Shown here: positions 1 to 64,000 of the stretch, in pieces | Numbering within the stretch: the stretch's first letter is position 1 | Layout: each line of letters starts with the position of its first letter | Assembly (NCBI RefSeq): GCF_963676935.1 | Contig: NZ_OY781470.1 | Location: 186,001-250,000, forward strand | Length of the DNA: 64,000 nucleotides | Origin: Halarcobacter sp. | GTDB taxonomy: Bacteria > Campylobacterota > Campylobacteria > Campylobacterales > Arcobacteraceae | Direction: 5' to 3' | The notes under the pieces: model-generated | Database searches by the model: none | What the model saw: the letters and a program-made list of their open reading frames with translations, nothing else | Told to the model about the DNA's origin: nothing | Position numbers and translations under genes: made by a program

Positions 1-299
1 CATTTTGTGATCACCGTATAGAAGAGACTGGTACAACAGCATGTCAAGCTACTTGTCCAACAAATGTTAGAATGTTTGGAGATTTAGATGATGAAAATAG
101 TGATCTTGTGAAACTTCTAAAAAAAGAGAGATTTTTCTTTCTAAAAGAGGAAGCAGGAACTTTACCAAAACTATTTTATATAGTTCCTAAAACAGAAATC
201 TATGCAAGACAAAGTATTTCTCATGACACTAAAATATATACTTGGGATGAATATAAAGCTGAGTACTATTTAAATAATTCAAAAAATAAAAGGAGCTAA
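1..299 (+). CDS. 4Fe-4S ferredoxin-type electron-transfer subunit (PsrB/PhsB/NrfC-like), 5' truncated
   Basis: Only the last 98 codons are in the window; the frame is open from base 3 and ends at TAA 297-299. The visible part carries the last cysteine pattern of a multi-cluster ferredoxin subunit: a Cys-Asp-His-Arg stretch, then ACQATCP, then FGDLDD, which is diagnostic of the iron-sulfur subunit of molybdopterin oxidoreductases of the polysulfide/thiosulfate/tetrathionate reductase type. Such subunits pass electrons between the NrfD-type membrane subunit and the Mo catalytic subunit. The NrfD gene follows after 2 nt, and its ribosome site (AGGAG) lies inside the end of this gene. The catalytic subunit must lie to the left, outside the window, so the substrate cannot be decided here. 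Confidence 0.88.
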   Translation, partial: FCDHRIEETGTTACQATCPTNVRMFGDLDDENSDLVKLLKKERFFFLKEEAGTLPKLFYIVPKTEIYARQSISHDTKIYTWDEYKAEYYLNNSKNKRS

Positions 300-301
300 C
301 A

Positions 302-1564
302 ATGGAAAAATATACTATTGCAGGGCTTGAAATTAATAAAAGATCATTTAAAGATTTATTTTTTAATAAAACAATGTTTTTTTCATATATTTTAATTTTT
401 ATTGCAATTTTAGGTGTAATAGAAATTTTTGAATTAAGATATTTTTCAGAGGTTGCAACAGCTAATTCTTTAGGAGCTGGACCAGTAACTGAAGAATTAA
501 AAAATGCATTGAGAAATGCAATTTTTGGAGATGTTGGAGAGATTAGTAGAGAGGTTCCTTGGACACTATTTATTGCAAACTATATGTATATGATTTATAC
601 TGGAAGTGGAATTATCTTTTTAGTTGCATTAGCAGAACTACTTAATTTTAAAGTTGTAGAGAAATTGGCAGCTTCTTTTATGGTAATTGGACTTGCAATG
701 GTTTTCGCAGGGTTATTTACAATTGCTACAGATTTAAATTTGTTAAATATGCATTGGATGTTTATAACTCCTAATGTAAATACAGGAATGTGGTTGATGC
801 TACCTTTATATTTAACATATATACCTTTTGTTCTGTTTGAGATATATTTGATTTTAACAAATAAAAGAGAGTTAGCAAAAAAATTAGCATTCCCAATTTT
901 AGTAATGAGTATTGGGGTTGACTTAATTGAATATTATATACAAGCCAAATTATTCTCAATGAATACTGCAAGACATTTATGGACTGAATTTCCAGCTTTA
1001 ATGTTTTATTTTATTATATCTGCTTTTGTATCATCTTTAGGTATTATGGGAGTATTATCTTATTTAGTACATAGAGATAAAAGTGAGTATAAAGAGTTGA
1101 TGGCTTTGATTAGAAAAGCTATGTTGTTTTTCATCTATTTATTAGCAATTTATGAAGTAATTGGATATTTAGTTATTGATAAAGATTGGGCTTTTATTAT
1201 TTTATTCGGAGAATTTAGATTATTATATTTTGGTGGGTATATTTTATTTACCTTAGTATTGCCATTTTTACTTTTATTTAGAATAATAAAACATTATATT
1301 TTAGCATCTTGTATTTCAACTATTATAGGAGGGTTTATAGGAAGATATCTATTTGTTTATGGGGGTAACGCTAACCCAATGTCTGATAGATTTGGTGTTG
1401 GTTATGAAAAGTATAATTTTTATGATATGGAAACTACCTTTAATTATGTAACGCCACATTTAGGGGAAGTTTTAATTACAATTGGTTCAATTGGTATTAT
1501 AATAGCAATTTATAAATTAGTTGATACACTATTTTCAATAAATGAAGAAAAAGAGATACTTTAA
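302..1564 (+). CDS. nrfD: NrfD/PsrC-family quinone-interacting membrane subunit
   Basis: A 420-residue, very hydrophobic protein with about nine to ten membrane segments (for example near residues 25-45, 90-112, 120-142, 160-182, 195-212, 230-255, 270-292, 300-325 and 395-412). Size and pattern fit the NrfD family, the integral subunit that exchanges electrons with quinol in polysulfide reductase-type complexes. It follows the FeS subunit after 2 nt, so the two form one complex. A secreted triple rhodanese follows, which points to sulfur chemistry (polysulfide or thiosulfate) rather than nitrite. The family call is firm; the PsrC-like role is inferred from context. Confidence 0.85.
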   Translation: MEKYTIAGLEINKRSFKDLFFNKTMFFSYILIFIAILGVIEIFELRYFSEVATANSLGAGPVTEELKNALRNAIFGDVGEISREVPWTLFIANYMYMIYTGSGIIFLVALAELLNFKVVEKLAASFMVIGLAMVFAGLFTIATDLNLLNMHWMFITPNVNTGMWLMLPLYLTYIPFVLFEIYLILTNKRELAKKLAFPILVMSIGVDLIEYYIQAKLFSMNTARHLWTEFPALMFYFIISAFVSSLGIMGVLSYLVHRDKSEYKELMALIRKAMLFFIYLLAIYEVIGYLVIDKDWAFIILFGEFRLLYFGGYILFTLVLPFLLLFRIIKHYILASCISTIIGGFIGRYLFVYGGNANPMSDRFGVGYEKYNFYDMETTFNYVTPHLGEVLITIGSIGIIIAIYKLVDTLFSINEEKEIL

Positions 1565-1577
1565 TAAGGAGAAAATG

Positions 1578-2765
1578 ATGAAATTAATTCTAAAAAGTTT
1601 GTTAGTAGCAGGTCTTTTAACGACAGGAGTTTTGGCAAATGATCCAGGGAATTTAACAAAACCTAGTGCAAAAGTTCAATCTATGATTGATAAGTTTGGT
1701 CTAAAAATGGTTGATTATAACTATACAAAAGCTAGACTTGGTAAAGGAACAAGAAAAACAGCAAAAGCAATTTTAATAGATGCAAGACCTGCTAAAAAAT
1801 ATATGGCAGGTACAATTCCAAGTTCTATTAATATCCCTGATACAGCATATGATAAATATATTGGACAATTAAAAGATGTAGCTAAAAACAAAGAGATATT
1901 AGTATATTGTGGGGGTTGGAAATGTGGTAAATCTCCAAAAGTAGCAAATATGTTGAAAAAAGATGGATTTACAAATGTAAAACTTTACCAAGCAGGGGAA
2001 CCACAATGGAAAAAATTAAACTATAAAGAAGTTGGACTTCCTGTAGTAAAATCAGCACAAGCTAAAAACGCTGCTGTACTTATAGATTCTAGACCATATA
2101 AAATGTTTTTAAAAGAAACAATCCCTGGTGCAATCTCAATTCCTGATACTAAGATCGAAGAATTAAAAGGAAGATTTCCTGTAAATCATTCTGAAAAAAT
2201 AATTACATTTTGTGGGGGATATCATTGTGCAAAATCTCATAATGTAGCAAAAAAACTTATCTCTATGGGATATAGTGATGTAAATGTATTTGCAGCGGGT
2301 ATACCAGAATGGAAAAATGCAGGTTTAGCAACTACAAAATCAGCCTCAAAAGTAGAAAAAAAATCTGAAGTTCCTAAAAAGAAAGAGTTTTCTAAAAATG
2401 GTGCAAAATTAGGTGCAGATGAAGGGAGTATTGATGGGGAATGGTTTAATGCTTTTATTCAAAAAGATGCAGTACCTTCTTATATCCAAATTGTACAAGT
2501 TACTTCACCTGAAGAGTATAAAGCAGGTCATATTAAAGGGGCAATAAATATCGAAGCTGAAAAATTTACTGCAAAAGAGTTAATGTCAAAATTACCAAAA
2601 GATAAAACTATAGTATTTAATTGTACTGCTGGTGGAAGATCAATGGATGCTTGGACAAAAATTAATGAAGCTGGACTAGATGTATCAGAAATATTCTATT
2701 TTGATGCAAATATTGATTGTAAAGGAACTGATTGTAAAATTGAGGTTAATGAACCTCTAGAATAA
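1578..2765 (+). CDS. Secreted protein with three rhodanese domains (sulfurtransferase)
   Basis: 395 residues with an N-terminal Sec signal ending near LLTTGVLA. Three rhodanese-like repeats follow, with active-site cysteines at about C111 (loop CGGWKC), C212 (loop CGGYHC) and C349 (loop CTAGGRS), each preceded by a conserved Asp-Arg/Ser-Arg-Pro or similar strand. The first two loops carry a second cysteine five residues after the catalytic one. Start: AAGGAG at 1566-1571 lies 6 nt before ATG 1578 (ATG 1575 is also possible); an in-frame ATG at 1542 inside nrfD lacks a good ribosome site. Its position behind an NrfD-type reductase suggests a periplasmic sulfane-sulfur carrier, comparable in role to Sud of Wolinella; this is inference. 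Confidence 0.85.
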   Translation: MKLILKSLLVAGLLTTGVLANDPGNLTKPSAKVQSMIDKFGLKMVDYNYTKARLGKGTRKTAKAILIDARPAKKYMAGTIPSSINIPDTAYDKYIGQLKDVAKNKEILVYCGGWKCGKSPKVANMLKKDGFTNVKLYQAGEPQWKKLNYKEVGLPVVKSAQAKNAAVLIDSRPYKMFLKETIPGAISIPDTKIEELKGRFPVNHSEKIITFCGGYHCAKSHNVAKKLISMGYSDVNVFAAGIPEWKNAGLATTKSASKVEKKSEVPKKKEFSKNGAKLGADEGSIDGEWFNAFIQKDAVPSYIQIVQVTSPEEYKAGHIKGAINIEAEKFTAKELMSKLPKDKTIVFNCTAGGRSMDAWTKINEAGLDVSEIFYFDANIDCKGTDCKIEVNEPLE

Positions 2766-2782
2766 TCTTTTCTTCTTAAAAT

Positions 2783-2819
2783 AAAAAAGGGGTAGAGAAA
2801 AACTCTACCCCTTTTTTTA
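2783..2819. terminator. Bidirectional rho-independent terminator
   Basis: A long G/C-rich stem, AAAAGGGGTAGAG paired with CTCTACCCCTTTT around an AAAA loop and flanked by A and T runs, lies between two convergent genes (rhodanese and rplT). It can end transcription on both strands. Confidence 0.9.
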
Positions 2820-2841
2820 TATTTGCAAATTTATATTTAAA

Positions 2842-3201
2842 TTATGCTGCTAAAGCTTCTTTTGCTTTTACTACTAATGCTGAAAATGCTTCCGCATCAT
2901 TCATAGCAAAGTCTGCTAAGATTTTTCTATCAAGTTCAATGTTAGCTAATTTTAAACCATTCATGAATCTTGAGTAGTTAATATCATTTAATCTACAAGC
3001 AGCATTGATTCTAACGATCCAAAGCTTTCTAATATCTCTTTTTTTCTGTCTTCTATCTCTATAAGCGTATACTAAAGAGTGTTCTAATTGCTCTTTCGCT
3101 TTTCTAAAATGTTTTCTTCTACCACTAAAAAATCCTCTAGCAGCTTTTAAAACTTTCTTATGTCTTCTTCTTCTTACTACACCAGTTTTTACTCTAGGCA
3201 T
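2842..3201 (-). CDS. rplT: 50S ribosomal protein L20
   Basis: 119 residues, the usual L20 length, opening [16 protein letters not shown] and rich in Lys/Arg, with the typical [11 protein letters not shown] region. L20 binds 23S rRNA early in 50S assembly and in many bacteria represses its own operon. It starts at ATG with AAAGGA a few bases upstream. It is the last gene of the minus-strand thrS-infC-rpmI-rplT operon. The ~100 nt spacer before it contains competing hairpins (see 3241-3286). Confidence 0.98.
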
Positions 3202-3240
3202 ATTATTCCTTTCTTTACCATATATGTTTAATAATAGGTG

Positions 3241-3286
3241 TCGATTTTATAATCGAACTTGTCCACTTATACAGTGGAGGGACTGT
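3241..3286 (-). other. Paired/alternative hairpins in the rpmI-rplT spacer
   Basis: Read on either strand, TCGAT..ATCGA (3241-3256) and TCCACT..AGTGGA (3262-3278) form two perfect stems. A third stem, ACAGT..ACTGT (3271-3286), overlaps the second and would exclude it. They lie in the leader of rplT. Whether they act as an L20 regulatory site, a processing site or nothing is not shown by sequence alone. Confidence 0.45.
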
Positions 3287-3302
3287 GTAATTAAATTTTT
3301 AA

Positions 3303-3500
3303 TTACGCTTGGTTTAACATCAATTTAACTCTAGATGAATCTGAGCTTGCGATTGTTTGTGGACCTCTAAGATTTCTTTTTCTCTTTTGAGTCTTTTTTG
3401 TTAGAATGTGACTTCTAAAAGCTGATCCTCTTTTAATAGAACCATTTTTCTTTACTTTAAATCTTTTTAAAGCACTACTAACTGATTTCATCTTTGGCAT
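3303..3500 (-). CDS. rpmI: 50S ribosomal protein L35
   Basis: 65 residues, opening [15 protein letters not shown] and strongly basic, matching L35 in length and sequence. It belongs to the large ribosomal subunit. It lies between infC and rplT in the widely conserved order, with AGGAAAGGA about 8 nt before its ATG. Confidence 0.98.
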
Positions 3501-3604
3501 CGTATAGTTCCTTTCCTATAAATTTGCATTTTCATATTATGAAAAAGTGTGAGATTTTACTTAAAATATACTTAAATTAAGGTTAAATAGTTTTTTAGGG
3601 AGAA

Positions 3605-3625
3605 GGAAGAATATTATATTCTTCC
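3605..3625 (-). other. Hairpin just downstream of infC
   Basis: GGAAGAATA and TATTCTTCC form a 9-bp stem with a 3-nt loop, 14 nt beyond the infC stop. On the transcribed (minus) strand no T run follows, so it is more likely an RNA processing, stability or partial-attenuation element than a terminator. A T run follows only on the plus strand, where no gene ends. Confidence 0.4.
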
Positions 3626-3638
3626 CTATTTTTTTAGA

Positions 3639-4178
3639 TTAATTTTTAGGTTTTTCAGATTTTGGAACTACGTACATATTTACAAATCTACCCTCTTGTT
3701 TAGGTTCAGATTCTCTTACTCCATACTCTTCAATCATAGGCCATACTCTTTCAAGAACTTCTGCTCCTGCTTCTGGGTGAGCCATCTCTCTACCTTTTAA
3801 GAATACTCTACATTTTACATGGTATCCTTTTTCTAAAAACTCAATTGCATGTTTAACTTTGTAGTTAATATCATTTTCAGCAATTTTTACAGAGAATTTA
3901 ACCTCTTTAACAACAATAACTTTTTGCTTTTTCTTAGCTTCTTTTTTCTTTTTTTCTTGTTGGTATTTGAATTTACCATAATCCATAATTTTTGCTACAG
4001 GAGGCTTTGCATCCGGAGCAATAAGAACTAAGTCTAAGCCTAAATCATCAGCAGTTGTTTGGGCATCTCTTGTTGAAATTATTCCATAGTTTGTTCCATC
4101 ATCACCCGTACATCTTACTTCACTAACTGTGATATCCTCGTTCATTATTACTTCTGATTTTTTTGAATTCCTACTCAA
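3639..4178 (-). CDS. infC: Translation initiation factor IF-3
   Basis: 179 residues. The N-terminal domain includes [16 protein letters not shown] and the linker is Lys-rich; the C-terminal domain carries the [10 protein letters not shown] block. IF-3 binds the 30S subunit, discriminates against non-standard start codons and splits 70S ribosomes. The start is TTG at 4178, overlapping the thrS stop as TTGA, with a strong GGGAG 6 nt upstream; a later ATG (codon 12) has no comparable site. An unusual start codon is a known feature of infC in other bacteria (AUU in E. coli), where it allows IF-3 to repress itself; the TTG here may do the same. Confidence 0.97.
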
Positions 4179-5983
4179 ATTTTACTCCCTGTATTTAATT
4201 GATTTAACATTGTTATGAACTCATCTTTACTCATATTAGATTGTTCTCTATTTCTCCTATCTCTAAGTGCAATTGCTTTATTTTGAACTTCTTCATCTCC
4301 AATTACAACTATCATAGGTACTCTTTTCTTTTCTGCCATTCTGATTCTTTTGTTTAAACTTTCATTCATATCAAAAATATCAGAATCTATATCCATTTCA
4401 ATAAGTTCTTTTTGTAACTCTTTTGCATACTCAACATGTGGCTCAGCAATTGGTACAAAAATAACTTGTGTTGGAGCAATTGCAAATGGAAACTCTCCTG
4501 CACAATGCTCTGTCAAAATACCAATAAATCTTTCAAATGAACCAAGAATTGCTCTATGAATCATTACTGGTTGTTCTTTTTCACCTTTGTCGTTAATATA
4601 TTCAGCTTCAAATCTGCTAGGTAGGTTCATATCTACTTGAACTGTACCACATTGCCATTTTCTACCAATAGCATCTAGAATTTTAATATCAATTTTTGGT
4701 CCGTAGAAAGCTCCCCCACCTTCATCAATACCATAATCAATCTGCTTTTCATCTAGTGCATCCATTATCCCTTTTGTAGTTTTTTCCCAGAATATATCAT
4801 CACCGATAGCTTTTTCAGGTTTTGTTGAAACTTCAATTTCATATTTGAAATCAAATAGTTTTAATAATGAATCAACAAACTCTAATACTTCAAAGATTAC
4901 CTCTTTGATTTGGTCTTGTGTACAGAAAATATGTGCATCATCTTGAGTAAACTCTCTTACTCTAAATAATCCATGCATAGCTCCACTCATCTCATGTCTA
5001 TGAACTACACCATATTCAAAAAGTTTTTTAGGTAAATCTTTATAAGATACAAGACTATTTTTAAATATTTGAATATGACCAACACAGTTCATAGGTTTGA
5101 TACCATACTCTTGTTCGTCAATCACCGTAAAATACATATTTTCTTTATAATTTTGATAGTGACCTGAAATTTTCCACATATCTGATTTAAGCATTTCTGG
5201 ACCACGAACTGGCTCATAACCTCTTACTCTATGAGCTTTATAAAGAATTTTTTCTAATTTTCCTCTAAGTCTTGCTCCATTTGGAAGCCATAAAGGTAAA
5301 CCTGCTCCAATATCATCATTGAATGCAAATAATTCTAATTCTGTTCCTAATTTTCTATGGTCTCTTTTTTTAGCTTCTTCTAACATTCTTACATAGTCAT
5401 TTAACTCTTTTTTGTCAAAAAATGCAATACCATAGATTCTTGTAATCATCTCATTTTTTTCATCACCACCAAGATAAGCTCCAGCTACTCTTGTTAGTTT
5501 AAATGCTCTAATCATTCTAGTATTTGGTAAGTGAGGACCTCTACATAAGTCTTCAAACTCACCTTGCTTATAAAGGGTTAATGTATCATCGGTAATATTT
5601 TGTAAAACAGCTTGTTTTAATTCATCATTAGCAAATTTCGTTAGTATCTCTTCTCTGGTTGTTTCATATCTTTCAATAGGTAATTTCCTATTTGCAATCT
5701 CTTTCATCTTTTTTTCGATTTTTGGTAAATCTTCATCAGAGATTTTTGAATCAACCTTAAAGTCATAGTAGAATCCCTCTTTTACAACAGGTCCTACGAA
5801 AAATTTTGCTTCAGGGTACAACTCTTTGATAGCTTGTGCCATCATATGAGCACATGAGTGTCTAAGAATTTCTAGAGACTCAGCAGAATTGTCAGCTTTA
5901 ATTTCATCTCCAGTGAGGTTTAAAGCTGCAGCAGTTTGAAGGTCATAAATATTTCCTTCACTTAATATACCAATAGGTTCCAA
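4175..5983 (-). CDS. thrS: Threonine--tRNA ligase
   Basis: Class II synthetase that charges tRNA-Thr. Visible parts are the editing-domain motif [10 protein letters not shown], catalytic motif 2 ([20 protein letters not shown]), the zinc-binding Cys in IKPMNCVGH, motif 3 near [13 protein letters not shown] and a C-terminal anticodon-binding domain. I place the start at TTG 5983, giving 602 residues: AAGGAA (5988-5993) sits just upstream. A longer form from ATG 6019 lacks a ribosome site, and that ATG overlaps a likely -10 element (GATAAAAT on the minus strand). First gene of the thrS-infC-rpmI-rplT operon, overlapping infC by 4 nt. Confidence 0.96.
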
Positions 5984-6088
5984 TAATTTCCTTTTTAATT
6001 TTTTTGTAAATTTGTACATTTTATCGCATTTGCACTTAAAAGTAATCTTAAGTACTATTTTTTTAATTTATTTTTGTTAAAATATGGA

Positions 6089-6601
6089 ATGATTTTAAAC
6101 TTATCACAAATAAAAACAGAAGCCTTATTACTTTTTTGTAAAGACCTTATAGAGTCTTATAAAGATAAAAATGATATTGAATTTAATATTGATAATGAGA
6201 TTAATGAATATATAAATAAGACTTCAAATGAGATATTCAAACAATTACAAATAGTAACATTTTCTAATGATTACTACATTAAAAACAGAAATCATTACAG
6301 AATAAAAGCTGTACTTAATGCCTATAACTTTATAAATAAAGAGATTACTAAAGAGCTTAAAAAAGGTAAAGTTTTTAATCCTTCAATGCTTTATTTTTCT
6401 TTATTGGCTGTGTGGTTTAAAGAGTTGGGAAAAGAATCAAAATCAAAACAATATATCTATTTTACAATCTATCCTTATTCACTAGTATATGATAAGTTAT
6501 TAATAAATATTAAAGATGAAAAATTTAAGTTGATGAATATTGCAATGTTAGAAATAGCAGAAAAAGTAGTTTTAAAATTGGATAAAATATCTTTTAAATA
6601 A
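6089..6601 (+). CDS. Conserved-looking protein of unknown function
   Basis: 170 residues from ATG 6089; an in-frame TTG at 6074 would add five. I do not recognise the family. It is soluble, mostly helical in appearance, Lys/Ile/Asn-rich and without Cys motifs or a signal peptide; the middle has an aromatic stretch (NPSMLYFSLLAVWFKEL). Little leader is evident: TAAAAT lies about 6 nt before the ATG, so if that is the -10 the transcript would be nearly leaderless. It is divergent from thrS and ends in a terminator shared with the DUF3373 gene. Codon use matches its neighbours, which supports a real gene. Confidence 0.7.
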   Translation: MILNLSQIKTEALLLFCKDLIESYKDKNDIEFNIDNEINEYINKTSNEIFKQLQIVTFSNDYYIKNRNHYRIKAVLNAYNFINKEITKELKKGKVFNPSMLYFSLLAVWFKELGKESKSKQYIYFTIYPYSLVYDKLLINIKDEKFKLMNIAMLEIAEKVVLKLDKISFK

Positions 6602-6628
6602 AAGAAGAGGTTTCCCTCTTCTTTTTTA
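6599..6628. terminator. Bidirectional terminator
   Basis: AAAGAAGAGG (6601-6610) pairs with CCTCTTCTTT (6615-6624) around a 4-nt loop, with T runs on both strands. It lies between the convergent unknown gene and the DUF3373 gene and overlaps both stop-codon regions. Confidence 0.85.
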
Positions 6629-8224
6629 GAATCTGTATCTTACGTAAGCTTTTACATCTTGTGCAGATTCAACAGGATCACTACCCATTAATCTAGCTTG
6701 AGCCATTGTCATAGGTGCACCTTCTGCTCCAAAGAATGAATTACTTCCAGTATAATCATAATCAATTCTTACATAACTTAGACCAAACTCTAAAGAATCA
6801 GTAATTTTTTGATTTCTATAAACTTCCCATGCACTACCTCTTGCAGCAATTTTACTTCCTGCATAAGTATCTTCACCATAAGTCATAGATCTCCAGTATT
6901 TAGAACCTTTATTCCACTCAATACCAATTCTTGCAGTATCGGGACTAATTGGACAAGGAGCATTTAATCCAATCCAGAAAGAACTACCAGTATTTGATTC
7001 AGTTGAACCTAACATACCAAGTGCAGTTGGATTTGTTTTTGACATAGCATATGAAGCAAAGAATTTTGTATCATCTAAGTAATCAGATATCCCATCACCA
7101 ATACCATCAGCTTTAAACATAATAGTTGCTAAATCCATATCTCCTACATCATTAAATGTAAGATTAGCTTGTGCATTCATCATAGCTGAAGGAGTTCCTG
7201 CCCCTGCCATTGCCACTTGGTATGCTCCAAGTTGAGTATTTGTATAACCAATTAGATTCCATGCATGTGCATAGTTTGTGTGTACTGAATATTGTCCATT
7301 ATCCCATGGTACAAAAATAAATCCAAACATATCAACATTTTCATTTAAGTTTTCATCTTCTGCATAATCAAGTCCATCCATTGAGAATCTTTGTTTTGCA
7401 TTTGTTAAACCTCTACCTGCACAGAATTTAAACCACATCCCTTCAACACCTGTAATTTTATCTAGCTCAAATTTAGCACTTGCTCCATCAAATTCAACAT
7501 TTACAGTGTGTGATAAAGGTGATTTTCTAGGTTGGTTTGCTCTCATATTGATTCCAAGTCCATCAGTTGATGGTCTTCTACCAACAGAAACAGTCCAAGG
7601 TACATTAGCACCTAATAAAGTTTTATCTTTATATAACCAGTAAGCTTCTTTAACTTTAATTTCATTATCTAAGGCATTTTCATTTGTTACCCAATCAAAG
7701 TCAGCATAACCTGGGTTTGTATTTGATTGGCTATGATTTGCAGTATCTCCAAAAGCTTTATTATAAGCTAAAGTACCTCTAAATAGTGTGTTGTCATCAG
7801 GTTGATAAGCCATACCTAATAAAAGTCTATTTGTCATTAGGTTACTATTTTTAGCTTTGGCCCCAGATGCTTTTTTATATTGAATATGGTCAACTTGAGT
7901 TCTAAAGTCAACATCCCATTTTAAATTGTCTCCACCACTTTGAATTTTTGCTTTTCTTGCAGTGTTTCCAATAATATTAACTTTTTTTTCTAATTTCTTA
8001 AATCTAGCATCACTAATAGCTACATCACCTTGCATCATTTTTTCTAATGATTCTTTATTTGCTTTTGAAGTAGATTCAGTAGCACCTATTTTATTTTCTA
8101 AAGCACTAATTTGAGCTTTTAGAGCTTCTATTTGTTTCATCATATCTTCTTGAGATATTGTTGCTGCAAAACTTGATGTGGATAATGCAGCTACGGCACT
8201 TAGTGCAACAATCGTTTTTTTCAT
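6626..8224 (-). CDS. DUF3373-type outer-membrane beta-barrel protein (porin-like)
   Basis: 532 residues. It has a signal peptide (MKKTIVALSAVAALSTSSFA), then a coiled coil at about 24-60 (IEALKAQISALENKIG), then a long beta-rich region with alternating aromatic and polar residues, ending YVRYRF with the terminal Phe typical of barrels inserted by the Bam complex. Layout and sequence style match the DUF3373 family of Campylobacterota envelope proteins; the N-terminal coiled coil may form a periplasmic trimer stalk. Substrate unknown. A monocistronic unit with its own leader and a terminator at its end, as expected for an abundant envelope protein. Confidence 0.8.
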   Translation of the reverse strand: MKKTIVALSAVAALSTSSFAATISQEDMMKQIEALKAQISALENKIGATESTSKANKESLEKMMQGDVAISDARFKKLEKKVNIIGNTARKAKIQSGGDNLKWDVDFRTQVDHIQYKKASGAKAKNSNLMTNRLLLGMAYQPDDNTLFRGTLAYNKAFGDTANHSQSNTNPGYADFDWVTNENALDNEIKVKEAYWLYKDKTLLGANVPWTVSVGRRPSTDGLGINMRANQPRKSPLSHTVNVEFDGASAKFELDKITGVEGMWFKFCAGRGLTNAKQRFSMDGLDYAEDENLNENVDMFGFIFVPWDNGQYSVHTNYAHAWNLIGYTNTQLGAYQVAMAGAGTPSAMMNAQANLTFNDVGDMDLATIMFKADGIGDGISDYLDDTKFFASYAMSKTNPTALGMLGSTESNTGSSFWIGLNAPCPISPDTARIGIEWNKGSKYWRSMTYGEDTYAGSKIAARGSAWEVYRNQKITDSLEFGLSYVRIDYDYTGSNSFFGAEGAPMTMAQARLMGSDPVESAQDVKAYVRYRF

Positions 8225-8372
8225 TTTTCTATCCTTAATGTGTAAGTTTAGTGTATTATATAACTTATAATGTTAAGCTAATATTAAGTATGAATAATCA
8301 TTCATTATAATAAATAGAACTTATAGTTATAATAATTATAATATTAGATTTTCTTTTTTGATGATATTAAAA

Positions 8373-8403
8373 AAGGGAAAATAGGATTATCCTATTTTCC
8401 CTT
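8373..8403 (-). terminator. Rho-independent terminator
   Basis: AAGGGAAAATAGGA pairs with TCCTATTTTCCCTT around a 3-nt loop. On the minus strand the stem is followed by TTTTTT, so it ends the transcript of the cytochrome-like gene just upstream. Confidence 0.88.
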
Positions 8404-8425
8404 GATTAAGTTTAAAAAATTTATA

Positions 8426-8749
8426 TTAGCAAGATGGAACATTTCCTGAGTCATTAGCATACTCATAAGAGAAATCATAAATATGAGGTAACCATTTATC
8501 TTTGATATCACCCTCTTTAACTTCTGGACAAATTTTCATTAATTCTTCTTTGAATTTTCCCTCTGCGTTAATAGCTTCCCATTCTGCTTGAGAATGTTTT
8601 GAAGCAAATTTAGCACCGTTGAAACCACAAGCTTTTTTAAACTTTTTAATAAATAGTTTTTGACCTTTAACTGCATCTGCTGAAGCAGTAGTTGATGCAA
8701 CACCTAAAATTAATGCACCTGCAAGTGCAACTTTCAATAATTTTGTCAT
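8426..8749 (-). CDS. Secreted cytochrome c-like protein lacking a haem-binding motif
   Basis: 107 residues with a signal peptide ending near ASTTASA. The mature start ADAVKGQKLFIKKFKKACGFNG has the spacing and style of a class I cytochrome c, but where CXXCH is expected it reads CGFNG, so the second Cys and the haem His are missing. Four cysteines remain in total, the last at the extreme C-terminus (SGNVPSC), suggesting disulfides rather than haem. Related haem-less proteins occur, as I recall, in other Campylobacterota, so this is probably a stable family rather than a broken gene. Role unknown. Transcribed alone, with its own terminator. Confidence 0.75.
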   Translation of the reverse strand: MTKLLKVALAGALILGVASTTASADAVKGQKLFIKKFKKACGFNGAKFASKHSQAEWEAINAEGKFKEELMKICPEVKEGDIKDKWLPHIYDFSYEYANDSGNVPSC

Positions 8750-8840
8750 TATTTTATCTCCTAATTTAAATTCTGCTACAATTATAACAAATGTAAATAA
8801 AAAATATCTTATAAGAATAATAAGAAAAAGTGAATTTAAT

Positions 8841-10169
8841 GTGAAATATTATTTATTAAAAGCGGTAGTGACATACCTGTGTCAAAATACCGAAAAAATG
8901 AAGTTTATTAAAAGAATTGATAATAATACAATTATAATTGAGTTTAATAATAAAAATTACCTTTATTTTGATATGACTAAAGGAAAAAGTCTAATATACA
9001 AACGAGATGAGCTATTAAAAGCAAAAAAAGATTTTAATGCACCCTTTGATGTAATATTACAAAAAAGGTTTAATAACTCAATTGTTGAAGATATACAGCT
9101 ATATAATGATGATAAAGTTATTAATATAAAAGTTAATTCTTCATCTTCATATAAAAAGCTAACTACAATTTTACAATTGGAGTTTACTGGTAAACATACA
9201 AATATAATTATTTTAGATGAAAATAGAGTTGTATTAGAAGCTTTAAGGCATATAGATGAATTTGCATCAAGTAGAGTTGTAAAAGTTGGTGTAAAATTGG
9301 ATGAAATTCCTAAAACTAATATAGTTTTTAAAGAGGAAAAAGTTGATGATATAGAAAAAACTTTGTATAAAATATATGAAGATTTGGAAAAAAGAGATTT
9401 AGAAAATTATAGAAAACAAAAAATTTCGCAAGTTTCAAAAAAATTAAAAAAAATTGAAAAAATTGTTTCAACACTTCCTTTAAAAGAGAATCTAGAAAAA
9501 GAATCAGAACAACTATATACAAATGGAAATCTAATACTAAACAATCTATACAATATAAAACCATATCAAAAAAGTTTGGTAACATATGATTTTTCAGGTA
9601 ATGAAGTTGAAATTGTATTAGATAATAAAATTCCAGCTTCAAAATATGCAAATGAACTATTTAAAAAAGCAAAAAGATTAAAACAAAAAGCTATTAATAT
9701 TAAAATTGAAAAAGGTAATCTTGAAGAGAAAATTAGTTTTCTAAAAAGGATGGTTTTAAATCTTGAAAAGGCAATATCTATTGATGAGATAGAGTTTTTA
9801 TATCCTAAAAAACAAAAAAATCAAATAAAAACAAAAAAGAGTCAAAACTATGAGAGCTTCTTTTTTGAAGGTTATAAAATAATGCTAGGAACTAGTGAAA
9901 GGGAAAATATCTATTTATTGCAAAAAGCAAAAGCCAGTGATTTTTGGTTTCATCTAAAAGATAGACCCTCTTCCCATTTGATTGTACAAAATACTAAAAA
10001 AACATTGCCAGAAAATGTAATTATAAAAGCTGCACAAATTTGTGCACAATTTTCAACAGATTTTTCGGGAACATATGAAGTAGATTATACTCAAAGAAGA
10101 AATGTAAAAATACAGAATGGAGCCAATGTTCTTTATAATCCATATACAACAATTGTAATAAAAATATAA
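8841..10169 (+). CDS. rqcH: NFACT family protein (RqcH/Tae2/FbpA-like)
   Basis: 442 residues from GTG 8841. The N-terminal NFACT-N region includes a short LRHIDEFASSR block, the centre (about 185-320) is a long Lys-rich coiled coil, and the C-terminal NFACT-R RNA-binding region has the signature ASDFWFHLKDRPSSHLIV. The family binds stalled 50S-peptidyl-tRNA complexes and, in bacteria with RqcH activity, recruits tRNA-Ala to add Ala tails. It is shorter than the Bacillus protein (about 570), typical of reduced versions, so full tailing activity is not certain. No operon partners: the next gene lies on the opposite strand. Confidence 0.85.
   Translation: MKYYLLKAVVTYLCQNTEKMKFIKRIDNNTIIIEFNNKNYLYFDMTKGKSLIYKRDELLKAKKDFNAPFDVILQKRFNNSIVEDIQLYNDDKVINIKVNSSSSYKKLTTILQLEFTGKHTNIIILDENRVVLEALRHIDEFASSRVVKVGVKLDEIPKTNIVFKEEKVDDIEKTLYKIYEDLEKRDLENYRKQKISQVSKKLKKIEKIVSTLPLKENLEKESEQLYTNGNLILNNLYNIKPYQKSLVTYDFSGNEVEIVLDNKIPASKYANELFKKAKRLKQKAINIKIEKGNLEEKISFLKRMVLNLEKAISIDEIEFLYPKKQKNQIKTKKSQNYESFFFEGYKIMLGTSERENIYLLQKAKASDFWFHLKDRPSSHLIVQNTKKTLPENVIIKAAQICAQFSTDFSGTYEVDYTQRRNVKIQNGANVLYNPYTTIVIKI
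10148..10164. repeat. Short direct repeat, copy 1
   Basis: AACAATTGTAATAAAA at the very end of the NFACT gene recurs at 10780-10795. The two copies bracket the orphan minus-strand membrane-protein gene. Confidence 0.5.
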
Positions 10170-10175
10170 TATTTA

Positions 10176-10577
10176 TTAATAGTCTTTTAAAAGTGTTATT
10201 TCTTCTTTTAATTTGTTTGTTTCTTTTTGTACAAAATAGATGTTAAAAATAATTGAACAAAAGAATATTAGAAAAAATAAATTTGGTAATAGTCTAGTTG
10301 AAAAAATCAATGATTTAATAAAATTTAATAATTTATTCATTTTTATTGATTTTTCATATTGTTTATCTTTTAATAAAATTAGAGAATAGCCAATAAGAAT
10401 AAATAGTAATAATATATACAAATTTTCAATAATAATTTTCAATAAAAGAATATCTTGAAGATTTGTTAAGTAAGATATGCTTAAAAATAGTTCATTTAAA
10501 AAGTATATAAATACTATTGAACTAAAAATAAAAATTAAAAAATCGCTTATTGTATTGTTTTTATTAATATTACTCAT
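10176..10577 (-). CDS. Small membrane protein of unknown function
   Basis: 133 residues, no recognised family. Three clear hydrophobic segments (about 12-32, 45-66 and 93-114) and a short charged C-terminus (QKETNKLKEEITLLKDY) that could form a coiled coil. It lies alone on the minus strand between two plus-strand genes. It is bracketed by a 16-nt direct repeat whose left copy is the end of the NFACT gene. Very AT-rich, but so are its neighbours. It could be a lineage-specific gene gained at this junction; function not predictable. Confidence 0.6.
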   Translation of the reverse strand: MSNINKNNTISDFLIFIFSSIVFIYFLNELFLSISYLTNLQDILLLKIIIENLYILLLFILIGYSLILLKDKQYEKSIKMNKLLNFIKSLIFSTRLLPNLFFLIFFCSIIFNIYFVQKETNKLKEEITLLKDY

Positions 10578-10865
10578 ATGTTTCTTTTTTGGTTAAAAAT
10601 TACTATTTCTAACTATATCATAAACCTCTTTTCCTATGTTAAAAGCCCGATAATAAAATATATTAATCGCTTTTAAAAATATAAAAGTAGTTTTTTATAT
10701 TTAAAACATAATTATATTATAATTATAAAATATATTTTAATGGCTTCATAAAATACATAATTGTGCAAATATTTTATATAACAATTGTAATAAAATATAA
10801 AGAAATATAAAAAAAAGGCAACATTTTGTATAATCAGCATTTACAATAAATAATTTAGGTTAAAT
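10578..10865. other. AT-rich intergenic region with cdsA promoter
   Basis: 288 nt without a credible gene. It contains the second copy of the 16-nt repeat (10780-10795) and, near its right end, TATAAT (10829-10834) about 30 nt before the cdsA ATG, preceded by A-rich sequence: the likely promoter of the long cdsA-thiG operon. I see no RNA gene or riboswitch fold. Confidence 0.5.
10780..10795. repeat. Short direct repeat, copy 2
   Basis: Second exact copy of AACAATTGTAATAAAA, 632 nt from the first. It lies in non-coding sequence before cdsA. Confidence 0.5.
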
Positions 10866-11624
10866 ATGAAAGAGATTATAAAATCAAGTTCAACTCGGAT
10901 TAAGACAGGTCTAGCTTTATTAGTTGGTATTTTAATAATTGGATATATTGATTCATTTTTTTTAATGTGGCTTCTACTTGGAGGGCTTTTAGTAATTGCA
11001 ATAAGTGAATCACAAAAACTATATAAGATGAAAGTTGATTCTATATATTTTTATGCTGGAATCATATGGTTTGCTGCATATTTTTATCCAAATGCAGAGG
11101 ATTTGACTTTTATCGCTGCAATTGTTTTTGCATCGATTTTAGCATATACAAAAACTTTAGATAAAAAAATATTTTTACCACTTTTTTATCCTACAGCTTC
11201 ATTTTTATTTTTGTTAACACTTTATTGGGAATATGGGGTTATGGCTTTATTATGGTTACTAGTAATAGTAGCTGGTGCAGATATAGGAGCATATTTTGTA
11301 GGAAAAAGTATGGGAAAAACAAAATTTTGTGAAACAAGTCCAAATAAAACAGTTGAAGGTGTAGCAGGTGGTTTAGTGGTTGCAACACTATTTGGTATTG
11401 TTTTTGCAATTGATAATATATCATTATTTGGTTCTATTATTATCTCTTTATTAGTAGCTTTAGCTTCAGTTTTTGGAGATCTTTTTGAAAGTTATTTAAA
11501 AAGAGAAGCAGATGTAAAAGATAGTGGGAATATTTTGCCAGGTCATGGTGGAATTTTAGATAGAACAGATGGATATTTATTTGGCGGGGTTGTTATGCTA
11601 TTTATTCTAAGAGCTGTTCTGTGA
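10866..11624 (+). CDS. cdsA: Phosphatidate cytidylyltransferase
   Basis: 252-residue membrane enzyme that makes CDP-diacylglycerol from phosphatidate and CTP, the branch point of phospholipid synthesis. About six to seven membrane segments are seen. The C-terminal signature is intact: SYLKREADVKDSG followed by LPGHGGILDRTDG, with the catalytic Asp residues. First gene of a long plus-strand operon; its TGA overlaps the GTG start of dxr (GTGA), indicating translational coupling. cdsA-dxr is a common bacterial pairing. Confidence 0.96.
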   Translation: MKEIIKSSSTRIKTGLALLVGILIIGYIDSFFLMWLLLGGLLVIAISESQKLYKMKVDSIYFYAGIIWFAAYFYPNAEDLTFIAAIVFASILAYTKTLDKKIFLPLFYPTASFLFLLTLYWEYGVMALLWLLVIVAGADIGAYFVGKSMGKTKFCETSPNKTVEGVAGGLVVATLFGIVFAIDNISLFGSIIISLLVALASVFGDLFESYLKREADVKDSGNILPGHGGILDRTDGYLFGGVVMLFILRAVL

Positions 11625-12688
11625 TTGTTTTAGGCTCAACTGGTTCAATAGGGGTAAATACTCTAAATATAGCAAGGAAGTTCAATCTAAATGTTGAGGT
11701 TTTAGTTGCTGGAAATAATATTGAACTTTTAAACCAACAAATAAAAGAGTTTAATCCAAAAAAAGTTGTAATAGCAAATAGTGAATATATCAAAGATGTA
11801 AAACATACTTGTGTAAAAGCTGGAGAAGAAGAGATTTTATATGCAATTGAGCAAAGTGAATCTAAAACAGTAGTAAATGCACTTGTAGGATTCTTAGGAT
11901 TAAGACCCACATTAAAAGCAATAGAGTGTAATAAAAAAATTGCATTAGCAAATAAAGAATCACTTGTTGTAGCTGGAAAGTTTATTGACCAAACAAAACT
12001 AAGTCCAATAGATTCAGAACATTTTGGACTTTGGTATTTATTACAAGATAAAAAAGTATCCTCTATGACAATTACAGCAAGTGGTGGTTCATTTAGAGAT
12101 TATCCTATTAATGAATTATCAAAGGTTTCTGTAAAAGAAGCATTGAATCATCCAAACTGGTCTATGGGAAATAAAATCACAATTGATAGTGCAACTATGA
12201 CAAATAAGATGTTTGAATTAATAGAAGCAGCATGGTTATTTGATACTAAAAAAGTTGATGCTATTATTGAAACAAAATCTTTAATTCATGCCTTAGTTAA
12301 CTTTCAAGATGGTAGTACAACTGCACATATTGCAAATGCTTCAATGCAACTACCAATCGCTTATGCAATACTTGGTAAATGTGATGAAAATATATTAGAA
12401 CCAGTTGATTTATTAAAAGTTGGAAATTTAGAGTTTAGAAAAATCGAAGAAGAGAGATATCTTATTTGGCAAGTTAAAGATGAAATATTAAATAATCTTG
12501 ATTTAGGTGTAGTTTTAAATGCTGCAAATGAAGTTGCAGTGTCTAAATTTTTAGATTCTAAAATAGGATTTTTAGATATTCCAAAAATCTCATTAAAAGC
12601 TTTAAATAAGTTTTCAAATATTAGTGCAAACTCTATTGATGAGATTTTTGAAATTGATAAAGAAGTGAGAAAATATTGTGAGTTTTGA
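11621..12688 (+). CDS. dxr: 1-deoxy-D-xylulose 5-phosphate reductoisomerase
   Basis: 355 residues from GTG 11621. An N-terminal NADPH-binding Rossmann motif (LGSTGSIGVNTL) is followed by the metal/substrate block NKESLVVAG and SEHFGLW, then TASGGSFRDYP and the flexible-loop region NHPNWSMGNKITIDSATM. Catalyses the committed step of the MEP isoprenoid pathway, DXP to MEP. Slightly shorter than the E. coli enzyme (398). Overlaps cdsA by 4 nt and the next small gene by 11 nt. Confidence 0.97.
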   Translation: MIVLGSTGSIGVNTLNIARKFNLNVEVLVAGNNIELLNQQIKEFNPKKVVIANSEYIKDVKHTCVKAGEEEILYAIEQSESKTVVNALVGFLGLRPTLKAIECNKKIALANKESLVVAGKFIDQTKLSPIDSEHFGLWYLLQDKKVSSMTITASGGSFRDYPINELSKVSVKEALNHPNWSMGNKITIDSATMTNKMFELIEAAWLFDTKKVDAIIETKSLIHALVNFQDGSTTAHIANASMQLPIAYAILGKCDENILEPVDLLKVGNLEFRKIEEERYLIWQVKDEILNNLDLGVVLNAANEVAVSKFLDSKIGFLDIPKISLKALNKFSNISANSIDEIFEIDKEVRKYCEF

Positions 12689-12956
12689 TTTACTTTTTCC
12701 TTTTATAATTTTGATTACGCTTGTAGTTTATTTAATTTACACAAGAAATAAATTTGAAAAAAATATGTTAAACACTTATGAAAAAAAGTTTGAAAAATGG
12801 AAAGAAAACAGTAGTTCAAATAGTGAAAAAAAACAAGAGTGTAAGCAACTAGTTGGATTAATTTACAAAGAAGGGTATAATATAACAGTAGAACTTTTAG
12901 ATGATAGTGTATCTGCAACGATACAAAGAGGTAAATTTAAAATAAAGGATAAATAA
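12678..12956 (+). CDS. Small single-pass membrane protein, unknown function
   Basis: 92 residues from GTG 12678. One N-terminal membrane helix (about 5-21), then a Lys/Glu-rich helical stretch, two Cys residues around 55 and a small beta-type C-terminus (ITVELLDDSVSATIQRGKFKIK). No family recognised. It overlaps dxr by 11 nt and the next gene by 1 nt, so it is translated as part of the operon; the tight packing argues that it is real. Confidence 0.72.
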   Translation: MSFDLLFPFIILITLVVYLIYTRNKFEKNMLNTYEKKFEKWKENSSSNSEKKQECKQLVGLIYKEGYNITVELLDDSVSATIQRGKFKIKDK

Positions 12957-13390
12957 TGTTAAAGTTTTTATTTATTTTTGTTTTATTTATAAGTTTCTCT
13001 TTCTCTTTAGAATTAAAAAGAGATAGTTCTTTAAATACAGTTATAGACCCTGGTAACAGGTTGATGTGGGTTGATAATATTTCAGTTTTAAAAGTTAAAA
13101 AAACACATCAAGATGCAGAAGATTATTGTGAAGATTTAGTTTTTGCTAACTATGATGACTGGAGACTTCCCACAATAAAAGAGTATCAACTAATAGTTGA
13201 TAAAAATAATCAAAGAAATTATATAAATAGAGTATTTAGGTATAACGCAAAAGATGGTTATTGGGCTAGTAGAGCTCACTGGAGAACATTTTGGTTTTAT
13301 GCTGATTACATGTATTTTATTAGTGGAACTCCTTATTATGATAGTAGGCATAAAATAAAATATGTAAGATGTATCAGAGATATTAAATAA
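12956..13390 (+). CDS. DUF1566 (Lcl-type) secreted protein
   Basis: 144 residues: a signal peptide (about 1-17, ending FSFS), then one Lcl/DUF1566 domain with its hallmarks: an early RLMWVD, DAEDYCEDL, YDDWRLPTIKEY, a WASR segment and the closing YVRCIRD. The domain is a C-type-lectin-like fold in secreted or surface proteins; the ligand here is unknown. The two Cys (in EDYC and VRC) could pair. Starts 1 nt inside the previous stop (TAATG) with AAAGGA upstream. Confidence 0.8.
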   Translation: MLKFLFIFVLFISFSFSLELKRDSSLNTVIDPGNRLMWVDNISVLKVKKTHQDAEDYCEDLVFANYDDWRLPTIKEYQLIVDKNNQRNYINRVFRYNAKDGYWASRAHWRTFWFYADYMYFISGTPYYDSRHKIKYVRCIRDIK

Positions 13391-13398
13391 GAGGTTAT

Positions 13399-13956
13399 AT
13401 GAGAGAAAAAAGAGTTTTAATATTACATGGTTTAGGTGGAAGTGATTTCCCCCATTGGCAAGCACATTTAGCAAGAGATTTGATAGAACAAAATAGTATA
13501 GTATCTTTCCCCTCTTTACCAAATAGGGAAAACCCGAGTTTAGAAGAGTGGAAAGAGTTTGTTAAAAATGAAATTGAACATTTTAAACCTACAATAGTAG
13601 TATGTCATTCTTTAGCAAATATTTTATGGTTTCATATTTGTGAAGAGATGGATATTCAACTAGATAAATTAATGTTAGTCGCTCCTGTTAGAATAAATTG
13701 TGAAATTGAAGAGATAAAAGAGTTTTTCCCTTATCCAATCCCAAAAAATTTAAAATCAAATGAAATAATTATGGCTGCATCAACAAACGATCCATATATG
13801 AATGTAGAAGAAGCAATTAGATTACAAAGTAAATTAAATATTGGTATGAAGCTTTTAGAAGAAGCAGGGCATATTAATGCAGCTTCAGGATATGGAAAAC
13901 TAGATTGTGCCTTAGATTGGATAAATAGAGAAGAAGAGTGTGAGGAAAATCAGTAA
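13399..13956 (+). CDS. RBBP9/YdeN-type alpha/beta serine hydrolase
   Basis: 185 residues. It opens with an LILHGLGGS oxyanion-type loop and PHWQAHL; the nucleophile elbow is CHSLAN with Ser71 (His-Ser-Leu in place of the usual Gly-X-Ser), and Asp131 in STNDPYM and His158 in EAGHINAASGYG complete the triad. This pattern is the RBBP9/YdeN family of small cytosolic hydrolases; substrate unknown. Its stop immediately precedes the tsaD ATG. Confidence 0.88.
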   Translation: MREKRVLILHGLGGSDFPHWQAHLARDLIEQNSIVSFPSLPNRENPSLEEWKEFVKNEIEHFKPTIVVCHSLANILWFHICEEMDIQLDKLMLVAPVRINCEIEEIKEFFPYPIPKNLKSNEIIMAASTNDPYMNVEEAIRLQSKLNIGMKLLEEAGHINAASGYGKLDCALDWINREEECEENQ

Positions 13957-14955
13957 ATGATATTAAGTATCGAGAGTAGTTGTGATGACAGTTCAATTGC
14001 AATTACAGATATAGAAACAAAAAAGTTAGTTTTTCATAAAAAAATATCTCAAGAGTTACAACATAGTGTTTATGGTGGAGTAGTTCCTGAGTTAGCTGCA
14101 AGATTACATGTTGAAGCACTTCCTAAAATATTAGAAGAGTCTAAAGAGTATTTTCCTAAATTAAAAGCGATAGCAGTTACAAATGCCCCTGGACTTTCTG
14201 TTACTTTAATGGAGGGTGTAACTATGGCAAAAGCATTAAGCCTCAGTTTAAATTTACCTTTGATAGCTGTTAACCATTTAAAGGGTCATATATATTCACT
14301 TTTTATTGAAAAAGAGGAAGTATTTCCTATAACTATTCTTTTAGTATCAGGGGGCCATACTCAGATTATAGAAGCTAAGTCTTTACAAGATATGAAACTA
14401 ATTGCTTCAACTATGGATGATAGTTTTGGTGAAAGTTTTGATAAAGTTGCAAAAATGATGAACCTAGGTTACCCAGGTGGTCCAATTGTTCAAGAAAAAG
14501 GTTTAAAAGGTGATCAAAATAGATTTGATTTTCCAGTACCTTTGAGACAAAGTCCAAATATTGAATTTAGTTATAGTGGTCTTAAAAATGCTGTTAGAAT
14601 GCAGATTGAAAAACTTGAAAATGAAAATTCTTTAGAAGAACAAGATATATGTGATATATGTGCATCTTTTGAAAAAACTGCAGTTGCCCATATTATGCAA
14701 AAGCTTAAAAAGCTTTTTAAATCAAAAGTTCCTAAAAACTTTGCAATAGTTGGTGGAGCTAGTGCAAATATAAGATTAAGAGGAGCTATTGAAGAGTTAT
14801 GTCAACAAAAAAGATGCAAACTTTATTTAAGTGAATTAAAATATTGTTCTGATAATGCTGCAATGATTGGAAGGGTTGCCCTTGAACAATACAAAATAAA
14901 AGATTTTACAACTATTGAAAAGATTGATGTACAAACTAGGATAAAGGAGTTTTAA
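13957..14955 (+). CDS. tsaD: tRNA N6-threonylcarbamoyladenosine transferase subunit TsaD
   Basis: 332 residues, usual length. It opens [13 protein letters not shown], has the metal-binding His107/His111 pair in NHLKGHIYS and the ATP-binding [19 protein letters not shown] and [10 protein letters not shown] motifs. With TsaB/TsaE it moves the threonylcarbamoyl group onto A37 of ANN-decoding tRNAs. Starts directly after the hydrolase stop and overlaps the next gene by 1 nt. Confidence 0.97.
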
Positions 14956-15281
14956 TGATTTTTGAGATGGGTGCAAAATTAGAGGGTGATAATTTTGATA
15001 CAAGTAAAAATGATAAAAAATTTAAAAAATCCACAAATGAGATAATTCCTAAAAATCAACATCAATTGGTTTTTACTTTTGAAAAAAGAAAAGGAAAACC
15101 AGTTACTTTAGTTGGAAGATTTTATATTGATGAGAAAGAAAAAAAAGAGGTTTTAAAACTTTTAAAAAAAAGGCTCGCTTGCGGTGGTTCAATCAAAGAA
15201 GAATGGATTGAGATACAAGGTGATGTTAAAGATAAAATCAAAACTATATTAGAAGAAAAAGACTGGAAGTTTAAAAGGTAA
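14955..15281 (+). CDS. SUI1/eIF1-like translation factor (YciH family)
   Basis: 108 residues: a charged N-terminal tail (about 1-33), then a single SUI1 domain with the characteristic core RKGKPVTLVGRF, KKRLACGGSIKEEWIEIQGD and a C-terminal helix ending EEKDWKFKR. The family includes eukaryotic eIF1 and E. coli YciH, proposed to affect start-site fidelity or inhibit translation under stress. The bacterial role is not settled. Co-transcribed with tsaD (1-nt overlap). Confidence 0.88.
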   Translation: MIFEMGAKLEGDNFDTSKNDKKFKKSTNEIIPKNQHQLVFTFEKRKGKPVTLVGRFYIDEKEKKEVLKLLKKRLACGGSIKEEWIEIQGDVKDKIKTILEEKDWKFKR

Positions 15282-15290
15282 GGAACTATT

Positions 15291-16676
15291 ATGCAAAATC
15301 TTTATTATGAAGTTGGAAGTTTAGATAAAAGGTGTTATGAAGAGTTTGCTTTAACAGAAGATATACTTATGGAGCATGCAGCTTCTTCAATTTTAGATTT
15401 CATTGAAAATAGGTTTGAGCAAAACTCTTCTATCTTAATTGTTTGTGGTATGGGAAACAACGGTGCAGATGGAATAGCATTGGGAAGATTGTTATATAAA
15501 AAATTTAATGTAAAACTATATCTACCTTTTGAATTAAAATCACAAATGGCACAACTACAATATAAAAGAGCAAAACTTTTAGGTGTTAAATTTGTTGAAG
15601 AATTAATAGAAACTGATGTGATAGTTGATTGTTTATTTGGAAGTGGTTTAACAAGAGACTTAGATACAAATACTCAAAATTTAATAGAAAAACTAAATAC
15701 TTATAATTCATATAAAATAGCTTGTGATATACCAACAGGAATCGATTTCAAAGGTGAAGTAACTACTACAGCTTTTTATGCAGATACTACAATTACTATG
15801 GGAGCTTTAAAAGTCTCTTTATATTCAGATATGGCAAAAGATTATATTGGGGATATTTTAGTAGCTAATTTAGGAATTCAAAGAGAAGTTTATGAAAATG
15901 ATACAAATATCTACTTACTTGATAAAGAGGATTTAAAACTTCCTTTAAGAGATAAAAAAGATTCTCATAAAGGTACTTTTGGACATTTGAATGTAGTTGC
16001 AGGAACTAAAAAAGGTGCAGCTGTAATTGCAGCAAAAGCAGCTTTTGGCTTTGGTGCAGGATTAGTAAGTGTTATTTGCCATGAATGTGTCGATTTACCT
16101 TATCATATAATGCAAACTCATAAATTAAGTTCAAACTGTACAGCAATAGCTTTAGGAATGGGCTTAGGGATATATGAAGAGAAAGAGATTGAAGAGATTT
16201 TAAAAACCAATCTACCAATTATAATAGACGCAGATTTATTTTATGAAGAGATTATAAAAGTAGTACTTGATAAAGAGGTGGTTTTAACTCCTCATCCTAA
16301 AGAGTTTTGTGCTCTATTAAAAATATGCGACATAGCTAATATTGATGTAAAAGATTTACAAAAAGACAGATTCAAATATATAAAAGATTTTTGCACAAAA
16401 TATCCTAAGGTGGTTGTTCTTTTAAAAGGTGCAAATGTATTAATCTGTCAAAATCAGTTTATATATGTAAATAATCTAGGCTCTGCTGTATTAAGTAAAG
16501 GTGGTAGTGGAGATGTTTTAAGTGGCTTAGTTGGCTCTTTGTTAGCTCAAGGCTACAAACCCTTAGATGCAGCAATAAATGCCAGTTTAGCTCATGCTAT
16601 GGCTGCATCTAATTATAAAAAAAATAACTACTCTCTTATACCATCTGATTTAGTTGAAGAGGTAAAAAAACTATGA
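15291..16676 (+). CDS. nnr: Bifunctional NAD(P)H-hydrate epimerase / ADP-dependent dehydratase
   Basis: 461 residues with two enzymes fused. The N-terminal YjeF_N domain (about 1-200) has MGNNGADGIALGR and a CDIPTGIDFKGE block; it interconverts R and S NADHX. The C-terminal YjeF_C/carbohydrate-kinase-like domain (about 215-461) has SHKGTFGHLNVVAG, LTPHPKEF and the GSAVLSKGGSGDVLSG catalytic motif; it dehydrates S-NADHX back to NAD(P)H. Its end overlaps cutA by 4 nt. Confidence 0.95.
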   Translation: MQNLYYEVGSLDKRCYEEFALTEDILMEHAASSILDFIENRFEQNSSILIVCGMGNNGADGIALGRLLYKKFNVKLYLPFELKSQMAQLQYKRAKLLGVKFVEELIETDVIVDCLFGSGLTRDLDTNTQNLIEKLNTYNSYKIACDIPTGIDFKGEVTTTAFYADTTITMGALKVSLYSDMAKDYIGDILVANLGIQREVYENDTNIYLLDKEDLKLPLRDKKDSHKGTFGHLNVVAGTKKGAAVIAAKAAFGFGAGLVSVICHECVDLPYHIMQTHKLSSNCTAIALGMGLGIYEEKEIEEILKTNLPIIIDADLFYEEIIKVVLDKEVVLTPHPKEFCALLKICDIANIDVKDLQKDRFKYIKDFCTKYPKVVVLLKGANVLICQNQFIYVNNLGSAVLSKGGSGDVLSGLVGSLLAQGYKPLDAAINASLAHAMAASNYKKNNYSLIPSDLVEEVKKL

Positions 16677-16981
16677 AAGCTATAATTATACAAACAACTT
16701 GTTCAGATAAAAATCAAGCAAAAAAACTTGCAAAAGTTTTACTAGAAAAGAGACTTGCAGCTTGTTTACAGCTATCAAATATTGAGTCATTTTATAAATG
16801 GGAAGGTGAATTTTGTAACGATAATGAAGTGCTTTTAACTATAAAAACTAAAAAAAAGAATTTTGAAAAAATTGAAAGCATAATTAAAGAATTACATAGC
16901 TATGATGTGCCTGAAATTATCGCTATAGATGTCAATAATATAAGCAAAGATTATAAAAAATTTATAAGTAAAAGTTGCTAA
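16673..16981 (+). CDS. cutA: Divalent cation tolerance protein CutA
   Basis: 102 residues, standard length for the trimeric CutA1 family. It has TTCSDKNQAKKLAKVLLEKR, LAACLQLSNIESFYKWEG and YDVPEIIAIDV, the last being the family's most conserved block. Cytosolic; linked to copper tolerance in E. coli but its real function is unclear. Overlaps nnr by 4 nt. Confidence 0.94.
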   Translation: MKAIIIQTTCSDKNQAKKLAKVLLEKRLAACLQLSNIESFYKWEGEFCNDNEVLLTIKTKKKNFEKIESIIKELHSYDVPEIIAIDVNNISKDYKKFISKSC

Positions 16982-17022
16982 AAAAGTGGCTTTAATAAAA
17001 ATATTAGGAAAGGGAAATATAA

Positions 17023-17802
17023 ATGAGTGATATTCTAAAAATAGGGAAATATGAGTTTAATAGTAGACTAATAGTTGGTTCTGGTAAATATAAAGATTTT
17101 CAAACTACAAGAGAAGCAACACTTGCTTCTGAATCAGAGCTTATTACAGTTGCAATTAGAAGAGTTAATATTACAAATCCAGATGAAGAGAATTTATTAG
17201 ATTATTTTAAAGATACAAATGTAAAACTACTACCAAATAGTGCAGGGTGTTTTACATCAGAAGAAGCAATTACAACGTTTAGACTTATGCGAGAAGCTAC
17301 CGGGATTGATTTAATTAAGCTAGAAGTGATAGGTGATGCACAAAAAACACTTTATCCAGATGTAATAGAAACAATTAAAGCTTGTGAAATATTAAAAAAA
17401 GACGGTTTTACTATTATGGCATATACTAATGATGATCCAATTATTGCAAAAAGATTAGAAGATGCAGGTGCTGATGCTATTATGCCATTAGCTGCACCTA
17501 TTGGTTCTGGACTTGGTATTCAAAATAGATATAATGTAGCATTTATAAAAGATGCTGTTTCTGTTCCAGTTATTGTAGATGCAGGAGTAGGGTGTGCTAG
17601 TGATGCAGCAATCGCTATGGAGTTAGGTGCAGAAGCTGTATTGACTAATACAGCAATTGCACAAGCTGCTGATCCAATAGCTATGGCACAAGCTATGAAA
17701 TATGCTGTTAAAGCAGGAAGAATAGGTTATAAAGCAGGAAGAATTCCTAAAAAACCTTATGCAACTGCATCTTCACCTGTAGACGGATTAATCCAATTTT
17801 AA
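17023..17802 (+). CDS. thiG: Thiazole synthase ThiG
   Basis: 259 residues. It opens with the [10 protein letters not shown] motif; Lys99 in [10 protein letters not shown] is the Schiff-base lysine, and the phosphate-binding region ([28 protein letters not shown]) closes the TIM barrel. ThiG makes the thiazole phosphate of thiamine from DXP and ThiS thiocarboxylate. DXP is also the substrate of Dxr, encoded earlier in the same operon. No other thi gene lies in the window. Ends at a terminator. Confidence 0.97.
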
Positions 17803-17807
17803 TAAGT

Positions 17808-17835
17808 AATCTCCTTTTAAAAAAGGAGATTGTTT
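17808..17835. terminator. Terminator shared by thiG and azlD
   Basis: AATCTCCTTTT (17808-17818) pairs with AAAAGGAGATT (17821-17831) around a minimal loop. On the plus strand it ends the cdsA-thiG operon; the last codons of azlD on the minus strand are read through its right arm. Confidence 0.75.
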
Positions 17836-18122
17836 CTACTTAAATATATTATAAAAACTCCTATGCTCATTGATATAAAAATATTTTTTGTTTTAATCAT
17901 TGCTATAATAACAAATAAACTTGCAATAATCCCAAACGTCCCCTCTTTTATAATAGGTGGTATTATAAGAGCTATAAGTAAAGTTTTAGGTATAGTTTCT
18001 AAAATAGAATCTATGTATTTATACTTTTTTAAATTATTTGATAAAAGAAGACCTGATATTCTAAGAAAATAAGTTCCTATGGCAACAATAAAAATAATAA
18101 AAAACACTTGCATATTATCCAT
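17817..18122 (-). CDS. azlD: AzlD-family branched-chain amino acid exporter subunit
   Basis: 101 residues with about three to four membrane helices, opening FIIFIVAIGTYFLRISGLLLS and containing the LLIALIIPPIIKEG loop typical of AzlD. Works with AzlC as the two-component LIV-E exporter family for branched-chain amino acids. Overlaps azlC by 8 nt. The last seven codons are encoded in the thiG terminator stem. Confidence 0.88.
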   Translation of the reverse strand: MDNMQVFFIIFIVAIGTYFLRISGLLLSNNLKKYKYIDSILETIPKTLLIALIIPPIIKEGTFGIIASLFVIIAMIKTKNIFISMSIGVFIIYLSRNNLLF

Positions 18123-18798
18123 TATGTTCCTTTTTTAATAAAACTGAGATTATAGAACCCAAAAGTGCAGATATTAAAATATATATTGTATTATCTAATA
18201 AATAACTAGAAATTACAGCAATTATAGCCGTAATTAAGTATATAAAAAAATCGTCCTTTGATTTGTACATAGCAGTTAAAATTGCAAGAAACATTCCAAA
18301 AAATGCAAAATCAAGACCATATTTTTTAGGTTCAATAATAAACTGTGCAAAAAAGTATCCACTTGATGTACCTAAAAGCCAAGATATGAAAATGCAAAAG
18401 CCTCCACCTAAAAGAAAATATATAGTTACTCCTTTTTCTTTTAAATTTTTCATTGTAATAGCCCAAGATTCATCTGTCACAAAATGCATTATAAACAATT
18501 TCTCTTTTAGGGAACTATTTATAAAAAGAGTGTCTAATGTTGTTGCTATTAAAAAATATCTCATATTTATAAGTATAGCAGTTCCAATTATTGCTGTAAT
18601 ACTAAATGAATTTGATAGCATATCTACAATTACGAATTGGGAAGAACCTGCAAATATAAATATATTCATAATAAGTAGTTGAATATATTCAATATTAGTA
18701 GAATTACAAATAATGCCTAATACAACACCATAACTAAAAACACTTAAACTTATTGGTAAATTTGAAATAAATCCATTTTTAAAACTAGTTTTTTTCAT
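18115..18798 (-). CDS. azlC: AzlC-family branched-chain amino acid exporter subunit
   Basis: 227 residues, five to six membrane helices; NGFISNLPISLSVFSYGVVLG near the start and the FAGSSQFVIVDML motif mark the AzlC family. It is the larger subunit of the exporter. An AraC regulator lies directly upstream on the same strand, the usual arrangement for controlled azlCD units. Real substrate not shown by sequence. Confidence 0.9.
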   Translation of the reverse strand: MKKTSFKNGFISNLPISLSVFSYGVVLGIICNSTNIEYIQLLIMNIFIFAGSSQFVIVDMLSNSFSITAIIGTAILINMRYFLIATTLDTLFINSSLKEKLFIMHFVTDESWAITMKNLKEKGVTIYFLLGGGFCIFISWLLGTSSGYFFAQFIIEPKKYGLDFAFFGMFLAILTAMYKSKDDFFIYLITAIIAVISSYLLDNTIYILISALLGSIISVLLKKEHNG

Positions 18799-18844
18799 TT
18801 GAGAATTTTATACAAATAGTAAATATATGTATAGTACAAGGTTG

Positions 18845-19669
18845 CTAAGTAAAAAAACTTTTATATATACCAGGAGTAAGTCCAGTTAATTGTTTAAATT
18901 TCTTATTTAAATGACTTTGATCTGTAAATCCACATAAATAAGCAACTTCACTTATATCTTCTCCATTTCTTAAAAACTGTTTTGCTTTTTCAACTTTTCT
19001 TATCATTTGGTATGTATGCGGAGATACAGAAGTGTGTTTTTTGAATAATCTTAAAAAATGAAATTTTGAAATATTAAACTCTTTTGAAAAGTCATCTAAT
19101 GAAAAATTTTGATTATAATTATCTTTAATAAACTCTTTTGCATATTTAATTAATAGATTATGTGAAGGTAGTTCATTTTCATTATATAGTGTTGTATTTA
19201 TTTTTATAATAAAATTGATTGTATCAATCAATTCACACTCCCAAGATAGTTTATTAAAAAAGTTTTCTTTATATTTCATTAATAAAAATAATCTATTGTA
19301 TATTAGTTTATTAGTAAATTCAAAATTCTTAAAAGGCGACAATTGAGTATTGAAATTATCTTTTAATAGTTCTTGCATTGTATTTTGGGAAATATATAAA
19401 GAGTGGTGTTTGTATCCTTCTTGTGAAAGAACACCACAAGAATGAATCTCATCGGGATTTATTGTTATAATAGAAGATTTATTAAATTTATGGTTAAAAC
19501 CTCTTAGAAAAGCACCCATTTCTCCCCTTTCTATAAGGGAGATTGTATATTCTTCATGAACATGCTTTTCAAAACAAAAATTATTATAGTCCCCTTCATA
19601 TAAAAAAATATCATTTTTTTCTGTTGGTTTGAACTTTACATTATGAATTAGATTTGTTATAGTATTCAT
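18845..19669 (-). CDS. AraC-family transcriptional regulator
   Basis: 274 residues. N-terminal cupin-type sensor (about 20-110) with HVHEEYTISLIERGEMGAF and a NPDEIHSCGVL block; the C-terminal part (about 172-272) holds two helix-turn-helix motifs, FSLDDFSKEFNISKFHFLRLFKK and ISEVAYLCGFTDQSHLNKKFKQ, then the family's GLTPGIYK tail. Lies upstream of azlCD on the same strand, 46 nt away, and probably controls it in response to an amino acid or drug. Confidence 0.92.
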   Translation of the reverse strand: MNTITNLIHNVKFKPTEKNDIFLYEGDYNNFCFEKHVHEEYTISLIERGEMGAFLRGFNHKFNKSSIITINPDEIHSCGVLSQEGYKHHSLYISQNTMQELLKDNFNTQLSPFKNFEFTNKLIYNRLFLLMKYKENFFNKLSWECELIDTINFIIKINTTLYNENELPSHNLLIKYAKEFIKDNYNQNFSLDDFSKEFNISKFHFLRLFKKHTSVSPHTYQMIRKVEKAKQFLRNGEDISEVAYLCGFTDQSHLNKKFKQLTGLTPGIYKSFFT

Positions 19670-19764
19670 AAAATTAATTATAGCAATAAATAAAAAAAAT
19701 GTATTGTACTAGATTGCTATAAATCATAAATTTAGAAAAAAATCTAACTTTTGAATAAAACCTC

Positions 19765-19793
19765 TTGACAAATAAAAAAAAATGTAGTATAAT
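19765..19793 (+). promoter_or_regulatory. Perfect-consensus sigma-70 promoter of the tRNA cluster
   Basis: TTGACA (19765-19770) and TATAAT (19788-19793) are separated by exactly 17 nt, about 35 nt before the first tRNA. Full consensus in both boxes is unusual for this AT-rich group and fits a strong stable-RNA promoter. Confidence 0.85.
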
Positions 19794-19827
19794 TCCGTCC
19801 ACTTTTTGAAAGAATAAGTAGATGTTT

Positions 19828-19905
19828 CGGGGCGTAGCGCAGTCTGGTTAGCGCACCTGGTTTGGGACCAGGGGGCCGGAGGTTCGAATCCTCTCGCCCC
19901 GACCA
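19828..19905 (+). tRNA. tRNA-Pro (TGG)
   Basis: Acceptor CGGGGCG pairs with CGCCCCG; T-arm GGAGG/TTCGAAT/CCTCT; anticodon TGG in the loop at 19863-19865; discriminator A and encoded CCA. First of seven clustered tRNAs. Confidence 0.97.
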
Positions 19906-19913
19906 TTCGTATG

Positions 19914-19990
19914 GTGGGTATAGCTCAGCTGGTTAGAGCATCGGGTTGTGGTTCCGAGGGCCGTGGGTTCGAATCCCATTATCCACCCCA
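19914..19990 (+). tRNA. tRNA-His (GTG)
   Basis: Acceptor GTGGGTA pairs with TATCCAC; anticodon stem TCGGG/TCCGA around TTGTGGT gives GTG. The discriminator is C, and the base just before the gene (19913) is G, so the extra G-1:C73 pair required by HisRS is genomically encoded. CCA is encoded. Confidence 0.97.
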
Positions 19991-20008
19991 TTTTCAAATT
20001 GTATAATT

Positions 20009-20085
20009 GCGTCTGTAGCTCAGCTGGATAGAGCACACGCCTTCTAAGCGTGCGGTCAAAGGTTCGAATCCTTTCAGGCGTGCCA
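20009..20085 (+). tRNA. tRNA-Arg (TCT)
   Basis: Acceptor GCGTCTG pairs with CAGGCGT (G1-U72 wobble); anticodon TCT at 20043-20045 between CACGC and GCGTG; discriminator G and encoded CCA. Reads AGA/AGG, the dominant Arg codons in this window. Confidence 0.96.
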
Positions 20086-20137
20086 CTTTAAGATTTTGGT
20101 TGTTTTCAACTGAATCTTTTTTTTTGACTTTTTTTGT

Positions 20138-20222
20138 GCGGATGTGGTGAAATTGGTAGACACGCCAGACTTAGGATCTGGTGCCTCACGGTGTGGAGGT
20201 TCGAGTCCTCTCATCCGCACCA
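20138..20222 (+). tRNA. tRNA-Leu (TAG)
   Basis: Acceptor GCGGATG pairs with CATCCGC; stem CCAGA/TCTGG around CTTAGGA gives anticodon TAG. A long variable arm (TGCCTCACGGTGT) marks a class II tRNA. Discriminator A and encoded CCA; 85 nt. Confidence 0.96.
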
Positions 20223-20280
20223 CTTATATTATAAATGTGGTTTCTTTTAAAATTTTATAAATCCATATAGATTATTTTAA

Positions 20281-20357
<77 letters not shown>

Positions 20358-20446
20358 AAAAAGACATCACTTTTTACAAATATTTAGGAAAATATAAGAA
20401 AAGATTGCTTATAATTTCCATCTCAAATTAGTTTATACTAATATAT

Positions 20447-20523
<77 letters not shown>

Positions 20524-20545
20524 CTAAAATAATTTTTAATCATAA

Positions 20546-20620
20546 TGGGGTATCGCCAAGTGGTAAGGCAACGGTTTTTGGTATCGTTATTCGCAGGTTC
20601 GAGTCCTGCTACCCCATCCA
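20546..20620 (+). tRNA. tRNA-Gln (TTG)
   Basis: Acceptor TGGGGTA pairs with TACCCCA; stem ACGGT/ATCGT around TTTTGGT gives anticodon TTG; discriminator T and encoded CCA. Last tRNA of the cluster. Confidence 0.96.
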
Positions 20621-20726
20621 CTTTTTTATTTATACAATATTCTTATATCAAACTACTTTAATAAGTTAGAAATAATTTTTTATATTAAGCTACTGTTAAT
20701 AATATTTTAGTATTATTTCAAAATAA

Positions 20727-20745
20727 ATGACCGACGGTCGTTCAT
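20727..20745. promoter_or_regulatory. Near-palindromic TetR-type operator
   Basis: ATGACCGACGGTCGTTCAT is a 19-bp inverted repeat with one mismatched pair, G/C-rich in an otherwise AT-rich spacer. It lies 20 nt before the TetR gene. The TGACCGAC..GTCGTTCA type is common for AcrR/TtgR-like repressors of efflux pumps, so autoregulation is likely. Confidence 0.8.
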
Positions 20746-20764
20746 TTTAAAATTAGGATTTTTA

Positions 20765-21367
20765 TTGGCAATTATAGTAGATAAAATACAAAAAAGAAAA
20801 GATATAGCACTCTCTTGTAAGCAAATCTTGATTGAAGAGGGGATAAATAAAATCTCTATATCAAAACTAGCAAAGTTTGCAGGGATTAGCAAAGGTAGTT
20901 TCTATGATTACTTCACTAATAAAAATGATTTAGTTTTTGAAATAATAAATTTATCAATACTTAAACACAACATATTAAAAGAGGAAAAACTCAATAGTGT
21001 AAAATCATCTCGTGAAAAGGTAAAGATTTTTTTAGAAATTTTTTATGAAGAAGAGGATGATGAGTTAAGAAATTTATATAAAGAATTTTTATCAATCTCT
21101 TTGTCTGAACCAACTAAAGATATTATTGATTATCACACTAGACACAATGAAGAATACTATTTATGGTTTAAATCTATTTTTGATGAAGGGATAGAGAAAA
21201 AAGAGTTAAAGCCTGAAGCCCGAAAGCTTGTAAATGGGCTTTTTTTATTAGGTACAGGAGTATTTATTTCTCAATTAACCTGTAAAGTTAAAACAAACTC
21301 AAAAAAAGAGATAGATAATTATGTTGATACAATCTTTGATTTAATAGAAATTAATAAATGTAATTAA
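20765..21367 (+). CDS. TetR/AcrR-family transcriptional repressor of the RND pump
   Basis: 200 residues from TTG 20765 with AGGA about 7 nt upstream. N-terminal HTH (about 24-50): ISKLAKFAGISKGSFYDYFTNKNDLV, the TetR signature. The ligand-binding half is helical. It precedes a tolC-acrA-acrB type operon on the same strand, and its own promoter region holds a palindromic operator. Comparable to CmeR-cmeABC of Campylobacter, but with the outer-membrane gene first. Confidence 0.92.
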   Translation: MAIIVDKIQKRKDIALSCKQILIEEGINKISISKLAKFAGISKGSFYDYFTNKNDLVFEIINLSILKHNILKEEKLNSVKSSREKVKIFLEIFYEEEDDELRNLYKEFLSISLSEPTKDIIDYHTRHNEEYYLWFKSIFDEGIEKKELKPEARKLVNGLFLLGTGVFISQLTCKVKTNSKKEIDNYVDTIFDLIEINKCN

Positions 21368-21429
21368 ATAGTGTATAATATTTAATATAATAAAAAATAA
21401 GATTATAAAATAGATAATAAGGATTTAAA

Positions 21430-22665
21430 ATGAAAAAAAGTATAGCTATTCTTTTAATTGTGCCTTTTGCATTGTTTGGCGAGAGTTTAACACAGTTAAT
21501 AGAATTAACTAAAAATAATAAGATGATTGACTCTTCAAGAATTAGTATAGAGAGTACAAAAGATTCTTATAAAAGTGTTCAAAATTCATATTTGCCACAA
21601 TTTAGCGTAGGTGCAAATTATCAAAGAACAAATAAAGAAACAAGTGGCGTACCTCATAGCAGAAATACAATTCAAGGAAGTGTAGATTATGTAATTTATG
21701 ATGGCGGTAAAAAATATAATACTTATGATTCATATGAAGCATCAATTGAACAAGGTAAAAACAGTTTAGTTAATCAAGAAAATGAGATTGCTTTACAAGT
21801 AACAGATTACTATTTTACTTATTTATCTTTAGGGGCACAAAAAGAGGCTAAATTGAAAGAGATCGAACAGTTAGAAGCACAGTATACAAGATTGAAAAGA
21901 TTTTTAGATGCTGGTACTACAACTGAAGATGAAGTTCAAAAAATCATTTCAAGAATTGAAACAGCTAGAGTTGAATTACATGAAATAGAATTAAATATTC
22001 AAACTATTATACATAATTTGGAATATGTTGTAGGTAAATCAGTATCAATTGAAAAAGGTTCTTCTGTAGATGAATACAATTCTGATAAAACTCAATTAAG
22101 AGCAGATTTAAAAGCATTAGAGTATAAATTAGAAGCTTTATTAGCAGATGCAAAAGCTAAAAAAAGTGGTACATTACCAACTGTAACTATAAATGATACA
22201 TATGCAAGAAACGATTTAAATTACAATACAAATACTTATAGTAGTAATAGTGATGATTATAGTCAAAATATTGCATCTGTAAACCTATCATGGAAAATAT
22301 TTGATTTTGGGGCAACAAGTAGAGAATACCAAGCAGCATATAAACAATATTTAGCTTTAAAATCTCAATATGAATATGAAAAAAACAAAGCTTCAGTTGA
22401 TTTAAAATTAGCAAATAAATCTTATGAGATTGGAAAATTAAAAGTTAAGTCAGCAAAAGCTGGATTAAAAGCAGCAAATAGTGCATATGATTCAATAAAA
22501 GCAAAATACGAAAATGGTATAGTAGATAATGTATCATATCTTGAAGCTTTAAGTGAAAAGTATGATGCCGAAAGTGCATTAAAAGTTGCACTTTATGATT
22601 TAGAAATTAAAAAAGCAAATATAATTTACTATAGTGGTGAAAAATTAGAGGAGTTTGTAAAATGA
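21430..22665 (+). CDS. TolC-family outer-membrane efflux protein
   Basis: 411 residues: a signal peptide (about 1-17, ending FALFGES), then long heptad-rich helices in two repeats and two short beta segments (QFSVGANYQRT; the second near PTVTINDTYARND). Forms the trimeric exit duct for the RND pump encoded next. It overlaps the adaptor gene by 4 nt. A TATAAT box at 21374-21379 may give it a promoter besides that of the regulator; AAGGA precedes the ATG. Confidence 0.92.
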   Translation: MKKSIAILLIVPFALFGESLTQLIELTKNNKMIDSSRISIESTKDSYKSVQNSYLPQFSVGANYQRTNKETSGVPHSRNTIQGSVDYVIYDGGKKYNTYDSYEASIEQGKNSLVNQENEIALQVTDYYFTYLSLGAQKEAKLKEIEQLEAQYTRLKRFLDAGTTTEDEVQKIISRIETARVELHEIELNIQTIIHNLEYVVGKSVSIEKGSSVDEYNSDKTQLRADLKALEYKLEALLADAKAKKSGTLPTVTINDTYARNDLNYNTNTYSSNSDDYSQNIASVNLSWKIFDFGATSREYQAAYKQYLALKSQYEYEKNKASVDLKLANKSYEIGKLKVKSAKAGLKAANSAYDSIKAKYENGIVDNVSYLEALSEKYDAESALKVALYDLEIKKANIIYYSGEKLEEFVK

Positions 22666-23792
22666 GAAGAATTAAAGGTTTATTAGTAGTTTCAGCATTA
22701 GCATTAACTACAATTTCATCAAGTCTTTTAGCTGCGGAAGGTGCTCCAGCTGGAAAACAAATGCCAGCACCAAAAGCTGATGCATATATTGTACCTGAAG
22801 CACAAGATTTAAAAATTGATTTAAAATATCCAGCACAAATAAAAGCTTTAAAGAGTGCTGTAGTTTATTCAAGAGTTCTTGGAGTATTAGAAGAGTTAAG
22901 ATTTGAAGAGGGTAAAAAAGTAAATAAAGGTGATTCTTTATTTAAAATTGAAGATGATTTATATAAAGCAAAAGTAGATGCTGCTCTTGCATCAGTAAAA
23001 ATGAATCAAGCTACACTTGATAATGCAACAAGAAGTTGGAATAGAATTAAAAAACTTTATAAAAGTAAAGCTGTAACAACTGAACAAAGAGATAATTCTT
23101 TATCTACTTATGAAGAAGCGTTAGCTTCACTTGCATTGGCAAAAGCTGAATTAAAACAAGCGCAAATTGATTTAGATTATACAAAAGTAAAAGCTCCTAT
23201 TTCAGGTATTGCAGGTATTAAAAAAGTTGACGTAGGAAATTTGGTAACAGCAAATCCTCCAATGGAATTAGTAACAATTACACAAAATGAAAAAGTGTAT
23301 GTTGATTTTTCAATGCCATTAAGTGATTATAAAAATATTAAAACAGGTTTATGGACAATCCCTAGTGATGGAAAAATTAACGTAACATTAAATGTAAATG
23401 ATAAACCTATATCAGCAAAAGGTTATGTGGATTTTATAGATGTAAATATTGATAAAGATACTTCTACAGTGAAGATGAGGGCTTTAATTGATAATGAAAA
23501 CAATCAATTGATGGCTGGAAATTTTGCAAGGGTAACTTTAAATGGAATTGTTCAAAAAAATGTAATTACAATTCCTCAAAAGGCGTTATTACAAAATCCA
23601 TTAGGAACAGTTGTTTTTGTTGAAAACAAAGGTGTAGCAGCAGTAAAACCAGTTATTATTGGAAATGAAAGTGGTGATAAATATATTGTTATTGGTGGAC
23701 CACTTCAAAGCGGTGATAAAGTTATTGTTAACAACTTCTTTAGAGTTAAACCTGGTAAACCTGTAGCTGTTGACAAAATAATTAACAAGTAA
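22662..23792 (+). CDS. RND efflux periplasmic adaptor (membrane fusion protein)
   Basis: 376 residues: an N-terminal signal (to about residue 25), a lipoyl-like half motif RVLGVLEELRFEEGKKVNKG, a helical hairpin about 95-165, a second lipoyl half with YTKVKAPISGIAG, then beta-barrel and membrane-proximal domains. No lipobox Cys follows the signal, unlike AcrA. Bridges the inner-membrane pump and the TolC-like duct. Overlaps tolC-type gene by 4 nt and is followed by the pump after 9 nt. Confidence 0.93.
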   Translation: MRRIKGLLVVSALALTTISSSLLAAEGAPAGKQMPAPKADAYIVPEAQDLKIDLKYPAQIKALKSAVVYSRVLGVLEELRFEEGKKVNKGDSLFKIEDDLYKAKVDAALASVKMNQATLDNATRSWNRIKKLYKSKAVTTEQRDNSLSTYEEALASLALAKAELKQAQIDLDYTKVKAPISGIAGIKKVDVGNLVTANPPMELVTITQNEKVYVDFSMPLSDYKNIKTGLWTIPSDGKINVTLNVNDKPISAKGYVDFIDVNIDKDTSTVKMRALIDNENNQLMAGNFARVTLNGIVQKNVITIPQKALLQNPLGTVVFVENKGVAAVKPVIIGNESGDKYIVIGGPLQSGDKVIVNNFFRVKPGKPVAVDKIINK

Positions 23793-23801
23793 GGAAAATA
23801 G

Positions 23802-26800
23802 ATGTTTTCACGTTTTTTTATAAATAGACCAATCTTCGCAACAGTTTTGTCTATTTTAATTATATTAGCAGGGTTAATTTCCATAAATATTTTACCTGTA
23901 AAAGAGTACCCTGCAGTAACTCCTCCTCAGATTAATGTAACAGCTACATATCCTGGGGCAAATGCTCAGACACTCTCTTCAACTGTAGCAACAACATTAG
24001 AAAATGCCATAAATGGTGTTGATAATATGACATATATGTCTTCAACAGCATCTCCGAGTGGGGTATTATCTTTAAGTATTATTTTTAATGTAGGTACTGA
24101 TGTTGCACAAGCAAAGGTTGATGTAAATAACAGAGTACAATTGGCTCTTAATAAATTACCCGAAGAGGTTCAAAGACAAGGTATATCTGTAAGAGAAAGA
24201 TCTCCTGATATGCTTAAAGTATTGGCTTTTAGATCAAAAGGTCAAGTGCATGATACAACATATATTTCAAACTATTTAACAGTAAATGTTATTGATGATA
24301 TAAAAAGAATTAAAGGTATTGGTGATGCAACAGTTTTTGGTGCTAAAGACTACTCAATTAGAGTTTGGATTGATCCAGAAAAACTTGCATTTTATAATTT
24401 GACTCCTGAAGAAGTAAGAGAGCTTATTAATAGTCAAAATAATCAATACTCTACAGGTTCAGTTGGTGCTGAACCAATTAAAAATATTCAAGCATTTACT
24501 TACTCTATCTCAACTGAAGGTAGATTAAAAAATGTAAAAGAGTTTGAAAACATTATAGTACGATCAAATCCCGATGGTTCAACTTTAAGATTAAAAGATA
24601 TTGCTAGAATTGAATTAGGTGCAGATTCTCATAATACATCTGCAAATTATAATGAAGAACCAATGATTCCCGTTGGTATTTTCTTAGCACCAGGTGCAAA
24701 TGCACTTGAAGTTTCTGCTGCACTTGATGAAAAACTAAAAGAGATTTCTCATAAGTTCCCTGAAGATTTAGAGTATAGAGTTCCTTATGATGCAACACTT
24801 TTTGTTGATGAATCGATTAAAGAAGTTGTGAAAACATTGCTTGAAGCAATTGTTTTCGTTGTGATTTTAATTTATCTATTCTTAGGTAACTTTAGAGCAA
24901 CAATTATTCCTGTATTGGCTATTCCTGTTTCGGTTATTGGTACTTTTGCAGGTCTTTATGCCGCAGGCTTTTCTATAAACTTACTTACTTTATTTGGTAT
25001 GATTCTAGCTATTGGATTGGTTGTTGATGATGCTATTATTGTAATTGAAAATGTAGAAAGAAATTTAAGAACAAAAGCTTTAAATGTAAAAGAAGCAACT
25101 ATTGAAGCAATGAAAGAGTTAACAACTCCACTTGTAGCTATTATTCTTGTATTATCAGCAGTATTTATTCCTGCTGCACTTACAGGGGGATTTAGTGGAG
25201 TTATGTATAAACAGTTTGCTATTACTATTGTAATGGCAGTTGTAATCTCTGGTTTAGTTGCTCTTACTTTAACTCCTGCTCTTTGTGCAATCTTTTTAAG
25301 AAAACATGAGCCAGAACCAATTTGGTTAATTAGAAAATTTAATGATTTTTTTGATTGGTCAACTACAGTTTTTATTGGTATTACAAAACAAACTATTAGA
25401 TTATGGTTCTTTTCATTAGCATTATTTGCAATATTAATGGGTGCAACATATTCTATTATGAAAAGTACACCTTCTGGATTAGTTCCAACAGAAGATAAAG
25501 GGGTATTACTTGTAATTGTAAATATGATGCCATCTACTTCTTTAGGTGAATCTAAAAAAATTACAAATAGAATTGAAAAGCAATTATTATCACATCCAGA
25601 TATAATTTCTACGGGGGCAATTACTGGTTTAGATATTTCATCGTTTGCTTATAAAACAGATGCAGCATTAATGTTTGCTATGCTTAGACCTTGGGATGAA
25701 AGACCTCTACCAAATCAAAACTCTCAAGCAATTGCAGGGCAATTAATGGGACAATTTATGATGACTAGTAAAGAGGCCTTTGTTATCCCTGTAAATCCTC
25801 CTCCAATTATGGGGATGAGTACAACAGGTGGTTTTGAGATGTGGATTCAAGATAGAACAGGTGGTGATATAAGTGATTTAGGTAAATATACTGATGAGAT
25901 TGTTTCAAAAGCATCTGCTGATCCTAGATTAACATCAGTAAGAACAACTTTAAATACGAATGTTCCTCAATATATGTTAACTGTTGATAGAGAAAAAGCA
26001 AAATCTATGAATGTAGATGTACAATCTATATTTAATGTGATTCAACAAACATTTGGGAAAGGTTATATTAATGACTTTAACCTATATAGTAGAACATTCC
26101 ATGTAAATATACAATCAGAATCTAAATATAGAGAAAATAGAGATGATTTTAAAAATATTTATGTAAGATCAAGTAATGATAATTTAGTTCCAATTAGTGA
26201 ATTAGTTACTTTAAAAAGAGAAGTAAGTGCTAGTATTATCGAAAGATTTAATATGTTTAATGCTTCAAAAATAACAGGTAATCCAGCTGCAGGATTTGCT
26301 TCAAGTGATGCAACTAACGCTATTGAAGAGATTGCAAGTTCAGTACTACCTGAAGGGTATACTATAGCTTGGTCAGGTACTACATTCCAAGAGAAGAAAC
26401 TTGAAAAAGAAGGTGATTACACATCTTTATATGCTGCTTTATTTGTATTCTTGATTCTTGCAGCATTATATGAGAGTTGGAGTATTCCAATGGCTGTAAT
26501 TATTTCAATTCCATTCTCAATCTTTGGTGCAGCTTTAGCCGTGTATTTAAGAGGGTTAGAAGCAGATATATATTTCCAAGTAGGACTTATTACTCTTGTT
26601 GGTTTATCTGCAAAAAATGCAATTTTGATTGTTGAGTTTGCAATGGATAAATTGAGTTCAGGATTAAGCTTATTTGATGCTACTATTGAGGCTGCTAGAT
26701 TAAGGTTTAGACCAATTGTAATGACCTCTTTAGCATTTATTGTTGGTACATTACCTCTTGCCTTAAGTTCAGGTGCAGGAAGTGCAAGTAGACATATTAT

Positions 26801-26915
26801 TGGTACAACAGTTGTTGGTGGTATGTTAGCTGCTGTTGCTATTGGTGTACTATTTATTCCATTATTTTTCTATGGAGTAGTTAGAATAAAACAAAAATTT
26901 TCAAGAAAAAAATAG
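23802..26915 (+). CDS. RND multidrug efflux permease (HAE-1/AcrB-type)
   Basis: 1037 residues, the usual size. It opens FSRFFINRPIFATVLSILI; twelve membrane helices with two large periplasmic loops are evident. The proton-relay motif in TM4 is GLVVDDAIIVIENVERN with the paired Asp residues, and the TM10-11 region has GLITLVGLSAKNAILIVEFA with the relay Lys. Exports drugs, bile salts or similar amphiphiles using the proton gradient. Last gene of the operon. Confidence 0.95.
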   Translation: MFSRFFINRPIFATVLSILIILAGLISINILPVKEYPAVTPPQINVTATYPGANAQTLSSTVATTLENAINGVDNMTYMSSTASPSGVLSLSIIFNVGTDVAQAKVDVNNRVQLALNKLPEEVQRQGISVRERSPDMLKVLAFRSKGQVHDTTYISNYLTVNVIDDIKRIKGIGDATVFGAKDYSIRVWIDPEKLAFYNLTPEEVRELINSQNNQYSTGSVGAEPIKNIQAFTYSISTEGRLKNVKEFENIIVRSNPDGSTLRLKDIARIELGADSHNTSANYNEEPMIPVGIFLAPGANALEVSAALDEKLKEISHKFPEDLEYRVPYDATLFVDESIKEVVKTLLEAIVFVVILIYLFLGNFRATIIPVLAIPVSVIGTFAGLYAAGFSINLLTLFGMILAIGLVVDDAIIVIENVERNLRTKALNVKEATIEAMKELTTPLVAIILVLSAVFIPAALTGGFSGVMYKQFAITIVMAVVISGLVALTLTPALCAIFLRKHEPEPIWLIRKFNDFFDWSTTVFIGITKQTIRLWFFSLALFAILMGATYSIMKSTPSGLVPTEDKGVLLVIVNMMPSTSLGESKKITNRIEKQLLSHPDIISTGAITGLDISSFAYKTDAALMFAMLRPWDERPLPNQNSQAIAGQLMGQFMMTSKEAFVIPVNPPPIMGMSTTGGFEMWIQDRTGGDISDLGKYTDEIVSKASADPRLTSVRTTLNTNVPQYMLTVDREKAKSMNVDVQSIFNVIQQTFGKGYINDFNLYSRTFHVNIQSESKYRENRDDFKNIYVRSSNDNLVPISELVTLKREVSASIIERFNMFNASKITGNPAAGFASSDATNAIEEIASSVLPEGYTIAWSGTTFQEKKLEKEGDYTSLYAALFVFLILAALYESWSIPMAVIISIPFSIFGAALAVYLRGLEADIYFQVGLITLVGLSAKNAILIVEFAMDKLSSGLSLFDATIEAARLRFRPIVMTSLAFIVGTLPLALSSGAGSASRHIIGTTVVGGMLAAVAIGVLFIPLFFYGVVRIKQKFSRKK

Positions 26916-26928
26916 ATAAACAAAAAAT

Positions 26929-26954
26929 TTAAGGGGTTGTTCTAAACCCCTTAA
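26929..26954 (+). terminator. Terminator of the RND operon
   Basis: TTAAGGGGTT pairs with AACCCCTTAA around a 6-nt loop, 13 nt after the pump stop. The downstream tract (TCTCTC) is poor in T, so it may be moderate in strength. Confidence 0.7.
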
Positions 26955-27058
26955 TCTCTCTAAAAAAATCTAAAACAATATTTTAAAACTAATAATATAC
27001 TTATATATTTTTAATCTACATGTAGTATAATCTTAATAAAATATTATGGAAAAAATAT

Positions 27059-28660
27059 ATGAAAATATTATTATTTATTATTATCTTATTATTATCAACT
27101 TTTGCACAAGAAATCAAAGAAGTTAAAGTTCAATTTAGTTGGAAAAATCAATTTCAATTTGCCGGATTTATAATAGCAAAAGAAAAAGGATTTTATAAAG
27201 AAGTAGGACTTGATGTAAAGTTATTAGAATTTGAACCTAAAAGAACTCAAATAGATATGATAAAAGGTGGAGAGATAGATTTTGCTGTAAATAGGTCTTC
27301 AATTTTAATTGAAAAATCAAAAGGGGAAAATATTGTAGCTTTGGGGGCAATATTTCAGCATTCTCCCCTTGTATTATTAGTAAAAGATAACAATAAAATA
27401 AGAAATTTAGAAGATTTGAAAAATAAAAAAGTGATGATAACTACAGATGCAAGACTTTCAGCATCAATTATTGCTATGTTAAGTGCGAATGGTATTGAAT
27501 TATCACAAATAGATGCTTTAAAACATAGTTTTAATATTGAAGATTTGATAAACGATAAAGCTGATGCAATGGCCTCATATATCTCTAATGAACCTATAGT
27601 ACTAAAAGAAAAAAACATTGCTTATAAAGTATTTGACCCGAAAGTGTATGGTTTTGATTTTTATGATGATATTATTTATACTACAAGTTTATTTATAAAA
27701 AACAATCCAAATTTGACTAAGAATTTTTATGAAGCAACAATCAAAGGATGGCATTATGCATTTAAGCATATTCCAAAAACTGCAAAATTGATTTATGAAA
27801 AATATAATACACAAAATAAATCGTTAAATAGTTTGATAAATGAAGGGATAGTGTTAAAAGAATATGCCTATGATAACTATGGAAAAATAGGAACTTTAGA
27901 TAAAGAAAGACTAATTAAAATAAATGATGTATATAGGTTAATGGGCTTAGTAAAAAAGCAAGCTAAGATAGATGAGTTTATATATAAAGAGAATGACAAT
28001 AGAAGTGTTATAAATTTAGTTATTAGTAATAAAAATCTGTATATATATATTATAATTTCTATTATTATAATATTGTTAATAGTTATTCTAGTAGTTTATT
28101 TAATAATCAAAAAAAAGTGGTTAATTACAAATACTGCATTAGAAAAAGAGATAAAACTAAAAATAAAACATTTAAAAAAAGAGATTTATATTGATGGCTT
28201 GACAAATATAAAAAATAGAAAAGCATTTGATAGAAAGTTAAGTTTATTATTTGATGATTATAAAAGATATAAAAATATTTTTTCTGTTATTTATATAGAT
28301 ATAGACAATTTTAAAAGTATAAATGACAATTATGGTCATAATATAGGTGATGAAGTATTATGCAGTTTTTGTAGATTAGTGGAAACAAAATTAAGATCAA
28401 ATGATTATTTCTACAGAGTTGGAGGGGAAGAATTTATTATATTATTGCCTAATACAAACATTGAAGATGGCTTAAAAGTTAGTGAAAAGCTTTTAAAGTC
28501 TACAAGAGAAAAAATAAAGATAGAAAATAAAATAAGTGTTACAATAAGTATAGGTTTGTGTGAAGTAAATAGTGAAGATGACATAACAACATTGTATAAA
28601 AGAGTAGATCAATTACTTTATAAGTCAAAATCTGAAGGGAAGAATAGAGTTTCTTACTAA
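27059..28660 (+). CDS. Diguanylate cyclase with NMT1/THI5-type periplasmic sensor
   Basis: 533 residues. Signal (about 1-16), then a periplasmic solute-binding domain of the NMT1/THI5/SsuA kind (about 20-310, VQFSWKNQFQFAGFIIAKEKGFY), one membrane helix (about 324-347), and a GGDEF domain (about 372-531). The active loop is GGEEF at 455-459 and an inhibitory RxxD site (RSND, 446-449) is kept, so it should make c-di-GMP with product feedback. Captured solute unknown (pyrimidine precursors, sulfonates and similar are bound by relatives). Monocistronic; a kinase gene follows after about 60 nt. Confidence 0.92.
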   Translation: MKILLFIIILLLSTFAQEIKEVKVQFSWKNQFQFAGFIIAKEKGFYKEVGLDVKLLEFEPKRTQIDMIKGGEIDFAVNRSSILIEKSKGENIVALGAIFQHSPLVLLVKDNNKIRNLEDLKNKKVMITTDARLSASIIAMLSANGIELSQIDALKHSFNIEDLINDKADAMASYISNEPIVLKEKNIAYKVFDPKVYGFDFYDDIIYTTSLFIKNNPNLTKNFYEATIKGWHYAFKHIPKTAKLIYEKYNTQNKSLNSLINEGIVLKEYAYDNYGKIGTLDKERLIKINDVYRLMGLVKKQAKIDEFIYKENDNRSVINLVISNKNLYIYIIISIIIILLIVILVVYLIIKKKWLITNTALEKEIKLKIKHLKKEIYIDGLTNIKNRKAFDRKLSLLFDDYKRYKNIFSVIYIDIDNFKSINDNYGHNIGDEVLCSFCRLVETKLRSNDYFYRVGGEEFIILLPNTNIEDGLKVSEKLLKSTREKIKIENKISVTISIGLCEVNSEDDITTLYKRVDQLLYKSKSEGKNRVSY

Positions 28661-28719
28661 AAAATAATATATATTTAAAATAGAGTCTACTATAATTTAA
28701 ACAGTATAGGAGAAATATA

Positions 28720-31221
28720 ATGAATTTCAAGTCTAAAATCACTCTTTTTTTTATAGTGTCTTTATCTATATCCTTACTTTTATTTCTTTTAGCTTATCTT
28801 TATAGCAAAAATATAATTACTGATTCTTATAAAAAACAGATTGAAAGTAATTTATTCGAAATAAATAAATCATTTGATTCAATCAAAAAAGAAAAAATAC
28901 CTATTTTAGATACTATAGTCAATCATAATTCAATCAAAAAATTTATTAAAACTAAAGAAAGTGATGAAGTAAAAAAACTATTTATAGATTTTATAAAAGC
29001 AAATAGAAAAATTAATCAAATAAGAATTATTGATTTAAATGGTTATGAAGTTGTAAGAGTAAACAAGAGAAATAATCTAGTTTATGTATCTAAAGATAAA
29101 GAGTTACAAAATAAATCCAAAAGGTATTATATAAAAAAATTTTTAAAATTAAAAAAACATCAAGTAGGATTTTCTGATTTAGACTTAAATATTGAAAATG
29201 GTCAGGTTGAAAAACCTTATTTAGCTACTTTAAGAACGGCTATGCCTATTTATGATGGAAATAAAAAAAGTTATATAGTAACAATAAATTATAGTATGAA
29301 TGATTTTTTGGATACAGTTTTAAAAGGACCAAATTTTAATAAATATTTATTAGATAAAGAGGGACACTTTATTATACATAAAGATAAAAATCTAAATTGG
29401 TCTAAATATTTAGATAAAGAGATAAAAGTAAATGATTTCTTTGATATTGATATATTAGATAAAAGATTAATAGATAATGACAGTAATGTGGTTTTAAAAG
29501 CCATATATCCTTTTGATACTAAATATTATATTTTGTATGAAATGAAAAAAGATTTAAATATTATAAAGTTTCTTGATAAATCAAAACAAATTGGAATTTT
29601 ACTTTTTTTAGCTGCAATATTTTTGGTTTTTCCTTTTGTTTTTTTAGTTTATAATTATTTGATTAAGTTAAAAGAGGTAAATAGAAGTTTAAAAGATTCA
29701 ACAAATAAAATAGAAACTATTTTAAATAATACTTCAGATGGGATAGTTGTTATAGATAAAGAGGGGATAATTCAAGAGATTAATAATGCAGTTATAAAAA
29801 TGTTTGGATATGAAAAAAGTGAATTATTAAATAAAAATGTAAATATTTTGATCCCAAATCCTCACCATGAAAATCATGATGAATATATAAAAAATCATGA
29901 TAAAGATATGCATTCTAAAATAATAAACCAAGATAGGGAACTTTATGGTTTACACAAAGATGGATCTTTTGTAAATATAAATTTAACTGTAACAAAAGTT
30001 AAAATCAAAAATGAGCTATATTTTATAGGTAATATAAAAGATTTGACTTTAGAATCTAAAAATAAAAAGCTTTTTCAAAATGTATTTGATATTTCACCCA
30101 TAGGGATAGCTTTAGTTTTAAAAGATGGAAGTTTTTGGAGAATAAGTAATAGATTTTGTAGAATAGTAGGATATGAAAGAGAAGAGTTAATAAATCTAAG
30201 TTTTAAAGATATAACTTATAAAGAAGATTTGGAAAAAGATGTAAGCTTAGTAAAAAAACTTATAAATAAAGAGATAGATGAGTATTATCTTGAGAAAAGA
30301 TATGTAAAAAAGGATGGGGAAATAGTTTGGGTAAAACTTACAGTGGTTCCAGTTTATGTTGATGATAAAAAAACTAAATTTGATTATTTTGTTTCAACTA
30401 TTGACGATATTAGTGAGATAAAGAAGTTAGAAGAAGAAAAGGTTCAAAAAGAGCATCTTTTAATGCAACAATCAAAATTAGCAGCAATGGGAGAGATGAC
30501 TTCTGCAATTGCACATCAATGGAGACAACCTTTGAACTCAATAGGGTTTATAATACAAGATTTAGTCTCTGCATATAAACACAATGAATTTGATGAAAAA
30601 TATCTATATGAGATAAAATCAGAAGTAATGGAACAACTAAAATATATGTCAGATACAATTGATGAATTTAGAAAATTCTTTAAAAAAGATGAGCCTAAAA
30701 CCGAATTTAATATTATAAAAACTGTTTTTGATATAAATAAATTATATCAAGCACAATTAAATTCACATAGAATAAAATTAGTAGTGAAAGTTGATAATCA
30801 TATAATAAAAGATTTATCAAGAATTAATGAGTTTAATAAATATATAATTGAAAATCAAGAAGGACAGTTAAAACAAGTGCTTTTAAACTGTGTTTCAAAT
30901 GCAAAAGAAGCAATATTAAATTTAGAAAACCCATCAATACCCGAAAATCAAATTAGTATAGAACTTAGTCAAGATAATAATAGTATTAAAATTGCAATAA
31001 AAGATTTAGCAGGGGGAATAAAAAAAGAGAACCAAAGCAGAATTTTTGAACCATATTTTACTACTAAAAATATGGGTACAGGTTTAGGATTATATATTTC
31101 TAAGTCTATATGTGAAAAATCATTAAATGCTAAAATAAACTATTATAAAAATAGTTTATTTATAGAAGATAAAACTTATACAGGTTCAAGTTTTGTAATT
31201 AAACTTTTTAACAAATATTAA
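28720..31221 (+). CDS. Membrane sensor histidine kinase (Cache-PAS-PAS)
   Basis: 833 residues: TM (about 8-26), a periplasmic double-Cache-type sensor (about 30-285), TM (about 288-312), two PAS domains (about 325-440 and 450-570), a phosphoacceptor helix with H599 in IAHQWRQPLNSIG, and an ATPase domain with FEPYFTTKNMGTGLGLYISK. The ligand is unknown. No response regulator is fused. Its 3' end overlaps the opposite-strand hybrid kinase gene by 14 nt, so the two are likely to interfere transcriptionally or meet head-on. Confidence 0.9.
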   Translation: MNFKSKITLFFIVSLSISLLLFLLAYLYSKNIITDSYKKQIESNLFEINKSFDSIKKEKIPILDTIVNHNSIKKFIKTKESDEVKKLFIDFIKANRKINQIRIIDLNGYEVVRVNKRNNLVYVSKDKELQNKSKRYYIKKFLKLKKHQVGFSDLDLNIENGQVEKPYLATLRTAMPIYDGNKKSYIVTINYSMNDFLDTVLKGPNFNKYLLDKEGHFIIHKDKNLNWSKYLDKEIKVNDFFDIDILDKRLIDNDSNVVLKAIYPFDTKYYILYEMKKDLNIIKFLDKSKQIGILLFLAAIFLVFPFVFLVYNYLIKLKEVNRSLKDSTNKIETILNNTSDGIVVIDKEGIIQEINNAVIKMFGYEKSELLNKNVNILIPNPHHENHDEYIKNHDKDMHSKIINQDRELYGLHKDGSFVNINLTVTKVKIKNELYFIGNIKDLTLESKNKKLFQNVFDISPIGIALVLKDGSFWRISNRFCRIVGYEREELINLSFKDITYKEDLEKDVSLVKKLINKEIDEYYLEKRYVKKDGEIVWVKLTVVPVYVDDKKTKFDYFVSTIDDISEIKKLEEEKVQKEHLLMQQSKLAAMGEMTSAIAHQWRQPLNSIGFIIQDLVSAYKHNEFDEKYLYEIKSEVMEQLKYMSDTIDEFRKFFKKDEPKTEFNIIKTVFDINKLYQAQLNSHRIKLVVKVDNHIIKDLSRINEFNKYIIENQEGQLKQVLLNCVSNAKEAILNLENPSIPENQISIELSQDNNSIKIAIKDLAGGIKKENQSRIFEPYFTTKNMGTGLGLYISKSICEKSLNAKINYYKNSLFIEDKTYTGSSFVIKLFNKY

Positions 31222-32338
31222 AAGAATTTAGTTTTAGTACAAATTTAGCACCTACATGCTCTTTATTATCTACAACAAATTTTTCATTTGAAACATCTAT
31301 TGAGCCATTTAGATGTCCAGTTATAATCTGTTTTGACATATAAAGTCCAATCCCTGTACCTTCATCTTTTTTTGTAGTAAAATATGGTTCAAAAACTTTT
31401 TTTATAATATTTTTAGGAATCCCACCAGCACTATCATGTATAATTATAATTTGAGTTTCATCCTCTGAAAAAATATCTATTTTGATAATTCTATCATCAT
31501 CATTTAAATTTACTAATTCATCAATAGAATTTTTTATAATATTTATTAGTACTTGAATTAATTCATTTTGAAAACTACATAGATGAATATTGTCTTCTAT
31601 ATTTTTAATTATCTTAATACTATTAGTTTTGCATAGTGCAGAAACTAAACTTTCAACTTTTGCTATGGTATCTTTTAAATAAAAGCAGGTTTCTAGTTTA
31701 TTTGGTTTTAGATAGTTTTGAAAATCGTTTATTGTATCAGACATATATTTGATAGATTTTGTGATATTTTCTGTCATATCGTCTAAAACATTATCTTCAT
31801 CTTTTATATGGCCCATCTCTTTTTGAATTTTTAAATTTGATGCACAAATTGAGATAGTATTTAGTGGTTGTTTCCATTGGTGGGCAATATTACCCAACAT
31901 CTCACCCATAGCAGCCATTTTTGATTGTATTACAAGCATTCTTTCTCTTTTTAATTGCTCTTCTGTACTTTGTAATTCTTTTTCAAAAAGTTTTAATTCT
32001 TGTATTAAATCATCTAAATCAATCGGTTTAACAATAAAATTTTTAACTTTTAATTTTATTGCCTCTATAAAATATTCTGGTTCGCTAAAAGCAGAAGCTA
32101 ATATTATAGGTATTTCAATATTTTGGTCTTTTAATATTTTATAAAGTTCTATTCCATTTATTTCGGGCATATTGATGTCTGAAACAATTATATCAGGAGA
32201 AAGTTCAGGAATTTTTTCTAGTGCCTCCATGGGATTTTTAAAGGTAAATACAGACATTATCTCCCTTTTTAAAACTCTAGCAATTTTGTTTAATAAAAAC
32301 TCATCATCTTCAATTACAACTATTTTTAGATTAATCAT
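31208..32338 (-). CDS. Receiver-histidine kinase hybrid (REC at N-terminus)
   Basis: 376 residues, no membrane segment. Receiver domain about 1-120 with acidic pair D11/D12, phospho-acceptor D54 (IVSDINMPEING) and K104; a short coiled coil; then a kinase with H153 in NIAHQWKQPLNTIS and an ATPase domain (GGIPKNIIKKVFEPYFTTK, GTGIGLYMSK). The reversed order (REC first) means the kinase is itself controlled by phosphorylation, acting as a relay between another kinase and a downstream regulator. Convergent with the Cache-PAS kinase. Confidence 0.9.
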   Translation of the reverse strand: MINLKIVVIEDDEFLLNKIARVLKREIMSVFTFKNPMEALEKIPELSPDIIVSDINMPEINGIELYKILKDQNIEIPIILASAFSEPEYFIEAIKLKVKNFIVKPIDLDDLIQELKLFEKELQSTEEQLKRERMLVIQSKMAAMGEMLGNIAHQWKQPLNTISICASNLKIQKEMGHIKDEDNVLDDMTENITKSIKYMSDTINDFQNYLKPNKLETCFYLKDTIAKVESLVSALCKTNSIKIIKNIEDNIHLCSFQNELIQVLINIIKNSIDELVNLNDDDRIIKIDIFSEDETQIIIIHDSAGGIPKNIIKKVFEPYFTTKKDEGTGIGLYMSKQIITGHLNGSIDVSNEKFVVDNKEHVGAKFVLKLNSFNIC

Positions 32339-32449
32339 GTACCATCTTTTTTATTATTTAATAGGAATTATAACATTTTTTTATATTCTATAAAATAGTA
32401 TATTTTAATTTATTTTAAGCTAGTATTAAAAAAAAATTAAGAGTGTCTT

Positions 32450-33592
32450 ATGAATGAAGAGTTTTTAAAGAAAATTACAATTTTAGTTGCAGAAGATCAA
32501 GTAAATGATGCTGAATTATTATTGTCTACATTAAAAAAATATTTCAAAAAAATTTTATTGGCAAAAGATGGTTTAGAGGCATTAAAAATTTATAAAGAAA
32601 ATAAAGATATAGATATTATTATTTCAGATATTGATATGCCAAAGATGAATGGTATAGAGTTATTAAAATCTATTCGTTATTCAGATTTATATATCCCTTT
32701 TATTATAGTATCTGGAAAAATAGAAAATGAAGTTTTGATGGAAGCTATAAATCAAAATGTCAGTTCTTATATTTTAAAGCCTCTTGATATAAAAATACTT
32801 TTAGAAAAAATAGATATTTTATGTGAAAAAAAATATTTTGAACATAGATTAGAAAAAAAGCAAGAAGAGTTAGATAACTATTTATCTTCTATTGAAAAAG
32901 TTGCCGTAGTTTTTAAACTTAAAAGAGATGGAACAATAACCTATATGAATGAATCGATGTTTGAGGTTAGTGGATATAAAAAAGAGGACTTAAATATATT
33001 AAATTTTGATAATATTATCCATCCTGATATTCCAAAAAAATATATTGATGATACTTGGGAAATAGTAAGTCAAGGAAAACTTTGGACTGGAAATACCAAA
33101 TTTATTTCAAAGTCAAAAGAGACCTTCTATTTAAAAAATACAATTTTTAAAACTTCAAGTGTAGATGATGAGTATATAACTATAGCTTTTTTAACAACAA
33201 AAGAGAATATAGAAAAAAGAGACTTTCATAAAAAAGTATTATTAAGTATTAAAGAGTTTAATCTAAAAGAGTATAGATATAAAGAAGAGATAAAAGCTTT
33301 AAGAGCAGAGTTATCAAGTATAAATTTAACTGGATTTGAAAGTAAGTTAGCAAGTATGAGACAAAAAAATAGTTCTTATGAAGCCCAACTTAAAAAATAT
33401 GAAAATGAGATAGAAGAGTTAAATGAAAAATATAAAGAGATGCTATTAACTAAAAAAACAGAAATAAGTAGATATGTGGATTTAATTCAAATAGAAAAAA
33501 ATAAAAATGCTAAGTTAGAAGAGGAAAGAGAAAAACTTTTAGAAGAGAGAAAGATTTTAAAAGAGATAAATGAAAGGTTAGAAAAAAAATAA
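32450..33592 (+). CDS. Response regulator: REC-PAS with long C-terminal coiled coil
   Basis: 380 residues: receiver domain (about 8-125) with D60 (IIISDIDMPKMNG) and the later KPLD lysine, a PAS domain (about 140-255, ITYMNESMFEVSGYKKEDL), then a continuous charged coiled coil (about 260-380). No enzymatic or DNA-binding output is present, so it probably acts through protein contacts. Unit ends at a bidirectional terminator. Confidence 0.88.
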   Translation: MNEEFLKKITILVAEDQVNDAELLLSTLKKYFKKILLAKDGLEALKIYKENKDIDIIISDIDMPKMNGIELLKSIRYSDLYIPFIIVSGKIENEVLMEAINQNVSSYILKPLDIKILLEKIDILCEKKYFEHRLEKKQEELDNYLSSIEKVAVVFKLKRDGTITYMNESMFEVSGYKKEDLNILNFDNIIHPDIPKKYIDDTWEIVSQGKLWTGNTKFISKSKETFYLKNTIFKTSSVDDEYITIAFLTTKENIEKRDFHKKVLLSIKEFNLKEYRYKEEIKALRAELSSINLTGFESKLASMRQKNSSYEAQLKKYENEIEELNEKYKEMLLTKKTEISRYVDLIQIEKNKNAKLEEEREKLLEERKILKEINERLEKK

Positions 33593-33619
33593 AAATGGAA
33601 TTAATCCATTTTTATTTTA
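33589..33619. terminator. Bidirectional terminator
   Basis: ATAAAAATGGA (33589-33599) pairs with TCCATTTTTAT (33605-33615) around ATTAA, with A/T runs on both sides, between the convergent REC-PAS gene and channel gene. It includes both stop codons' surroundings. Confidence 0.8.
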
Positions 33620-34410
33620 GATATTAATTGTTTTAAATCTTTAATCTCTTTTTTTAAATCTTTAATTTCATCTTGTAGTGAAACTTCACTGTTTTTTACT
33701 TCTCCTATAATATTTTTTTCTTCATCAGCTTTTAATAAAGCCATTGCATCAACTATTACTGCAACAATTAGATTTATCATAACAAATGTTGCAATAAAAA
33801 TAAAAGGGATGAAAAATACCCAAGCATAAGGATGGACTTCCATAATTGGTCTAACTATTCCCATTGACCAAGACTCTAAAGTCATAATTTGAAAAAGAGT
33901 ATAAAAAGAATCCCCTAAAGTTCCAAACCATTGTGGAAAACTTTCACCATATAAATTTGTTGACATAATAGCAAAAATATAAAAAATTAAAGCCATTAAA
34001 GCCATAATTGAAAGCATCCCTGGAATTACACTTAATAGTGCAGCAACAATTTTTCTCATTTGTGGTACGACAGTTATAAGTCTAAAGAGTCTAAAAACTC
34101 TTAATATTCTAAATATAGCAAAACCTTCATTTGCAGGAATAAGTGAGATTGCCACTATAAAAAAATCAAATAAGGACCAAGGGTCTTTAAAAAATGAGAG
34201 TCTATAAACATAGATTCTTAGAATTATTTCTAATGTAAATATTGAGATAACCATCTTATCAAAAGTTAAAATAAATTCAGAATAATATTTCATAATAGTG
34301 GTTGAGGTTTCAAGACCCATTGTTATTCCATTAAGAATAATAATACCAATTATAAAGTTTTGAAAATGATTTAATTCAACAAGCGATTTAATATTTTTAT
34401 ACATTTGCAC
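33601..34410 (-). CDS. Voltage-gated sodium channel, NavAb/NaChBac type
   Basis: 269 residues, one six-helix subunit of a homotetramer. Voltage sensor S4 has four arginines at three-residue spacing (R101, R104, R107, R110 in [12 protein letters not shown]), then the S4-S5 linker VPQMRK. Selectivity filter TLESWSM at 177-183, with E179 as the high-field-site Glu, is identical to NavAb of Arcobacter butzleri. The C-terminus is a coiled coil ([19 protein letters not shown]) as in other BacNav tetramers. Physiological role in Arcobacter is not established. Alone on the minus strand, between signalling genes. Confidence 0.96.
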
Positions 34411-34545
34411 CCTTAATTTTTTATGGAATTATACTAAGAAAAAGATTAGATTTATAAGGTAATTTAGATATTTTTTATACTAATATAAAAGATATTAAAA
34501 GTGGAACTTATAGAATATCTACTTAGTGTAAATAAGGATTTTATA

Positions 34546-35586
34546 ATGGAATTTGAAGAGATGCATATAGTATCTATAGATGATAATGAAAATAATTTAT
34601 TTTTGATTGAAGCTATATGTTTGGAGATGAATTTAAGTGTAAAAAGTTTTTCAGAACCTTTAGAAGCATTAATTTATGTTTTAAAAAATAAAATAGATAT
34701 GATAATTGTAGATTATATGATGCCAAATTTAAATGGCTTAGATTTTATAAAAGAGTTTAGAAAGCATAATAAAATAGCACCAATAATAATGATTACAGCA
34801 GCAGGTGATGATGAAAGAGTACATAGAGAAGCGTTTGAATCGGGTGCAAATGACTTTTTAAGTAAACCTGTAAATAGTACACTTTTTAAAGCAAGGGTAA
34901 TAAATCTTTTAACAAATTATAAAAATCAAATTTTACTTGAAGATAGAGCAAAACTTTTAGAAGATGAGGTTGAAAAAGCAACTAAACAACTAATTGACAG
35001 AGAACATGAAACTTTACAAATATTAGGTAAAACAGCAGAGTTTAAAGACCCTGAAACAGCTTCTCACGTTGCACGTGTATCTCATTATAGTAAACTATTA
35101 GCAAAAGAGTATGGATTATCTAAAGATGAACAAGATTTAATCTTTTATGCTGCTGCATTTCATGATTTAGGAAAAGTTGGAATAGAAGATAAAATCTTAT
35201 TAAAACCGGGAAAATTAGATGATGATGAGTTTAATGTGATGAAAAACCATTCTCAAATTGGATATGAAATATTAAGAGAATCACAAAGTGAATATCTAAA
35301 AGCAGGGGCTGTTATTGCTTTAACTCATCACGAAAAGTTTGATGGAAATGGTTACCCAAATGGTTTAAAAGGGGAAGATATCCATATTTATGGAAGGATA
35401 GTTGCAATTGCAGATGTATTTGATGCTTTAACTTCAGTTAGACCATATAAAAGAGCTTGGAGTTTGGATGAAGCAGTTGATCTTTTAGAAAAGGAAAAAG
35501 GGAGACATTTTGACCCTAGGATTGTAGATATTTTTATAAGTAACCTAACTGAAGTTACAAAAATATATAATACTTTTCAAGAATAA
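34546..35586 (+). CDS. Response regulator with HD-GYP c-di-GMP phosphodiesterase
   Basis: 346 residues from ATG 34546 (AAGGA 7 nt upstream); a GTG at 34501 would add 15 residues without a ribosome site. Receiver domain with D56 (IIVDYMMPNLNG) and KP lysine; a helical linker; HD-GYP domain with H206-D207 (FHDLGKVGI), a HH pair (LTHHEKF) and the GYP at 269-271 (GNGYPNGL). HD-GYP proteins hydrolyse c-di-GMP or pGpG, so this opposes the two cyclases nearby. Partner kinase unknown. Confidence 0.94.
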   Translation: MEFEEMHIVSIDDNENNLFLIEAICLEMNLSVKSFSEPLEALIYVLKNKIDMIIVDYMMPNLNGLDFIKEFRKHNKIAPIIMITAAGDDERVHREAFESGANDFLSKPVNSTLFKARVINLLTNYKNQILLEDRAKLLEDEVEKATKQLIDREHETLQILGKTAEFKDPETASHVARVSHYSKLLAKEYGLSKDEQDLIFYAAAFHDLGKVGIEDKILLKPGKLDDDEFNVMKNHSQIGYEILRESQSEYLKAGAVIALTHHEKFDGNGYPNGLKGEDIHIYGRIVAIADVFDALTSVRPYKRAWSLDEAVDLLEKEKGRHFDPRIVDIFISNLTEVTKIYNTFQE

Positions 35587-35689
35587 GGTTAATAGTTTTA
35601 AATAGTATATAATCTATTCATAGAAATAGAGATATTTTTAGGCTATTAGCATATAATTTTTTAATTATGATTTATAAAAGGTTAATTCA

Positions 35690-38600
35690 ATGTATTTAAA
35701 ATCTAAAGAATCCCTTCTTGAGAACTACTTCCAAACAATTGAAAACATAATCTTATCTAAACAAAATCCAATAACTGGACTACTTCCTGCAAGTACAGCA
35801 AAAACAACTCATGGAGACTATACTGATGCTTGGGTTAGAGATAATGTATATAGTATTCTTTGTGTTTGGGGTTTAAGTTTATCTTTTAAAAAACACAATC
35901 CAGAAGATTATAGAACATATTATTTATCACAAAGTGTTGTAAAACTGATGAGAGGTTTACTTTTATCAATGATGAGACAAAAAGATAAAGTTGAAAAATT
36001 TAAATATACTCTTGATCCAAATGATGCTTTACATGCAAAATATGGAACCTCTACAGGTTTACCTGTAGTTGGAGATAATGAATGGGGACATCTTCAACTC
36101 GATGCAACTTCTATATTTATTTTAATGTTAACTCAAATGGTAGCCTCGGGAATCAAAATTATCTATACTATTGATGAGGTTAATTTTGTTCAAAATCTCG
36201 TACATTATATTAGTAGAACATATTGTACAGCTGATTTTGGTATCTGGGAAAGAGGACACAAAATTAATACCGGTAATGCAGAAATTAACTGTAGTTCTGT
36301 AGGTATGGCAAAAGCTGCACTCGAAGCGATATCTGGATTTAACCTTTTTGGTAATACTACAAGTAAAGAGGCTGTAATACATGTGATTCCAAGTGATATT
36401 GCTAGGTCTAGATTTACTTTAAAAGAGTTATTACCAAGGGAATCCAGTTCAAAAGAGACAGATGCCGCTTTATTAAGTATTATCGGATATCCTGCTTATG
36501 CAGTTGAAGATGAAGAGTTAGTAAAAAGAACAAAAGAAAAGATTTTAAAGAAACTTGAGGGAAATTATGGTTGTAAAAGATTTCTTTTAGATGGACATCA
36601 AAGTTGTCTAGAGGATAATACAAGATTACATTATGAAAAATCAGAATTAAAAAAATTTGAAAATATTGAATCTGAATGGCCACTATTTTTTACTTATCTA
36701 CTTCTTGATTCTTTGATGAGAGGAGACTCTGATGAGGTTGAATATTGGAATAAAAAACTAGAACCTTTATTTGTGGAAATAGATGGACAAAGACTTTTAC
36801 CAGAATTATATTATGTTCAAAGAGATTTAATTGAAGAGGAAAGAAAAAGTCCTAAAAGCCAAAAAAGAGTTCCCAATGAAAATATTCCTTTAGTTTGGGC
36901 ACAAAGTTTATATCTTTTATCTCAAATGGTACAAGATAAAATATTGGATATAAATGATATAGATCCTTTAAATAGAAGAAGTAGAATAGGGCATAAAAGA
37001 ACAACATATCCAATGGTTGCAATTTTAGCTGAAAATGAAGTGGTAAAACAAAAACTACTTAATTTAGGATTTAATACTCAAACTATTGATGAGTTAAAAC
37101 CACTTAAAATAGTTCATGCTTCACAATTAAAATATGTACATAGTGTTTTAGGAAGAAATGAAAAATTAGGATTGTCAGGTAAACCATCCTGGGTACCACG
37201 TTCTATTACAACAGCAAGGTTACATATTTTAGCAGATGAATATATAGTTTTTTTGCCATATTATTTTAATCCTAAAGGATTTTATTTTAATTGTGATAAT
37301 AGATTATTAGTAGAGCATTTTAGAGCATCTCTTACCTTTCTTTCTACTCACTGGGACCAAGCTGGTCAACCAATAATTCCTTTTTTAGTAAAAGACAATA
37401 TGTTAGATAGTATGCAAAAAAATGAGATATTAGATTTATTGAATGAATTACAAAGTGAGGTTTGTAATAATATAAAAATTAAATTGGGTTTTCTTCAACA
37501 ACTGATTACAACTGCAGGTATTGAAAGAATAGATAATTTGCATGGATTAAAAATAGAGGATTTAGATTTTAATTTGGCTGATAAAAATTTTTATATATCG
37601 TCTTTGTTGGAGTGTGAAATTTCACAAAAATCAAACACCTTTATACAAGAGTATTTCAATCTAGAAGATAGTGTATTAATAGAGAAATTAACCCAATATA
37701 TACCACTAAGTCAAAAAGTTGATATTTTATATATTTTATATAAGAGATATAATTCAGACTTTGAAGTTTATATTGAAGAGAAAGCTATAAAATTGTCATT
37801 GTTAGCACAACATTATTACCAATATGCCATTACTTGTGAGAATTGGTCAATTATAAGGAGGATTAGTGATTTACAAGGCTCTTTTGATGAACGTTTGGAA
37901 GATGCTCTATTAGAGATAATAATTAGACAAAAAAGATTAGCTGTAGGACGAGCTTATAGTGAAGAAGCAACTATATCCAAACCTTTAGATAATATCTCAA
38001 CTTTAAATTTAATTAAAAAATTTTGTGGAAAAAATCCTGCTGAAAGGGCTTTAACACAAGAGATTGTTTTGCATTTAGGGCATTTAATTAGAATAAAGCC
38101 TGAATTATTTGAAGGGATTATAACTATAAGAAGTTGGTATTTTGTACAACTATTGGTTAGTAAAATTTGTAAAGATAAAGATATATCAATTGCAGATGGA
38201 TATGAGTATTTAATTAGTACTTCTCCAAGTCAAATTTATAATAGTTTGATAGAAGTATTAAATTCTCTTAGTTTTAATATCGGGCAAATGAAAAATCAAG
38301 AAAATATATATATTACAGCAAACAGCTCTTTAAATTTTAAATTTGAAAAAAATAATGAGATAAAAGAAAATAAAGATTGGGCAGAATATAGAAAAGAGGC
38401 AGGAATGCTTTCAAGATTGTCAAAAAATTTTTATAAAGGAATTTGGTACTTATTAAAACAATGTAGAGGCTTAGTAATAGGTGATAAATATAATTTAAAT
38501 AATAGAATTGGTCGTGAGCTAACTTTTGATACAACAGCAGGGGAAAGAAGTTTTGAATTGAGAATTGAAGCCCTTTTACAAGCAATTGAGGCTACAGATT

Positions 38601-38866
38601 ACAGACAATTAAATTTAGAAGCTCTTGAATCTTTATCTAAAATATTTAAAGAGAATCCTAATATTAAGTTAGAAACGGATTTAATGCTAGATGTAATTAT
38701 AGGTCATGCTGTTAGACTTGCTTGGATAAAAGATAATAGTCAAGATAATTATAATGAACATAGAGCACAAGCATGGAAATCTTTTTATAAATTATCTCCA
38801 AATCAAACTGATGAATATTTTATTGAAGCTTTTATGTATCTATTAACTCAAAATGAGGAGAACTAA
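35690..38866 (+). CDS. Phosphorylase kinase alpha/beta-like protein with GH15-type domain
   Basis: 1058 residues. N-terminal (alpha/alpha)6 GH15-like domain (about 1-430) with DAWVRDN (46-52), WGHLQLDATS (132-141) and GIWERGHKINTGNAEINCSSVGMAKAALEA near 185-214. Beyond it the similarity to eukaryotic PhK alpha/beta regulatory subunits continues as I recall that family: LLPRESSSKETDAALLS, IDPLNRR, KVDILYILY, LTQEIVLHLGH and a C-terminal FYKGIWYLLKQCRGL block. The farnesylation CaaX end of PhK is absent. May act as a glucoamylase or as a carbohydrate-sensing regulator. Overlaps glucokinase by 1 nt, tying it to glucose metabolism. Confidence 0.88.
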   Translation: MYLKSKESLLENYFQTIENIILSKQNPITGLLPASTAKTTHGDYTDAWVRDNVYSILCVWGLSLSFKKHNPEDYRTYYLSQSVVKLMRGLLLSMMRQKDKVEKFKYTLDPNDALHAKYGTSTGLPVVGDNEWGHLQLDATSIFILMLTQMVASGIKIIYTIDEVNFVQNLVHYISRTYCTADFGIWERGHKINTGNAEINCSSVGMAKAALEAISGFNLFGNTTSKEAVIHVIPSDIARSRFTLKELLPRESSSKETDAALLSIIGYPAYAVEDEELVKRTKEKILKKLEGNYGCKRFLLDGHQSCLEDNTRLHYEKSELKKFENIESEWPLFFTYLLLDSLMRGDSDEVEYWNKKLEPLFVEIDGQRLLPELYYVQRDLIEEERKSPKSQKRVPNENIPLVWAQSLYLLSQMVQDKILDINDIDPLNRRSRIGHKRTTYPMVAILAENEVVKQKLLNLGFNTQTIDELKPLKIVHASQLKYVHSVLGRNEKLGLSGKPSWVPRSITTARLHILADEYIVFLPYYFNPKGFYFNCDNRLLVEHFRASLTFLSTHWDQAGQPIIPFLVKDNMLDSMQKNEILDLLNELQSEVCNNIKIKLGFLQQLITTAGIERIDNLHGLKIEDLDFNLADKNFYISSLLECEISQKSNTFIQEYFNLEDSVLIEKLTQYIPLSQKVDILYILYKRYNSDFEVYIEEKAIKLSLLAQHYYQYAITCENWSIIRRISDLQGSFDERLEDALLEIIIRQKRLAVGRAYSEEATISKPLDNISTLNLIKKFCGKNPAERALTQEIVLHLGHLIRIKPELFEGIITIRSWYFVQLLVSKICKDKDISIADGYEYLISTSPSQIYNSLIEVLNSLSFNIGQMKNQENIYITANSSLNFKFEKNNEIKENKDWAEYRKEAGMLSRLSKNFYKGIWYLLKQCRGLVIGDKYNLNNRIGRELTFDTTAGERSFELRIEALLQAIEATDYRQLNLEALESLSKIFKENPNIKLETDLMLDVIIGHAVRLAWIKDNSQDNYNEHRAQAWKSFYKLSPNQTDEYFIEAFMYLLTQNEEN

Positions 38867-39852
38867 TGATTTTAAGTGGTGATATAGGTGGGACAAAAAC
38901 AAAACTTGCTTTATATAAAATTGAAGATAATAGTTTAAGTCTATATTATGAAAAACAATTTTCAAGTAAAAAATACAATAGTTTTTTAGAGTTATTAGAA
39001 GAGTTTAAAAACGGTGCACCAAAAAGTGCTATTGAAGCAATTACTATTGGTATTGCTGGACCTATTATAGAACAAAGATGTAGAACAACAAATCTTCCTT
39101 GGGATATTAGTACAGAAGAGTTGAAAAAATATTTTAATACTCAAAAAGTAAAGTTATTAAATGATTTGGAAGCAACAGCATATGGAATGTTGTATCTTAA
39201 AAATGAAGAGTTTTATGATTTAAATCCAAATGGAAGAGATATAAAAGGAAATATTGCTGTTATTGCAGCAGGAACAGGTTTAGGTGAAGCGATACTTTAT
39301 TGGGATGGAAACTCTTTTTCTCCTATTGGAACAGAAGGGGGACATAGTGATTTTGCACCAATTACTTCCCAACAAGATGAACTTTTAACATGGCTAAGAA
39401 AAAGGTATCCAGGTCATGTAAGTTATGAACGGGTTGCTTCAGGAATGGGGATATCTACAATATATGAATTTTTATATGAAAGTGGATTTGCTAAACAAGG
39501 AGAATTTATGGCTAATATGGATGAAAATAGTGATAAAAGTGCTTTAATAAGTAAAGGTGCTTTAGAACTTAATGATCCTTTATGTATAGAAACATTAAAA
39601 CTATTTGCTGAGATTTATGCTGCTGAAGCTGGTAACCTTGCTTTAAAATCTATGTCATTAGGTGGAGTTTATATTGGTGGTGGAATTGCTCCAAAAATTT
39701 TACCAATTATAAAAAGTGATTACTTTTTAAATGCTTTTTTTAGTAAAGGAAGATTTGAAGAGTTACTAAGAATGATCCCTTTAAGAGTTTCTTTAAATCC
39801 CAACACTGCATTACTTGGAGCAACAAGATATGCTTTTGATAAATTAATTTAG
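38866..39852 (+). CDS. glk: Glucokinase
   Basis: 328 residues. ATP-binding LSGDIGGTKTKLALY at the N-terminus, catalytic region NDLEATAYGM, GTGLGEAIL and the sugar-binding GTEGGHSDFAP motif of bacterial group-A glucokinases. Phosphorylates glucose with ATP. Starts at ATG overlapping the preceding stop (TAATG), so it is translationally coupled to the PhK/GH15-like gene; together they could release and phosphorylate glucose from an internal polymer. Confidence 0.95.
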   Translation: MILSGDIGGTKTKLALYKIEDNSLSLYYEKQFSSKKYNSFLELLEEFKNGAPKSAIEAITIGIAGPIIEQRCRTTNLPWDISTEELKKYFNTQKVKLLNDLEATAYGMLYLKNEEFYDLNPNGRDIKGNIAVIAAGTGLGEAILYWDGNSFSPIGTEGGHSDFAPITSQQDELLTWLRKRYPGHVSYERVASGMGISTIYEFLYESGFAKQGEFMANMDENSDKSALISKGALELNDPLCIETLKLFAEIYAAEAGNLALKSMSLGGVYIGGGIAPKILPIIKSDYFLNAFFSKGRFEELLRMIPLRVSLNPNTALLGATRYAFDKLI

Positions 39853-39862
39853 GCAGGTTTAT

Positions 39863-42628
39863 TTGAATCAATTAATCACAAATACTCCTAGCAACAATTT
39901 TTACAACCATATTATTTCACTTTTGGAATCTTGTGATTCATTTATTTTTAATGTAGCTTTTTTAAATTACTCTGGTGTTCAATTGCTTTTAAATAGTTTA
40001 GAAAAGTGTAGACAAAAAGGTGTAAAAGGAAAAATTCTAACATCTACATATTTAGATTTTACAGAACCAAAAGCCTTATCAAAACTTTTAGAGTTTGAGA
40101 ATATTGAGCTAAAAATATTTGATTCAAGTTCACAAGGTTTTCATTCAAAAGCATATATCTTCAAGTTTGAAAATGAATATAAAACTATAATTGGTTCTTC
40201 CAATATAACATCAAGTGCATTTAAAACAAATATAGAGTGGAACAATCAAAGTATAAATAAAAAGGATGATAGATATTTAGAAACTGTATTTAATGAATTT
40301 GATTCTTTATGGAGTGAGTCTATTAAAGTTGATAAAAGTTTTATAGATTCATATTCTTCATATAAAAAAGAATTAGTTAAAAAACGTTTCATTTTTAATA
40401 AAGAGATAAAAACAAATTTAATGCAAAAACAAGCATTAGAAAAGTTAGATTTCTTTAGAAAAAATAAAGAAAACAAAGCTTTAGTTATAGCAGCAACTGG
40501 AACAGGTAAAACATATTTAGCTGCTTTTGATGTAAAAAAAGTAAAACCAAAAAGATTGCTATTTATTGTTCATAGAGAAAATATTTTGAATAAAGCAAAG
40601 GAGTGTTTTGAATCTTTAATAGATGATTTTGATATGGGTCTTTTTACAGGTAATAATAAAGATATATTAAAGCCTTATATTTTTGCAACTATACAAACAT
40701 TAAGCTCAAACTATGAAATTTTCAAAAAAGATGAATTTGATTATATTATTTATGATGAAGCTCATCATATAGCAAGTCCCTCTTATAAAAAAGTAAAGGA
40801 TTATTTTGATGCAAAATTTAACTTAGGATTAACAGCAACTCCAAATAGAATGGATGGGCTTTCTATTTATGAACAATTTGATGATAATATAGCTTGTGAT
40901 ATTAGACTTGATGAAGCTTTAGAGAATAAACTTGTTTCCACTTTTCATTATTACGGTGTAAGTGATATAAAAGAGTTGGATTATGAAAAGATTGATTTAA
41001 GTGACATAAGTAGTTTATCAAGATTTTTAATGATAAATAGAAGAGTTGATTTTATTATTGAAAAAATGAATTTTTATGGATATTCTGGAAATAAAAGAAG
41101 AGTATTAGCCTTTTGTAGTTCAAAAGAGCATGCTTTTTATATGGCAGAAGAGTTTAACAAAAGAGGCATAACTTCAATTGCTTTAACAAGCGATGATAAT
41201 ACACAAAAAAGAGATGAGCTTATTAACTCACTAGAGGATGCAGAAAAAAAACTTGAAGTTATATTTAGTGTGGATATATTTAATGAGGGAATTGATATTC
41301 CTTCTGTAAATACCGTTTTGATGTTAAGACCAACAAATTCACCTATAGTATTTGTACAACAATTAGGAAGAGGAGTTAGGAGGTCAAAGGATAAAGAGTT
41401 TTTAACCCTAATAGATTTCATAGGAAATCATAAAAAAAGTTTTTTGATTGCTTTAGCCTTATGTGGTAAAAAAATTATTGATAAAGAGAGTATAAAGTTT
41501 TCTTTATTAAACAATTTTGCCAATTTTAAAAATGCTCATATTATTCTAGATGAAATCTCAAAAAGTAGAATAATAGAACAAATAAATAAAGAAAATCTAA
41601 ATAGTTTTAAATATCTAAAAGATAATTATTTGGAGTTTAAAGCAATTTTAGGAAATAAAATTCCATCTATGGAAGATTTTATTAATTATGATGATTTTAT
41701 AAATCCAATACCTTTTATTAGTGAATCTAAATCTTTTATCTCTTTTTTAAATAGGGTGGAGAAAAATGAAGATATAAAAATAATTTGTTTAGATGAAAAT
41801 TTTTTAAAAGCTTCGGCTTTTATAGATTATCATCTGCCTTTAAGAAGAATATATGAGTTTGCCATATTAAAATATTTACTTAATAATAAAAAAATCGATT
41901 TAAATAAGGCAAAAGAGGTTTTAAAGAAGTATCTATTAAATGTTGATGAAAATACAATTAGACATAGTTTTTCTTATTTAAATCAAGAGTTTTTTGATTC
42001 TTCTCAACAAAAAAGATTTTTAAAACTTATTGAAAAAAAAGATTCTGAAATCTGTTTAACAGATGAGTTTCAAGAAATATTAAAAGATAGATACAAAAGA
42101 AGTTTTATAGAGAGTTCATTAAATTATGGAATTATAACTTATGAAGAAAGCTTTTCAAACAAAGATTATGGTTTGCCATTTTTTAAATTATATGAAAAAT
42201 ATAATATGCTTGAAATAGCTTTATTATCAAATTTTAATAAAATACATAGTTCTTTTAGAGGAAGTGGCTTCTTAAAATTTAAAGATGATTTCTTTTTATT
42301 TATTACATTAGAAAAAGATAAATATTCAAAAGCATCAAAATATGTAAATAATTTTAAATCAAATGATACTTTTAATTTTGTGAGTAAACCCTCTATGTCT
42401 CAAGATAAAGGAGATGGATATAGATTGATAAATAATAAAAAAGAGAATGTAAAATTACATATTTTTGTTAGAAAATTTTCCCATGTAGATAAAAAAGTTC
42501 AAAAATTTATTTATTTAGGTTTAGCTGATTGTGATTCATATAGTGGTAATAAACCAATTGATACACAACTAATATTAAAAAAGCCATTAAGTGATAAATT
42601 ATATCATGAGTTTACAGAAATAATTTAG
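39863..42628 (+). CDS. HKD-nuclease/DEAH-helicase fusion (DUF3427)
   Basis: 921 residues from TTG 39863 with AGG upstream. N-terminal phospholipase-D/HKD nuclease-like domain (about 1-150) with one HSK motif (H94, K96) and GSSN (111-114); superfamily 2 helicase (about 190-560) with Walker A GTGKT (K216), DEAH (298-301), GLTATP and QLGRGVRRSKDKEF (motif VI); a long middle region; DUF3427-like C-terminus (about 770-905). One HKD copy implies dimerisation. Probably acts on DNA, in repair or defence against foreign DNA. It begins 10 nt after glk, but its function is unrelated; maybe an inserted passenger. Confidence 0.88.
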   Translation: MNQLITNTPSNNFYNHIISLLESCDSFIFNVAFLNYSGVQLLLNSLEKCRQKGVKGKILTSTYLDFTEPKALSKLLEFENIELKIFDSSSQGFHSKAYIFKFENEYKTIIGSSNITSSAFKTNIEWNNQSINKKDDRYLETVFNEFDSLWSESIKVDKSFIDSYSSYKKELVKKRFIFNKEIKTNLMQKQALEKLDFFRKNKENKALVIAATGTGKTYLAAFDVKKVKPKRLLFIVHRENILNKAKECFESLIDDFDMGLFTGNNKDILKPYIFATIQTLSSNYEIFKKDEFDYIIYDEAHHIASPSYKKVKDYFDAKFNLGLTATPNRMDGLSIYEQFDDNIACDIRLDEALENKLVSTFHYYGVSDIKELDYEKIDLSDISSLSRFLMINRRVDFIIEKMNFYGYSGNKRRVLAFCSSKEHAFYMAEEFNKRGITSIALTSDDNTQKRDELINSLEDAEKKLEVIFSVDIFNEGIDIPSVNTVLMLRPTNSPIVFVQQLGRGVRRSKDKEFLTLIDFIGNHKKSFLIALALCGKKIIDKESIKFSLLNNFANFKNAHIILDEISKSRIIEQINKENLNSFKYLKDNYLEFKAILGNKIPSMEDFINYDDFINPIPFISESKSFISFLNRVEKNEDIKIICLDENFLKASAFIDYHLPLRRIYEFAILKYLLNNKKIDLNKAKEVLKKYLLNVDENTIRHSFSYLNQEFFDSSQQKRFLKLIEKKDSEICLTDEFQEILKDRYKRSFIESSLNYGIITYEESFSNKDYGLPFFKLYEKYNMLEIALLSNFNKIHSSFRGSGFLKFKDDFFLFITLEKDKYSKASKYVNNFKSNDTFNFVSKPSMSQDKGDGYRLINNKKENVKLHIFVRKFSHVDKKVQKFIYLGLADCDSYSGNKPIDTQLILKKPLSDKLYHEFTEII

Positions 42629-42639
42629 TTTTAACTTGT

Positions 42640-44418
42640 CTATTGCCTATAAAGTTCAATTGTAAATAAAGCACCATTTTCACTATTTTTTACACTAAGG
42701 CTTCCCCCTAAATGTTTTTCAATAATGGTTTTACTCATATACAATCCAAGTCCAGTCCCTTGAGATTGATGTTTTGTTGTAAAATATGGGTCAAAGATTT
42801 TTGCAATATTTACCTCTTCTATCCCTTTAGCATTATCTTCAATTGTAATTAATATTTTATTTGATTTAATTATTAAAGAGATTTTAATCCAACTATCTTC
42901 TATTTTTTTGTGAATAATTGCATCTTTAGCATTATTTAATATATTTATTAAAACTTGTGCTAATTCTTCCGGAATCATTTTATATTTTATTGGAGTTTGA
43001 TAATCAATATTTTTGATTAACTTTATATGATTATTTTCCAAAGAAGCTTGAATGATTTTTAAACTCTCTTCTATTCTATCTTGAATAATAACCTCTTTTT
43101 CTACCCTTTTCTCTTTTATAAAATCCCTAAATGTATCTATGGTTTTTGAAAGGTATTTTGTATTGTCAACGATTAAATCCATATTTTTAGGTATATCATT
43201 CTCTTGAAGCATCCCAAACTCATGATTTAGTTTTATTCCACTTGCTATGGTACTAATAGCACTTAAAGGTTGTCTCCATTGGTGGGCAATATTTCCTATC
43301 ATCTCTCCCATTTGTGCCATTTTTGCTTGCTCTAAAAGTTGTTGATCTTTTTTTATCATCTGTTTAGTTAATTCTTTATCTAAAACTGCTTTAATTTTTT
43401 GTTGTAAGAAAAGTAGCATTACACTTAAATATAAAAATATAAATAAAAACAAGATTGTATAGTAATTAGTATTTAAAAGATTTATAGTTTCCCCTTTACT
43501 AATAATTGAAACAAAACCTTCATACATATTTGAGATATTATGATAAATAGGTATAACAGTTACAATAGAATCTTTTTCATTAACAAATATTGATGAAGCT
43601 TCTTTTTTTTGTCCCAATTCATAAAGTTTTTTTGAGATTTCATATGAAGGTTTTATATCTATAATCTTCTTTTTTGATTCCAGTTTTAAGTCTTCTAATA
43701 TAGTTTTATTATGAATAAAACCAGCAAAGTGTGCATCTTTATAAGATTTGTTATTTTTTAGAAAATCTTTATCAAACATATCTTTTTTTATGATAAAGTT
43801 ACTTAGTACATCATATTGTTTCATTAGTGATTTTGTAATAGCTTCCTCACTAAAAGTTAAAGAAATTAGACCTAAATAGATATTATTTTTAATTATTGGA
43901 TAGACAAATCTATATCCTGAACCAAATTTTCCTATCTCATAACTTGAAGTAGGAACTTTATGCTGTTGAACATATTTTAGTGTTTCTCTTTTATTACTAG
44001 TTTTTCTATCAAAATCAAGTGGATTAACCATTTTTAAGAAAATAGTATTATCTGGTAAGATATAGTTTATACTAATTATATTTCTTTTTTTTAGTGTGTT
44101 AAATCTATTAATTGTTTGTAAATATAATTTTTGTCTTATTTTTGCTTGTTCTTTTTTTGTTTTTAGGTGTATATTAAAAAGCTTTTCATCAGCTTTAGTA
44201 AATCTTAAAAGTCCTGTATATATAACTTCTGATAAATCTTTATATTGAAATAAAATACTATTATAAGCTTTTTCATAAACATGTGTAGTTTGAGATAAAT
44301 ACTTCTTTTTATTGTCAATTGCAAAAAAATTTAATATTAAATAAGTAGAAATAGAAATAATAACAAATAAAAAAATATATTTAATTTTTAAATTTCTAAT
44401 TACTGTTTTAGTATTTAT
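42640..44418 (-). CDS. Membrane sensor histidine kinase, probable ATA start
   Basis: Read from ATA 44418: 592 residues. TM (about 13-33), periplasmic Cache sensor including ILPDNTIFLKMVNP (about 35-320), TM (about 325-347), kinase helix with H379 (NIAHQWRQPLSAIS) and ATPase domain (GTGLGLYMSK). The first ATG/GTG/TTG in frame is ATG 44031, which would lose TM1 and the first 129 residues. The upstream part has no stop, reads as natural Cache sequence, and has TAAGGA 6 nt before ATA. So either translation begins at AUA or the ATG was lost. An annotation tool is likely to call only 42640-44031. Confidence 0.82.
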   Translation of the reverse strand: MNTKTVIRNLKIKYIFLFVIISISTYLILNFFAIDNKKKYLSQTTHVYEKAYNSILFQYKDLSEVIYTGLLRFTKADEKLFNIHLKTKKEQAKIRQKLYLQTINRFNTLKKRNIISINYILPDNTIFLKMVNPLDFDRKTSNKRETLKYVQQHKVPTSSYEIGKFGSGYRFVYPIIKNNIYLGLISLTFSEEAITKSLMKQYDVLSNFIIKKDMFDKDFLKNNKSYKDAHFAGFIHNKTILEDLKLESKKKIIDIKPSYEISKKLYELGQKKEASSIFVNEKDSIVTVIPIYHNISNMYEGFVSIISKGETINLLNTNYYTILFLFIFLYLSVMLLFLQQKIKAVLDKELTKQMIKKDQQLLEQAKMAQMGEMIGNIAHQWRQPLSAISTIASGIKLNHEFGMLQENDIPKNMDLIVDNTKYLSKTIDTFRDFIKEKRVEKEVIIQDRIEESLKIIQASLENNHIKLIKNIDYQTPIKYKMIPEELAQVLINILNNAKDAIIHKKIEDSWIKISLIIKSNKILITIEDNAKGIEEVNIAKIFDPYFTTKHQSQGTGLGLYMSKTIIEKHLGGSLSVKNSENGALFTIELYRQ

Positions 44419-44430
44419 ACTAAATCCTTA
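44419..44430 (-). promoter_or_regulatory. Shine-Dalgarno site preceding an ATA codon
   Basis: On the minus strand TAAGGA is followed by TTTAGT and then ATA AAT ACT AAA, the start of the kinase frame. Spacing of 6 nt is ideal for initiation. The TAA of this site is also the in-frame stop closing the frame upstream. No ATG, GTG or TTG lies nearby. Confidence 0.75.
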
Positions 44431-44453
44431 TAATAATATTTATTCAAATTATA

Positions 44454-44945
44454 TCATAACTGAGCTAATACTTTTTCAAAGTCTCCTACAAGAATTTTCT
44501 TTATAGAACATGATAACATAAGGTTTAAAGGATAATCAAAATCTTCTATTGCTCTATCTTCTAAATCATAATAAATACCATTTTCATACTTTATTTCATT
44601 GATATTAAATTGTTGAATATATGTATTACTGGTACTTATATATCCATAAACTTCCTTTTTTAAGCCATATGCATAACCACATTCCCAAACTGTACCACTA
44701 TCAGATTCTTTCCCTCTAAAAGAGTTTAAATTTGCAATTACTATATCACACTCTTCAATTAGTTTTTTATTCGCAAAAAAAATATCTTGGGCAATTTTTT
44801 GTTTTTTTTGATTAAAATCTATTTGATTATCTAAAGGATATAAACCAATAAAACCATATTTTTTACAAAGTTCAACATATTTTTTGCCAATTTCTATTGA
44901 GTTTTTTTCGAACACATCAGGTCCTGCAATATATATTTTTTTCAT
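44454..44945 (-). CDS. Nucleoside 2-deoxyribosyltransferase family protein
   Basis: 163 residues. It opens MKKIYIAGPDVF; the catalytic Glu88 lies in SDSGTVWECGYAYGLKK, and IANLNSFRGKESDSG precedes it. The family swaps or hydrolyses the base of deoxynucleosides or deoxynucleotides. Overlaps the MazG-like gene by 4 nt, so the pair probably works together in clearing or recycling odd nucleotides. Confidence 0.92.
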   Translation of the reverse strand: MKKIYIAGPDVFEKNSIEIGKKYVELCKKYGFIGLYPLDNQIDFNQKKQKIAQDIFFANKKLIEECDIVIANLNSFRGKESDSGTVWECGYAYGLKKEVYGYISTSNTYIQQFNINEIKYENGIYYDLEDRAIEDFDYPLNLMLSCSIKKILVGDFEKVLAQL

Positions 44946-45289
44946 TTTTTCTTTCCATAGTTTATTTTTTTCCCATTTTCATCAAATAAAGGGTATTTTT
45001 TTTCATTCATTTTCATTTTTTCTAGAATAGCTTTTTCTAAATCTATATTATAAGTCATACATATTCTAGTAAGATAAACAACAATATCAGCAATCTCTTG
45101 TTTTACATGTTCTTTTTTCTCTTCTGATAGATTTTGTGCTTGTTCAAAGTCTAACCATTGGAATATCTCAACTAACTCTGATGCCTCAACACTCATCGCC
45201 ATAACTAAATTTTTTGGGTTATGAAATTTATCCCAATCTCTGTCTTTTGAAAACTTACTAATAATACTTTCAATATTTTTCATATCCAT
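44942..45289 (-). CDS. MazG-like nucleotide pyrophosphohydrolase
   Basis: 115 residues, one all-alpha NTP-pyrophosphatase domain. Metal-binding pattern ExxE (E38, E41 in SELVEIFQWL) with ExxD (E65, D68 in EIADIVVYL) is intact. Size and sequence are like the dCTPase/MazG-like small enzymes that cleave (d)NTPs to monophosphates. In operon with a deoxyribosyltransferase. Confidence 0.92.
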   Translation of the reverse strand: MDMKNIESIISKFSKDRDWDKFHNPKNLVMAMSVEASELVEIFQWLDFEQAQNLSEEKKEHVKQEIADIVVYLTRICMTYNIDLEKAILEKMKMNEKKYPLFDENGKKINYGKKK

Positions 45290-45348
45290 TTTAAACCCTT
45301 GTTAGTAGATTGAGAGTATAATACCAAAATTTAAAATAAAGAATAGAG

Positions 45349-46350
45349 ATGATAGAAAGAGTATTTGCTCAAAAACATAAACCTTTGGACTTTAAGTTTT
45401 TTCAAAATAGAGATGATTTTATTGTTGAAGAAAATCCAATAAAATTTAGCCCTAAGGGTAATTTTATTGTTGCAAAAATAAAGAAAAGAGATCTGGGTAC
45501 TTGGGATTTAATTTCAAAATTATCAAAACAATTAAATATTTATGAAAATGAGATTGGCTATGCTGGATTAAAAGATAAGAATGCAACAACAACTCAATAT
45601 ATTTCTGTACCAAAAAAATATAGTAAAGAGTTACAAAAATTTAAATCAAAAAATATTGAAATTTTAGATACAAGATTACATAGTTCAAAATTAAATATTG
45701 GTGATTTATTAGGTAACCATTTTAAAATAAGGCTTCATGAAGTTGATGAGTCTAGCCTATATAAAATAGAAAAAGTTTTAAAAGAGATTTCTAAATTTGG
45801 TTTGCCAAACTATTTTGGATATCAACGTTTTGGAAACGATACTAAAGAAAATTTAGAAAAAGCAAAACAGTTAATATATGGCGATTTAGTTATAAAAGAT
45901 AAAAAAATCTCTAAAATGTTGATCTCTCAGTATCAAAGTTATTTTTTTAATTCTTGGCTTGCTAAAAGAATTAAATTAAGTAAGGAAGAGTTTATACTTA
46001 TGGAGGGGGATGTTTTCAAAGATTATAAAAAAGAAAAATTATTTACTCCAAAAACTATTACTAAAAATATTACTATGAGTTTTTCAAAAAAAGAGATTAT
46101 CCCTACTGGATTATTACCTGGAAGAAAAGTTTTTAGAGCTCAAAGTAAAGCTAGAGAATTAGAAGAAAAATATGATGATTTATATATACAAGAAAAAGGT
46201 TTTAGAAGAGATGCTTTAGTTTATCCTTCAAATACAGAAATTAAATATTTTAAAGAGAATAAACAATTAACTATCAGTTTTACTTTACCTAAAAGCTCAT
46301 ATGCAACTGTACTAATTGAAAATATTGCAAATAAGAATTTTAAAAATTAG
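45349..46350 (+). CDS. truD: tRNA pseudouridine(13) synthase TruD
   Basis: 333 residues, family length. The catalytic Asp76 lies in GYAGLKDKNATTTQYISV, and the NYFGYQRFG motif and GNHFKIRLHEV of TruD are present. Converts U13 of tRNA-Glu to pseudouridine. Monocistronic and divergent from the MazG-like gene. Confidence 0.96.
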   Translation: MIERVFAQKHKPLDFKFFQNRDDFIVEENPIKFSPKGNFIVAKIKKRDLGTWDLISKLSKQLNIYENEIGYAGLKDKNATTTQYISVPKKYSKELQKFKSKNIEILDTRLHSSKLNIGDLLGNHFKIRLHEVDESSLYKIEKVLKEISKFGLPNYFGYQRFGNDTKENLEKAKQLIYGDLVIKDKKISKMLISQYQSYFFNSWLAKRIKLSKEEFILMEGDVFKDYKKEKLFTPKTITKNITMSFSKKEIIPTGLLPGRKVFRAQSKARELEEKYDDLYIQEKGFRRDALVYPSNTEIKYFKENKQLTISFTLPKSSYATVLIENIANKNFKN

Positions 46351-46434
46351 CATTTTCTTTTCTTTAATGATATAATTAATTTAAAAGTAATTTGCTATTT
46401 AAACAAAATAATTTTTTGTAGGAAAGAAATAATT

Positions 46435-47907
46435 ATGGGAAAAACTTCAAAAACACTCTTCTCTTTGATTTCTATATATTTACTTTTGGGAGTATTTTTA
46501 GGCTCATTAAGTTATAAATTTTTTATTGATGATTTTATTTTTTTAGAGGAGAATCAGAATAAAGATAATATAACATCATTAGCTAATATTTTAAATGAAG
46601 ACTTAATATATTTAGAAAAAATTACAAATGACTATTCAAAATGGGACGAGACTTACAATTTTATAGAAAATGGAAATGATATCTATATTTATGATAACTT
46701 TAGAGAAGATGCACAAACTTTAGAAGATTTAGGTATAGATGCATTTATCTATGTTGATAAAAATGATAATATAATTTTTTCAACTTATAATAAAAGAATT
46801 AATTATTTTAACATTGATAAAACAAAACTTGAAAAAGATTTATTAGTAGACTTAGAAAATGTAGATGAAGTTTCAACACTTTATATGTTTGAAAATAAAC
46901 TATTTTATGTTTTTAAATCAAAAATATTAAGAAGTGACTTTTTGGGTAAATATAGAGGATATATATTATCTATAAAGCATGTTGATTTAGATTATTTAAA
47001 GCAAATAACTAGCTCTATTTTTGATAATATTGTTTTAAAAAATATCGATAAGGTGGCAAGTAAACCTGATGTAAAAATAAGGCTTAATCATTTAAAAAAT
47101 GTAAATGCATATGTAAATATTTATGACAATCAAATTATTAATAAAGTTGAGTTTTTTAATTATAAAAATCAGTATTTAACTACATTTGTCACTACAAATA
47201 AAAATTCAATAATTTTACAAGGAAAACATACTATAAAAATATTCAATTTTATTGGAGCAATAATCTTACTTATTGTATTTATTGTAATTTTCCAAAAACA
47301 AAGATTGATTATTGAGCAAAATGAATTATTAAATGAAAAAGTTAATAAAAGAACAAAACAGCTGACAAGAGCTTACCGAAGTTTAAAAGTTAAAAATAAA
47401 GAGCTTTATAAACTTGCACATACTGATTTTCTAACAAGTATTAGAAATCGGGCAAACTTTTTTGAAAATAGTATTAAACTTTTAAAAAAATCAAATAATG
47501 AAAACAAAAAGTTTTCGGTTCTTATGATTGATATAGATCATTTTAAAAAAATAAACGATACATATGGTCATGATACAGGGGATAAAGTATTAATTGAGTT
47601 TTGCAATATTGTAAATGATATTATTCAAAAAGATATGATTTTTGGACGTTTAGGTGGAGAAGAGTTTGCAATAACAATTTTTAACAAAGAACAGAGCAGT
47701 ATATATAAACTTTCTGAAAAGATTAGGGATAAATGTGCAACTTCTCAAATAAAAGTTGAAGATATAAATATTCAATTTACAATCTCGATGGGAGTTGTAT
47801 TTAAAGAAAATGAAAATGAGTCTATAGATGAGATTTTACATAAAGCAGATCAACTTTTATATAAAGCAAAAAATTCTGGAAGAAATAGGGTGGTTAGAGC
47901 AGTTTAA
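46435..47907 (+). CDS. Diguanylate cyclase with CHASE4-type sensor
   Basis: 490 residues: TM (about 9-31), a periplasmic region with the CHASE4-type YSKWDETYNFI block (about 35-250), TM (about 265-286), coiled linker, GGDEF domain (about 320-488) with active loop GGEEF at 407-411. No inhibitory RxxD site is found at the usual spacing (QKDM in its place), so product inhibition is probably absent. It ends 4 nt into the opposite-strand kinase gene. Confidence 0.92.
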   Translation: MGKTSKTLFSLISIYLLLGVFLGSLSYKFFIDDFIFLEENQNKDNITSLANILNEDLIYLEKITNDYSKWDETYNFIENGNDIYIYDNFREDAQTLEDLGIDAFIYVDKNDNIIFSTYNKRINYFNIDKTKLEKDLLVDLENVDEVSTLYMFENKLFYVFKSKILRSDFLGKYRGYILSIKHVDLDYLKQITSSIFDNIVLKNIDKVASKPDVKIRLNHLKNVNAYVNIYDNQIINKVEFFNYKNQYLTTFVTTNKNSIILQGKHTIKIFNFIGAIILLIVFIVIFQKQRLIIEQNELLNEKVNKRTKQLTRAYRSLKVKNKELYKLAHTDFLTSIRNRANFFENSIKLLKKSNNENKKFSVLMIDIDHFKKINDTYGHDTGDKVLIEFCNIVNDIIQKDMIFGRLGGEEFAITIFNKEQSSIYKLSEKIRDKCATSQIKVEDINIQFTISMGVVFKENENESIDEILHKADQLLYKAKNSGRNRVVRAV

Positions 47908-50000
47908 TCTTCATTTGGAATTATAATTTTAAACTCTGCCCCAAAATACTCTTTTTCTTTTATCTTAAATGAAGAATTCTTTACAGATAAATTTCCTTTA
48001 AAGTGTCTATTTATAATCTCTTCACTCATATAAAGTCCTATACCTGTACCTTGAGACTTGTGTTTTGTTGTAAAATATGGTTCAAAAATTTTATCAATTA
48101 TAGCTTCATCTATCCCTTCTGCATTATCATGATATATTATTTCAATATTTTTATTTAGATTATTAATCTCTATTAAAATCTCACCTTGTTTAATTTTCTT
48201 TGTTTTAAAAACATCTATACTATTGTTAATAAGATTTAAAAATACTTGAATAAATTCATTTTTATATCCATTAATTTTAGTTTCAGTATCTCCAGCAAAA
48301 GTTATAGTAACTTCATTTATACGAAATTTTAATTTTAATATTGTCATACAATCTTTAATTGCATCAACTATTTCAAAATATTCAAAGTTATTACTATGTC
48401 TAAAGAAATTTCTAAAATCTTCAATTGTGTGTGATAAATAATTTGATGATTTTATTATTATATCTACAGATTCTTCAAAAAATTCATCATCTAATTGTGC
48501 AAAATCTTTTTTAACTTTCATACCAGAAGCAGCAGTTGTAATAGTTGATAAAGGTTGTCTCCATTGATGGGCAATATTCTCTAGCATCTCACCCATTGAA
48601 GCCATTTTAGCTTGTTGATAAAATAGTTTTTGTTTTTTTTCATACTCTTTTTTTAATTTTAATTCTTTAGTAACATCTCGCACAATTGTGTATATATATT
48701 TTTTTTCTCCAATATCTATAGATGAAGCATAAACTTCCATATCTTTTATTTTTCCAGAAGATATTTTATGTTTTACATTAAATTTATGTTCATTGTTTTT
48801 TAGTATTTGTTCTGTTATAAAATCTTCATCTATATTTTCTACTTGTAAGTCAGTAATTTTGAAACTTGTAAGTTGTTCTTTAGAATATCCATAAAAATTA
48901 ACTGTTGCATTATTTACATCAAAAATTTGTTTAGTTTTTGGGTCAATTAAAAACTTCATTGAATTTGAACCTTCAAAAACTTGTTTATATCTTTTACTTA
49001 AATCTTTTATCTCTTTTGTTCTTATGTTAACTTCATTTTCTAATTTAGTTGTATATCTAGATTTATTAAAATAATAATATATTATTAAAATAGAAATAAC
49101 AACTAGAAGTGTTAAATAGGAAATGATTTTAATAAAATTTTCAAGATTATTTATCTCTTTTGAAAATACTTTTTCATAATCTTGAAATGTAAATATATAA
49201 GCCATTTTTTCTTTTTTGAAATCATAAAGTTTATAAATAGTGATAAATTTATTATCTCTAATTTCATAGCCTTTTATATTAAGTATTTCATTTAAATTCT
49301 TTTGAACAAAATTTATTAAATCATCTTTTGCATCTATATTGGCAACATAATAATCTTCAATAAATTTTTTACTAAAAGGTTTTTTTATTTGTTGTTTATA
49401 TTTTTTATCAACTAATAGTAAAAAATCCATTTTATCGTTTTGGAACTTTTGAGCAATAGAATTAAATTTAGTTATTGTTTCAATAAAACCTTCAAAAGTT
49501 CCATTTTCATATATTGGAATTATACTTTTAAAAGTAATATCATAAACCCCAACACTAATCACGCTTGAGATTCTTGGATTTTTGATTAAATCAATTAATT
49601 CTTTTCTTTTTGATAAAATATTATCATCTTTTTTTGTTGACCATGTTCTATATCTACTGAAACCCTCTTTATCTACAATATGAACCCAAAGATTTTTAAA
49701 ATTACTATTTTGTTTTATTTCTTCCGAAATATCTTTTAAAATTTCAAATTTTTTATGGTCTAATTGTGTAAATAGTTTATTTTTTGATGCGAATTTAGAG
49801 ATAGAAAGTGCTATGTTTAACGTTGCTTTTGCTTTATCTTCAATAGATTGCTCTATTAGTGAATTGATATTTTCTACTAATATCTCATATTTATTATTCA
49901 TTATAGAATTAAATTTTTGATTTAAAAAATAGTTTATAGATAGAAATAATGGAATAATAAGAATTAATATAATTAATAAGTATTTTAAATTGTTTTTCAT
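47904..50000 (-). CDS. Membrane sensor histidine kinase (Cache-PAS)
   Basis: 698 residues: TM (about 7-27), Cache-type periplasmic sensor (about 35-285), TM (about 290-311), PAS domain (about 335-445, PKTKQIFDVNNATVNFYGYS), kinase with H478 in NIAHQWRQPLSTITTAASG, ATPase domain with GIDEAIIDKIFEPYFTTKHKSQGTGIGLYMSE. Kinase core resembles the ATA-start kinase, indicating a recent duplication or shared ancestry. Overlaps the CHASE4 cyclase by 4 nt (convergent). Confidence 0.92.
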   Translation of the reverse strand: MKNNLKYLLIILILIIPLFLSINYFLNQKFNSIMNNKYEILVENINSLIEQSIEDKAKATLNIALSISKFASKNKLFTQLDHKKFEILKDISEEIKQNSNFKNLWVHIVDKEGFSRYRTWSTKKDDNILSKRKELIDLIKNPRISSVISVGVYDITFKSIIPIYENGTFEGFIETITKFNSIAQKFQNDKMDFLLLVDKKYKQQIKKPFSKKFIEDYYVANIDAKDDLINFVQKNLNEILNIKGYEIRDNKFITIYKLYDFKKEKMAYIFTFQDYEKVFSKEINNLENFIKIISYLTLLVVISILIIYYYFNKSRYTTKLENEVNIRTKEIKDLSKRYKQVFEGSNSMKFLIDPKTKQIFDVNNATVNFYGYSKEQLTSFKITDLQVENIDEDFITEQILKNNEHKFNVKHKISSGKIKDMEVYASSIDIGEKKYIYTIVRDVTKELKLKKEYEKKQKLFYQQAKMASMGEMLENIAHQWRQPLSTITTAASGMKVKKDFAQLDDEFFEESVDIIIKSSNYLSHTIEDFRNFFRHSNNFEYFEIVDAIKDCMTILKLKFRINEVTITFAGDTETKINGYKNEFIQVFLNLINNSIDVFKTKKIKQGEILIEINNLNKNIEIIYHDNAEGIDEAIIDKIFEPYFTTKHKSQGTGIGLYMSEEIINRHFKGNLSVKNSSFKIKEKEYFGAEFKIIIPNED

Positions 50001-50021
50001 TATTACCTTGATGAAAGTATA

Positions 50022-50996
50022 TTATTTTAAAATAATATACTCATCATCATAATAAATTGTATCACCTAAAGCAATAACTTTTTCTTGATTATTGAAGCTA
50101 AAGTCATAAATATTATCTTCTTTAAAATCTTCAGAAATATTAATTAAATATCCTTGAGACTCTAAGGCATATAATGAACTACCATAAGCTAAAGCATAAA
50201 ATTTTGCATATTTATATTTTTTTCTATTTATGATATTTAAAGAGATATCTGTTTTAATGATTTGTCCATCAATTGTTGCAATATAAATATTTGTACCATG
50301 TGTAATAATATCTCTAATACTGTAATCTTTTAAGTTTAAAACACCATCACCTACAGAAATAACTTTGTTAACTGTTGCAGCAACTAATGTATCATTAATT
50401 ACATCTAAAAAAATGATATTGTTAAATTGACCATCTGCATCAACTACAATACTTTTTATTACTTGATTATTTTCTTCTGCAACAACAATAATTTTACCAT
50501 CTAAAGTAGGGAATAAAATAATGTTACTCATAAAATAAGGGTTTGCAATTCTTGTATCATTTACAAATGAGTGTGTAAAATACTCTTTTAGTAAAATTTG
50601 TTCCTTTTCTGTATCATATAGCTGTATAGAGTTGTCAGAGAAAATCATTGCAAGTTTATTATCTTTTAATGTAGCTGCCACAACTACACCACCAGTTTTG
50701 ATAACTTTTTTATCAAGCATAATGCTATCTTTAAAGTTTGATGTGATTACAACATCTTCACTAATATTTAAAAAGTTATACCCTTGGGCAATAGTAAATT
50801 TAGAAACACCTCTTTTTGTAATAATCTCTCCACTATCTAAAGTAGCACCATCTTTATTCATAGAAATAATATTGCCATTTAGACTCGCTTTTGTATTATC
50901 ATAATCTCCTACAGTGTATTCTGGCTCAAAAAACTCTTTTTGAGAACAACCTGTAAAAACAAATAATAAAGTTATTGTAAAGATTAAGTATTTCAT
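50022..50996 (-). CDS. BamB-like beta-propeller outer-membrane lipoprotein
   Basis: 324 residues. Lipobox FTGC with C17 as lipidated residue, then repeated beta-propeller style strands (LYDTEKEQILL, DGKIIVVAEENNQVI, GTNIYIATIDGQII, SLYALESQGYLI). The next gene upstream is YfgM-like, and yfgM-bamB is the E. coli order, which supports a BamB-like role in outer-membrane protein insertion. Sequence alone gives only the PQQ-like propeller and lipoprotein. Confidence 0.75.
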   Translation of the reverse strand: MKYLIFTITLLFVFTGCSQKEFFEPEYTVGDYDNTKASLNGNIISMNKDGATLDSGEIITKRGVSKFTIAQGYNFLNISEDVVITSNFKDSIMLDKKVIKTGGVVVAATLKDNKLAMIFSDNSIQLYDTEKEQILLKEYFTHSFVNDTRIANPYFMSNIILFPTLDGKIIVVAEENNQVIKSIVVDADGQFNNIIFLDVINDTLVAATVNKVISVGDGVLNLKDYSIRDIITHGTNIYIATIDGQIIKTDISLNIINRKKYKYAKFYALAYGSSLYALESQGYLINISEDFKEDNIYDFSFNNQEKVIALGDTIYYDDEYIILK

Positions 50997-51005
50997 TGTT
51001 TACCT

Positions 51006-51587
51006 TTATTTTGTTGCTAAATAGTGTTTTAAAATATTAACTAAATCGTTAACTTTTGAATCACTTTGAATCATTTTTAAAGTATTTTTTGCTTCTTTGT
51101 ACTTACCATTTTCTGTTAATATTACTGCTTTATTAAAAATAGCAAACTCTTTTAACAAAAAGTCATTTTGCATAGATACTGAATTTAATTTTTCAGCACT
51201 GTTTTCTTCTAAAGCTTTTTGGTATGCAGTTAAGTCTTTTAAAAATTTAACATCAACATCAATAACTTTTCCCTCTTTTTTAGAGTTTAGATATTGTGCT
51301 ATTTCATATAAATTTTTATTTTTATCTTTTAAAATATTTAAAGCTTCATTATCTTTTGGATTATCTAAAACTTTATTTAGTGCTATGTTGGCTTCAATCT
51401 TGTTTGATTCTTGAATACTTTTAGTTACAAAAAAACCAATAACAAGTGCTATTATAATAACAACAACAGAAATAATTACAATTTTATTTTTTTTATAAAA
51501 TCTTTCAACTTTTACAAAGCTTTCAAGAAATTTCTCTTCACTACTAATTTCATCTTTAACATAGTTTACATTATCTTTTAAACTCAT
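51006..51587 (-). CDS. YfgM-like TPR membrane protein
   Basis: 193 residues: cytosolic N-terminus (about 1-33), one membrane helix (about 35-54, VIISVVVIIIALVIGFFVT), and a periplasmic helical, TPR-like domain (FNKAVILTENGKYKEAKNTL). Topology and adjacency to the BamB-like lipoprotein fit YfgM, an accessory protein of the SecYEG translocon in E. coli. Identity inferred from topology and gene order. Confidence 0.72.
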   Translation of the reverse strand: MSLKDNVNYVKDEISSEEKFLESFVKVERFYKKNKIVIISVVVIIIALVIGFFVTKSIQESNKIEANIALNKVLDNPKDNEALNILKDKNKNLYEIAQYLNSKKEGKVIDVDVKFLKDLTAYQKALEENSAEKLNSVSMQNDFLLKEFAIFNKAVILTENGKYKEAKNTLKMIQSDSKVNDLVNILKHYLATK

Positions 51588-51698
51588 TCAAAACCTTCTT
51601 AGAAAATTAGACAATATGATACTAAAAAAATTATAAAACCTTACTTTTATATAAACTTTTATATAATACTAACTCTTACAATAAGCAAAAGGTATAAA

Positions 51699-52997
51699 AT
51701 GAAAAGAATTAATAAGTTTTTTTTAATAACGTCGTTTCTGCTTCTTTTATCACAAAGTTTAATAGCAAATGAAGAGGCTCCAGAAACAAGTCAAAGTAGA
51801 TTTGAATCTTTGTCAAAACTAACTCAGGTAATTGGTACTGTTGAAAAATATTATGTTGATGATGTAAAGCTTGAAGAGATTGTTGATAAAGCTTTAAAGG
51901 GTTTAATGCAAGAGTTAGATGCCCACTCAACTTATCTTGATAAAAAGTCTTCAAAAGAGATGAGTATTCAAACATCTGGTGAATTCGGTGGTTTAGGTAT
52001 TACAGTTGGGATGAGAAATGGTGCTTTAACAGTTATTTCACCTATTGATGATACACCCGCATATAAAGCAGGTGTTGAAGCAGGTGATATAATTTTAAAG
52101 ATCGATGATAAGTCAACTTTAAATATGACACTTGATGAAGCAGTATCTTTAATGCGAGGTAAACCAAAAACTAAAATTGTTTTAACTGTAGTTAGAGAAG
52201 GTGAAAATAAACCTGTAAAAATTGACATTATTAGAGATATAATTAAAATAAAATCAGTATTTTCTAAAACTATTGAGAATGAAGACTTACTTTATGTAAG
52301 AGTTTCAAGTTTTGATAAAAATGTTACTAGGGTTATGAAAAATGAGATTAAAAATAGACCAAATATTAAAGGTATCATTTTAGATTTAAGAAATAATCCA
52401 GGTGGTCTTTTAACACAAGCAATAGGCGTTGTTGACTTATTTGTAAATAGTGGTGTTATTGTTTCTCAAAAAGGAAGAAATATTGCTGATGAGGAAAAGT
52501 TTAATGCAAACCCAACAAATACAGTTACAAATGTACCTTTAGTTGTCCTTGTAAATGGTGGTTCAGCTTCAGCTTCAGAGATTGTAAGTGGTGCATTACA
52601 AGACCATAAAAGAGCGATAATTGTTGGTGAAAAAACATTTGGTAAGGGATCAGTTCAAGCAATTTTACCAATTACACAAGATAGATCAGAAAATATTAAA
52701 TTAACAGTTGCAAAATATTATCTACCAAGTGGAAGAACAATTCAAGCTACAGGAATCACTCCAGATGTTTTTGCATATGCAGGAGAAGCTGTAAAAGAAA
52801 AAAATTCAGAATTTAAAATAAAAGAGGCAGATTTAAAGAAACATTTAGAAGTTGAATTAGAAAAAGAAAATGGTACAAAAAAAGAGAAAAAAGAAGTTAA
52901 AAATACAAAAGTTCTAACACAAGAAGATATTTTAAAAGATAATCAACTTACAGTTGGACAAGGTATTTTAAAATCATTAATTATAGTAAATAAATAA
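51699..52997 (+). CDS. ctpA: C-terminal processing peptidase (S41)
   Basis: 432 residues: signal (about 1-23), a helical arm, a PDZ domain (about 92-170, ISPIDDTPAYKAGVEAGDIILKID) and the S41 catalytic core: LRNNPGGLL, the Ser-containing NGGSASASEI (287-295) and the Lys316 of EKTFGKGSVQ, forming a Ser-Lys dyad. A Lys/Glu-rich tail follows. Cleaves C-termini of periplasmic proteins. Monocistronic, divergent from the YfgM-like gene. Confidence 0.95.
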   Translation: MKRINKFFLITSFLLLLSQSLIANEEAPETSQSRFESLSKLTQVIGTVEKYYVDDVKLEEIVDKALKGLMQELDAHSTYLDKKSSKEMSIQTSGEFGGLGITVGMRNGALTVISPIDDTPAYKAGVEAGDIILKIDDKSTLNMTLDEAVSLMRGKPKTKIVLTVVREGENKPVKIDIIRDIIKIKSVFSKTIENEDLLYVRVSSFDKNVTRVMKNEIKNRPNIKGIILDLRNNPGGLLTQAIGVVDLFVNSGVIVSQKGRNIADEEKFNANPTNTVTNVPLVVLVNGGSASASEIVSGALQDHKRAIIVGEKTFGKGSVQAILPITQDRSENIKLTVAKYYLPSGRTIQATGITPDVFAYAGEAVKEKNSEFKIKEADLKKHLEVELEKENGTKKEKKEVKNTKVLTQEDILKDNQLTVGQGILKSLIIVNK

Positions 52998-53026
52998 TAT
53001 ATGTAAAGCATAAACGGAGGAAATGG

Positions 53027-53980
53027 ATGAAAATAAGTGATATTGTAGCACTTGGTCTTTGGCCAGAGTCAAAGAAAACTACAACACAAAAAGGTATTCA
53101 AGAGTTAGAAGAATTAGGATATAACTTATATTATATAGGTAAAAATGCAGACCTTTATACCTGCCCAGGGGATGAACCAAAAATACTTTTAGTTAGAAGT
53201 GATAGATGTTCAGTTTTTGATATACCTTTAAATCTTGAGATTGAAGGAAAAGGTGTATATCAAACTGCTATTTCAAACAATGGTGCAAAATTTGCCCAAG
53301 AACAAGGTATTAAAACGGCTATTTTATCTGAAACTTTAGATCAAAATTTAAGTGTAGCACCAAGATGTCAATTTATGGAATTATGTAAACCTTTAGAAGC
53401 TGAGATTGATGGAGAAGTTGTACAGTTTGAATTTATTTTTAGAAACTATTTAACAGGTTCTTTATATGAAGCAACACAAAAGGGCAATGATCCTTATGGT
53501 TTAGAGTTATCATCTGATTTAAAAGAGTGGCATAAATTTGAAACACCACTTTTCACACCAACTACAAAAGGTGTAAAAGATATACCTTTAAATTCTAAAA
53601 AAGTTAGAGATGTTTTCCCTGAAATTATTTCTAGTTTAGAAAATCTATTTAAAGAGTTTACAAAATTTGCTGAAGATAATGGGATTGTAATAGTTGATAC
53701 AAAACTTGAAGTTTTTGTTAACGCAAAAAGGGAATGGATTTTAGGTGATGAGATTTTAACTCCTGAAAGTTCAAGATTTATTACAAAAGAAAACTTTGAT
53801 AAAGCAAACTATATCTCTATGGATAAACAAATTCTTAGAAACTTTGCAAAAGAGAATAACTGGAAAGAAAAAGCAAAAGACTTAAAACCTGGAGAAAAAC
53901 TTGATGTTGAAGTTCCAGATTCAATTAAATCTGAAATCTTAAAAGGTTATAGTACTATCCAAGATAGTTTAAGTAAATAG
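53027..53980 (+). CDS. purC: Phosphoribosylaminoimidazole-succinocarboxamide synthase
   Basis: 317 residues. Visible SAICAR-synthetase features include ILLVRSDRCSVFDIPL, CQFMELCKPLEAEI, FIFRNYLTGSLYEA and DTKLEVFVNAKREWILGDEILTPESSRF. Adds aspartate to CAIR in purine synthesis. Longer than the E. coli enzyme (237), in the range of the larger PurC group. Followed by a hairpin terminator, with purS and purQ beyond it. Confidence 0.95.
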   Translation: MKISDIVALGLWPESKKTTTQKGIQELEELGYNLYYIGKNADLYTCPGDEPKILLVRSDRCSVFDIPLNLEIEGKGVYQTAISNNGAKFAQEQGIKTAILSETLDQNLSVAPRCQFMELCKPLEAEIDGEVVQFEFIFRNYLTGSLYEATQKGNDPYGLELSSDLKEWHKFETPLFTPTTKGVKDIPLNSKKVRDVFPEIISSLENLFKEFTKFAEDNGIVIVDTKLEVFVNAKREWILGDEILTPESSRFITKENFDKANYISMDKQILRNFAKENNWKEKAKDLKPGEKLDVEVPDSIKSEILKGYSTIQDSLSK

Positions 53981-53984
53981 TTTT

Positions 53985-54010
53985 AAACAAAGCAATGTTT
54001 TGCTTTGTTT
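53985..54010 (+). terminator. Terminator between purC and purS
   Basis: AAACAAAGCAA (53985-53995) pairs with TTGCTTTGTTT (54000-54010) around a 4-nt loop. The T-rich right arm serves as the tract. It separates purC from the purS-purQ unit. Confidence 0.7.
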
Positions 54011-54072
54011 ATAAAAATTGATAATAAGAGAAAATTAGATATAATCGCAAAAATATAAATTGAAGGTGATAA

Positions 54073-54318
54073 ATGAAAGCAATTGTAAATGTAGCATTAA
54101 AACAAGGTGTTTTAGATGATCAAGGTAAAGCAACTCATCATGCATTAGACACATTAGGTTTTAAAGAAGTTGTAAAAGATGTTAGAATTGGTAAACAAAT
54201 TATTATGGAGTTAAACTCTTCAAGTGAAGCTGAAGCTAAAGAAGAAGTTACAAATATGTGTGAGAAACTTCTTGCAAACACTGTAATTGAAGATTACGAA
54301 ATAGAAATAATAGGTTAA
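54073..54318 (+). CDS. purS: FGAM synthase small subunit PurS
   Basis: 81 residues, standard length. It opens MKAIVNVALKQGVLDDQGKAT and contains DVRIGKQIIMEL. Bridges PurQ and PurL in the three-part formylglycinamidine synthase. 4 nt before purQ; purL is not in the window. Confidence 0.96.
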   Translation: MKAIVNVALKQGVLDDQGKATHHALDTLGFKEVVKDVRIGKQIIMELNSSSEAEAKEEVTNMCEKLLANTVIEDYEIEIIG

Positions 54319-54322
54319 TATC

Positions 54323-54994
54323 ATGAATGTAACTGTATTACAATTTCCTGGTACTAATTGCGAGTATGATACAAAATATGCTTTCGAAAGATTAGGATGT
54401 GATGTAACAATTGTGTGGCATAAAGAAAAAGAGATACCTCAAAACACTGATCTCTTAGTTATTCCTGGTGGATTCTCTTATGGGGATTATTTAAGAAGTG
54501 GAGCAATTGCTAGATTTGCAAATATTATGGATTCTGTTCAAGCTTATGCAGCAAAAGGTGGAAAAGTTTTAGGTATTTGTAATGGTTTCCAAATTCTTTT
54601 AGAAGCTGGTTTATTACCTGGGGCTATGAAAAGAAACAATACTTTGCATTTCATCTCAAAATATAAAAATCTAAAAGTAATAAATAATGATAATATCTTT
54701 TTATCTAAATTAAAAAAAGAGCAAGTTGTTAATATCCCTGTTGCACATCATGATGGTAACTATTTTATTGATGAAGAGGGATTACAAGAGCTAGAAGAAA
54801 ATAATCAAATTCTTTTAAGATATTGTGACGAAGCTGGAAATATTGAAAGCTTAAATGGATCAGTTTCTCATATTGCAGGAATCTGTAATAAAGATAAAAA
54901 TGTATTTGGTCTTATGCCTCATCCAGAAAGAGCAATGGAAGAACTATTAGGTTGTGCTGATGGTGAAGATATGTTAAGAGGGTTCTTGAAATAG
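54323..54994 (+). CDS. purQ: FGAM synthase glutaminase subunit PurQ
   Basis: 223 residues, class I glutamine amidotransferase. Nucleophile C86 in LGICNGFQILLEAG, with H199 and E201 in MPHPERAME completing the triad; FPGTNCEYD opens the protein. Supplies ammonia for FGAM synthesis. Its TAG overlaps the GTG of the next gene. Confidence 0.97.
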   Translation: MNVTVLQFPGTNCEYDTKYAFERLGCDVTIVWHKEKEIPQNTDLLVIPGGFSYGDYLRSGAIARFANIMDSVQAYAAKGGKVLGICNGFQILLEAGLLPGAMKRNNTLHFISKYKNLKVINNDNIFLSKLKKEQVVNIPVAHHDGNYFIDEEGLQELEENNQILLRYCDEAGNIESLNGSVSHIAGICNKDKNVFGLMPHPERAMEELLGCADGEDMLRGFLK

Positions 54995-56151
54995 TGAAAA
55001 AAATATTAATATCTCTTCTGTTATTTTCAATTTATTTATTTGCTAATGCTTTTACTAGTGTAGAAGACTCTGCATTTGGAAGTAGTAGCCAAGAAGAGGT
55101 ATCAATAGAAGAATCTCAAAGCTCTTTTGTCCCTAAAAATTTATATCTATCATATATAAATCATCCAAAACATATTTATAAAAACCAACGTTTTGAGATC
55201 AAAATCAAAGCTTTAATTACAAGAAACAATTTTGATACTATAAAAACAAATTTTATAAATGATATAAGTATGACTCCTTTAAACGAGGATACTCAATGGG
55301 AGCAAGATCCTGATAATCCAAATACTTATACTAATACTTTTTATTTTAAGGCCTATGAGGAAAACTTCAAAATGCCTGATATAGTAGTTTCACTATATGA
55401 TGGGACACAACTAGTGGAAACTAGAGTTTTAACTTCTATGGATATAACTTTTTCTCAAATTGCAAAAGGGGATGAAAAGTTTACTAATGTGATTGCAAAA
55501 GATTTTACATTAGTAGCATCAAAATCTAAGCAATATACAAATAAAGAAGCCTTAACAATATTAGATATTGAAGCTTTTGAATCTAATCTTGAGGATTTTA
55601 ATATTCAAAATATTGAAGACCAAGGATTTACTTTAATTGAAGATGAATATCCAAAACAACATATTATATATTATGTTGTTATACCTATTCATAAAAAAGA
55701 GATTAGCTTTACATACTATAATACAACTATAAATAAATTACAAACAGTAAAAGTACCAGTTGTATTTACAGAAGAGTTAGTAAGTACACAAACAGACTTA
55801 AATCCAAACAATTCAAGTTTTGAATTTTATAAAAAAGTATTTGTTGGTGTGTTGGCATTATTGTTTTTACTTCTATTTATTTGGAAGAGAAGATATTATA
55901 TATTAGTATTATTTTTAATTACTACAATAGTTTTTATTGTTTTTGCTATGCCAAATAAAACAGTTAGACTTAAAACAAATAGTGTTATTTATATATTACC
56001 AACTAAAAATTCTACAATATTTAGAAAAGTTTCTACTGAAATGATAGTTGAAGATATGAAAAAAAGAAATGGTTTTATAAAAATCATGTTTAAAAGTGGA
56101 AATGAAAACTATATTGGATGGGTGAAAGAAGAAGATGTTATCAAGAATTAG
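54994..56151 (+). CDS. Membrane-anchored periplasmic protein of unknown function (SH3b-like end)
   Basis: 385 residues from GTG 54994, coupled to purQ (TAGTG). A signal peptide (about 1-19), a large beta-rich periplasmic region (about 45-270), two membrane helices (about 277-295 and 299-318), and a small C-terminal domain whose pattern (VIYILPTKNSTIFRKV ... FIKIMFKSGNENYIGWVKEEDV) resembles a bacterial SH3 domain. No family recognised with confidence; BatD-like topology is possible. Overlaps plsC by 17 nt. Confidence 0.75.
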   Translation: MKKILISLLLFSIYLFANAFTSVEDSAFGSSSQEEVSIEESQSSFVPKNLYLSYINHPKHIYKNQRFEIKIKALITRNNFDTIKTNFINDISMTPLNEDTQWEQDPDNPNTYTNTFYFKAYEENFKMPDIVVSLYDGTQLVETRVLTSMDITFSQIAKGDEKFTNVIAKDFTLVASKSKQYTNKEALTILDIEAFESNLEDFNIQNIEDQGFTLIEDEYPKQHIIYYVVIPIHKKEISFTYYNTTINKLQTVKVPVVFTEELVSTQTDLNPNNSSFEFYKKVFVGVLALLFLLLFIWKRRYYILVLFLITTIVFIVFAMPNKTVRLKTNSVIYILPTKNSTIFRKVSTEMIVEDMKKRNGFIKIMFKSGNENYIGWVKEEDVIKN

Positions 56152-56815
56152 AGGTTTTATAGTATTAATTCAATTTTCAATAACTGTGGGAATTGTAATT
56201 GCTTTAATGTATACATTTAGAAAACATACTCACAAAGTTATAAAAGGTTGGATGAAAATCCAAATGTATCTTTTAGGAATAAAACTAGAGCAAGTTGGAA
56301 AATTAGATGAGACTTGTGATATGGTAGTTTTAAATCATCAAAGTTTATTAGATATTATTGTTATGGAGTATATTCACCCAAGAAATCTAGCTTGGATTGC
56401 AAAAAAAGAGATTACAGACTTAATCTTTTTTGGACATATTATAAAAGCACCAAGAATGATATCTGTAGATAGAGAAGATAAAGCAGGGGTTATAAAACTA
56501 TTAAAAGATTGCAAAGATAGATTATCTAAAGGAAGACCAATAGCTGTATTTCCTGAAGGGACAAGAAGCACTGGAAAACGAATGTTATCATTTAAACCAG
56601 GAGCTAAAATGATTGCAAATAAATTTAATTTGAGAGTTCAACCAGCAATTATTATTAATACAAGAGAAATACTTGATTCAAAAAATTTAAAACAAAAACC
56701 AGGAAAAGTAAAAGTAATCTATTTAGACCCAATTCAAGCTGATAAAAAAACAGATTGGTTTGAAAAACTTGAAGAGGATATGAATAGAGTTTTTAATGAA
56801 GAGAAAGATAGTTAA
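56135..56815 (+). CDS. plsC: 1-acylglycerol-3-phosphate O-acyltransferase
   Basis: 226 residues with an N-terminal membrane helix (about 7-27). Acyltransferase motifs intact: H68-X4-D73 (NHQSLLD), GxxFIxR-type region, and EGTR (141-144, FPEGTRST). Makes phosphatidate, the substrate of CdsA encoded elsewhere in the window. Starts inside the preceding gene (17-nt overlap) and overlaps fluC by 1 nt. Confidence 0.93.
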   Translation: MLSRIRGFIVLIQFSITVGIVIALMYTFRKHTHKVIKGWMKIQMYLLGIKLEQVGKLDETCDMVVLNHQSLLDIIVMEYIHPRNLAWIAKKEITDLIFFGHIIKAPRMISVDREDKAGVIKLLKDCKDRLSKGRPIAVFPEGTRSTGKRMLSFKPGAKMIANKFNLRVQPAIIINTREILDSKNLKQKPGKVKVIYLDPIQADKKTDWFEKLEEDMNRVFNEEKDS

Positions 56816-57201
56816 TGGCTATCTCTTGGCAAACTCTTTTAGCTATTGGTATAGGGGGTTTTCTAGGTGCTATAGCTAGAGCATACACTGTTCATTTTGT
56901 AAATAAACATGTGCCATTAGAGTTTCCTGTTGGAATTTTAATAGTAAATATTCTTGGAAGTTTTATAATTGGTATACTTTTTGCGATATTTGCTCATTAT
57001 ACATTTAATGATTCTACAAAAGCATTTTTAACTACAGGATTTTTAGGTGCTTTAACCACTTATTCTACATTTGCTATAGAGAGTTTTTTCCTTTTACAAA
57101 CATCATTGTTTTTAGGTATTACTAATATGGCATTAAACCTATTTGGAACAGTATTAGCAGCAGCTAGTGGATATAAATTAATCTACTTTTTTCTTAAGTA
57201 A
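56815..57201 (+). CDS. crcB: Fluoride exporter CrcB/Fluc
   Basis: 128 residues, four membrane helices. GGFLGAIARAY near the start, NILGSFIIG in helix 2 and TTGFLGALTTYSTFAIE in helix 3 (with the Phe-box and TM break) are the family's signatures. Dual-topology dimer channel that removes fluoride. No fluoride riboswitch is seen: it is the last gene of an operon starting at purS. Confidence 0.94.
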   Translation: MAISWQTLLAIGIGGFLGAIARAYTVHFVNKHVPLEFPVGILIVNILGSFIIGILFAIFAHYTFNDSTKAFLTTGFLGALTTYSTFAIESFFLLQTSLFLGITNMALNLFGTVLAAASGYKLIYFFLK

Positions 57202-57294
57202 AAAATTAAAAAACAATAAATTTGACTAGGGTCATTTTTTTTAAGCTTCAAAAAGATATAATAATTGTTAAAAATTAGAAATTAAGGATTTAAT

Positions 57295-57522
57295 ATGGGT
57301 ATGCCAGGTGGTATTGAATGGGTAATTATTGCCTTAGTAGTTTTACTATTATTTGGTGGAAAAAAGATTCCAGAATTAGCTAAAGGTTTAGGAAGTGGTA
57401 TTAAAAACTTCAAAAAAGCTGTAAAAGAAGATGAAGAAGTAGTTTCTACAGATAAATCTGAAGAGATTGAAAAAAAAGCTGAAGTAAAAGAAGAAGAACC
57501 AAAAGAAAATAAAACTGTATAA
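57295..57522 (+). CDS. tatA: Twin-arginine translocase subunit TatA
   Basis: 75 residues: short periplasmic start, one membrane helix (about 8-22, [20 protein letters not shown]) with the FGGKKIPEL hinge, an amphipathic helix ([18 protein letters not shown]) and an acidic/lysine tail. Forms the Tat pore for folded proteins. tatB/C are elsewhere. Followed by argS after 14 nt. Confidence 0.94.
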
Positions 57523-57536
57523 GTAAGAGAAGATAA

Positions 57537-59126
57537 TTGCAAAAAATAGTAAAAAATTATATTGAAACGATTTTAGAAAAAGAGATTGTATTAGAAAAAC
57601 CGAAAGATAACTCTTTAGGTCATTTTGCAACTCCTATAGCTTTTTCATTGGCAAAAGAGTTTAGAAAATCACCAATGATTATTGCTGACGAATTAGCAGC
57701 AAAATTTCAAGATGACGAAATGTTTGAAAAAGTTGAAGCAGTAAAAGGGTTCTTAAATTTTAAATTATCTAACTCATTTTTAGAAAAACTTTCTAAAGAG
57801 GCATTGTTAAAAAAAGAAAACTATGCTAAAAGTGATGAAAAAAAAGAATCGATTTTACTTGAATATGTAAGTGCAAACCCAACAGGTCCATTACATATCG
57901 GACATGCAAGGGGAGCTGTATTAGGTGATGCAATTGCAAGAGTTGGTAGACATCTTGGGTTTGATATTACTACAGAGTATTATGTAAATGATGCTGGTGC
58001 ACAAATGGATATGCTTGGACTTTCTGTATCTCTAGCAGGACGAGATTTTGTCTTAAAAGAGGATGTTGAGTATCCAGAAAAGTATTATAGAGGTGATTAT
58101 TTAGTAGATATTGCTCAAAAAATTTTTGATGAGTATGGAAAAGAGATTTTTTATGATGAATCAAGATTTAGAGAGATGGCTGAGATTGCTAAAAATGATG
58201 TACTAAAAATCATTGTAAAGGATTTAAAAGATACAGGTATAGAATTTGATAATTTTGTATCTGAAGCATCACTTTATGATGCATGGCTTAAAACAAAAGA
58301 AGTTTTACTTAAAAATGGCTCACTATATGAAAAAGAGGAAAAATTATTTTTAAAATCAACGCTTCATGGAGATGATTCAGATAGAGTTGTTGTAAGAGAA
58401 AATGGGATACCTACATATTTAGCTGGTGATATTATTTATCATAAAGATAAGTTTGATAGAGGCTTTGATCATTATATAAATATCTGGGGTGCAGATCACC
58501 ATGGATATATAAAAAGAGTTCATGCAGCAATTGAGTTTTTAGGTGAAGATTCTAAAAAACTTGAAATTTTACTTTCACAAATGGTTCAATTACTTAAAGG
58601 TGGTGAACCATACAAAATGAGTAAAAGAGCAGGAAATGTAATCCTAATGAGTGACATAGTTGAAGAGATTGGTCCTGATGCCTTAAGATTTGTATTCTTA
58701 ACAAAGAAAAGTGATACACATCTAGAATTTGACCTTGATATGTTAAAAAATCAAGATAGTTCAAATCCTATCTTTTATATTAATTATGCATATGCTAGAA
58801 TTAATCAGGTTTTCAAAAAAGCAGAAAAAGAGTTTTCTGATGTATTAGATATCTCTTATGATGGTTTAAATGATGAAGCATTAAATTTAGTTTATGAATC
58901 ATTACTTTTACCATCAGTTTTAGATGAAGCTTTTACTAAAAGAGATATGCAAAAAATTACAGATTATCTGTATTCATTAGCATCTTCTATACATAGATTT
59001 TACAATCAGTATAAGATTGTAGGAAGCAAAGAAGAGGATAAATATTTAAAAGTACTAAGTTTAAGTGCTTTAAGTATTAAAGTGGCTTTAAATATTTTAG
59101 GAATAAAAGAAAAAAAGGTTATGTAA
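57537..59126 (+). CDS. argS: Arginine--tRNA ligase
   Basis: 529 residues from TTG 57537 (a shorter ArgRS, as in other Campylobacterota). Class I signatures: HIGH at 120-123 within NPTGPLHIGHARGA, and KMSKR at 360-364 within PYKMSKRAGN. A C-terminal DALR anticodon domain follows. Its stop overlaps the ATG of a 42-residue membrane protein by 1 nt. Confidence 0.96.
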   Translation: MQKIVKNYIETILEKEIVLEKPKDNSLGHFATPIAFSLAKEFRKSPMIIADELAAKFQDDEMFEKVEAVKGFLNFKLSNSFLEKLSKEALLKKENYAKSDEKKESILLEYVSANPTGPLHIGHARGAVLGDAIARVGRHLGFDITTEYYVNDAGAQMDMLGLSVSLAGRDFVLKEDVEYPEKYYRGDYLVDIAQKIFDEYGKEIFYDESRFREMAEIAKNDVLKIIVKDLKDTGIEFDNFVSEASLYDAWLKTKEVLLKNGSLYEKEEKLFLKSTLHGDDSDRVVVRENGIPTYLAGDIIYHKDKFDRGFDHYINIWGADHHGYIKRVHAAIEFLGEDSKKLEILLSQMVQLLKGGEPYKMSKRAGNVILMSDIVEEIGPDALRFVFLTKKSDTHLEFDLDMLKNQDSSNPIFYINYAYARINQVFKKAEKEFSDVLDISYDGLNDEALNLVYESLLLPSVLDEAFTKRDMQKITDYLYSLASSIHRFYNQYKIVGSKEEDKYLKVLSLSALSIKVALNILGIKEKKVM

Positions 59127-59254
59127 TGAAATGGGCAATTATTATTTTAGCTTTGATTATTGGATATGCACTATGGACAGGTAATACAGGTGGTGCTAAA
59201 GATGCAGCAAATAACTATAATAAGTTATTGTCAGGTAGACCAGCAGCACAATAG
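59126..59254 (+). CDS. 42-residue membrane protein behind argS
   Basis: A short ORF starting at ATG 59126 (overlapping the argS stop as TAATG), with AAAAAAGG upstream, ending at TAG 59252-59254 just inside a terminator. One helix (residues 3-16, WAIIILALIIGYAL) is followed by a small Gly/Asn/Lys tail (SGRPAAQ end). Coupled start, good ribosome site and immediate terminator argue that it is translated. No family recognised. Confidence 0.72.
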   Translation: MKWAIIILALIIGYALWTGNTGGAKDAANNYNKLLSGRPAAQ

Positions 59255-59280
59255 TAAAAGAGTCAAACTCTTTTACTATT
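59250..59280. terminator. Bidirectional terminator
   Basis: AATAGTAAAAGAGT (59250-59263) pairs with ACTCTTTTACTATT (59267-59280) around CAA: a perfect 14-bp stem between the small membrane protein (plus) and rsfS (minus), overlapping both stops. Confidence 0.85.
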
Positions 59281-59602
59281 GAATTTTATTATTTAGTTCA
59301 CTTAAGAACTCTTCAATAGTATATTTTTCTCTATATTTCTCACTTAATAGATGAATAAATATATCTCCTAAGTCTATTATAGTCCAATTTTCATCATCAT
59401 CAACTCTTAAGAACTCTTCACCTTGTGGTTTTAAATCATTTTTTAAGTAATTTAATAATGCAAATGCATGTTTAGGATTTAATGTTGTTGCAATAACAAC
59501 ATAATCAACAATATACTCTTTTGAAGTTAAATCAATAATCTCAATATTTTCTGCTTTTTTATCAGCTAAAATTGATTTTATGTTTTCTAGTCTTTTATTC
59601 AA
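59276..59602 (-). CDS. rsfS: Ribosomal silencing factor RsfS
   Basis: 108 residues, whole-length DUF143/RsfS: KAENIEIIDLTSKEYIVDYVVIATTLNPKHA and DENWTIIDLGDIFIHLLSEKYREKY are the family's blocks. Binds L14 and blocks subunit joining when nutrients fall. Overlaps nadD by 4 nt, the typical pairing. Confidence 0.95.
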   Translation of the reverse strand: MNKRLENIKSILADKKAENIEIIDLTSKEYIVDYVVIATTLNPKHAFALLNYLKNDLKPQGEEFLRVDDDENWTIIDLGDIFIHLLSEKYREKYTIEEFLSELNNKIQ

Positions 59603-60150
59603 ATCTTACCTTCTTTATTCCAAATTTTTTTTATATCTTTTCTAATCTTCTTAGGTATATACTCTAAATTAAAAGTATTTCTAAGTTGAGTAGAACTAAT
59701 TTTTATATTTACTTTTAGTTTTTTAACTTTCTCTTTTTTAGTATATTCAATACCATCTCTTGTAACAACAATAAGTGTAACAAGTTTTTTTATCTCTTCG
59801 TAGCTATCCCATAAATGAAAACTACTATAGTTATCAGCACCAATTACTAGATATAACTTTTCAGGATTGTATTTTTCAATAATGTGTCTAATTGTTTCGA
59901 TAGAATAAACAGGTCTTTCTTTGTTTATCTCATAAGGTGAAACTAACACTTTATCTTTTTTTGAAAAAAGTTTTTTCAAAAGTTTATATCTTACTTTCGC
60001 ATCTAAAAAAGATCTGACTTTCAAGGGATTTAAATATGCTGGTACTACAATCAAAAGGTCAATATCAACTTTTTTTAATATCTTTTTTACAATAGTCTGA
60101 TGACCTATATGAGGTGGATCAAAACTACCACCAAAAATTGCAATATGCAC
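59599..60150 (-). CDS. nadD: Nicotinate-nucleotide adenylyltransferase
   Basis: 183 residues. Nucleotidyltransferase motif IFGGSFDPPHIGHQ at the start and ISSTQLRN near the end. Transfers AMP to nicotinate mononucleotide in NAD synthesis. The ATG is at 60150; gap is divergent to the right. Confidence 0.95.
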   Translation of the reverse strand: MHIAIFGGSFDPPHIGHQTIVKKILKKVDIDLLIVVPAYLNPLKVRSFLDAKVRYKLLKKLFSKKDKVLVSPYEINKERPVYSIETIRHIIEKYNPEKLYLVIGADNYSSFHLWDSYEEIKKLVTLIVVTRDGIEYTKKEKVKKLKVNIKISSTQLRNTFNLEYIPKKIRKDIKKIWNKEGKI

Positions 60151-60239
60151 TTAATTTAGCCTTTGAAATATGATTAAATAATATTATAGCAATATTTTGA
60201 TAAAATATCTACCGATTTTATAAATACAAAAGGGAAGAA

Positions 60240-61238
60240 ATGGCTGTTAAAGTTGCAATTAATGGATTTGGTAGAATAGGTAGATGTGTAGCAAGAATCA
60301 TTGAAAAAAGAGATGATGTTGAACTTGTTGCTATAAATGACACTGCAACTACTGAGATGTTAGAATATATTACAAAATATGATACAGTACATGGTACATT
60401 TGATGGTGATGTAAAAGTAGAAGATGGTTATTTAACAATGGGTAAAGTAAAAGCAAAACTTTATTCAACAAGAGATGCAAAAGAATTATCATTTACAAAA
60501 GATTGTGGAGCAGAAGTTATTTTAGAGTGTACAGGTGCATATCTTACGCAAGAAAAATGTCAAGTGCATTTAGATAATGGTGCAAAAAAAGTTGTAATGA
60601 GTGCACCTGCCAAAGATGACACACCAACTTTCGTAATGGGTGTAAATAATGAAGAATATGATGGGCAAGCAATTATCTCTAATGCTTCTTGTACAACAAA
60701 CTGTTTAGGACCTGTTGCAAAGATTATTGATGATGAATTGGGTATTGAAAAAGGTTTAATGACTACAATTCACTCATATACAAATGATCAAAATATTTTA
60801 GATGTTAAACATAAAAAAGATAAGAGAAGAGCAAGAGCAGGGGCACAAAACATGATTCCTACTACAACAGGTGCTGCAAAAGCTATGAAACTGATTATGC
60901 CTCAATTAGATGGTAAATTGCACGGTCAAAGTGTAAGAGTACCAACTCCAAACGTATCTATGGTAGATGTTAACTTTGTTGTTAAAAAACAAGTTACAAA
61001 AGAGGATTTAAATAAATTATTTGAGATTAAAGCAAAACAACTTGAAGGTATTGTTGCAATCGACAATGATATGATGGTATCTTCAGATTTAGTTGGAAAT
61101 ACAAATTCAACAATTATTGCATCAGATTTAACTCAAGTTATTGGTGGAGATATGATTAAAATCATGACTTGGTATGATAATGAATGGGGATATTCGAGTA
61201 GATTAGTTGATATGGCTATTTACGTAGCAGATAAATAA
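60240..61238 (+). CDS. gap: Glyceraldehyde-3-phosphate dehydrogenase, type I
   Basis: 332 residues. NAD-binding INGFGRIGR, catalytic C151 in SNASCTTNCLGP, HSYTNDQ with the active-site His nearby, and WYDNEWGYSSR. AAGGGAAGAA precedes the ATG closely. First gene of gap-pgk-tpiA-fabI, carrying the lower glycolytic/gluconeogenic steps. Confidence 0.98.
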   Translation: MAVKVAINGFGRIGRCVARIIEKRDDVELVAINDTATTEMLEYITKYDTVHGTFDGDVKVEDGYLTMGKVKAKLYSTRDAKELSFTKDCGAEVILECTGAYLTQEKCQVHLDNGAKKVVMSAPAKDDTPTFVMGVNNEEYDGQAIISNASCTTNCLGPVAKIIDDELGIEKGLMTTIHSYTNDQNILDVKHKKDKRRARAGAQNMIPTTTGAAKAMKLIMPQLDGKLHGQSVRVPTPNVSMVDVNFVVKKQVTKEDLNKLFEIKAKQLEGIVAIDNDMMVSSDLVGNTNSTIIASDLTQVIGGDMIKIMTWYDNEWGYSSRLVDMAIYVADK

Positions 61239-61250
61239 AGGGGAAAATTT

Positions 61251-62447
61251 ATGAAGCTTCAAGAGATTAAAAATATTGATATAGATGGGAAAAGAGTATT
61301 TATTAGATGTGATTTTAATGTTCCAATGGATGAATATAACAATATTACAGATGATAGAAGAATTAGAAGTGCATTAAATACAATCAGATATTGTATAGAT
61401 AGAGATTGTTCTATTATTTTAGCATCTCATTTTGGAAGACCATCAGAGCCAGGAGAAGAGAAATATTCACTTAAGCCAGTTGCTAAAAGATTACATACTC
61501 TTTTAAAACAAGATATTAAAATGGCAAAAAATGTAGTAGAAGAAGATACTATTGAAATGGCTAAAAATCTTAAATCTGGGGAGATTATGCTTCTTGAGAA
61601 TTTAAGATATAATTCTGGTGAAAAAGCAAACGATAAAGAGTTTGCAAAAAAACTGGCATCTATGTCTGAAATTTATATAAATGATGCATTTGGAGTTTCT
61701 CATAGAGCTCATGCATCTGTTGAAGCTATTACAGAATTTTTTGATATTAAAAATAAAGCAGCTGGATTTTTATTAGCAAAAGAGATTAAATTTTTCCATA
61801 ATATTGTTGAAAATCCAAAAAGACCTTTTGTTTCTATTGTAGGGGGGTCAAAAGTATCAGGTAAACTTGAAGTTTTACATAATCTAATTACTAAAGTTGA
61901 TAAAATCTTGATTGGTGGAGGTATGGCATTTACTTTCCTAAAAGCTCAAGGTTATGAAGTTGGTAAATCTTTGGTTGAAGATGATTTAATCCCTGAGGCA
62001 TTAAAAATTATTGAAGAAGCAAAAGAGCTTGGAGTTAAACTATATCTACCTGTTGATGTTGTAGCAGCAGAAGCTTTTGATGCAGAAGCAATTGCAAAAC
62101 TTGTAACAGTGCAAGAGATACCTGAAAGTTGGATGGGACTTGATATTGGACCAGCAACTGCTCAACTATTTAGATTAGCTTTAGGTGATGCAAATACAAT
62201 TCTTTGGAATGGACCAATGGGTGTATATGAGATGGAAAAATTTGCAAAAGGTAGTACAAGAATCTCAAACACAGTAGCTCAATCATACGCAACAACAGTT
62301 GTTGGTGGTGGAGATACTGCTGATTTAGTTAGAGTAACTGGAGATGAAGAGGATATGACATTTATCTCAACAGGTGGTGGTGCATCACTAGAATTAATTG
62401 AAGGAAAAGTTTTACCAGGTGTTAAAGCTTTAGTTTTAGAGGATTAA
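61251..62447 (+). CDS. pgk: Phosphoglycerate kinase
   Basis: 398 residues, standard. [10 protein letters not shown] near the start, [36 protein letters not shown], and the nucleotide-binding [11 protein letters not shown] ending in [13 protein letters not shown]. Works between GAPDH and phosphoglycerate mutase. 12 nt after gap. Confidence 0.98.
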
Positions 62448-62449
62448 TT

Positions 62450-63986
<1,537 letters not shown>

Positions 63987-64000
63987 GTTATAAGCGTCAG

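Follow-up and report, generated by a model that had tools for sequence, protein, structure and literature searches.

The minus strand of the window (the whole 64,000-nucleotide stretch of Halarcobacter sp. DNA analysed here) carries a frame of 593 codons, from 44418 to 42640 including the stop codon TAG (42642-42640), whose predicted product is a transmembrane sensor histidine kinase (Table 1). This assignment is based on a HATPase_c domain (69 bits in Pfam) and a HisKA domain with a conserved H-box. The HisKA match scores 24.9 bits, slightly below the cut-off of 26.9, and is found in the kinase and its 12 orthologues alike (13/13); the H-box HQWRQPLS is invariant among them. The sensor region gives a weak match to dCache_3 (16.4 bits, cut-off 25.7) at residues 104-188, beginning on the amino-terminal side of Met130, and dCache_3 is matched in six of the 13 proteins with a best E-value of 5.8e-6. 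A structure model of the kinase predicted from three sequences is of low confidence (pLDDT 47).

The first 129 codons of the frame contain no ATG, GTG, TTG or CTG, and ATG appears first as codon 130, at 44031. A recount bore out the first-pass annotation on this point, as well as its placing of a Shine-Dalgarno sequence 6 nt before the ATA at 44418 (AAGGA, 44429-44425). Its view that such a stretch would hardly stay open by chance holds too, the probability of 129 open codons being ~4e-5 at the stop-triplet frequency of the window (0.076). The added part had been read as a transmembrane helix and the start of a Cache sensor, and it does code for TM1 and a stalk, and probably for the first part of a dCache_3-like domain, the Pfam match being weak. 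An in-frame TAA sits three codons before the ATA, so that almost no alternative start is available. The Shine-Dalgarno AAGGA has five bases, is ordinary for the window and is not extended. Of ~47 genes surveyed in the window, the kinase gene alone lacks a usable standard start. Normal starts (ATG, TTG or GTG) were seen in the other Cache-type kinases checked there, which corrects the earlier annotation and makes the AUA-type start specific to this orthologous group; other Cache kinase groups examined as further cases of AUH starts (AUA, AUC or AUU) also had ordinary ones. A gene from a different Cache kinase group in genome G003 (L090:1010-2815, plus strand) has an ATA found only there, its closest relatives having ATG or GTG, possibly through recent loss of ATG.

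Table 1. Features of the kinase locus and of the two other AUH candidates in the same genome (G000). Positions are those of the window unless a contig or locus is named.
Feature	Position	Strand	Support or remarks
Likely -10 element TATAAT	44448..44453	-	TANAAT hexamer nearby in 12/13 orthologues; putative function
Nucleoside 2-deoxyribosyltransferase-like gene	44454..44945	-	ends 35 nt before ATA
Full kinase coding sequence, 592 aa + TAG, read from AUA	42640..44418	-	12 orthologues aligned end to end
Domain order: TM1, dCache_3-like sensor, TM2, HisKA, HATPase_c	42640..44418	-	
In-frame TAA stop; only GGA, TTT and AGT between it and ATA	44428..44430	-	
Shine-Dalgarno AAGGA, 6 nt spacing to ATA	44425..44429	-	AAGG-type core at 5-7 nt in 13/13 orthologues
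ATA initiation codon (predicted)	44416..44418	-	ATA/ATC/ATT in 13/13 orthologues
129 codons preceding first ATG: TM1, stalk helix, beginning of sensor domain	44032..44418	-	dN/dS; dCache_3 match
First in-frame ATG, residue 130, internal Met	44029..44031	-	not conserved as start
TatD-family nuclease	G000:C1:1702520-1703305 (L143:2520-3305)	-	AUH start; relatives L152-L171, L221-L240, L261-L280
PnuC-like transporter	L137:2696-3304 (G000)	-	relatives L182-L190

Orthologues were searched in 60 relatives and then in 104 genomes of the family and 399 of the order. Twelve were found, with 47-89% identity, eleven from the same genus and one from a second genus (G017). Together with the window kinase they form a single clade (100/100 support) that spans the two genera. 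The first-pass annotation had left a choice between AUA initiation and a recent loss of the start, and had proposed to align the orthologues at this position. None of the 13 has ATG, GTG or TTG there; the codon is ATA in six, ATC in three and ATT in four. Its A and T are invariant in the alignment and the third base varies among A, C and T, with an AAGG-type Shine-Dalgarno core 5-7 nt ahead in every case. An in-frame stop three codons ahead of the AUH codon in L001, L002, L003 and L005 leaves no room for a start further upstream in these genes. Parsimony on the kinase tree gives at least six changes of the wobble base, none of them to G, a pattern suggestive of selection against AUG, which by itself is not significant in an AT-rich genome.

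ATG 44031 is not conserved, its position being occupied by Leu in L004 and by a different stretch in L013, so the orthologues do not share a start at this point. The sequence preceding it aligns among the orthologues. In the pair L001/L002, codons 2-129 have a dN/dS of 0.11 and those after codon 130 have 0.088; the corresponding values for L007/L008 are 0.043 and 0.050. Values before ATG 44031 that are as low as in the remainder indicate that the 129-codon stretch is protein-coding and under purifying selection. A base-call error is irrelevant, since 12 independent genomes share the lack of a standard start, and this lack together with the purifying selection upstream excludes both a sequencing error and a recent loss of the start, leaving AUH initiation. 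AUA initiation is thus the part of the earlier choice that stood.

A TANAAT hexamer lies ~30-50 nt ahead of the AUH codon in 12/13 kinases. The TATAAT of the window (44453-44448) was absent from the output of a generic promoter scan. Were it a -10 element, the window transcript would have a leader of ~20-25 nt that holds no other plausible start. MazG-like and truD genes are kept beside the kinase in 11 of the 12 orthologues, mostly along with the helicase and deoxyribosyltransferase genes. The deoxyribosyltransferase-like gene is not the upstream neighbour in L006, where a MazG-like gene is found, nor in L013, where an initiator tRNA gene is found. None of the window neighbours is kept in G017, whose nearest upstream gene is the initiator tRNA. 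This tRNA-fMet gene (L089:4874-4950, minus strand) directly precedes the kinase, which starts with AUC there, only in that genome, probably by coincidence.

An Rfam search returned no riboswitch or known RNA element at the kinase start. RNA hairpins are possible near the AUH codon in L001, L002 and L006 and are not common to the others, so a conserved hairpin was rejected. In-frame ATG codons are depleted in codons 2-46 (none seen, where the remainder of the gene would predict ~14); this was not used as evidence because the orthologues are related and ordinary paralogues also have few (0.4 per gene). Elsewhere in the window, Rfam matches Rp_sR47 (Rickettsia sRNA47) at 52386-52690 on the minus strand, antisense to a long ORF (51603-52994, plus strand). 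It is likely that this match reflects the coding gene and not an sRNA.

Further AUH starts were screened in 400 kb of the same genome, taken as 20 evenly spaced stretches with ~340 genes, by seeking open frames in which a Shine-Dalgarno-AUH pair precedes the first standard start. Two candidates emerged, coding for a TatD-family nuclease and a PnuC-like transporter. The TatD first codon is ATA, ATT or ATC in 55 of the 59 Arcobacteraceae genomes inspected, representing 17 of 20 genera; the four genomes with a standard start belong to three genera (g8, g12, g20). In other families of the order, TatD mostly has ATG, GTG or TTG before the IIDTHCHLD-type motif. The TatD ATA overlaps the stop codon of the upstream gene as ATAA in 17 of the first 19 examined, and coupling to that gene may help initiation; L159 lacks the overlap and its start is still ATT. 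The PnuC-like transporter has ATA or ATC after a Shine-Dalgarno sequence in eight of nine orthologues and TTG in one, and a conserved ATG at codon 15 is a possible alternative start. No report of AUH starts in Arcobacter or TatD was found in a literature search.

The sample of G072, from another Arcobacteraceae genus, gave no strong AUH case; its TatD gene, outside the sampled stretches, starts with ATT. Sampling of G050, which belongs to a different family, yielded four AUH sites, plus one CTG site, with a good Shine-Dalgarno. The G050 sites L314:14762, L303:12695, L316:2507 and L304:7371 have a strong Shine-Dalgarno and no standard start nearby, the codons and genes concerned being ATT (ABC-2 permease, KpsM-like), ATA (MFS transporter), CTG (FlhA-like) and ATC (phosphatase-like). 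Relatives of the two G050 genes checked, KpsM-like and MFS, mostly use TTG or ATG. The statistical screen alone shows no AUH enrichment in G000 (2/7 sites, P 0.13) or G072 (0/8), and real cases are identified by conservation only. Within the order, AUH starts seem to appear sporadically, the kinase and TatD genes standing out by their long conservation.

Sequence comparison establishes the position of the kinase start, the conserved AUH class of its codon and the distance to the Shine-Dalgarno, and shows that the amino terminus is coding. It is very likely that the gene codes for a full-length, membrane-bound sensor histidine kinase with translation starting at AUA 44418. A base change that has just removed an ATG in this strain could leave a truncated cytosolic kinase starting at ATG 44031, which does exist in frame; this is scarcely credible given that a standard start is missing in 12 other species as well, that dN/dS is as low before 44031 as after it, and that L004 and L013 have no ATG at this position. 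Translation might also begin elsewhere, at an out-of-frame start, in an upstream ORF or through stop readthrough, and reach the kinase frame by frameshifting or coupling. Coupling is conceivable in L011, where the preceding gene ends within a few bases of the AUH codon. Against it, no nearby ATG, GTG or TTG in any frame is common to the orthologues, the upstream gene varies, a likely promoter separates it from the kinase, and every orthologue carries a Shine-Dalgarno of its own at a near-fixed distance from the AUH codon, so that such an indirect route is highly improbable. The AUH starts of TatD give independent support that AUH initiation works in the family.

The AUH start could be used and yet be merely tolerated as a by-product of AT-rich mutation, with no part in regulation, a reading that falls somewhat short of an even chance. 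The sporadic candidates of G050, including an MFS gene whose relatives mostly use TTG or ATG, indicate that conversion to AUH can happen by drift. However, start-codon switches to AUG are frequent and AUG is normally favoured (PMC5622118), whereas the kinase kept AUH in 13/13 orthologues through at least six wobble changes, and TatD across 17 genera, neither settling on AUG. A broader proposal holds that AUH is a stable, selected class of gene control in Arcobacteraceae, in which weak start codons set or tune expression via IF3, possibly aided by a more tolerant initiation machinery. The class would include the kinase and TatD, probably also PnuC, and in each genome perhaps a score of further genes; this appears rather unlikely.

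If translation starts at AUA 44418 as preferred here, AAGGA would position the 30S subunit at this codon, where initiator fMet-tRNA would pair with the first two bases and mispair at the third. In vitro, IF3 accepts nothing but Watson-Crick pairing at the first two positions and rejects weak pairs at the third (PMC10158994). Initiation at AUA would then be slow because IF3 disfavours the third-base mispair. The kinase would begin with fMet, its weak start codon would keep it scarce, and IF3 levels could perhaps tune its expression. The weak start may thus be regulatory, act as a fixed brake on kinase dose or simply be tolerated.

The infC gene, which encodes IF3, autoregulates through an AUU or AUA start. 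Conservation of an AUH start in orthologues and its weakness are shared with the kinase gene; in contrast, the infC product is the autoregulating factor itself. In the window, infC (3642-4181, minus strand) has an apparent TTG start after GGGAG, conserved in the genus, instead of the classical AUU, and the classical autoregulation is therefore not evident. Relaxed IF3 discrimination was considered and rejected: Y75, R133 and R168 are conserved and no clear relaxing change was found. Changes R131K, Q92V and three positions of the amino-terminal half tend to separate Arcobacteraceae IF3 from that of other families, a tendency too weak to be used. At position 131 (E. coli numbering), most Arcobacteraceae have Lys, and the other families of the order mostly have Arg (L191-L220 versus L241-L260).

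AUA is almost never used as a start codon and proven AUH starts are, to our knowledge, limited to a handful of bacterial genes. In Staphylococcus aureus, reporter output from ccpN (AUA) and cvfC1 (AUU) is ~10% of that from AUG in poor medium, and the AUA start of ccpN reaches up to 30% in rich medium (PMC13009471). Like the kinase, these are regulators or likely regulators with a conserved AUH and a properly spaced Shine-Dalgarno; theirs is extended and their starts have reporter proof, whereas the kinase AAGGA is ordinary, and the Arcobacteraceae gene codes for a sensor kinase whose wobble base varies among species. The AUU start of the chromosomal E. coli gene pcnB sets low expression, as cited in PMC13009471; it is of the same class as the kinase start, in a different gene and without common ancestry. 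The Yersinia pestis phosphorelay protein RcsD-Hpt is translated from AUU, as tested by mutation (PMC10191623). It resembles the kinase in being a phosphorelay protein made from an AUH codon but uses an internal start of a frameshifted gene in one species, in contrast to the main start of the kinase in 13 species. Having a conserved amino terminus with no standard start, a spaced Shine-Dalgarno and a conserved AUH codon, the kinase gene is a predicted addition to the known AUH-initiated genes, unusual in how deeply it is conserved and in encoding a sensor kinase.

Gene callers restricted to ATG, GTG and TTG would trim the kinase by 129 residues, losing TM1 and the beginning of the sensor. The kinase and TatD genes offer a natural set for asking whether weak starts regulate expression through IF3. 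The occurrence of AUH in a sensor kinase of 13 species and in a housekeeping nuclease of most of the family implies that such starts can be evolutionarily stable.
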